Assembly: GCA_025354525.1 (NCBI GenBank)
Contig: JANXMS010000628.1
Location: 1 to 36,740 of the forward strand
Reading direction: 5' to 3'
Source: Acidobacteriota bacterium
Lineage (GTDB): Bacteria; Acidobacteriota; Terriglobia; Bryobacterales; Bryobacteraceae
DNA: 36,740 nucleotides
In this document: one piece after another, positions 1-36,740 of the stretch
How positions within the stretch are numbered: the first letter of the stretch is position 1
How the letters are laid out: each line of letters starts with the position of its first letter
Notes under the pieces: model-generated
The model's database searches: none
The model's input: only the letters and a program-made list of their open reading frames with translations
Told to the model about the DNA's origin: nothing
Position numbers and translations under genes: made by a program

Positions 1-1
1 T

Positions 2-502
2 GCCGGGCAGTTTAGCGGGATTCCGGTGACGAACTTGAGCGTGAACGCGGCCTGGAGCACGGAGTCGACGATCTGGTCGTGGGAGCGGTGCTGGCGCTGG
101 CGGCGGAACGAGAGCCGGCCAGTTTAGCGGAATTCGGGTAGCGACCTTGAGCGTGAACGCGGCCCGGAGCACAGAGTCGGCGATCTGGTCGTGGGAGCGG
201 CGCTGGCGCTGGCGGCGGAACGGGCGCCGGGCAGTTTAGCGGGATTCGGGTAGCGAACTTGCGCGTGAACGCGGCCCGGAGCACAGAGTCGGCGATCTGG
301 TCGTGGGAGCGGGCGCCGGGCAGTTGAGCGGGATTCCGGTGACGAACTTGCGCGTGAACGCGGCCCGGAGCACAGAGTCGGCGAGCTGGTCGTGGGAGCG
401 GGTGCCGGGCAGTTTAGCGGGATTCCGGTGACGAACTTGAGCGTGAACGCGGCCCGGAGCACGGAGTCGACGATCTGGTCGTGGGAGCGGCGCTGGCGGC
501 GG
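2..502 (+). repeat. Degenerate tandem array of a gene 3' end (five units, 112 or 89 bp)
   Basis: Five units begin at about 2, 114, 226, 315 and 404 with a shared opening (gccgggcagtttagcggg and close variants). The first two are 112 bp. The next two are 89 bp because they lack about 23 bp (the gctggcgctggcggcggaac stretch). The last diverges after about 495. Read on the plus strand from 28, unit 1 gives an open stretch of 37 codons ending in TAG at 139-141, with the core HGVDDLVVGA, and unit 2 gives a close match ending LAGFG-stop. The units therefore look like repeated copies of a protein C-terminus with its stop codon, and the parent gene would lie left of the window. Unit lengths are not multiples of three, so the array as a whole is not a continuous coding repeat. 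It resembles the repeats after the last gene of the window. The protein family is not recognised. Confidence 0.75.
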
Positions 503-547
503 TGGCTTATAACTTCGTGACGGCGGAGGATTCGGGGGCGCAAATAG

Positions 548-579
548 AAAGAGGGCCTGCCGGTTGGCAGGCCCTCTTT
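548..579. terminator. Strong bidirectional intrinsic terminator
   Basis: A perfect 14-bp inverted repeat (548-561 with 566-579) encloses the four-base loop GGTT. The outer three pairs are A-T, so a short T-run follows the stem on both strands (CTTTC on plus, CTTTCTATTT on minus). It lies 21 bp beyond the stop codon of the minus-strand TonB receptor and should end that transcript. It could also end plus-strand transcripts coming from the left. Confidence 0.85.
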
Positions 580-600
580 CGGTTGGGGTTGTAGCCTTGG

Positions 601-3600
601 TTAGAAGCTGTAGCGGAGGCTGAGCTGCAGGTTGCGCTCGCTACCTTTGCCAGTGATTTTGCCGAAGGTGGCGGAGGTGGGGTTCGTATCCGCGCCGCCC
701 CAGTTTGGGTGGTTGAGCCAATTGAACGCTTCGGCCTTGAACGTAACCGATTGACGTTCCGCAAAACGGAACGCCTTCTGCATCGCGAGGTTCCAGTTCT
801 GGAAGCCGGGATTGTTGAAGGAGATCGAGTTGCGGTTCTGGTTCGGCAGGGTGTTGTTGGCCGGCCGGGTGGCTAGCGCGGTGGTGCCGTTGGTCACGGG
901 GAAGTAGAAGTTCGGTTCCCCGTTATAGTTACCGGCGGCGGTAACGTTGCTGAACTGGCGGCCCGAATTATCGGGAGTGAAGTTCAGGTTCCACGGTTTG
1001 CCGTTGGTCGAGCCGATGCCGAGGTAGTCGTCGCCGTTCCCAATGGTGAACGGGGTACCGGTCTGCCATTGGTTGACGGCCATAACCTGCCAGCCGCCGG
1101 CGATGAACTTGACGGCCTTGTTGACACTGGAGCCGTTGAAGAACGGCAACTCGTATACAACGCTGGCGACAGCGATGTGCCGAGTATCGTTGGCCGATTT
1201 GCCCCAATTTAAGCCCTGGTTGAAGGTGTCAATGAAACCATCGCGGGGGCCGGAGTTGTTGTCCATCGTCTTTGACAGCGTGTAGGAGAAGCTGTAGAGA
1301 AGACCCTTGGCAAAACGGCGGTTGGCTTCGATTTGCAAGCCGTGATAGGTGCTGCGACCCGAGTGCTCGAGCATCGGGATGTTGGCGAAGCCCTTGTAGG
1401 GGCGGAGGAAGTTCACGTTCGCGCCAGCGTTTGCAGCCTGGAACGTGGTGCCGGTAGGCAGTTGGTTCAGATCGCGTTCGCGGGCGAGGAAGTTACCGGT
1501 GGTGCCGACGTAGCCGACTTCGAGCGTGGTGCCGAAGCCAACTTCGCGCTGATAGGTGGCGTTCCACTGGTAAGACAGCGGCACCTTGTAAGCACGGTCG
1601 ATCGTCATGAAGAATTGCGGGAAGTTCACGCGGGTGGCACCGCCGGGTAGGTCGGCGCTGCCGTTGGTCACAGAAGCCATCGGCTGGAACGGGGGATTGC
1701 CGCCCAGGAAGACACTGTCATACACGCCAGGACGGGCAACGAAGCCGCCGAAGCCTATGCGGAGGACCTGCTTCGGGGTGATCGAGTAAGCGAGGCCGAT
1801 GCGCGGCATGAAGTTCTGCCGACTCGGCGAGGGATAGCCGTTTCCGCCGTCGAGCAGGTTGTTGAACAAACCGGAGTCGATGGCCGGAACGCGGCCTTTG
1901 CCGGCTTCGGGAAACGAGGAACCGGGGATGCGGACGCCGTTATAGCGGTTGCCGCTCAGGACGTTGCCGGTGGCGCGGTCGAGAACAGCCGCCTGGGCGG
2001 GATCGTAGTTCTTCGGATCGAAGTAGGCCATATTGCCCCACAGCGACTTGTAATAGCCGTTCTGCCAGGTGCCGCGGAAGCCAAGTTCCAGCTTCAGCTT
2101 CTGGTTGACGCGCCAGGAGTCCTGGGCGAAGTATTCGAACATGTGGCCGCGATAGGGAGTAAAGCTGCGCGGGCCGATCTCCGCGTAGGTCGAGAAGAGG
2201 CCGAGTGCGGCGTTCGTCAAGCCCGTACCGGTGCCCGGAGCGCCGCCAGGGCGGACGTCGTTGAATTCGAAACGACCGTTCTGGTTGTTGGTGCCGCCGG
2301 GAACGCCGGCTACATTGATTTGGTCAAAGTCGTTCTGGCCGGACCGTTCGAAGGTGGCACCAAACTTGAAGGTGTGGTTGCCGACGATCTTGGTCAGGTT
2401 ATTGGAGAACGTGTAGATGGGACCCGCCGAGCTTGCCGGGTACGGACCACCGTCAATCGTTCCAACGTTGGGGATAACCACCGTGGGGATTTTGTCGTTG
2501 ATCTCTTTGGGCTCCGAGAACAAGTACGGATAGGTGATGTTGTTCACCGAGCGCTGGTAGCGGCCCTGCCGCTGTACGGCGATGGTGACGCGGTCGTTCG
2601 AACCCGTAATGGTCGCTTCGTTGATCATCGTCGGGCTGATCGTCCAGACGTGGGTCAGGCTGCCGGTCTTGTTGGGGCGGTCGAGTGCAGCAGGGGCGAA
2701 GTCGAAGCCGCCGCCAAAGGCGTTGGCAACGTCGAAGGCGTAGTTTAAGTGGCGGAAGCGGATGGTCTGGTTCGACGTCGGATTGTAGTCGATCGAGACG
2801 GTGTCTTTCCGTTGGTTCTGCGGTTGGGGCCGAACTTGAAAAAAGTTAGCGTTGCCGGGGAAGATGCCGTTCGGAGCCGGGTAGGCCCGGAGAAAAGCCA
2901 TACCGTTCGCGCTCTGGCGATTAGCCGGGATGATGTTTCCGGGGAACGGCGCACCGGTCTGCGGATCGTTAATTACGCGAGGCGCACCGTAGAAGAGGTT
3001 GGTGCCGAGTAGTTCGCTGAAGTCGCCGTTACGCATGGCGAGCGAAGGCACGCGCTGGCCGCCGTTGTTGACGTCCTGCCGGAACTTCACCCACTCCTGC
3101 GCGAACAAGAAGAACAGCTTTTCGCGCTCTTTGTTAAAGATTTTCGGGATCATGACCGGGCCCGAAACGTTGTAGCCGAACTGGTTGAACCGCAGGGGCG
3201 GCGCAAAATTCGTCAACGGCGAACGGTTGCGGGTCCAGCTATTGGCATCGAGCACGTTGTTCCGGAAATTCTCGTAGGCAGTGCCGTGAAAATCCTTTTG
3301 ACCAGAGCGGGTGACCATGCGGATCTGACCGTTGCTCGACCGGCCGTATTCGGCCGAGTAGTTGGCGGCGAGGATCTGCACTTCCTGAATGGTGTCGGCG
3401 TCAGCGGTACCAATGGAGGTGCCGTTGGCGCGGGTGCGGATGGCGACGGCGCCGTCGACCGTGATCAGCGAATCCTGCGAGCGGCCACCGTTGATAGTGA
3501 AACCACCGCTGGAGAGGCCGAAGCTGAAGCCGGAGAGTGCACCGCCGCGAACACCGGGGCGGAGCAGGGCGGCAAACAGCGGGTTGCGACCGTTCAGCGT

Positions 3601-4047
3601 CAGATTCTGGATCTGCGCCTGTTCGACGGTCTTGCCGACCGTGGCCGACTCGGTGTTTACCTGAGCGGCGCTGGCTTCGACCGTGACCGATTCGGTCAAC
3701 TGACCGACGGACAATTCCATGTTGACCGCGATGGGCACACCGGCGTCGAGCTTGTTGCGGCTGGACGAAGACTTCTTGAAGCCGGGCGCTTCCACCGTGA
3801 TCGTGTAGTAGCCGGGCGAGATGTTGGTGACGGTGTAGAAACCGGAACTGTTGGATGTTGTTGTGCGTTCGAACGCGGTAGCGTCGCTTTTTACGCTGAC
3901 TTTAGCGTTCGAGATCACAGCGCCGCTGGGATCTTTCACAACGCCTGAAATGCTCGCATTGTCCGATTGTCCGAAACCGGATATTGCGAAAACGAACAGT
4001 GCCATGGTGGCGACTGCTGCTCTGCGCAGAGCTTGTTGAAGCTTCAT
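601..4047 (-). CDS. Oar-like TonB-dependent receptor with carboxypeptidase-regulatory domain
   Basis: A 1148-residue outer-membrane protein. Residues 1-26 are a signal peptide (basic start, hydrophobic core, ending GFGQS). Residues of about 30-115 form a CarboxypepD_reg-like beta-sandwich (ISGVVKDPSGAVI, then GFYTVTNISPGYYTI). A plug-like region follows, with ITVDGAVAI and the AANYSAEYGRSSNGQI stretch typical of acidobacterial Oar-type receptors. The remainder is a long beta-barrel rich in aromatic and asparagine residues that ends in LRYSF, the C-terminal aromatic signal for outer-membrane insertion. The start is supported by AAGGAG six bases before ATG. Family members import large or complexed substrates using TonB energy, but the substrate cannot be read from the sequence. 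It is transcribed alone, away from the ABC ATPase gene, and ends at the 548-579 terminator. A GGGGAG-GAA-CTCCCC hairpin (4067-4081) sits in its leader. Confidence 0.88.
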   Translation of the reverse strand: MKLQQALRRAAVATMALFVFAISGFGQSDNASISGVVKDPSGAVISNAKVSVKSDATAFERTTTSNSSGFYTVTNISPGYYTITVEAPGFKKSSSSRNKLDAGVPIAVNMELSVGQLTESVTVEASAAQVNTESATVGKTVEQAQIQNLTLNGRNPLFAALLRPGVRGGALSGFSFGLSSGGFTINGGRSQDSLITVDGAVAIRTRANGTSIGTADADTIQEVQILAANYSAEYGRSSNGQIRMVTRSGQKDFHGTAYENFRNNVLDANSWTRNRSPLTNFAPPLRFNQFGYNVSGPVMIPKIFNKEREKLFFLFAQEWVKFRQDVNNGGQRVPSLAMRNGDFSELLGTNLFYGAPRVINDPQTGAPFPGNIIPANRQSANGMAFLRAYPAPNGIFPGNANFFQVRPQPQNQRKDTVSIDYNPTSNQTIRFRHLNYAFDVANAFGGGFDFAPAALDRPNKTGSLTHVWTISPTMINEATITGSNDRVTIAVQRQGRYQRSVNNITYPYLFSEPKEINDKIPTVVIPNVGTIDGGPYPASSAGPIYTFSNNLTKIVGNHTFKFGATFERSGQNDFDQINVAGVPGGTNNQNGRFEFNDVRPGGAPGTGTGLTNAALGLFSTYAEIGPRSFTPYRGHMFEYFAQDSWRVNQKLKLELGFRGTWQNGYYKSLWGNMAYFDPKNYDPAQAAVLDRATGNVLSGNRYNGVRIPGSSFPEAGKGRVPAIDSGLFNNLLDGGNGYPSPSRQNFMPRIGLAYSITPKQVLRIGFGGFVARPGVYDSVFLGGNPPFQPMASVTNGSADLPGGATRVNFPQFFMTIDRAYKVPLSYQWNATYQREVGFGTTLEVGYVGTTGNFLARERDLNQLPTGTTFQAANAGANVNFLRPYKGFANIPMLEHSGRSTYHGLQIEANRRFAKGLLYSFSYTLSKTMDNNSGPRDGFIDTFNQGLNWGKSANDTRHIAVASVVYELPFFNGSSVNKAVKFIAGGWQVMAVNQWQTGTPFTIGNGDDYLGIGSTNGKPWNLNFTPDNSGRQFSNVTAAGNYNGEPNFYFPVTNGTTALATRPANNTLPNQNRNSISFNNPGFQNWNLAMQKAFRFAERQSVTFKAEAFNWLNHPNWGGADTNPTSATFGKITGKGSERNLQLSLRYSF

Positions 4048-4129
4048 AGATTCTCCTTACCAAAGAGGGGAGGAACTCCCCGGATCCAACTATTTTATCC
4101 TAATTCGGGGAGATAATAAAGGTCTGGAT

Positions 4130-4912
4130 ATGGTTACTCCTTTACTGCGGTGGGAAAACGTGACGGTGATGCACGACGAGGTGACCGCCCTCGACCAGTG
4201 TTCGCTCTCGATCAACGAGGGCGAGCACATCGCGATTTTGGGTCCGAATGGGTCCGGGAAATCGACTTTGATCAAGACGATAACGCGGGAGCTGTATCCG
4301 CGCTGGCCGGCGCCGCGGTGCCGGATGGAGGTTTACGGGCAGCAGATTTGGAACGTCTGGGAGCTGCGGGCGTGGATGGGCATCGTGACGAACGATGTGG
4401 TGAACCAGTGCACGCAGCCGTATCCGGTGCTGGAGACGATTCTTTCGGGATTTCATTCGAGCGTGGGAATCTGGCCGTATCACCCGATCACACCGGAGAT
4501 GGAAGCGCGGGCGGAGGAGCTGCTGGACCTGTTGGAGATTCGCCATTTGAAAGACCGGCTGTTGACGGAGATGTCGAGCGGCGAGGTGCGGCGAGCGGTG
4601 ATCGGTCGGGCGCTGGCGCATCGACCGAAGGCGCTGATTCTCGACGAGCCTTGCAACTCGCTGGACATCGCGGCGATGCGGGAACTGCGGGAGGTGATGC
4701 GGACGCTGGCGACGAGCGGGGTGACGGTGGTTCTGGTGACGCACCATTTGCCGGATATCATCCCGGAGATTGGGCGGGTTGTGTGTATGCGGCGGGGGCG
4801 GATCTATCGGGACGGGCCGAAGGCGGAGGTGCTTACGGAGGAGTGCCTGACCGATGTGTTCGAGACGCCGGTGCGGGTGTTCGAGCACGATGCTTTTTAT
4901 CACATGTGGTGA
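4130..4912 (+). CDS. ABC transporter ATP-binding protein (orphan, ModF/YlmA-like)
   Basis: A 260-residue single ATPase domain. Walker A GPNGSGKST is at residues 38-46, the signature MSSGEVRRA near 147, Walker B KALILDEPCN near 165 followed by the D-loop SLD, and the switch histidine in VTHH near 205. All catalytic motifs look intact, so it should bind and hydrolyse ATP. No permease or binding-protein gene is next to it: a TonB receptor is divergent on one side and a tRNA lies 18 bp downstream on the other. It may serve a transporter encoded elsewhere, or act in the cytoplasm like ModF-type proteins. AAAGG lies 7 bases before the ATG. The coding sequence is very G-rich in third positions, like the other plus-strand genes up to about 13.5 kb. 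Confidence 0.85.
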   Translation: MVTPLLRWENVTVMHDEVTALDQCSLSINEGEHIAILGPNGSGKSTLIKTITRELYPRWPAPRCRMEVYGQQIWNVWELRAWMGIVTNDVVNQCTQPYPVLETILSGFHSSVGIWPYHPITPEMEARAEELLDLLEIRHLKDRLLTEMSSGEVRRAVIGRALAHRPKALILDEPCNSLDIAAMRELREVMRTLATSGVTVVLVTHHLPDIIPEIGRVVCMRRGRIYRDGPKAEVLTEECLTDVFETPVRVFEHDAFYHMW

Positions 4913-4930
4913 TGGTAGGCTGTAAGATCA

Positions 4931-5006
4931 GGGCCCTTAGCACAATGGTTAGTGCAGCGGACTCATAATCCGTTGGTTCCCGGTTCAAGTCCGGGAGGGC
5001 CCACCA
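4931..5006 (+). tRNA. tRNA with anticodon CAU, probably tRNA-Ile2 (lysidine type)
   Basis: A full cloverleaf with encoded CCA: acceptor GGGCCCT/AGGGCCC, D-stem GCAC/GTGC, anticodon stem GCGGA/TCCGT around loop CTCATAA, T-arm CCCGG-TTCAAGT-CCGGG, discriminator A. CAU is shared by initiator Met, elongator Met and Ile2. The sequence is strikingly close to E. coli tRNA-Ile2 (same CCTTAGC start, same ATGGTTAG D-loop, same TTGGT variable region, C4-G69 and C5-G68 pairs), so Ile2 modified by TilS is the best reading. It does not look like an initiator, because the anticodon stem lacks three G-C pairs. The next gene starts 5 nt after the CCA. Confidence 0.93.
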
Positions 5007-5011
5007 GCTTT

Positions 5012-7506
5012 ATGCGTTGGCTTATACTGGCATTCAGCAGTTTGACGTGGGCGGCGGACCCGGTGGTGGTGGTGGAGCAGCGCTGTCTGAAGTGCCACGG
5101 CGGCGAGAAAGTTTCGGCGGGGTTGGACCTGACGAAGGCCGGGTCGGCACGTATCGTGGAACGGGTGGAGAGCGGGGAGATGCCGCTGGGCGGTCCGCGT
5201 TTGGGGCCAGAGGAAGTCGCGGCGGTGAAGGCGTGGGTGGCGGCGGGGTCGAAGCCGTTAACGGCTTCCGCGAAGAAGGGCTTTTGGGCATTTCGGCCGG
5301 TGGTGAAGCCAGCCGTGCCGCAGGGGGCGGCGCATCCGATAGACGCGTTCTTGCTGGAGAAGTTGCAGGCCAAGGGGCTGGGGTTTGCGCCAAAGGCGGA
5401 CGACCGGACGCTGCTGCGGCGGTTGGCTTTTGACTTGACGGGGATGCCGCCGGAGAAGCCTTTGCCTTATTCGGATGCGGTGGAAGCGTTTTTGGCCTCG
5501 CCGCGCTATGGCGAGCGCTGGGGGCGGCACTGGCTCGACGTGGTGCGCTTCGGCGAGACGGACGGCGGGGAACACAATTTCGAACGGGCGTTGGCCTGGC
5601 CGTATCGGGACTACGTTATTGAGGCGTTGAACGCCGATAAGCCGTATCCGGAGTTTTTGCGGGAGCAGATTGCGGGCGACTTGATCGCCCCGGCGGACCC
5701 GAAGATCGTGCGGGCGACCGGGTTTCTGGTGGCTGGGCCTTGGGACTCCGTCAGCGCGGAACTGAACAAAGACGTGGCGATGAAAGCGACGGCTCGGATG
5801 GACGAACTCGACGATATGGTCACGACGACGATGCATACGTTTCAGGCGATGACGGCCAACTGCGCGCGGTGCCACGACCATAAGTTCGACCCGATTCCGA
5901 CGAAGGACTACTACAAGCTGACGGGCGTTTTTCAGTCGGTCGGGTTCGGGACGCGAGAGGTGGTTTCGGCGGAGGCGAAGGCTGCGTTTGAGAAAGCTGC
6001 GAGCCCTTTGCGGGCTGCGTTGAAAGCCGTGGAACAGCGGATCGCGGATGCGGAGGACCCGGTGCGGGCGAGCTATTTGCGGACGGCGATGCGGGCGTTT
6101 GTGGCCGAGCGGGCTAAGGACCCGCGGCGGATTCCGCTGAACCCTGTTTTCAATACGAACCGGCTGCGGGGCGGGGGCGAATTGCGGTTGGTGATCACGG
6201 GTCACGATGGGCCGGTGGCGAAGCTGGCTTGGCTGACCGTCGGGGGCCGTGAGATCCGGGGTTGGGAAGCTGCTCAGAAGGCCACTCCGGACGCGCCGGT
6301 ATTTTTGCCATTGGGCACGGCGGCGCAGGGGTCGGAGATGGCTTGGGCGACCGATGAGACGTTGGCTCGGAAGCCGGGGCTGATTAACGTTTATCGGGTG
6401 GAAGCGAACCAAGGGGGCAATGGGTGGAGGTGGCCAGTTCGCTCGACCACGTCCGCTTGGTGGAGACGGAGATTCCGACCGCGCCAGACCCGAATTTGGT
6501 GCCCGAGTTGAAGGCGGAGCGGGATCGGCTGAAGGCTCAGATTGCTAAGATCGCGGCTCCGCCGAAGCTCTACGCGGCGATTCCTCATGCGCCGGATCAG
6601 GCTTATGTTTTGGAGCGGGGGAGCGTGGCGCGAAAAAAGGAACCGGTGGAGCCGGGCGCGCTGGGGGTGGTGCCGGCCGAGTTTCCGACGGGCAAAGACC
6701 GGCGGTTGGCGCTAGCGGATTGGATGACCGATTCGGCGAATCCGTTGACGGCAAGGGTGATCGTGAACCGGGTCTGGTACTTCCATTTCGGCAATGGACT
6801 GGTGAATACGCCGAGCGATTTTGGATTAATGGGCGACCGACCGTCGCATCCGGAGCTGCTGGATTGGTTGGCTGCTTCGTTCGTTGAGAATGGCTGGAGC
6901 TTGAAGTGGCTGCATCGGCAGATTCTATCGACACAGGCTTATCAGCAGGCGGCGACGCATAGCGAGAAGGCGTTCGGGATCGATGCGGGGAATCGATTGT
7001 TGTGGCATATGCCGCTGAAGCGGATGGACGCTGAGACGCTGCGGGATACGATGCTGGCGGCGGCGGGGACGCTGCGGCTGGAGATGGGCGGGCCGAGTTT
7101 TCCGCTGCACAAGATGGGTTCGGGCGGATCGTACATCTTCAAGGCGATTGCGAACCCGGGGCCGGAGACTTGGCGGCGGAGCGTGTATCGGTTCAATGTG
7201 CGGGGCGGGGACCAACTGATGATGGATAATTTCGATTGTCCCGATCCGAGTGTGGCGACGCCGCAGCGGACTTCGTCGAACACGGCGCTGCAGGCGTTGA
7301 CGCTGCTGAACGATGAGTTTGTGTGGGAGCAGGCGCAGCGGTTGGCGGGGCGGGCGGGGAGCGTGGAGCGGGCTTATGATCTCGTGCTGGGTCGGGGGCC
7401 GACGGCGAGGGAGTTGGCGTTGGGGACGCAGTATGCGGCGACGCATTCGCTAGCGCTTTTCTGCCGGGTGCTTTTCAATACGAACGAGTTTTTGTACATT
7501 CCCTGA
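5012..7506 (+). CDS. PSCyt1/DUF1549/DUF1553 protein, frame broken in a poly-G run near 6413-6417
   Basis: Two overlapping reading frames make one protein. The first runs from ATG 5012 to a stop at 6511; the second is open from before 6418 to 7506. Part one has a signal peptide (MRWLILAFSS...TWAAD), a PSCyt1 haem motif CLKCH near residue 25, and a DUF1549 domain with CARCHDHKFDP near residue 284. Part two is a DUF1553 domain (NPLTARVIVNR, then FGLMGDRPSHPELLDWLA). Joining ...VEANQGG to QWVEV needs one extra G in the G5 run at 6413-6417 and gives about 830 residues, a normal size for the family. The family is secreted or surface-bound and of unproven function; a redox or polymer-degradation role is usually proposed. 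It is paired with DUF1501, 9 bp downstream, as is usual in Planctomycetes, Verrucomicrobia and Acidobacteria. Its ATG is 5 nt from the tRNA end, so there is no separate Shine-Dalgarno site. Confidence 0.85.
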
Positions 7507-7515
7507 GGCCTGAAA

Positions 7516-8886
7516 ATGACGAGACGCGACTTACTTTGGAACGTGGGCGGCGGGGCGGCCGGGTTGGCGCTGGCGCAACTGCTGCAGGGCAAGGGGACGC
7601 ACTTCGAGGCGAAGGCCAAGCGCGTGATTATGATCTTTTTGCCGGGCGGGTTGAGCGCGGTGGACACGTACGACTACAAGCCGGAGCTGGTGAAACACCA
7701 CGGGAAAGAGACGCAGGGGGCGAACACGATTACGCCGTTTTTCGGCAAGCGGGGGACGGTGATGAAGTCGCCGTGGCAGTTTGCGCAGCACGGCAAGAGC
7801 GGGAAATGGGTGAGCGAGCTGTTGCCGCATTTGGCGGGCTGCGTGGACGATACGACGTTTTTGCATTCGATGGTGACGCGGTCGAATGCGCATGGCCCGG
7901 CGCTGTTCCAGATGTCGACGGGGTTCATTTTTCAGGGGTTCCCATCGATTGGTTCGTGGGTGAGTTACGGGCTGGGGAGTGAGAACGAGAACCTGCCTTC
8001 GTTTGTGGTGCTGCCGGATCGGCGGGGCTTGCCGCCGTGTGGCGTCGCGAACTGGGGAAACGGGTTTTTGCCGGCGGTGCATCAGGGGGTGGCGTTCGGG
8101 AACCAGGAGCAGCCGATTGCGAATCTGCGGCCGCCGGCGGCGGTGCCGGCGAAGGCGCAGGCGGCGAGCTACGATTTGCTGAGCCAGTTGAATGAGGCGC
8201 ACGCGGCGGCGAATCCGGGGGAGGACGCCCTCGTGAGCCGGATACGGGCGTACGAGCTGGCGGCGAAGATGCAGTTGGCGGCGCCGGGGGTGACCGACAT
8301 CAGCGGCGAGAGTGCGGCGACGCGGGAAAGCTATGGGCTGAACGACCCGGCAATGCGGGATTACGGCTATAACTGCCTGCTTGCTCGGCGATTGATGGAG
8401 CGCGGCGTGCGGGTGATCCAGATGTACAATGGCGGACACTTTGGAGCGCCTCGGGTGAACTGGGATGCGCATGAGGACCTGGTGGCAAACCACGGGAAGA
8501 ACGCGCGGATTTTGGATCAGCCGACGGCGACGCTGTTGAAGGACTTGAAGCAGCGAGGGATGTTGGACGATACGCTGGTCGTGTTTACGACCGAGTTCGG
8601 GCGGTTGCCGATTAGCGAGGGGCTGGGCGAGGGCGGCCGGGATCATAACCCGGAGGGGTTCACTTCGTGGATGGTGGGGCCGGGGCTGAAGAAGGGTTTC
8701 AGCTATGGTTCGACGGACGAGTTGGGCTACAAGGCGACGGATAATCCGGTGACGCTATACGATTTCCATGCGACGATTTTGCACCTGATGGGGCTGGACC
8801 ATACGCGGCTGAGTTGGTATCACAACGGGTTGCAGCGGCGATTGACCGATGTGCATGGGAAGGTTCTTACGCCGCTCTTCGCTTAG
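7516..8886 (+). CDS. DUF1501 domain-containing protein
   Basis: A 456-residue protein of the DUF1501 family, which has an alkaline-phosphatase/sulfatase-like fold. The N-terminus MTRRDLLWNVGGGAAGLALA is a Tat-like export signal. Family features include IMIFLPGGLSAVDTYDYKP near 38, the HGPALFQMSTGF stretch near 125, the Arg-rich MERGVRVIQMYNGGHFGAPR near 295, and TTEFGRLPI...GRDHNPEGFTSW near 355-380, which holds the probable metal-binding His and Asp residues. It follows the PSCyt1/DUF1549/DUF1553 gene by 9 bp and they almost surely form one operon. It converges on the TerC-like gene. Its 3' end is partly duplicated downstream (8887-9083). The catalytic activity of the family is not established. 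Confidence 0.88.
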   Translation: MTRRDLLWNVGGGAAGLALAQLLQGKGTHFEAKAKRVIMIFLPGGLSAVDTYDYKPELVKHHGKETQGANTITPFFGKRGTVMKSPWQFAQHGKSGKWVSELLPHLAGCVDDTTFLHSMVTRSNAHGPALFQMSTGFIFQGFPSIGSWVSYGLGSENENLPSFVVLPDRRGLPPCGVANWGNGFLPAVHQGVAFGNQEQPIANLRPPAAVPAKAQAASYDLLSQLNEAHAAANPGEDALVSRIRAYELAAKMQLAAPGVTDISGESAATRESYGLNDPAMRDYGYNCLLARRLMERGVRVIQMYNGGHFGAPRVNWDAHEDLVANHGKNARILDQPTATLLKDLKQRGMLDDTLVVFTTEFGRLPISEGLGEGGRDHNPEGFTSWMVGPGLKKGFSYGSTDELGYKATDNPVTLYDFHATILHLMGLDHTRLSWYHNGLQRRLTDVHGKVLTPLFA

Positions 8887-9083
8887 CGAAGAACCAGCCG
8901 GCGGCGACGACGAGTAGGGCACCGGCTCCTTGAGCGGTGATCTCGACGCGGGGGACCGCGACGATGATGGGGTATTTGTCCATGCTCGGCGTGCGAAGGA
9001 GACGGGCCATTCGACGAATTTGCACCTGATGGGGTCAACGGTGGTTGACCGACGTTTACGGGAAGGTGCTTACGTCGCTCTTC
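8887..9083. repeat. Duplicated chimera of two convergent gene ends (203-bp period)
   Basis: The block starting gcttagcgaagaaccagccg occurs at 8881 and again at 9084, a period of 203 bp. Inside the interval, 8887-8985 resembles the minus-strand terC tail (ggtatttgtccatg at 8971 matches 9251, with parts between deleted). The stretch 9009-9083 resembles the DUF1501 tail (tttgcacctgatgggg, ttgaccgac, gggaaggtgcttacg, ctcttcgcttag), missing about 40 bp of the original. It thus carries decayed copies of both neighbouring 3' ends joined head to tail. The true terC gene reads into this copy for its last codons (stop at 9070-9072). No independent gene is supported here. Confidence 0.85.
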
Positions 9084-9741
9084 GCTTAGCGAAGAACCAG
9101 CCGGCGGCGACGACGAGTAGGGCACCGGCTACTTGAGCGGTGATCTCGACGGTCATGGACGGGTGGAGGTTGGCATGGACGACGGGGTCGGTGACAATCA
9201 TTTCGGCGCCGACGCGGCCGAGGATGGCGGCGCCGATCCAGACGATGATGGGGTATTTGTCCATGATCGTCGACAGGAGATTGGAAGATAGAACGACGAA
9301 GGGGATGGAGAGGCCGAGACCGAAGATTAAGAGCGGGAGGCTGCCTTTGGAGGTGCCAGCGACGGCGAGGATGTTGTCGGTGGACATGGTGAGGTCGGCG
9401 ATGAGAATGTACCAGATGGCCGACATGAGGGTGGTGGCGGGGGCGCCGCCAGCGGCATCTTCGGCAGCGTCGGAAAGCAGTTTAATGGCGATCCAAAAAA
9501 TGAGGACCCCGCCCACGAGCTTGATCCAGGGGATGAGGAGGAGTTGGGCGGCGAAGAACGTAAGGCCGATCCGGAGGACGACGGCGAAACCGGCTCCGAT
9601 GCGAATGCCGAGACGGCGTTCTCGTTCGGGCAGCGACTTGACGGCGAGGGCGATGACGACGGCGTTGTCGCCGGCCAGGAGTAGGTCGATGAGGACGATA
9701 GCGAGGATGTCGAGAAGGAGTTGAAGCGAGAGTTCCGGCAT
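9070..9741 (-). CDS. TerC/YjbE family integral membrane protein
   Basis: A 223-residue protein with seven or so hydrophobic segments. It matches the TerC/YjbE family: LIDLLLAGDNAVVIALAVKSLP near residues 18-37 with the conserved membrane Asp and Asn, and the second repeat copy LIADLTMSTDNILAVAG near 113-129 with the matching Asp-Asn pair. Members are proposed to export manganese or other metals in the inner membrane. The ATG at 9741 is chosen because it starts the first membrane helix; the open frame upstream to 10179 is antisense to the next gene and low in complexity. No yybP-ykoY manganese riboswitch is visible in the 59-bp gap to the divergent gene. The last residues FFAKRRAT are encoded in DNA duplicated from the DUF1501/terC junction. 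Confidence 0.88.
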   Translation of the reverse strand: MPELSLQLLLDILAIVLIDLLLAGDNAVVIALAVKSLPERERRLGIRIGAGFAVVLRIGLTFFAAQLLLIPWIKLVGGVLIFWIAIKLLSDAAEDAAGGAPATTLMSAIWYILIADLTMSTDNILAVAGTSKGSLPLLIFGLGLSIPFVVLSSNLLSTIMDKYPIIVWIGAAILGRVGAEMIVTDPVVHANLHPSMTVEITAQVAGALLVVAAGWFFAKRRAT

Positions 9742-9800
9742 GCAGGGGCTGGCTTTTTGAAGATAGCACGACGGTCTGGGGCATATGGCACCAAATTTGG

Positions 9801-10500
9801 ATGAAGCGATGGCTATTGGCGGCGGGGATTTACAACGTGGCGTGGGGGGCTGTTTGTTGGTCTTTGGCCGAACCTGATGTTCGATTGGGCCGGGATGACA
9901 CGGCCGAACTATCCGGAGCTGTGGCAGTGCATCGCGATGATTGTGGGGGTGTATGGGGTGGGCTTTCTGGGGAAACTGTTTGGGCCGATCGGGTTTGTGC
10001 AGTCGGCGTTGGAGGGGCGGTTCACTTGGTGGTTTGGGGTGAACAACATTACGAACGATTTGATTTGGCTGGCGCCGTTTTTTCTGATTTTGAAGGGGGC
10101 TTGGACGGATGCGGGGCCGGTGGGGGATCTGGGTTCGTTTTTGCGGGGACGGAACGCTTTGGTGATTTTTCTGCGTCATGCGGGTTGTACGTTTTGCCGG
10201 GAGACGTTGGCGGATCTAAGCCAACAGCGGAAGCAGATAGAGGCCGACGGAACGAAGATTGTGCTGGTGCACATGGGCGGGACGGAGGAGTTTTTTGCAG
10301 CGTACGGGATGGCGGATGTGGAGCGGGCGTTGTGGCAGTTGTTGGGGCCGGGGGTGTGGGCTCGGGGACTGGCTTCGTTTCGAAAACATGGGGTGGGACT
10401 TCTGGAAGGCGACGGGTTTCAGATGCCGGGGGCGTTTCGTGTGAAGGAATATCGGCACGCGTCGGCGGGTGACCGGCCGGACTATTGCCACCTATCCTAG
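9801..10500 (+). CDS. Membrane protein with SelL-like thioredoxin domain, frame broken at G6 run 9844-9849
   Basis: The ATG at 9801 opens MKRWLLAAGIYNVAWG, then the frame is lost. The continuation (LWPNLMFDWAGM onward) lies in the +1 frame from about 9850 to the stop at 10500. A one-base surplus or two-base deficit in the G6 run 9844-9849 explains this. The N-terminal half has about four membrane helices (IAMIVGVYGVGFLG, FTWWFGVNN..., IWLAPFFLIL). The C-terminal half from about residue 110 is an AhpC/TSA-like redoxin with FLRHAGCTFCRETLADL, where a CxxC pair occupies the site that is selenocysteine-containing in SelL relatives. A thiol-redox role at the membrane is inferred. If the shift is real, translation could only start at the ATG at 9877. 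It is followed by hemD after 4 bp. Confidence 0.72.
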
Positions 10501-10504
10501 AGAG

Positions 10505-11317
10505 ATGGGATTTGCTGGTTTGCGGGTGCTTTCGCTGGAGTCGCGGCGGGCGGCGGAGATGGCGGTGTTGATTGAGAAGAACGGGGGTTTGGCGACGGTG
10601 GCGCCTTCGATGAGGGAGGTGCCGCTGGCAGATAACCCGGAGGCGTTTGCGTTTTTCGATCGCCTGCGGGCGGGCGACTTTGAGTTGGTGATTCTATTGA
10701 CGGGCGTGGGGACGCGGGCGCTGGATAAAGTTTTGAGCACGGTGTGGCCGGAGGGGGCGTTGGCGGCGGAGTTGCGAAAGTTGCCGGTGGTGACGCGGGG
10801 GCCGAAGCCGATGGCGGTGCTGCGGGAATGGGGCGTGCCAGCGGCGGCGATGGCCCCGGAGCCGAACACGTGGCGGGAGGTGATGGCGGTGATGGCGGGG
10901 AGGCCGGAACGGCGGATTGCGGTTCAGGAGTATGGGAAGCCGAATTTGCATTTGATGGGGGCGTTGGAGGCGTTTGGGGCGACGGTGACGGCGGTGCCGG
11001 TGTATCAGTGGGCGTTGCCGGAAGACACGGAGCCGCTGCGGGCGGCGGCGAGAGGAATTGCGGCCGGGGCGTTTGATGCGGTGCTGCTGACGACGTCGAT
11101 TCAATTGACGCACTTGCTGAGCATGGCGAAGGAGGAGGGCGTGGACGTGCGGGCGGGGCTGGGGCGGATGGTGGTGGCGTCGATCGGGCCGACCACATCG
11201 GAGGCGCTTGAAGAGATAGGATTAAAGGCCGATATGGAGCCGTCGCACCCGAAGATGGGCATCTTGGTAAAAGAGGCCGGGGAGCAGGCGGCGGCCATCC
11301 TGGAGGGCAAGCGATGA
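10505..11317 (+). CDS. hemD: Uroporphyrinogen-III synthase
   Basis: A 270-residue HemD-family protein: GLRVLSLESRRAAEMA at the start, VILLTGVGTRAL near residue 65, the second half with RIAVQEYGKPN and VPVYQW, then FDAVLLTTSIQLTHLL and VASIGPTTSEALEEIGL. HemD closes hydroxymethylbilane to uroporphyrinogen III in cytoplasmic haem synthesis. ATG 10505 is preferred because family similarity begins there. A GTG at 10469 would add 12 residues and overlap the previous gene by 32 bp, and cannot be excluded. Its stop overlaps the start of the FMN oxidase gene (ATGA at 11314). Placement beside cytochrome and ATP synthase genes fits haem supply for respiration. Confidence 0.85.
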   Translation: MGFAGLRVLSLESRRAAEMAVLIEKNGGLATVAPSMREVPLADNPEAFAFFDRLRAGDFELVILLTGVGTRALDKVLSTVWPEGALAAELRKLPVVTRGPKPMAVLREWGVPAAAMAPEPNTWREVMAVMAGRPERRIAVQEYGKPNLHLMGALEAFGATVTAVPVYQWALPEDTEPLRAAARGIAAGAFDAVLLTTSIQLTHLLSMAKEEGVDVRAGLGRMVVASIGPTTSEALEEIGLKADMEPSHPKMGILVKEAGEQAAAILEGKR

Positions 11318-12456
11318 ATCGGCGCGATCTGGTAAGGAACTTGATGACGTTGGCGGCGGGGTCGCCGCTTTTGCAGGGCGAGGTGCCGGATGATTTGATG
11401 GGGCCGATCAACGTGCACGAGTTCGAAGAGGTGGCCAGGCGGAAGATGCACAAGTTGGCTTACGACTTCATCGCGGGTGGGGTGGAGGACGAGTTAACGC
11501 TGCGGGCGAATCGGGCGGCGTACGAGCATGTTTACTTGATGCCGCGGGTGATGACGGACGTGTCGACGGTATCGCTGGAGACGGAGCTGTTGGGGATGAA
11601 ACTGGCGAGCCCGATTCTGATTGCTCCGACGGGCGGTAAGAGTTTGGTGATTCAGAATGCCGATGAAATTGTGGCGCGGGCGGCGCTGGCTTCAAAGACG
11701 CTGATCTGTTCGGCGACGGGAGTGCAGAAGATTTTGGAGAAGGGCGAGCCGCTGCTGTGGTGGTCGAACACGATTGGAGCAGCAACGAAGGCGCAGGCGC
11801 GGGGATACGCTCGGCGCGTGGAAGATGGCGGCGGGAAGGCGATTACGCTGACGGTCGACAACCAGTATCAATCGAACCGGGACCGGAACAATCGCAACCG
11901 ATTTGACTACGGCTATATGCAGAGCGGAGTGCCAAAGGAAGGCGCGCCGAAGCCGCCGCCGCGTTCGCCCGCGCTGCCGGCGATGTGGCAGCCGCATACG
12001 CCGCAGATGACTTGGGAGCAGATCGGTTGGTTCAAAGACGGCTCGAAGATGCCGCTGATTGTGAAGGGCATAGTTAACCCGGAGGACGCGGCGTTGGCGG
12101 TGAAGCATGGGGCCGATGCGATTGTGGTGTCCAACCATGGGGGGCGCCAGTTGGACGGGGTGATTGGGACGCTGGACGCGCTGCCGGATTGCGTGGATGC
12201 GGTGGGCGGCAAGGTGCCGGTGTTGATGGACGGCGGGTTGCGGCGGGGGACCGATATCCTGAAGGCGTTGGCGCTGGGGGCGAAGGCGGTGCTGGTGGGC
12301 CGGGCGCCGCTGTGGGGGTTGGGCGCGTTTGGGCAGCCGGGCGCGGAGCGGGTGTTGTGGATGCTGAACGCGGAGTTGAAGTTGGCGATGGGGTTGGCGG
12401 GCATGGCGAAGATGAGCGACATTTCGCGGACAATAGTTAAGAGGCGTTTAGGATGA
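11314..12456 (+). CDS. FMN-dependent alpha-hydroxy-acid oxidizing protein
   Basis: A 380-residue member of the LldD/glycolate oxidase family, a TIM-barrel flavoenzyme oxidising 2-hydroxy acids such as lactate. Visible features are NVHEFEEVARRKMHKLAYDFI near 30-52 with the early active-site Tyr, FMN-site APTGG near 107, LTVDNQ near 177 with the conserved Asp, LIVKGI near 248 with the conserved Lys, VSNHGGRQLD near 272 with catalytic His and Arg, and DGGLRRGTDILKALALGA near 305 for phosphate binding. The usual QLY Tyr of the substrate pocket is replaced around LLWWSNT near 150, so substrate range may differ. The MNRRDLVRNL start resembles a Tat signal, hinting at export, but no clear hydrophobic core follows. 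It is translationally coupled to hemD upstream (ATGA) and to the cytochrome downstream (ATGA at 12453), a possible electron acceptor. Confidence 0.85.
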   Translation: MNRRDLVRNLMTLAAGSPLLQGEVPDDLMGPINVHEFEEVARRKMHKLAYDFIAGGVEDELTLRANRAAYEHVYLMPRVMTDVSTVSLETELLGMKLASPILIAPTGGKSLVIQNADEIVARAALASKTLICSATGVQKILEKGEPLLWWSNTIGAATKAQARGYARRVEDGGGKAITLTVDNQYQSNRDRNNRNRFDYGYMQSGVPKEGAPKPPPRSPALPAMWQPHTPQMTWEQIGWFKDGSKMPLIVKGIVNPEDAALAVKHGADAIVVSNHGGRQLDGVIGTLDALPDCVDAVGGKVPVLMDGGLRRGTDILKALALGAKAVLVGRAPLWGLGAFGQPGAERVLWMLNAELKLAMGLAGMAKMSDISRTIVKRRLG

Positions 12457-12947
12457 TTTGGTGGTTGCTGATGCTGGCGGGAATGGCGCAGGGGCAGACG
12501 CCGCATGCCTGCTCGCCGTGCCATACCGAGCAGATCGCGGACTTCGGTTCGCATAAACATGCGTCAAAAGCGGGCTTGGAGTGTGGCGTGTGCCACGGGT
12601 TGAGCGAGAAGCATCGGAAGAGCAATGGGGAGGCTTCGCCGGATCGGGTGGCGGCACCGGATGAAGTTGCGGCGATGTGCGGGAACTGCCATGCGCAGGA
12701 GAAGTCGCAGTATATGCAGAGCAAACATCAGGTGGCGATGGTGCAGCGGGCGGCGAAGTCGGCCAACTGCAGCACGTGCCATGGGCATCACGCGATGAAG
12801 GAATGGACGGTGACGCAGGCGGGGTGTGCGAAGTGCCATGCGACTACACCGGCGGCCTGTAAAGGGAAGCCAGCAGGGGCCGTGGCGGCGAAGGTGAGCT
12901 GTATGAACTGTCATGCGCGGCATACGTTGACGGTGACGGGGCCATGA
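12453..12947 (+). CDS. Periplasmic hexaheme c-type cytochrome
   Basis: A 164-residue protein with signal peptide MIWWLLMLAGMAQGQ and six CxxCH motifs (CSPCH, CGVCH, CGNCH, CSTCH, CAKCH, CMNCH) plus extra His residues able to act as distal ligands. It is therefore a small multiheme electron-transfer protein in the periplasm. Its ATG overlaps the stop of the flavin oxidase (ATGA), and its own stop overlaps the ATG of the AtpZ-like gene (12944), so it sits inside one coupled operon. Transfer of electrons from the flavoenzyme is a plausible inference, not shown. Confidence 0.87.
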   Translation: MIWWLLMLAGMAQGQTPHACSPCHTEQIADFGSHKHASKAGLECGVCHGLSEKHRKSNGEASPDRVAAPDEVAAMCGNCHAQEKSQYMQSKHQVAMVQRAAKSANCSTCHGHHAMKEWTVTQAGCAKCHATTPAACKGKPAGAVAAKVSCMNCHARHTLTVTGP

Positions 12948-13159
12948 AGCGGGAACGCAGCGTGGGGCGGCTGATGTCGGACTACATGAGCTTGGCGCTG
13001 ATTTTGCCGGTGAGTCTGCTGGTGGGCTATGGGATCGGGCTGGGGTTGGACCACGTTTTCGGAACGCATTTTTGGTACATCGTATGGTTGATCGCAGGGG
13101 TGGTGGCGGGGATGCGGGAGTTGATTCGGAAGGCAGAGAAGGAGTTTGATCGTGAATGA
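12944..13159 (+). CDS. AtpZ/AtpI family small membrane protein
   Basis: A 71-residue protein with two hydrophobic helices (about 15-35 and 42-60) separated by the short loop DHVFGTHFW, and a basic, charged C-terminus. This is the usual shape of AtpZ/AtpI-type (DUF) proteins at the start of F0F1 operons, which help ion uptake or rotor assembly. ATGA overlap with the cytochrome gene and 8-bp overlap with the next gene place it in the atp operon. Confidence 0.75.
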   Translation: MKRERSVGRLMSDYMSLALILPVSLLVGYGIGLGLDHVFGTHFWYIVWLIAGVVAGMRELIRKAEKEFDRE

Positions 13160-13508
13160 CAGCTACGAGGGGCTGGTACGTCGGATGGAGCGTGGCATTG
13201 CGGCGTGGGGCGTAGTGGGGGCGGTGGGGGCTTGGGTTGGTTGGGATGGATTGACAGCAGTGGGAGTGGGGACGGGTGCCGTGGCGGCGTGGGCAAATTT
13301 TCGTTGGTTGGAGCGGGTGTTTTCGAGGCCGACGCCGGCGCGGGCGGCGATATTTGGGTTCCGTTTAGCGGCCTTAGCAGCGTTCGGCTATGCTATGCTG
13401 AAGATATTTGCCGTCAACCATGTCGCGTTCCTGGCTGGGCTGCTGACCGCCGTAATGGCAGCGATGGGTGAGACGGTTTATCAACTGATCTATGCACGAA
13501 ACTCCTGA
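13152..13508 (+). CDS. atpI: ATP synthase subunit I-like membrane protein
   Basis: A 118-residue protein with about four hydrophobic segments (GVVGAVGAWVGW, LTAVGVGTGAVAAWANF, IFGFRLAALAAFGYAML, VAFLAGLLTAVMAAMG), matching the small accessory AtpI/subunit I family by size, topology and position before atpB. The GTG at 13152 is chosen because AAGGAG lies 7 nt upstream; the TTG at 13146 would be only 1 nt from that site. It overlaps the preceding gene by 8 bp and atpB by 17 bp. Family assignment comes mostly from context. Confidence 0.65.
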   Translation: MNDSYEGLVRRMERGIAAWGVVGAVGAWVGWDGLTAVGVGTGAVAAWANFRWLERVFSRPTPARAAIFGFRLAALAAFGYAMLKIFAVNHVAFLAGLLTAVMAAMGETVYQLIYARNS

Positions 13509-14223
13509 ACTGTGGCTCACTGTACTTTTTAACGATCACCTCGCTGGGTTGGGTAACTCAATTTTGGCGCTGGTTGGCATTCCCGCACAGACGCGGCCAT
13601 GGGCGAACTACATAACTATGGAGTTGCTCGTAGCGCTGCTGATCGTGATTATCTTTGCGATTGCCAAAAGCCGCCTTTCGATGACGGCCCCGGGGAAATT
13701 GCAGCACGTTCTGGAAACGATTTACGAGTTTCTGTCCGAGCAAGCGCACGAGAATGTGCACCACGACTATAAAAAGTACATTCCGATTGCGGGTACTTTC
13801 TTCATCTTCATTCTGTTTTGTAACCTGATCGGGGTGGTGCCGATGTTCGAATCGCCGACGATGTATCACTACGTTCCGGCCGGCATCGCAATGATCGCGT
13901 TTTTGTACTACAACATTCAAGGGCTGAAGGCGCACGGTGGCGGCTACATCAAGCAGTTTACGGGTCCTATCTGGTGGTTGACCCCGCTGATGCTGCCGAT
14001 CGAGATTGTTAGCCACGCGGCGCGGCCCGTTTCGCTTACCATCCGTCTGTTCGCGAACATGTTTGCCGGCGAGCAGATGACGCTGGTTTTCTTGAGTTTG
14101 ACCTATATCATCTTGCCGGTGGCCTTCATGGGGCTGCATGTGTTTATTTCGGTCATTCAGGCATACGTCTTTGCTCTGCTGACGCTCATATATGTCGGCG
14201 CGGCGATCTCTGACGATCACTAA
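13492..14223 (+). CDS. atpB: F0F1 ATP synthase subunit a
   Basis: A 243-residue membrane protein of the AtpB family. It has five to six helices, the conserved HAARPVSLTIRLFANMFAGE stretch near residues 178-197 holding the essential stator Arg, and a C-terminal helix with FISVIQAYVFALLTLIYVG carrying the conserved Gln. It forms the ion half-channels facing the c-ring in the inner membrane. It overlaps the AtpI-like gene by 17 bp and is followed by atpE after 106 bp. Genes for the b, delta and F1 subunits are not here, so the ATP synthase genes are split in this genome. Confidence 0.95.
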   Translation: MHETPELWLTVLFNDHLAGLGNSILALVGIPAQTRPWANYITMELLVALLIVIIFAIAKSRLSMTAPGKLQHVLETIYEFLSEQAHENVHHDYKKYIPIAGTFFIFILFCNLIGVVPMFESPTMYHYVPAGIAMIAFLYYNIQGLKAHGGGYIKQFTGPIWWLTPLMLPIEIVSHAARPVSLTIRLFANMFAGEQMTLVFLSLTYIILPVAFMGLHVFISVIQAYVFALLTLIYVGAAISDDH

Positions 14224-14329
14224 ATTTATTTGGCATTTTCGACGGCGCCAGTGTGAACCCTCCCTGTCCCAACAGCGGAACGGAACCACCGCCTGAGCGC
14301 ACTTCATAAATCAAAAGGAGCACTACCCA

Positions 14330-14608
14330 ATGTTTGGAAAAATGTTTTTACTCGCCATCATTCTGATGGCCTTCGCGACGCCGGTGATGGCCGCCGATGC
14401 GGCGATCGTTCTAACTGCCTCGCTCTCGATGGCGATCGCCTCGGGCCTTTGCGCCCTGGGTCAAGGCAGAGCGATTGCGGGCGCAGTGGAAGCGATTGCT
14501 CGCAACCCCGGCGCGGCGACGGCGATTCGTGGTCTGGGCCTGCTCGGCCTCGTCTTCATCGAGTCCTTGGCGCTGTTTACGCTCGTTATCGTCTTCGTGA
14601 AAGGCTAG
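14330..14608 (+). CDS. atpE: F0F1 ATP synthase subunit c
   Basis: A 92-residue proteolipid with an N-terminal signal-like helix (ending PVMAADA), then the c-subunit hairpin: helix one with ALGQGRAIAGAVEAIARNPGA, polar loop, helix two with VFIESLALFTLVIVF. The ion-binding carboxylate is Glu78. Gln45 in GQG and Ser79 after the Glu match positions that bind sodium in Ilyobacter-type rotors. AAAGGAG precedes the ATG. A strong terminator follows 6 bp after the stop, closing the operon. Confidence 0.95.
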   Translation: MFGKMFLLAIILMAFATPVMAADAAIVLTASLSMAIASGLCALGQGRAIAGAVEAIARNPGAATAIRGLGLLGLVFIESLALFTLVIVFVKG

Positions 14609-14614
14609 TTTTCG

Positions 14615-14659
14615 AAAAAGGGCGCGGGGCTTCGGCGACGAAGCTGCCGCGCCCTTTTT
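14615..14659 (+). terminator. Intrinsic terminator after atpE
   Basis: The arms AAAAAGGGCGCGG (14615-14627) and CCGCGCCCTTTTT (14647-14659) pair perfectly over 13 bp. The inner part can also pair (GCTTC with GAAGC), and a T5 tract closes the right arm. It ends the long coupled transcript that includes atpB and atpE. The next coding start is only 10 nt away. Confidence 0.9.
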
Positions 14660-14669
14660 GTATCTGCAT

Positions 14670-15404
14670 ATGCTGAAAATCCAGGGTATCCTCGTACCGA
14701 TCGCGACGCCATTTGACCACCGTGGCGACGTCTACAAAGTGAAGCTCGCGAGTAACATCGAGCGGTTGAACGCCATTAACCTGACGGGTTATGTGGTGGG
14801 GGATGAGTTACTGGCCGCCGACGAAAAGACGTTGGTTTGGGAGTTAGCCGCGAAGGCCGCTAAGCCGGGCAAGCTTTTGGGGGCGGTGACGTCCGCGCCG
14901 AGTGTTCGGGAGACGGTGGCATTGACGAACCGGGCGGCGGAACTGGGCTTTCATTTCGCGATGGTGCAGGCGGCGGGGACGACGAAGGCGCTTTATTACG
15001 AGGCGGTGGCGGACGCGGCGAAGATTCCGGTTATCGCCGAAGCCGACTTTGGGACGACGCATCCGAACATTCTTCGCGCGGAGTTCACGACTGACGCGGC
15101 CAGCTTGTTCACCGACTTAAAGGCGGGTTCGAAGGGCGGCGTGATCGCGCTTGCGAACGCGATTCCGTACACGATTCAACTGATCTGGGAAGCGTATCGG
15201 CAGCGCGAAGAGGAGGCCGGTTTCGACTGGCAGGAGCGGATCACGGCCTTGTCGCAGGTCGTTTCCAAGTACGGCACGCCGGGTTTGAAATGGGCGATGG
15301 ATTTGAATAGTTACTATGGCGGCGCACCGCGTTTGCCCTTCGCCGTGGTGGACGACACGGCGAAGGCGGTGATCGCGGCGGCCATCAAAGACCTGAAGAG
15401 CTGA
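14670..15404 (+). CDS. Short DapA-family-like protein lacking the Schiff-base lysine segment
   Basis: A 244-residue protein resembling dihydrodipicolinate synthase/N-acetylneuraminate lyase TIM barrels: GILVPIATPFDHRGDV at the start, GYVVGDELLAADEKTL where the family has its GTTGE motif, LLGAVTSAPSVRETVAL, then GSKGGVIALANAIP and TPGLKWAMDL...APRLPF. Usual members have about 290-300 residues. The missing 50 or so lie after YYEAVADAAKIPVIAEADFG, where the tyrosine motif and the GIK catalytic lysine normally stand, so normal aldolase chemistry is doubtful. The ATG at 14670 is favoured; a TTG at 14658 lies inside the terminator. No Shine-Dalgarno site is visible. The gene follows the atpE terminator by 10 nt and precedes the DUF4440-like gene by 22 nt. 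Confidence 0.68.
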   Translation: MLKIQGILVPIATPFDHRGDVYKVKLASNIERLNAINLTGYVVGDELLAADEKTLVWELAAKAAKPGKLLGAVTSAPSVRETVALTNRAAELGFHFAMVQAAGTTKALYYEAVADAAKIPVIAEADFGTTHPNILRAEFTTDAASLFTDLKAGSKGGVIALANAIPYTIQLIWEAYRQREEEAGFDWQERITALSQVVSKYGTPGLKWAMDLNSYYGGAPRLPFAVVDDTAKAVIAAAIKDLKS

Positions 15405-15412
15405 AAACGCGA

Positions 15413-15418
15413 TATGAT
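15413..15418 (+). promoter_or_regulatory. Candidate -10 box (TATGAT) for the DUF4440-like gene
   Basis: TATGAT matches the -10 consensus in five of six positions and ends 8 nt before the ATG at 15427, so a transcript from it would be leaderless or nearly so. No good -35 box is seen. This is one of several such placements in the window. Confidence 0.3.
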
Positions 15419-15426
15419 CGGGGGCG

Positions 15427-15822
15427 ATGAAAACCCTACTATCAGTATTGATGCTGTCCGTGGCTTGCTTCGGACAAGCGGAACAACAAGTGAAAGCGGC
15501 CCACGCTGAATTCGTGAAAGCCGCCAAGGCAGGAGACGAAGCGGCGCTGAAGCGGCTTTTTGCGGACGAGTTGCAGTACAGCCACTCGACGGCGAGTCTC
15601 GAGACGAAGGCCCAGGCTATTGCCGCCTTGGTGAAGAACAAGCCGACGTTCGAGGTTGGCGAGGAGACGATTAAGGTTTACGGGAAGACGGCCACGATTC
15701 GCGCGAAAGTCGTTTCGAAGGCGACGCCGCCGATCAACATGACCGTGCTCCTCGTGTGGGTGAAGAACGGCAAACAATGGCAGTTGGTACAGCGGCAGAC
15801 GACCCGGGTCCCGGCGACCTAG
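15427..15822 (+). CDS. Secreted NTF2-fold (DUF4440/SnoaL-like) protein
   Basis: A 131-residue protein with signal peptide MKTLLSVLMLSVACFGQ. The mature part has the NTF2/DUF4440 pattern: an amphipathic helix AAHAEFVKAAKAGDEAALKRLF, then DELQYSHSTASLETKAQAI and beta strands ending LLVWVKNGKQWQLVQRQTT. Such domains often bind small ligands or are steroid-isomerase-like enzymes, but no specific function can be given. Its stop overlaps the stop of the convergent enolase-superfamily gene through a shared CTAG (15819-15822). Confidence 0.8.
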   Translation: MKTLLSVLMLSVACFGQAEQQVKAAHAEFVKAAKAGDEAALKRLFADELQYSHSTASLETKAQAIAALVKNKPTFEVGEETIKVYGKTATIRAKVVSKATPPINMTVLLVWVKNGKQWQLVQRQTTRVPAT

Positions 15823-17048
15823 ACGTAGGCGACTGAGCCGTCGACGCGGTAATCGAAGCCGCGTCGCCACGGTTTGGGTGGCATCCGGCGCAGGGCGTCC
15901 TCATTGAGTTCGACGCCCCAGCCGGGCTTCGTCGGTAGCGGGAGATAGCCGTCCTTGACCATGAGGGGCTCCTTCAACAGGTCCTTGCGAGGCGACTCGT
16001 CGTCGGGGTGATATTCGAGGACGAGGAAGTTCGGCGTGGCGGCGGCGAAGTGGACGTTGATGACGGTGGCGAGGGGCCCCATGGGGTTGTGGGGGGCGAC
16101 CATGACGTAGTGGGCTTCGGCCATGGCGGCGATTTTGCGCATCTCCCAGATTCCGCCGCAGACGCAGATATCGGGTTGGATGATGTCGAGCGACTGGTTG
16201 GCGAGAAGTTTGCGGAATTCGTGGCGCGTGTAGTTGCATTCGCCGCTGGCGAGGGGGATCTCGACGTGGTCGGCGAGTTTGGCCATGGCGTCTTCGTTTT
16301 CGGGCCGGATCGGCTCTTCGAGCCAGGCCGGATGATACGGCTCGATGGCTTTGGCGAGGCGAACGGCGCGGCTGACTTCGAGGAAACGGGCGTGAATATC
16401 GCAGCCGATATCGACATCGGGGCCGACGGCTTCGCGGACGGCCCGGACACGTTCGGCGGCGCCGAGGGTGACTTTGTTGTAGGAGAGTTGATTGTCTTTT
16501 GGAGGCTGGGGCCGCATCTTTAAGCAGGTGTAGCCGTACTTGGCGACGAGGCGTTTGGCGTTGGCCGCGAGGGCCTCGGGCGTATCGCCACCGACGGATT
16601 GATAGACGCGAATTTTCTCGCGGACTTTGCCGCCGAGGAGCATGTACACGGGCAGGCCAGCGGATTTTCCAGCGATGTCCCAAAGGGCGTGTTCGATGCC
16701 AGAGATGGCGGCGTTGACGATGAGTCCGCCCGGGAAGCGGGTGAAGTTCATCATCATGTTGTAGAGGTGTTCGATGTTGCGCGGATCCTGGCCGATGAGC
16801 CAACTTCTGAAGTCGGTGACGACGGCGGCGGTGGCTTCGTCGGGGCCGCAGGAATAGGCTTCGCCGATGCCGGAGAGGCCCTGGTCGGTTTCGACTTTGA
16901 CGAAGCAGGTGTTGCGCCCTCCGGTGCCGACGAGGATCGTTTTGATGTCGGTGATCTTGAGGGTGGGCTTACCGCCGGGTTGAGCGGCTTGGAGGGCGGG
17001 GACGGCTCCGGCGAGGAGCGAGCGTTCGAAGAAATCGCGGCGCTTCAT
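15819..17048 (-). CDS. Enolase-superfamily (mandelate racemase/muconate lactonizing) sugar-acid dehydratase
   Basis: A 409-residue protein with a Tat-like signal (MKRRDFFERSLLAGAVPALQ). N-terminal capping domain: IKTILVGTGGRNTCFVKVETDQGLSGIGEAY. Barrel: LKMRP near 175, metal ligands in DIGCDIHARF near 214, WLEEPIRP near 243 and ASGECNYTRHEF near 268, and the C-terminal HNPMGPLATVINVHFAAA near 323 with the catalytic His. These match the galactonate/mannonate dehydratase branch, which removes water from sugar acids. The exported location is unusual for a catabolic dehydratase but common in acidobacterial annotations. A TAGAAT box lies 10 nt before the ATG with no Shine-Dalgarno site. The protein's substrate is not decided. 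Confidence 0.82.
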   Translation of the reverse strand: MKRRDFFERSLLAGAVPALQAAQPGGKPTLKITDIKTILVGTGGRNTCFVKVETDQGLSGIGEAYSCGPDEATAAVVTDFRSWLIGQDPRNIEHLYNMMMNFTRFPGGLIVNAAISGIEHALWDIAGKSAGLPVYMLLGGKVREKIRVYQSVGGDTPEALAANAKRLVAKYGYTCLKMRPQPPKDNQLSYNKVTLGAAERVRAVREAVGPDVDIGCDIHARFLEVSRAVRLAKAIEPYHPAWLEEPIRPENEDAMAKLADHVEIPLASGECNYTRHEFRKLLANQSLDIIQPDICVCGGIWEMRKIAAMAEAHYVMVAPHNPMGPLATVINVHFAAATPNFLVLEYHPDDESPRKDLLKEPLMVKDGYLPLPTKPGWGVELNEDALRRMPPKPWRRGFDYRVDGSVAYV

Positions 17049-17364
17049 AGTGACGGGGATTCTATCAGACTGACGAGGACGCGTTGGGATAGTTCGAGTT
17101 GCGCCTTTTCGGAGGCGTCGCGAACAAGCGAGCTAAGCCACTTTGATCGATAGAGCGCGTCCGTTGTTGAAGAGGGTCAAGCGGTGGGACGCACGACGGG
17201 AATGTTCGGGAGATCGAGGAGGAACCAGTCGAGAATGGTGTTCGCGAATTCCAAGCTTTGGTGTGCTTCAGTAAGTAGTGGGAGCGGCCGACTGTCACGA
17301 TGCCGAACTGGAGAGCGACGGACGATCTTATCGGCGAGGTAGCTTGGCCCTGCGCTAGGACCGT
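17049..17364. other. Intergenic region (316 bp), no supported gene
   Basis: It separates two minus-strand genes. A minus-strand open stretch of 64 codons (17177-17371) contains SLEFANTILDWFLLDLPNIP, which faintly recalls the tail of an alpha/beta hydrolase. It has no start of its own and overlaps the receptor stop, so it is at most a gene remnant. The only promoter-like element is TAGAAT at 17059-17064 (minus). Confidence 0.4.
17059..17064 (-). promoter_or_regulatory. Candidate -10 box (TAGAAT) for the enolase-superfamily gene
   Basis: On the minus strand TAGAAT (five of six to consensus, preceded by TGA) ends 10 nt before the ATG. The sequence between has no purine-rich ribosome site, which suggests a leaderless or very short-leader transcript. 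Confidence 0.3.
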
Positions 17365-20300
17365 TTACCAAAGCACTTTCAAACCCATCTGAACCTGCCG
17401 CGGGGAGTTGGCTTGTGAGTTGATGACCCCAAAGGCAGCGGAGGTAACGCTCGTGTTCGGGCCGCTGAATCGCACCGTGTTGAAGGCGTTCAAGGCCTCG
17501 GCCCGCAACTGCAGGCGGACCCGTTCCACGATGCGGAAATCCTTGAACAACGACAGGTCGTGGTTTCGGAGCATATCGTTGCGCAGGTTCGACGTTCGCG
17601 GCGAGACGTTACCAAACGTGAAGGCCAGGGGTTGGCTAAACGTGCTCGTGTCGAAGGCGCGGTTCAGCCGCTCTCGAATAGGCGTATCGAGGGCGGCGCT
17701 CCGGCCATTGGAATTCGCCCGTTGGAGCGAGTTGAAAATGCCGGCGGTGTTCGATGCGGAAATGCCTAGCGGGTTGCCGCCCTGGTAGGTGGTGATGCCG
17801 TTGACCTGCCACTGGCCGGCGGCGAGGTCGAGCCACTTCGGCATGGACGAACCGAAGGCCTTGCCGCGCCCGAATGGCAGTTCGTAGATGTAGCTCATGA
17901 CGAAGCGGTGAGCGATGTCGATGCTGGAGACCGCCCGATCATCGCGCAGGTTATAGCTGTCCTGATGGCTCTCGCCGTCGTCGAGATTCTTCGCCCAGGT
18001 GTAGGAGCCTTCAAACGTTAGACCCTTCGAAAAACGTTTGCTGAGGGTGACCTGGAGCGAGTGGTAGAAGCTGCTGGCTCCGCTCGAGTAGACCGGCGTA
18101 ACCGTGCCGAATTGGGGGTACGGTCGCAGCAGTTGCGCGCGGCTAACACGGGAGGCCCCGATGATGCCGGTGCCGCCTCTTCCGAAGAAAGGGTTGTCGA
18201 CAAGTTGGTTCAACTGCGAGCCGAGGGCGAGCGCTTCTTTGGGCAGTTGGTTTAGGTTGAGTCCGCCTTCGGTGTTCCGGAAGAGATGGAAGCCGCGGGT
18301 ACCGACGTAGGCGACTTCAAGCATCGTCTGGAAAGGCAGTTGCCGTTGGACGTTGGCGTTCCATTGGCGGGTCCAGTTGGTCAACATGTCGCGGGTGACC
18401 GCTTCGATCGTGTTGCCGACCTGCGTCAGCGCGCCGGCCGTAGCGCCGGGGGCACCCGCGAAGCCCTGAGGATAGGGGTTGCGGAGTAGGTTGTTCGGGG
18501 TGATGCCGTCGAGCGAGGTGACCCAGCTATAGTCGCTGCGGAAGCCTTGGGTGCCGATGGTACCGGCAGCGGCGACGAAGCTGGCACCGTAGAGATGACC
18601 GTAGCCGGCGCGGACGACGGTCTTGCCGTTGAGCTGATAGGCCAAGCCGAGACGTGGTGCGAGGTTGTTGTTGTCGTAAGGGAACTGCTGACGACCCTGG
18701 CCGTTGACGCCGACGAAGACGAGTCCGCCCTTCAGGTTTGGGATCACGTTGGCCAGAGGCGAGGCGAGGTTCGGGTCGAAGTAATTCGTGCGATTGAACC
18801 GTTCGGTGCGGGGTGTGTCGATATCCCAGCGAAGGCCGATGTTCAAGGTGAGCTTGTTGGTGATGCGCCAATCGTCCTGGAAGTAGCCGGCGAAATAGAA
18901 GCTTTGCGTGGCGACGTTCTTGAAGTTTTGAATGAGCGAACCGCCGGACCCAGTACCGAGTAGCAGCGAAGCGATCGAGTTGCCGGCCACGGCGGAGGCC
19001 TGGTTAGGGTTCGGGCCCTGGGTGAAGCCGGCACCGAAATTGAAGTCGCCGGCGCTGCGGGCTTCGTTGGTATTCACGCGCAACAGGCGGCCTTCAAAAC
19101 CGACTTTGTAAGTGTGCCGATCGCGTATTTTGGTCCAGTTGGACAACGCTGTGTAGCTCATGAAGGCGTTGCGCCGATTGTCGCCGCCACCGATGCCGAC
19201 GTAGTTAGACGCCGCAAAACCAGGGAAGAGCTGGAAATCCGGGGCTTGGTCATAGGCCGTAGGCAGCCCCAGAGAGGAGGGCTTGAAGCCCAGGCTTTGG
19301 TTGAAAAAGTTGTAAAGCGTGCGCGCGAAGCCGAGGCGAACGTTGAAGATCGACGTCGGGCTCAAGGTGTTTGTGTAGTCGGCGACCATGCCGTGGACGT
19401 GGTCTTCTTCAACGATGCGGCCTTCGGCGATGGTGAGTTCTTTCGGAAACGAAGTGATGGGCACAGACTCGTTCAGGCGGGTGGAGTAGCGGGCGAAGAA
19501 CCGCTGGGTGGCGGAGATGTTTTGGTCGACGCGGTAGTCATGTTGAGTGATGTTGTTCTGGCCGGAACCGGAAAGGGCGTAGTTGTTCTGGTTCGTAATC
19601 GGGTCACCGACCGTGTTGGCGACGGGGTAGTACTTCATCACGTTTAATGCGACCGGGTCGAAGCGGAGCGACGGGATCCGGTTGCCGGGGAAGGCGTCGC
19701 GAATGAAGCCGCCGGCGGAATTGGCGCGCGTCGAGAAGGGGTCGAAGACGTTGATCTGCGCGGCTTGGCCGTTGACCCGGTTAAAGGTCTGGGAGAAGTC
19801 GCCTTGGCGTTCGAGGGCGGTGGGGACGGTAAACGTGCGATTGGCGAAGTTGCGGGCGCGGAGGCCTTCGAAGGAGACCATGAAGAACGTCTTGTCCTTC
19901 TTGATCGGCCCTTGGAGGACGTAGCCGAATTGCGATCGCCTAAAGCTCGCCAGCGGCCGCCCGCGGGAGTTATCGAAGAAATTGTTCGAATCGAGGACCG
20001 AGTTGCGGAGGAATTCGTAGACGCTGCCGTGGAAGCGGTTGCCGCCGGATTTGAAAATGACGTTGAGAACCGAACCCATAGACCTGCCGAACTCGGCGGC
20101 GTAGTTCGAACCCATCACCTTGAACTCTTCAATCGCGTCGACCGACGGGAAGACGGAGATGCCGCCGCTGAGGCCGTTGACCGTGGAGTGCGATGCCGTC
20201 ACGCCGTCGATCAGCGTGTCCATCATGCGGGCGCGCGCGCCGTTGACGGAGTAGCGCATTTCGCCGTAGCTGTTGCCGATCGAGCCAGCGACGCCGGGCG

Positions 20301-20760
20301 TCAGAAAGATGAGGGAATACGCGTTCCGCGTGTTCAGCGGCAGGTTGACGATGCGTCGATTCTCGACCACTTTGCCGATGGAACTCGACGTCGTCTCCAA
20401 TTGAATCGCGTCGGCGGAAACCATGACAGACTCGGCCAGTTCCCCGACCGTGAGTTGGAAGTTGACGGAGGCGGACTGCTGTACCTGGAGCGTGATGCCG
20501 TCCTGGATCGACTTCTTAAAGCCGGAGGCGACCACTTCAAGGCGGTAGGTGCCAGGAGGTAAGGCGGCAAAACGATATATGCCGTCGGTGCCGGAAGGGA
20601 TGGACTGGGTCAAATTTGTGCCGGTATTGGTGGCTTTGACAGTGGCACCGGGGACGACAGCGCCAGAAGAGTCTTGGATCGTGCCGGTAACGGTGGCAGT
20701 GAAACTCTGGGCAAGCAGAAACACAGCCAGAACGGCCAAGGCGAGCAGGAGACGAAGCAT
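17365..20760 (-). CDS. Oar-like TonB-dependent receptor (second)
   Basis: A 1131-residue outer-membrane receptor: signal peptide [19 protein letters not shown], CarboxypepD_reg-like domain at about 20-105 ([33 protein letters not shown]), plug with [15 protein letters not shown] and [22 protein letters not shown] (about 165-250), then a long beta-barrel ending MGLKVLW with a C-terminal Trp. It shares architecture with the receptor at 601-4047 but differs clearly in sequence, so they are paralogues rather than a recent duplication. Downstream lies the enolase-superfamily dehydratase and upstream (52 bp) a heptaheme cytochrome, all on the minus strand. The substrate is unknown; carbohydrate-derived material is a reasonable guess from the dehydratase nearby. 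Confidence 0.87.
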
Positions 20761-20812
20761 GGTTCGCCTATGTTACAAAATGGTTAGGAAAAAAGGAAGG
20801 CGATGGAGTCGG

Positions 20813-21445
20813 CTAGTGGCAGCCGAGGCAGCGGAACTCGCTGCCGTGGCAGACGGTGCAGGTATCGCGTTCGAGTTGGCTTTTGAAGCGGTTGTGGCGG
20901 TCGATGAACCCGGGGCTATGCGAGGCGGGTTGGAGCTTGGCCGGCGTAGAGTGACATTGTTCGCAGGAGAACGGCGGATCGATTTTGTTGTGGCAGGTTA
21001 GGCAATCGGCCATGTGCGGGAAGTGGGCCGACTTGGCGGGGATCGCCTCGCTTTGCTCGATGCCTTGATGGCAACTGGCGCAGGCGTTTTTTGTGTCGAG
21101 ATGCAGAAGCCGGGTTTCGGCCTCGGTCTTCTGGCCGAGCCAAGTCTTCGCCGTGATCGCCCCGCGGAAGGCCGGGGCGAGGTTGCCCATCTTCGTATGC
21201 AACGCGTGGTTGAACTTGTCGACGGTGCGCACCGATGGTGCCTTGATCGAGACTTCACCGGGTTTGTGGCAGGACGTACAAACGGCGACGTCAGGCAGGT
21301 TGTTATCGGCAGCGGACTTGGACTGCGCGACGGTCTGGTGACACGTCGCGCAGCCAAGCTTCAAAGCCAGATGGTGCTTGTGCGAAAACGGCGCTGCAGT
21401 CGCCAGCGCCGCGCACAAGATCAGCCCTTGTAGGAGATACGCCAA
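20813..21445 (-). CDS. Heptaheme c-type cytochrome
   Basis: A 210-residue protein with signal peptide MAYLLQGLILCAALATA and seven CxxCH motifs: CATCH, CTSCH, CASCH, CLTCH, CEQCH, CTVCH and the very last residues CLGCH. Histidine-rich spacers (FSHKHHLALKLG, KFNHALHTKMG, SAHFPHMAD) resemble cytochrome c3/c7-type bis-His ligation. Its start overlaps the end of the PQQ dehydrogenase gene by 25 bp, so they should be translated together, and the cytochrome is a likely electron acceptor of that enzyme. The protein stops immediately after its last haem motif. Confidence 0.87.
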   Translation of the reverse strand: MAYLLQGLILCAALATAAPFSHKHHLALKLGCATCHQTVAQSKSAADNNLPDVAVCTSCHKPGEVSIKAPSVRTVDKFNHALHTKMGNLAPAFRGAITAKTWLGQKTEAETRLLHLDTKNACASCHQGIEQSEAIPAKSAHFPHMADCLTCHNKIDPPFSCEQCHSTPAKLQPASHSPGFIDRHNRFKSQLERDTCTVCHGSEFRCLGCH

Positions 21446-22596
21446 ACTTTATTGCCCCCGTCTTCAGAGAGAAGCAGACTGCCATCGGGCATCTGCAGGA
21501 AGCCCACCGGGCGGCCCCACACGTCGCGCTTATCCGGGGCCAGCATCCAACCGGTCAGAAAGTCTTCCTTCGGACCTGAAGGTTGGCCACCTTTAAACGG
21601 GACGAACACGACCGAGTAGCCGATTCGCTGAGACCGGTTCCAGGAACCATGCTGGGTTACGAACACGCCTTCCCGATACTTCTTCGGGAACTGAGTGCCG
21701 GTGTAGAAGAGCATGTCGAGGACGGCCACATGGGCACCCATGACGAAGTCGGGTTCGATCGTTTTCTTAACAAGTTCCGGATTCTTGCCTTTGTTCGTGG
21801 GGTCTTCGTTCGGGCCGGTGTAGGCGAAAGGCCAGCCGTAGAAGCCGCCGTCCTTCACGTTGACGAGATAGTCCGGCACCAGATCGTCCCCGAGTCCGTC
21901 CCGCTCTTGCACAGCGGCCCAAATTTTGGTCGTGCCCGGGTAGTGGCGCAGACCGATGATGTTCCGTAGCCCGGCGGCGTAGGTCCGGAAGCCGGAGCCA
22001 TCGGGGTTGTACTCGTTCAGAGCCGCACGGCGCGGATCCTCGCCGACGGTGGCGTTCGATTCCGAGCCGCAGGACACGTACATCTTGTCCTTCTTCAGGT
22101 CGAACAGGATTGACCGGCTGTTGTGGCCCTTGCCGAGACCGGCGTAGGAGACCACCTCCTCGCCTTTGCCGACGGTCATTGCTTTCGAGTCGTACTTGTA
22201 GCGTTTGATGGAAGTCGGTTCGCCGACGTAGAGCCAGTCTTTATAGAACGCCATGCCGTAGGGCCGATCCAGCCCTTCGAGCAGTTTCTTCTTGTCCTTG
22301 CCGTTGTTGGTCATGGCATAGATAGCCCCGTTCGGGGAGTTGGCCGTATCGGAGATCAGGATCTCGCCGCTGGTTCCTTGCAGCATAAACCGAGGCCGCG
22401 CGAAGCCGGTGGAGTACTCTTCAATCGAAAAACCGGCGGGTAGCTTAAGCTGGGCACCGTCCGGTTTGGAGACGACCTGAGGCCGATTGTTGGATGACGG
22501 GGAAGCGTACGGCGCAGGGAGAGTGATCTTGCTCTTCTGGGCGAAGGCGGCACCGGTAGCGGCAATGGTGGAGAGAGTGAAAAGTCGACGTTTCAT
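21421..22596 (-). CDS. PQQ-dependent sugar dehydrogenase, sorbosone-dehydrogenase-like
   Basis: A 391-residue secreted beta-propeller. Signal MKRRLFTLSTIAATGAAFAQ; then LKLPAGFSIEEYSTGFARPR, GLDRPYGMAFYKDWLYVG near 110, GLGKGHNSRSILFD near 155, AAGLRNIIGLRHYPGT near 212, GGFYGWPFAYTGPNEDP near 250, THGSWNRSQ-type motif (VTQHGSWNRSQRIGYSVVFVPF) near 315 and DGSLLLSEDGGNKVWRISY at the end. These fit the soluble glucose/L-sorbosone dehydrogenase family that uses PQQ and oxidises sugars in the periplasm. It overlaps the heptaheme cytochrome gene, a probable redox partner. Its ribosome site GAGGAA lies inside a hairpin just before the ATG (22597-22643). Confidence 0.83.
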   Translation of the reverse strand: MKRRLFTLSTIAATGAAFAQKSKITLPAPYASPSSNNRPQVVSKPDGAQLKLPAGFSIEEYSTGFARPRFMLQGTSGEILISDTANSPNGAIYAMTNNGKDKKKLLEGLDRPYGMAFYKDWLYVGEPTSIKRYKYDSKAMTVGKGEEVVSYAGLGKGHNSRSILFDLKKDKMYVSCGSESNATVGEDPRRAALNEYNPDGSGFRTYAAGLRNIIGLRHYPGTTKIWAAVQERDGLGDDLVPDYLVNVKDGGFYGWPFAYTGPNEDPTNKGKNPELVKKTIEPDFVMGAHVAVLDMLFYTGTQFPKKYREGVFVTQHGSWNRSQRIGYSVVFVPFKGGQPSGPKEDFLTGWMLAPDKRDVWGRPVGFLQMPDGSLLLSEDGGNKVWRISYKG

Positions 22597-22643
22597 GCGG
22601 AATTCCTCGAAAGAACTATTCTAGCGCTCTCGAGGAATCCCGC
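22597..22643 (-). promoter_or_regulatory. Hairpin that covers the ribosome site of the PQQ dehydrogenase gene
   Basis: On the minus strand GCGGGATTCCTCGA (22643-22630) pairs with TCGAGGAATTCCGC (22610-22597), 13 of 14 bases matching. The 3' arm contains the GAGGAA ribosome site and ends directly at the ATG, so the folded RNA would block initiation. It has no T-run, so it is a poor classic terminator for the porin gene upstream. Confidence 0.6.
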
Positions 22644-22658
22644 AGTGAGGGTTGTTAA

Positions 22659-23768
22659 TTACTGACCAAAAAACGCAACCAGGCCGATCAAAACGGTCGA
22701 CTGAGCCTTGGCGCTCGCGTTCTGGTTGCCCCGATCAAAGAAGGCCCGGTTCGACCAGTCGCGCCGGTATTCCAAGCGGCTGAGCAGGCCTTTGGCCCAC
22801 TTGTATTCGCCGGTCATCGTGAACGTGTTCAACTTCTGCGCGGTTCCGGTGATGAAGCCGTCGCGGTCGTTGTAGTGCTCGTAGCGTGGGGTGATGGCGA
22901 CCGTCTTGCTGACTTGGAACTTGGAAGCGAAGCCGATCGCAACCCAGGTGTTCTGGCCGCCTGTCAGGCGCTTGTCGGCCCCATAGTCGAAGTTGACGTA
23001 CATGCTCGTCGTGTCGTTCGGGTTGATGTTCAACACGGTATCGAAGAAGTTGCGGAAGCCCTTGTTAGTGCCGTTCTTCTCGGGGCCGGTGTAATAGTTG
23101 TTGTACCAGGAGACCTTTTTGCCGCTCCAGGCGGTGGTGAAGCCAAGCGTTTTGCCGGAGTTGTTGTCTTCGACGTTGTTCCAGCCGTTGACGAGTTGGA
23201 AGCCGGCGGTGAAGGACTTCGTCAACGGCTTAGTGACGCGGAGGCCCATGTGATAGTAGGGGCCGTTCGCATAGAGATAGCCGCGAGAGTAGTTCCAAGC
23301 GAGGTGAGTTTCCGTTAGTTCGGCACCGGCGGAGGTGTAGAATTTGCCGAAGTCGATCTGGAGGTCGCCGGTATTCTTTGGCTTGAAGCTCACATAAGCT
23401 TGCGGAAGGTACTGGATCACACTTTTGGCCGGGTCGGTGGCATGAAACACTTCCCAGGCTCGACCGAAGCCTATGTCGAGTCTGAACCCAATCGGGTCAG
23501 CGTCGTGCTCGAACGTGAGCTTCGTCATGTTCAGCGTCATCTGGTTCGCTTTCACGTCGAAATTGCGGAGGACGTTATTTCCAGAGGCGGGATTATTGAA
23601 GTTTCTGCTGTAATAGCCGTCGATCAGGCCACTTATTTTGATGGCACCCACGGTCCAGGGGACCGGTGCGGCAGGCGCGGGGTCTGGTGCGGGCGCAGTG
23701 GTTTGCGCGAGAAGGCCAATGTTCGCCACAGACAACGCCACGAGCGCGAGATTCAGAGGAATCTTCAT
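22659..23768 (-). CDS. Outer-membrane beta-barrel protein, BBP2/OmpL-like porin
   Basis: A 369-residue protein. Signal peptide MKIPLNLALVALSVANIGLLAQ, a Pro/Ala-rich linker, then a barrel of alternating strands: ISGLIDGYYSRNFNNP, TKLTFEHDADPIGFRLDIGFGRAWEVF, LQIDFGKFYTSAGAE near 125, WNYSRGYLYANGPYYHMGLRVT, and the closing VLIGLVAFFGQ. This is the pattern of the putative beta-barrel porin-2 family. The ATG at 23768 is chosen because it begins the signal peptide; an upstream start at 23855 would add residues without family character. It is divergent from amtB, sharing a 226-bp control region, which suggests a role in nutrient passage linked to nitrogen, an inference only. Confidence 0.82.
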   Translation of the reverse strand: MKIPLNLALVALSVANIGLLAQTTAPAPDPAPAAPVPWTVGAIKISGLIDGYYSRNFNNPASGNNVLRNFDVKANQMTLNMTKLTFEHDADPIGFRLDIGFGRAWEVFHATDPAKSVIQYLPQAYVSFKPKNTGDLQIDFGKFYTSAGAELTETHLAWNYSRGYLYANGPYYHMGLRVTKPLTKSFTAGFQLVNGWNNVEDNNSGKTLGFTTAWSGKKVSWYNNYYTGPEKNGTNKGFRNFFDTVLNINPNDTTSMYVNFDYGADKRLTGGQNTWVAIGFASKFQVSKTVAITPRYEHYNDRDGFITGTAQKLNTFTMTGEYKWAKGLLSRLEYRRDWSNRAFFDRGNQNASAKAQSTVLIGLVAFFGQ

Positions 23769-23994
23769 TAAGATAAGGTCTCCAGTGTGATTGGGGTGAG
23801 TGTGGAACGACGAGGTTCCATCGCAGAGTAACCAACACTGGATTCCAATAGCCAATAGATAATTTCAATCGGCTGAATAGAAATGTTCGAATTCCCATCG
23901 GGATTCAGAAGTAGCATGATGACAAGCAAAGCATTGTCGCGAGTCTGCCCCGTCCGCATGACTTCTCACACTCTCCACTCCACCTGAGGTGTTT

Positions 23995-28163
<4,169 letters not shown>

Positions 28164-28179
<16 letters not shown>

Positions 28180-29522
28180 CCCGCCGGACCGTCCTCGCCT
28201 CTCTCGCCGCGCCACGCCGACCAAATCTTCTGCTCCTGCTCCCGGACCAATGGCGACCGGACTGGATGCCCGATCAGCCGAATATTCCGCTCCGTCTGCC
28301 GAACCTCGAAAAACTACTCGCGCGCGGGCTCAAATTTACACGAGCCATCACCCCCTCCCCCCTCTGCGCTCCGGCCCGCGCCTGCCTCGCCTCCGGCTTC
28401 TCGTACCAACACTGCGGGGTCGCCAACAACGCCGACAACTACCCCCTCGCCCAGACCACCTACTACCAACTCCTCCGCGACTCCGGCTACCACGTCATGG
28501 GCTGCGGCAAGCTCGACCTGCACAAGAAGACCCAAGACTGGGGCCTCGACGGTCGCCGTCTCGTTCGCGAATGGGGCTTCTCCGACGCCATCGACAACGC
28601 CGGCAAAGGAGACGCCGTCAATAGCGGGGTCCCGGTGCCGAAAGACCCGTACATGAAGTTGCTCCACGACCACGGCCAAGCCGAACTACACGTCAAGGAT
28701 ATGAAGGGCCGCAAAGGCTACGTCGGCACCTACCCCACTCCTCTCCCCGACTCGCTCTACTGCGACAACTTCATCACCGACAACGCGCTCACCCTGTTGA
28801 ACGCCGCTCCGGCCAACAAGCCCTGGCATCTCGCCGTCAACTTCACCGGCCCTCACAGCCCCGTCGATATCACCGCCCGCATGGAGAAAACGGTCCGTGA
28901 CCGAGCTTATCCCCAGCCCAATCGCAACACGCAGTACGAAGCCCCCCACCACGTCGCCATCCGGCAGAACTATTCCGCCATGTGCGAAAACATCGACCGG
29001 GGCATCGGCGAAATTCTAGCCGCCGTCGAGAAACGCGGCGAACTCGACAACACCGTCGTTATCTTCTCGTCCGACCATGGCGAGATGCTCGGCGACCACA
29101 ATCGCTGGGGCAAACACGTCCCGTATCAAGCCTCCATCGGCATCCCTATGGTCGCAGCCGGCCCCGGTGTCAAAGCCCGGGGCGAGTCCAATGCTCTCGT
29201 CTCGCTCCACGATCTTACCGCCACGTTCCTCGACTACGCCGACGGGAAGAAGCCAGCCGGTATGGACAGCCGCTCGCTCCGCCCGCTCCTCGCCGGGCGC
29301 ACGAAGGTACACCGATCCCACGTCGTTTCGGCCCTCGAAGGCTGGCGCCTCGTTTGGGATGGTCGCTACAAGCTCATCGACGGCTTCGAGAAAGAGCCCC
29401 AATTATTCGACCTCCAGACCGACGCCCTCGAAAATTCGAACCTCTGGGCCCAGCCATCGAAGATCCGGGCACACTTGGAAGCTCTGCTTCCCGGCCAAAA
29501 ATTTCACAATCCGGTCAATTGA
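28164..29522 (+). CDS. Sulfatase family protein
   Basis: A 452-residue type I sulfatase. N-terminus with twin Arg (LLTRRTVLASLAAPRRPNLLLLLPDQ), a short export signal merging into the first strand. The activation motif PLCAPARACLASG near residue 66 carries the Cys (C-x-P-x-R) to be converted to formylglycine. Further sites are GYHVMGCGKLDLH near 110, TGPHSP near 231 and VIFSSDHGEMLGDHNRWGKH near 294 with metal-binding Asp and His. It hydrolyses a sulfate ester, probably of a polysaccharide or small sulfated compound. It overlaps glnD by 16 bp, which couples it to the nitrogen operon, an odd partnership. The family also contains phosphonate and phosphodiester hydrolases. Confidence 0.87.
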
Positions 29523-29530
29523 ATCCGATT

Positions 29531-29536
29531 TATACT
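29531..29536 (+). promoter_or_regulatory. Candidate -10 box (TATACT) before the Rieske gene
   Basis: TATACT matches the -10 consensus in five of six positions and ends 8 nt before the ATG at 29545. It lies in the 22-bp gap after the sulfatase gene and could start a separate short-leader transcript for the respiratory genes. Confidence 0.3.
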
Positions 29537-29544
29537 TGAGCAAT

Positions 29545-30042
29545 ATGAAGTCGTCTTCACCTACGGAGCCGCGCCGCGGCTTTCTCGTCGCATCCATCAC
29601 CGGCCTGATGGGGATCATCTCCGCTGCGCTCGCCCTGCCCACGGCTGGCTATCTCCTTGGTGGCTCGAAGCATAAGCGTCCCGCCGACTGGGTGGCCGCC
29701 GGCGACATCGCAAAGCTTGAACCAAACGTCCCTGAGCAGATCGTTTTTGAACGGATCCGCCGCGATGGCTGGAAAACGGTGAAGGAAAAAGCCAGCGCCT
29801 GGATGATCAAGACCGGCGAAAAGGAAGTCGTCGCCTACTCGCCGATCTGCACTCATCTGGGTTGCGCCGTCAGTTGGGACGGTGCGGCCAAGAACTTCGC
29901 CTGCCCCTGCCATACCTCCAGCTTTGGCACCGATGGCAAAGTACTCGCCGGTCCCGCGCCCCGCGCCCTCGACCGGTTTGATATCAAGATCGACGGCACG
30001 ACGATTCTTCTAGGCGAAATTCGCCAGTCCGACAAGGCCTAG
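29545..30042 (+). CDS. Rieske 2Fe-2S protein of a cytochrome bc complex
   Basis: A 165-residue protein with a Tat-type start (PRRGFLVASITGLMGIISAALALPTAGYLL) that serves as membrane anchor. The cluster-binding boxes are CTHLGC near 110 and CPCHTSSF near 130, followed by the proline-rich GPAPRALDRFDI loop. It carries electrons from quinol to cytochrome c in the periplasm. The start at ATG 29545 is chosen because it begins the signal; longer frames run into the sulfatase gene. The cytochrome b/c fusion follows after 2 bp, so both are co-expressed. Confidence 0.93.
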   Translation: MKSSSPTEPRRGFLVASITGLMGIISAALALPTAGYLLGGSKHKRPADWVAAGDIAKLEPNVPEQIVFERIRRDGWKTVKEKASAWMIKTGEKEVVAYSPICTHLGCAVSWDGAAKNFACPCHTSSFGTDGKVLAGPAPRALDRFDIKIDGTTILLGEIRQSDKA

Positions 30043-30044
30043 TC

Positions 30045-31622
30045 ATGATCAAATCCGCACGTGCCTGGATGGAAGAGCGCACTGGCCTCGAATCCGGCAT
30101 CCATCACTTTCTGAATGAAGACATCCCCGCTTCCAGCGGTTGGCACCAAGTTTTCGGCAGCATCGCGCTGTTCCTGTTCATGGTGCAGGCGTTCACCGGC
30201 ATCATGCTGGCGATGAACTACGCGTCCACGACGAGCGAGGCTCACAGCAGCCTCCGTTACATCCTCACCGAACTCACTGCCGGGCGGCTTATGCGCGGCC
30301 TCCATCATTGGGGTGCCAGCATGATGATCTGCGTCGTCGTCCTCCACATGTTGCAAGTCTTCCTCTGGGGAGCTTATAAAAAGCCTCGCGAGGCCACGTG
30401 GATGCTCGGCGTCGTTCTTCTGCTTCTGACCCTCGGCTTCGGACTCACCGGTTACCTGCTTCCCTGGGACAATCGGGCCTACTGGGGCACCGTCGTCACC
30501 ACCCAGATCGCCGCCAAAGCTCCCGTGATGGGCCCATACATTCTAGCGCTCCTCGGCAGTCAGGACGGCCAGATCGGAGCGGTCACTTTCGCCCGCTTCT
30601 ACGGCGCCCACGTGCTCATCCTTCCCGCCGTCACGGCGCTGCTCCTCTTCCTCCACGTCTATCTGGTCCGCCTTCATGGCGTCGCCCCGGCCCCGGTGGA
30701 AACCGCTCCGCCCATCAAGTTTTACCCCCGCCAAGTTTTTAAGGACACCGTCGCGATCTTCGCGACCTTCGCCGTTCTGTTCGCGTTGGCCGTAGCGGTT
30801 CGCGTCCCGCTGGGCAAACTCGCCGACCCCACGGATGTCTCCTTCATCCCGCGTCCCGAGTGGTACTTCCTCTTCCTGTTCGAAGTCCTGAAGTATTTCG
30901 AAGGGCCGCTCGAAATCGTCGGCAGCATGGTGCTGCCGGGCATCGCCGTGCTGCTGCTTTTCCTGACGCCGTTTATCGACCGCAGGAAGGCCATTCGCCT
31001 CCGCCAGCGCACCGGAGCCATCGGCGTCCTGCTGCTGGCTGTGATCGGCTGGGGCGGGCTCACCGCGGCCGCGCTTTCTTCTACCCCTCATCGCGACGCC
31101 TGGAAGGGCTTTTCGGCGGAAGAGATGGCGGCCGTCGGCAACTTCCGCCGCGCTGATTGCTGGAAATGCCATGCGTCAAGCCCCGGCGAATCCCGCCCCG
31201 GTCCGAACTTGGCCGACATCGCCGTTCTGCGGGATCGCGACTGGCTCGTGAAGCACTTCAAAGATGCCAGCGGCGAAGCCGGTCGCTCCATGCGCGAGAT
31301 CCAATGGAAGCAACTCGCCAGCTTCCTTCCCAAGTTGGATGACGACAACGTCTCCAGTCTCCACGCCATCCCCCAAAACCTGGTCGCCGGGGCGCTCGTC
31401 TACCAGCAGAACAACTGCGGCGCCTGCCACTTCATCAACGGCGTTGGCATGAAAACCGGCCCCCCGCTGAACGGAGTCGCCAAGCGTTGGGATCGCAAGT
31501 GGATGGAAGAACACTTCGTCGACCCGGAAACTAAATCGCCCGGCACCATCATGCCGGCTTATAAATTCTCCCCTTCCGACATGACTTCGATCCTGGATTA
31601 CATGATGTATCTGACCGATTAA
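30045..31622 (+). CDS. Cytochrome b/diheme cytochrome c fusion protein
   Basis: A 525-residue fusion. Residues 1-215 are a cytochrome b N-terminal domain with haem ligands His87/His101 and His189/His204; the second pair is spaced 15, as in b6-type proteins. Residues of about 225-355 are the b C-terminal helices with PEWYFLFLFEVLKYF near 274. Then comes a periplasmic part with two haem c sites, CWKCH near 377 and CGACH near 464, and a Met ligand in TIMPAYKF near 503. No Cys stands where b6f binds haem ci (sequence there HQVFGSI). It replaces separate b, subunit IV and c1 polypeptides, partnering the Rieske protein encoded 2 bp upstream. The last 20 codons have a diverged copy just downstream (31629-31705). 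Confidence 0.92.
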   Translation: MIKSARAWMEERTGLESGIHHFLNEDIPASSGWHQVFGSIALFLFMVQAFTGIMLAMNYASTTSEAHSSLRYILTELTAGRLMRGLHHWGASMMICVVVLHMLQVFLWGAYKKPREATWMLGVVLLLLTLGFGLTGYLLPWDNRAYWGTVVTTQIAAKAPVMGPYILALLGSQDGQIGAVTFARFYGAHVLILPAVTALLLFLHVYLVRLHGVAPAPVETAPPIKFYPRQVFKDTVAIFATFAVLFALAVAVRVPLGKLADPTDVSFIPRPEWYFLFLFEVLKYFEGPLEIVGSMVLPGIAVLLLFLTPFIDRRKAIRLRQRTGAIGVLLLAVIGWGGLTAAALSSTPHRDAWKGFSAEEMAAVGNFRRADCWKCHASSPGESRPGPNLADIAVLRDRDWLVKHFKDASGEAGRSMREIQWKQLASFLPKLDDDNVSSLHAIPQNLVAGALVYQQNNCGACHFINGVGMKTGPPLNGVAKRWDRKWMEEHFVDPETKSPGTIMPAYKFSPSDMTSILDYMMYLTD

Positions 31623-31628
31623 GTCCAC

Positions 31629-31705
31629 CCGGCGCGTCGGCCAACAATTTCGGCCCGACCGACGCGAACACTCTCAGGGATTATATGATCTATCTCACTG
31701 AATGA
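31629..31705 (+). pseudogene. Diverged copy of the cytochrome b/c C-terminal tail
   Basis: In the plus frame ending TGA 31703-31705 this stretch reads ANNFGPTDANTLRDYMIYLTE-like codons. These align without gaps to AYKFSPSDMTSILDYMMYLTD at the end of the upstream gene, preceded by PPGAS against SPGTIMP. Most differences are substitutions, many at silent sites, so the copy is old. It has no start of its own. Its stop overlaps the ATG of the sigma factor gene (ATGA 31702-31705). It may be a decayed duplication of the tail or the remnant of a deleted second cytochrome gene. Confidence 0.72.
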
Positions 31706-32331
31706 ATGCATCCGAACACGGAGTGAGTGCCATACCCAGAGGAGACCTGACGCCGCATTGCGAATGGAACGCCCTGATCAGCCGGATCGCTGCGGGAGAC
31801 CCTGCCGCGCTTTCTGAACTCCATGCGCAGGCCGGGCGTTACGTGACAACAATTGTGGCCCGGGTCGTCCGCAACCACGCAGAAGCGGAAGAGGTCGTCA
31901 ATGACGTCTTTCAGCAGGTCTGGAAGTTGGCAAAATGTTATGACCCCGTCCGCTGCAACGCCCGTTCCTGGATCGCAATGATGGCTCGAAGCCGTGCTCT
32001 TGATCGGTGGCGGATCATCGCCACCCGAACCCGCGTAATCGAAATCCACGAGCATCTGCCCGAACACCCTTCGGCTCCCGCCAGCAGCCCGGAAAGCCTC
32101 GCGGTCGACAAACAGACCAGTCGTTCCATCCGCGTCTCGCTCGAACAACTTCCCGCTGAGCAGCGCGAAGCGATTCATCTTGCGTTCTTTGAAGGCCTCA
32201 GCCACGCCGATGTCGCCGTCAAGTCCGGCCTCCCGCTCGGGACCGTCAAAACGCGGATACGCCTCGGCCTGCTAAAATTACGCGAGCAGATGCCTGTGCC
32301 CCGTCCTATCTCCCAAGGAGTCGCTGTTTGA
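31702..32331 (+). CDS. ECF RNA polymerase sigma factor
   Basis: A 209-residue sigma-70 family protein of the ECF type. Region 2: HAQAGRYVTTIVARVVRNHAEAEEVVNDVFQQVWKLA and SWIAMMARSRALDRWR at about 40-105. Region 4: SLEQLPAEQREAIHLAFFEGLSHADVAVKSGLPLGTVKTRIRLGLLKLRE at about 145-195, a clear helix-turn-helix. The similarity is closest to SigK/RpoE-like ECF factors with cupin anti-sigma partners. ATG 31702 overlaps the stop of the duplicated cytochrome tail, and the stop overlaps the TTG start of the anti-sigma gene (32328). It probably controls an oxidative or redox stress response. Confidence 0.9.
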   Translation: MNASEHGVSAIPRGDLTPHCEWNALISRIAAGDPAALSELHAQAGRYVTTIVARVVRNHAEAEEVVNDVFQQVWKLAKCYDPVRCNARSWIAMMARSRALDRWRIIATRTRVIEIHEHLPEHPSAPASSPESLAVDKQTSRSIRVSLEQLPAEQREAIHLAFFEGLSHADVAVKSGLPLGTVKTRIRLGLLKLREQMPVPRPISQGVAV

Positions 32332-32831
32332 ACCGAGAGTTGATCGAAGATCAAGCTCTGCGCTACGCAATTGGCGACCTCAGTCCCGAAGAACGCGACG
32401 CCTTTGAATCCCTTCTCGCCGCTTGTGACCCAATCGCCATGGTTGAAGCCAAAACGTTTCTCGATATCGTCGAATCGCTGCTGCCCCCCGCGCCGCTGCC
32501 TTCCGGATTTCGCGTCATCCGCCAATCCCAGAACTCCACCCGCCCCACTCCCTATCCCGGCGTCAGTGTTGAGGTGCTCCACATCGACCGCATTGCCTGC
32601 ACCGTCACCTCAATCTTGACATTCGAGCCGGGGGCGAAGTATCCCTCCCACCGGCACACCGTCGCCGAACAGTGCCTCGTGCTCTCAGGAGACGTCTCGA
32701 CCGCCTCGCTCGAACTCACGACGGGCGATTTTCAGGTTGCCGCCGCCGACTCCATTCACAATTTCATCACCTCCCGGGGCGGATGCCGCCTGCTGATGAT
32801 CTCCGGCATCCACGACGAAATCTTGGCCTAG
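32328..32831 (+). CDS. ChrR-like cupin anti-sigma factor without the zinc ligands
   Basis: A 167-residue protein starting at TTG, supported by AAGGAG 9 nt upstream and the 4-bp overlap with the sigma gene. The N-terminal 45 residues have the anti-sigma layout (LRYAIGDLSPEERDAFESLLAAC). Of the His and Cys zinc ligands of ChrR-type domains only one Cys remains (CDP instead of CxxC, Leu in place of His). Residues of about 80-165 form a cupin with SHRHTVAEQCLVLSGDVS (two His and a Glu as metal ligands) and the later His in DSIHNF. It should bind the ECF factor and release it on a signal read by the cupin metal site. Confidence 0.8.
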   Translation: MNRELIEDQALRYAIGDLSPEERDAFESLLAACDPIAMVEAKTFLDIVESLLPPAPLPSGFRVIRQSQNSTRPTPYPGVSVEVLHIDRIACTVTSILTFEPGAKYPSHRHTVAEQCLVLSGDVSTASLELTTGDFQVAAADSIHNFITSRGGCRLLMISGIHDEILA

Positions 32832-33152
32832 CGCTCTGACCGTTGGAAACAGTTTTCATAAATCATTTCGACCATCGCCGTATTAACAAAGCAGCTACCA
32901 AGATCAATTGGCAGTTCGTACTTGATTAGCGGGTTTCGGGACCTTTCGCCGCCAGATCTTTGCCCGTTTCCTAGCGTTTTTGGAATTTGTGTCGCAAAGT
33001 GCCCCGCGAAATCATGCTAAAGGCTCGCAGGGCGCTACGGAAACCATTGATTCTATTGAGACGGAGGCCGCTAATCAATTACGGCAGTTCGATAGAAAAA
33101 CCGCACGAAAAACCGTTGGATGCGAATGAAACCCTTTCAAGCGGTCTCAGCA
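32832..33152. other. Intergenic region (321 bp), A+T-richer than its surroundings
   Basis: No gene or clear RNA is seen between the converging anti-sigma and DUF3179 genes. The region is visibly poorer in G+C than the rest. It holds the inverted repeat TTGATTAGCGG (32922-32932) and CCGCTAATCAA (33068-33078), with a GGCAGTTCG copy outside each arm (32910-32918 and 33083-33091) in the same orientation. A minus-strand open stretch 33079-33270 only overlaps the DUF3179 end and is not a gene. Confidence 0.5.
32922..33078. repeat. 157-bp segment bounded by 11-bp inverted repeats
   Basis: Perfect 11-bp arms TTGATTAGCGG and CCGCTAATCAA enclose 135 bp of non-coding, A+T-richer sequence. Size and ends suggest a small miniature element or a remnant, but no target duplication is certain. 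A long-range RNA stem is an alternative. Confidence 0.35.
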
Positions 33153-34259
33153 CTAGCGAGTGAAAACCGTCGTTTCGGGATGATACCGCTGCAAATCGAA
33201 CCAATAGTCTTTGATCACCGGAACCGCTTTCAGGCATCGCCCGTCCGCCGAACAGCCGCGGAAGTTCCACGTCGACCCCGTCGCGGCGTCCATCAGTTCC
33301 CCGGTCTCCGGCCTTAGATAGAAATCGGAGTCCACCGCGAAGGCCCGTACAGAGCGCCCATCCGGCCCCACCACCAACATTATGCCTTGGTCCATCACCA
33401 GCCCTTCCGCCAGCACCCGGGCTAGCGGATAAGCGCGGCTGGGGCCTCCGTGCGTCAGGCCGAGCATCAGCTCCCGCGGTTGCCGGCCCGTCGCCGTGGT
33501 GTCGACGACGGTGCGCATGCGGCCCACCGCCGTCTCCCAGTCCTTATCTTCGTATTGGCCCGCGCTGGCCGCCACCGGTTTCAACACCGTCCCATCCGGA
33601 TGTTCCTGCCGCCACAGCCCGAAGCTCAACTCGTCACAATGGACGAGCTCCAACTGCCGACCCTTCAGCGGACCCGAAACGGCTAAACCACTGATTTGCT
33701 GCCAAAACGAACCAGTCTCCTCATCCCGCATCAAAAAATTCTGGTTGTTGATGCCGGCCAGATGGAACGTTAAAGGGCGTCCATCCATTTCCCTTTTCCA
33801 CACGAGACCCGTGTGACAGAGCGTTCAATACGTCGCCACCACTGGCGACCCCGCCACCCAGTCGTTGGCGATGTGATGGTACCCCAGCATGCGAATCGGA
33901 TACGCCCGGGACACCGCCCCGAACGTTACCGCCAGCACCATATCGTCCTCGTCAACCTGCGCCTGACTCGCCGGCAGCGTGCCTAACGTGTCGATCGGCC
34001 GAAACATGCGCTCGAAGATGTTCACCTGCGCCGCCGCCGCAAACAGCGTCGTCAACAGCGGCAGGACCACCGCCGCTTTATGGATCCGACTCCAAAAACG
34101 AAGCAGTAGCGCCAAGCTCGCCACCGCGCATGCGATGGCCAATACTGGCCCCCAGGCGCGGACTTCCAAGGCGACCGCCAACTCGGTGGCCCCTTGCGCC
34201 CGAAACGGCCGGATCACGTACATCGGGTACGCCACGCAGCCGAATGCCACCGCCGTCAT
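33153..34259 (-). CDS. DUF3179 membrane protein with in-frame UGA at the conserved Cys (candidate selenoprotein)
   Basis: One gene read through UGA at 33827-33825 gives 368 residues. Residues 1-85 hold three membrane helices (near the start, WGPVLAIACAVASLALLL, VVLPLLTTLFAAAA). The DUF3179 domain follows: AVSRAYPIRMLGYHHIANDWV near 120-140, SPVVATY, then UGA as codon 145, then TLCHTGLVWKREMDGRPLTF, ETGSFWQQISGLAVSGPLKG, and a second conserved part with GGPSRAYPLARV. In DUF3179 proteins this site is TYCxLC, so UGA replaces the first Cys while the second is kept. A hairpin of bSECIS type starts 9 nt after the UGA. The simplest reading is selenocysteine; a nonsense mutation of TGC is the alternative. 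ATG 34259 is chosen over upstream TTG and GTG. It lies 17 bp after the beta-lactamase-fold gene on the same strand. The family's biochemical role is unknown. Confidence 0.75.
33799..33815 (-). promoter_or_regulatory. Candidate bacterial SECIS hairpin
   Basis: On the minus strand CACACG (33815-33810), loop GGTCT (33809-33805), CGTGTG (33804-33799) form a perfect 6-bp stem with a five-base loop. It begins 9 nt and its loop 15 nt after the in-frame UGA. The GGUCU loop equals the apical loop of the E. coli fdhF SECIS, in which G and U contact SelB. The spacing is at the short end of known cases. Confidence 0.62.
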
Positions 34260-34276
34260 CACCGCCAACCACCGGA

Positions 34277-35350
34277 TCAGTTGCCCACCGCCGCCTGCTG
34301 AAACGCCATCCGGACGGGCGAATCATCGGAGTTGGCAAATCCCGCTCGCTGGACGAGAAGCAGCAGCGCCACCCCCTTCGTCGGGTCGATCCAGGCCTGC
34401 GTGCCGTAAGCCCCGCCATGGCCATGCGACCCCGGGCTCAGCATCGCCGTGACGCCCTGCGGCTCTCGCACGACGCACCACGTAAGCCCCCAAGCGTGCC
34501 CCGGCGTGAACCCGGTCTTCAAGTCGCCCGACTGAACCGTCGTCATCTGCCGAACCGACTCCGGCTTCAGGTACCGCTTGCCATCGAGCGTCCCTTGGTT
34601 CAAGATCATCCGCTGGAAGCGGAGATAGTCGGAGGCGGTGGAGAACAGCCCACCGTTGGCGGCGGGAAACCGCTCCGGGTCAAACCCCACGGGCAGCGCG
34701 GCGGCCACCAACTTTCCGGTGTCCTTATCTCGTCGCACCGGTGCCACCAGCCGTGCCTTCTGTTTCGCCGTGGGGAAAAAGGTCGTGTCCTTCATGCCGA
34801 GCGGCTTGAGCAAGCGCCTAGCGACAAATTTATCAAACGGCATCCCCGAGGCAACTTCCACCAGATGCCCCAACGTGTTGATGCCGGACTGGCAGTACTT
34901 CCACTGGCTGCCCGTCGGAAACTGCAACGGCTTGCTGAGGTAAGCCGGGATCAGATCGCCCAGCTTTCGCGCGGCGGCCCACTCGGCGGGGGTGGCCTCG
35001 GCCAGGCCGGACGAGTGCGTCATCAGATGCTTGATCGTGATTCCGGGGTACTTCGAAAACGCGGGGATGTGCTTGGCCACCGGGTCGTCGACGGAGAGCT
35101 TACCCGCTTCCTGCAGCATCAGAATGGCCGTGCCGGCGATCGGCTTGGTCATCGACGCGATCCAGAAAATCGAGTCCGTCTTGACGTTGCCGATAGCGGC
35201 CAGATGGGTCACGCCGGTTCGCGTCGCGATGGCCGTGACGGCGCCCGGCACCTCCTGCGCGTCGATCATCTTCCGCATGGCGGCGGCGATGGCCGCGTCC
35301 TGGCCCAGCAAAGCAAGCGGAGCCAATAGAAAAGCGAGCAAAGAGCGCAT
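34277..35350 (-). CDS. Serine beta-lactamase-fold (class C/EstB-like) hydrolase
   Basis: A 357-residue secreted protein: signal MRSLLAFLLAPLALLGQ, catalytic SxxK as SMTK at 66-69, second motif Tyr152 in WKYCQSG where most members have YSN, and HGG in SHGHGGAYGT near 325 as the third motif. Typical flanks include HLMTHSSGL near 108 and LLKPLGMKDTTF near 180. Members are esterases, peptidases or beta-lactamases acting in the periplasm; the Asn-to-Gln change makes the activity uncertain. It lies 17 bp upstream of the DUF3179 gene, likely one operon, and is divergent from the deoxyhypusine-synthase-like gene with only 48 bp between. Confidence 0.85.
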   Translation of the reverse strand: MRSLLAFLLAPLALLGQDAAIAAAMRKMIDAQEVPGAVTAIATRTGVTHLAAIGNVKTDSIFWIASMTKPIAGTAILMLQEAGKLSVDDPVAKHIPAFSKYPGITIKHLMTHSSGLAEATPAEWAAARKLGDLIPAYLSKPLQFPTGSQWKYCQSGINTLGHLVEVASGMPFDKFVARRLLKPLGMKDTTFFPTAKQKARLVAPVRRDKDTGKLVAAALPVGFDPERFPAANGGLFSTASDYLRFQRMILNQGTLDGKRYLKPESVRQMTTVQSGDLKTGFTPGHAWGLTWCVVREPQGVTAMLSPGSHGHGGAYGTQAWIDPTKGVALLLLVQRAGFANSDDSPVRMAFQQAAVGN

Positions 35351-35354
35351 TGCG

Positions 35355-35390
35355 CCAGCGTATCATGGCACCTGCGGCCAGCGTATCATG
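35355..35390. repeat. 23-bp-period direct repeat in a divergent promoter region
   Basis: CCAGCGTATCATG occurs at 35355-35367 and again at 35378-35390, inside the 48-bp gap between two divergent genes. On the plus strand each copy holds TATCAT (-10-like), and on the minus strand CATGAT. It may be a duplicated promoter or operator. Confidence 0.5.
35384..35389 (+). promoter_or_regulatory. Candidate -10 box (TATCAT) for the deoxyhypusine-synthase-like gene
   Basis: TATCAT, five of six to consensus, ends 9 nt before the ATG at 35399. No clear ribosome site lies between (only GAAG), again suggesting a leaderless or very short leader. Confidence 0.3.
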
Positions 35391-35398
35391 AAGATTGG

Positions 35399-36478
35399 AT
35401 GCAGCAAGATTGGACGAAATTGCGGGTCTTCCCGCTGGCCGAACGCAACAGCTTAACCCGCGTCGAGGATATCCTGATCGACCCAGCCAGTGAGCCCGCT
35501 GCCGCCCCCGAGAGAGTGAAGGCCTGTGCTCAAGCCGTCGCCGCGGCGCGGGGCCGAGGAGCGGCCGTCGTGCTCTTCTACGGCGCGCATCTGCTCCGCA
35601 ACGGTGCGGCGTTGATCCTGGACGAGATGATGGCCAACGGTTGGATCACTCACATCGCCACCAACGGCGCGGGGACCATCCACGATTGGGAGTACGCTTG
35701 GCTCGGCCGATCAACCGAAAGCGTGGAGCAGAACGTCGCCACCGGGACCTTCGGATCCTGGGACGAGACCGGTCGCAATCTCCATCTAGCTTTGTACGCC
35801 GGTGCGCTCCGCGGCGAAGGCTACGGCGTGGCGTTAGGCCGATTCATCGCCGAGGACGGCGTTACCCTCCCCTCGCCCGAAGCGCTCGAGCGTCTCATCC
35901 GCGAAGAGCCCCGGCACCCGCTGACGGCGGCGCGGGCGGAACTCCTGGCCGCCGGAATGCCGTCCGGTCGGGTGGCCGTCGACCACCGTTGGAAGCATGC
36001 GTCGATTCTGTATCACGCCTTTCGCCACGGCGTTCCGGCCACGGTTCATCCGGGCATCGGCTACGACATCATCGCCAACCATCCGGCCTTCAACGGCGCG
36101 GTGGTGGGCCGCGCGGCGGGGCTCGATTTTCGGCTATTGGGCGATACCGTCGAAGGGCTCGACGGCGGCGTGGTGCTGTCGGTGGGTTCGGCGATCATGG
36201 CGCCGCAAGTGTTCGAGAAGACGCTGAGCAACGTCAACAACCTACGCCTAGGCGCGGATCGGCCCATCGTGCGGGACCATTCGATCTACGTCGTGGACCT
36301 GCAAGACGGCGGCGGATGGGACTGGACGCAAGGTGAGCCGCTAAAGACGAATGCGGCCTATTACCTGCGCTTTTGCAAGAGTTTTTCCCGCATGGGGGCC
36401 CCGATGCACTACATCCAAAGCGACAACGTCGCCTTCGTTCACAACCTGTACCGCGAGCTACGCCGCCTCGTCGCCTAA
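35399..36478 (+). CDS. Deoxyhypusine-synthase-like protein
   Basis: A 359-residue cytoplasmic protein without signal peptide. The stretch HIATNGAGTIHDWEYAWLGR at 85-104, followed by STESV and GTFGSWDETGR at 115-125, matches the NAD-binding core of deoxyhypusine-synthase-fold proteins (NGAGxIHDxE...TSEDV...G.FG..ETG). Later parts include GIGYDIIANHPAFNGAVVG near 223 and LSVGSAIMAPQVFEKTLSNVNNLR near 258. Bacterial relatives are of uncertain role: some use spermidine, others make homospermidine or act on unknown substrates, and bacteria lack eIF5A. The catalytic Lys could not be placed with confidence. The last 40 or so codons are repeated in decayed form downstream. Confidence 0.55.
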   Translation: MQQDWTKLRVFPLAERNSLTRVEDILIDPASEPAAAPERVKACAQAVAAARGRGAAVVLFYGAHLLRNGAALILDEMMANGWITHIATNGAGTIHDWEYAWLGRSTESVEQNVATGTFGSWDETGRNLHLALYAGALRGEGYGVALGRFIAEDGVTLPSPEALERLIREEPRHPLTAARAELLAAGMPSGRVAVDHRWKHASILYHAFRHGVPATVHPGIGYDIIANHPAFNGAVVGRAAGLDFRLLGDTVEGLDGGVVLSVGSAIMAPQVFEKTLSNVNNLRLGADRPIVRDHSIYVVDLQDGGGWDWTQGEPLKTNAAYYLRFCKSFSRMGAPMHYIQSDNVAFVHNLYRELRRLVA

Positions 36479-36740
36479 GCGCCCGATCCAGGCGGTGGAC
36501 CCGGGCAGCGGCGGCGATTGAAACTGGCCCCCCGGCGAGCCGCCGAAGACGAATGCGACCTATTACCTGCGCTTTTGCAATCGCTTCTCCCGCTGGACAC
36601 CCCGACGGTACCGCGAGCTACGCCGCCTCGTCGCCTAAGCGCCCGAGCCAGGTGGTGGACCCGCGGGGCGGCGGCGATTAGAACTGGCCCCCCGGCGAGC
36701 CGCCGAAGACGAATGCGACCTATTACCTGCGCTTTTGCAA
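36479..36740 (+). repeat. Decayed tandem copies of the preceding gene's 3' end (160-bp period)
   Basis: The segment 36479-36638 ends like the gene itself (taccgcgagctacgccgcct then cgtcgcctaa), and a further unit starting gcgcccgagccagg at 36639 runs off the window, a period of 160 bp. Within each unit, KTNAtYYLRFCN-type codons match KTNAAYYLRFCK near residue 318-329 of the gene. Each copy carries a stop codon (TGA or TAG) upstream of this match and, in the first, a deletion of about 18 codons before YRELRRLVA-stop. The first copy therefore has two kinds of decay, while the reading frame at the tail is kept. The units cannot be expressed as part of the gene. Confidence 0.85.

Follow-up and report, generated by a model that had tools for sequence, protein, structure and literature searches.

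Two papers (PMC9312934, PMC13188914) include, in their available text, the DUF3179 domain-containing protein (pfam11376, with the motif UxxC/T) among the selenoprotein families; the second credits the family to Zhang and Gladyshev 2007. For the Acidobacteria, the accessible part of PMC1794560 gives four selenoproteins of three families, and that of PMC12013277 an Acidobacteriota genome with three known selenoprotein genes. The terms Acidobacteria and Acidobacteriota are absent from the main text of both PMC9312934 and PMC13188914. In a literature search that left most subscription journals outside, we found no report of an Acidobacteriota clade of DUF3179 selenoproteins, of forms with UPLA or UPLV at the motif, or of the shifted hairpin described below. 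The bacterial SECIS model, as far as it is set out in the available text of PMC13188914, has a loop of 3–9 nt with G in its first two positions, a stem of 4–16 bp, a minimum free energy of at most −7.5 and 16–37 nt between the UGA and the loop.

The gene examined here lies on the minus strand of a 36,740-nt stretch of Acidobacteriota DNA (the window; contig JANXMS010000628.1 of assembly GCA_025354525.1, Bryobacteraceae). A first-pass annotation had proposed it as a selenoprotein of a family not yet described as such. The novelty part of that proposal does not stand: the two papers cited above, as far as their text is available, already count DUF3179 among the selenoprotein families, and the gene is therefore a further member and not a new family. 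The family and the trait are thus known, and the window gene is a well-supported addition from a large Acidobacteriota branch. At a probability of about 0.93, we read gene 34259-33153 as encoding a DUF3179 selenoprotein in which the UGA at 33827-33825 would be decoded as selenocysteine (Sec) by means of SelB and the hairpin. Its features are as follows.

33153..34259, minus strand: predicted DUF3179 selenoprotein gene, from ATG 34259 to TAG 33155-33153 with the UGA read through; start uncertain
34002..34259, minus strand: N-terminal part, modelled as three long helices that probably form a membrane anchor
33582..33908, minus strand: first repeat of the DUF3179 domain, bearing the Sec-x-x-Cys pair
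33825..33827, minus strand: UGA, the predicted selenocysteine codon (residue 145 with ATG 34259 as residue 1)
33799..33815, minus strand: SECIS-like hairpin, 6-bp stem CACACG/CGUGUG with loop GGUCU
33156..33473, minus strand: second DUF3179 repeat, lacking Sec; two of its Cys do not vary across the aligned subfamily

Under the standard genetic code the gene is cut into two open reading frames at the UGA, while the read-through product has 368 residues and this single in-frame UGA. Against the Pfam DUF3179 model (PF11376, gathering cut-off 27) the read-through product scored 174.7 bits and thus belongs to the family. The parts upstream and downstream of the UGA scored 38 and 112.6 bits on their own, so that each side alone exceeds the cut-off and the frame is family-like on both sides, as had been claimed. 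No NCBIfam model matched the protein at E ≤ 1, and the window gene was the only PF11376 match found in its genome. The motif reads SPVVATY-U-TLCHTG, with the UGA on the first Cys of the family C-x-x-C and the second Cys kept. This placement, also taken from the first-pass annotation, is borne out by relatives that have either UGA or Cys at the column, and re-reading of the sequence found the annotated coordinates, motif and hairpin correct. Two alternative starts lie in frame upstream of ATG 34259, TTG 34268 and CTG 34280. In two relatives (L033 and L034) the ATG overlaps the upstream stop (ATGA) where the window reads CTGA, aligned with CTG 34280.

The gene neighbourhood was compared by clustering ORFs of at least 120 aa around 80 loci and the window, keeping the longer of two overlapping ORFs. 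In this rough test no cluster spanned more than 13 loci, and a conserved operon was rejected as a clue to function. A PF00144 gene lies directly upstream in the window, where the clustering took an antisense ORF in its stead; by eye the same neighbour was seen in L033 and L034, and only there. Convergent with the DUF3179 gene are a Rieske domain and a cytochrome b/c gene (29800-31622, plus strand), followed by genes for an ECF sigma factor and for a cupin of the ChrR type (31702-32831, plus strand). The window ORFs at 29800-32831 clustered with at most one other locus.

The window's genome (7.32 Mb, 633 contigs, 97% complete) was searched for selA, selB, selD and tRNA-Sec, a check that the first-pass annotation had proposed, and all four were found. 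The tRNA-Sec scored 74 bits with the anticodon given as tca by ARAGORN, SelB carries SelB-type winged-helix domains, and SelA and SelD are both present. In the proposed mechanism, SelA and SelD would produce Sec-tRNA-Sec, and SelB would bind the hairpin just past the UGA, with its GGUCU loop, and bring Sec-tRNA-Sec to the codon instead of termination. The SelD gene itself (L052; G000:C549:18147-19049, minus strand) has an in-frame UGA in VKAAGUASKL followed by a hairpin, and is therefore a second likely selenoprotein gene of this genome; AAGUASKL is presumably the active site. Across the window's own genome and 60 relatives, a tRNA-Sec match of at least 60 bits was obtained in 52 of 61 genomes, including 13 of the 15 with TGA inside the DUF3179 match; G023 (80% complete) and G012 (58%) have the TGA without such a tRNA-Sec match. 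This co-occurrence alone proves little, because many genomes with tRNA-Sec have no DUF3179 gene.

Named genomes were scanned and yielded 118 confirmed relatives; the following counts use the best 80 of these 118. When the homologues were aligned for UGA/Cys pairs, as had been suggested, the column of the first Cys held UGA in 70 loci and TGC in 10. The titles of 78 of the 80 loci name Acidobacteriota taxa, L083 is labelled simply as a bacterium, and L126, whose DUF3179 is of the Cys type and of the same subfamily, comes from a MAG titled Rhodanobacteraceae, either by transfer or by a binning error. UGA is also found at the column in Bryobacterales bacterium F-183 (L071), whose genome is titled nearly complete. 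Within the matched stretches of the 80 loci, the only stops besides the column UGA occur in L055 (TAG) and, close to the end, in L119 (TAA). L055 shares its contig with L033 in a 58% complete genome, and its TAG, upstream of the UGA, is an error or the mark of a broken copy.

PF11376 matched in 31 of the 61 genomes. Among the 36 places listed, 15 hold an in-frame TGA, all at the first-Cys column; G026 has a TAA elsewhere and G012 a further TAG beside its TGA. In the same 61-genome set, L036 reads C-x-x-R, and L037, a partial match, is without the motif. DUF3179 was present in 133 genomes of a sample of 396 Acidobacteriota genomes, and the 150 matches listed comprise 52 with one TGA, 98 with no stop and none with TAA or TAG. 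Thirty loci were fetched from this sample. The nine marked as TGA (L142, L144, L146, L152, L153, L155, L159, L160, L163) all have the UGA at the column, in motifs U-P-L-C, -A, -T or -V, and four further TGA places that were read (L168 to L171) have it at the same column. Cys versions of like subfamilies read CPLC (L148) or CPLT (L145, L147). In the genome G031 the two forms coexist, Cys in L031 and Sec in L166. In a quick tree of 84 rows (71 Sec, 11 Cys and 2 outgroups), one branch with support 99 parts the Sec from the Cys forms. With one Sec/Cys switch within the subfamily, comparing Sec with Cys loci therefore does not amount to counting independent events. A divergent DUF3179-like gene in two genomes of the same genus (L164 and L165; G007:C24 and G013:C32) has a UGA in TFUVVCNSG followed by a different hairpin, GGAACUA-GUU-UAGUUCC, and represents a second, distant Sec form.

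The hairpin CACACG-GGUCU-CGUGUG was located at 33815-33799, with 9 nt between UGA and stem as claimed, and 15 nt between UGA and loop, so that the loop begins at nt 16. Its GGUCU loop is, we take it, that of the E. coli fdhF SECIS. The fold energy is −11.6 kcal/mol (48 nt), and 29 of 200 shuffles folded as well (z −1.14). Synonymous resampling of the peptide gave six Watson–Crick pairs in 10% of the draws, and the pairs together with a GGUCU loop in 0.9%. Hairpin energy was rejected as sole proof of a SECIS. The first-pass annotation had held that chance would not be expected to place such a hairpin here; this was too strong for one sequence, as the resampling shows, but right for the clade. 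Six Watson–Crick pairs are formed in 65 of the 70 UGA loci, five in three and four in two, against six pairs in none and five pairs in five of the 10 Cys loci. The GGUCU loop is retained in all 70 UGA loci; the loop codon is GGT in 70/70 of them and in 0/10 Cys loci, and GGT makes up 11.5% of the Gly codons elsewhere in these genes. Codons −1 to +9 around the UGA are nearly frozen at synonymous sites, codon +2 varying most, and conserved residues away from the UGA mostly use mixed codons. Conservation across relatives thus argues strongly for a SECIS, for which the single sequence is weak evidence.

The uppermost stem pair is G-C in the window and its nearest relatives, where the common hairpin has C-G; this is a compensatory swap through paired synonymous changes in a Thr and a Leu codon. 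In a pair test on 47 rows, 97.9% of the cells were paired, a level reached in 2 of 500 shuffles, and the covariation score of the hairpin pairs was 0.080 (1 of 500 as high). One pair was changed on both sides, in 2 of 47 rows, a count attained in 72 of 500 shuffles. With the partners slid by +3 the covariation score was 0.081, yet only 44.4% of the cells were then paired. Covariation support for the hairpin is thin. The peptide itself evidently favours pairing, as five of the six pairs occur in half of the Cys loci; a similar hairpin is also predicted for L066, a Cys locus. For the UGA loci L107, L171, L146 and L163, a different structure comes out as the best fold of the 54 nt. L117 and L131, in which four pairs remain, instead have a 7-bp hairpin, CGGGUCU-GGUCU-GGACCCG, five bases further downstream (L117:4457-4501, L131:4454-4498), with a second GGUCU as its loop, 20 nt from the UGA. 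In the tree L131 groups as sister of loci that have the hairpin in its common place, and L117 sits on a long branch. The shifted stretch was found, at up to one mismatch, in none of 399 sampled genomes of the class, and the shifted hairpin is therefore rare. The pattern of UGA plus hairpin occurred in 50 of these 399 genomes and its reversed control in none, and all ten matches that were read carried the DUF3179 motif.

To get an idea of the architecture, the protein was modelled by AlphaFold2 with Cys in place of Sec (mean pLDDT 95.2, pTM 0.90). The model has three long N-terminal helices and a strand-rich domain. The helices are hydrophobic by eye and the product is probably membrane-anchored; the charges, also judged by eye, would place the domain outside the cytoplasm. 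The two halves of the domain match each other (hhalign probability 98.8%, E 1.4e-16), the Sec-x-x-Cys pair being found in the first only, and the domain is by this comparison evidently a tandem duplication. A sequence search of solved structures gave no match at E ≤ 1, and Foldseek gave none against solved folds at E ≤ 0.001.

Other accounts of the UGA have to explain the same observations. A gene broken by a nonsense mutation, with its downstream half decaying, would also show a stop codon, and L055 has its additional TAG upstream of the UGA. The downstream half was examined for such decay in close relatives: dN/dS between the window and L054 is 0.098 for the part before the UGA and 0.087 for the part after it, at a dS near 0.8, and between the window and L055 it is 0.105 and 0.088. 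These low values past the UGA point to purifying selection, and the gene is therefore not decaying. Moreover, the same UGA recurs in 70 of the best 80 of 118 relatives, whose matched stretches hold other stops only in L055 and L119, and the 150 matches listed included 52 with one TGA and none with TAA or TAG, which makes a pseudogene very improbable. A sequencing or assembly error that changed TGC or TGT to TGA might be suspected in an assembly of 633 contigs; it is hardly credible when other assemblies have the same UGA, among them those of the near relatives L054 and L055 and of F-183. UGA readthrough occurs in bacteria, and the inserted residue, be it Trp, Cys or one supplied by near-cognate suppression without selenium, cannot be named from sequence alone. 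Against such decoding stand the residue replaced, which is the first Cys of C-x-x-C, the Sec machinery and the UGA-containing SelD of the genome, and the agreement of loop, stem and energy with the bacterial SECIS model, and we regard it as very unlikely. Decoding as Sec, which the first-pass annotation had put forward as an inference, is strongly supported by the machinery, the Sec/Cys pairs, the conserved hairpin and the downstream purifying selection.

What the Sec would do in the protein is a separate question. In some Sec loci whose motif was read, the second Cys is Thr, Ala or Val. Because it is replaceable in this way, what reacts is probably the Sec itself and not the pair, and we lean slightly towards the Sec acting as a nucleophile in thiol or peroxide chemistry. 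As a redox nucleophile it might enter a selenenylsulfide, either with the Cys at the third position after it or with a different thiol. A rival view of the function, compatible with Sec, is that Sec/Cys and conserved His are ligands for a metal or cofactor on a barrel resembling that of Rieske proteins, without thiol redox chemistry. The Foldseek hits of highest probability are indeed Rieske domains, 3gce (0.90) and 5cxm (0.94), with TM-scores by target length of 0.52 and 0.51 over 79 columns, and all 11 rows of alignment A1 share two adjacent His as well as a His next to the second Cys. However, the E-values of these hits are 0.25-0.26, hits with lower E-values are unrelated, and hhalign against 14 Rieske domains gave probabilities of 0.3 and 5.1%; Rieske homology was thus rejected and the likeness kept as a fold hint only. 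The Rieske cluster ligands C-x-H ... C-x-x-H were not seen by eye in the 11 rows. In addition, L123 has Arg in place of the His next to the second Cys, and the replacement of the second Cys in other subfamilies also speaks against binding of a metal or cofactor, which we consider rather unlikely. A wider picture, which we offer tentatively and hold less likely than not, is as follows. In it, DUF3179 would be among the commoner selenoprotein families of Acidobacteriota, its members being membrane-anchored tandem-repeat Sec proteins outside the cytoplasm that use a Rieske-like barrel for thiol/selenol chemistry, and the SECIS could be moved by a few mostly synonymous changes with GGUCU kept.

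The reading as a DUF3179 selenoprotein corrects the gene calls at this locus, and it suggests that many Acidobacteriota may use the Sec machinery partly for a DUF3179 protein. The aligned hairpins, with one swap and two shifted registers, form a data set on what SelB needs, loop identity or spacing. Compared with the SECIS model in the available text of PMC13188914, the 5-nt loop starting with GG, the stem of 6-7 bp and the −11.6 kcal/mol of the window fit; the 15 nt to the loop are borderline to the 16-37 nt of the model, depending on the counting, and L117 and L131 have 20 nt. The Cys-type DUF3179 proteins of Edaphobacter lichenicola (L074, L076, L078, L080) belong to the same subfamily and have the motif TYCTLCHTG, and the 10 Cys loci have TGC at the column and GGG or GGC, never GGT, as the loop codon. 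With the listed DUF3179 selenoproteins (PMC9312934, PMC13188914), compared by the descriptions in their available text only, the window gene shares the Pfam family and the Sec in first position of U-x-x-C/T. It differs from them in its Acidobacteriota origin, helical N-terminal part, UTLCHTG motif and nearly fixed GGUCU hairpin, and the UPLA and UPLV forms found elsewhere in Acidobacteriota depart from the listed UxxC/T form.
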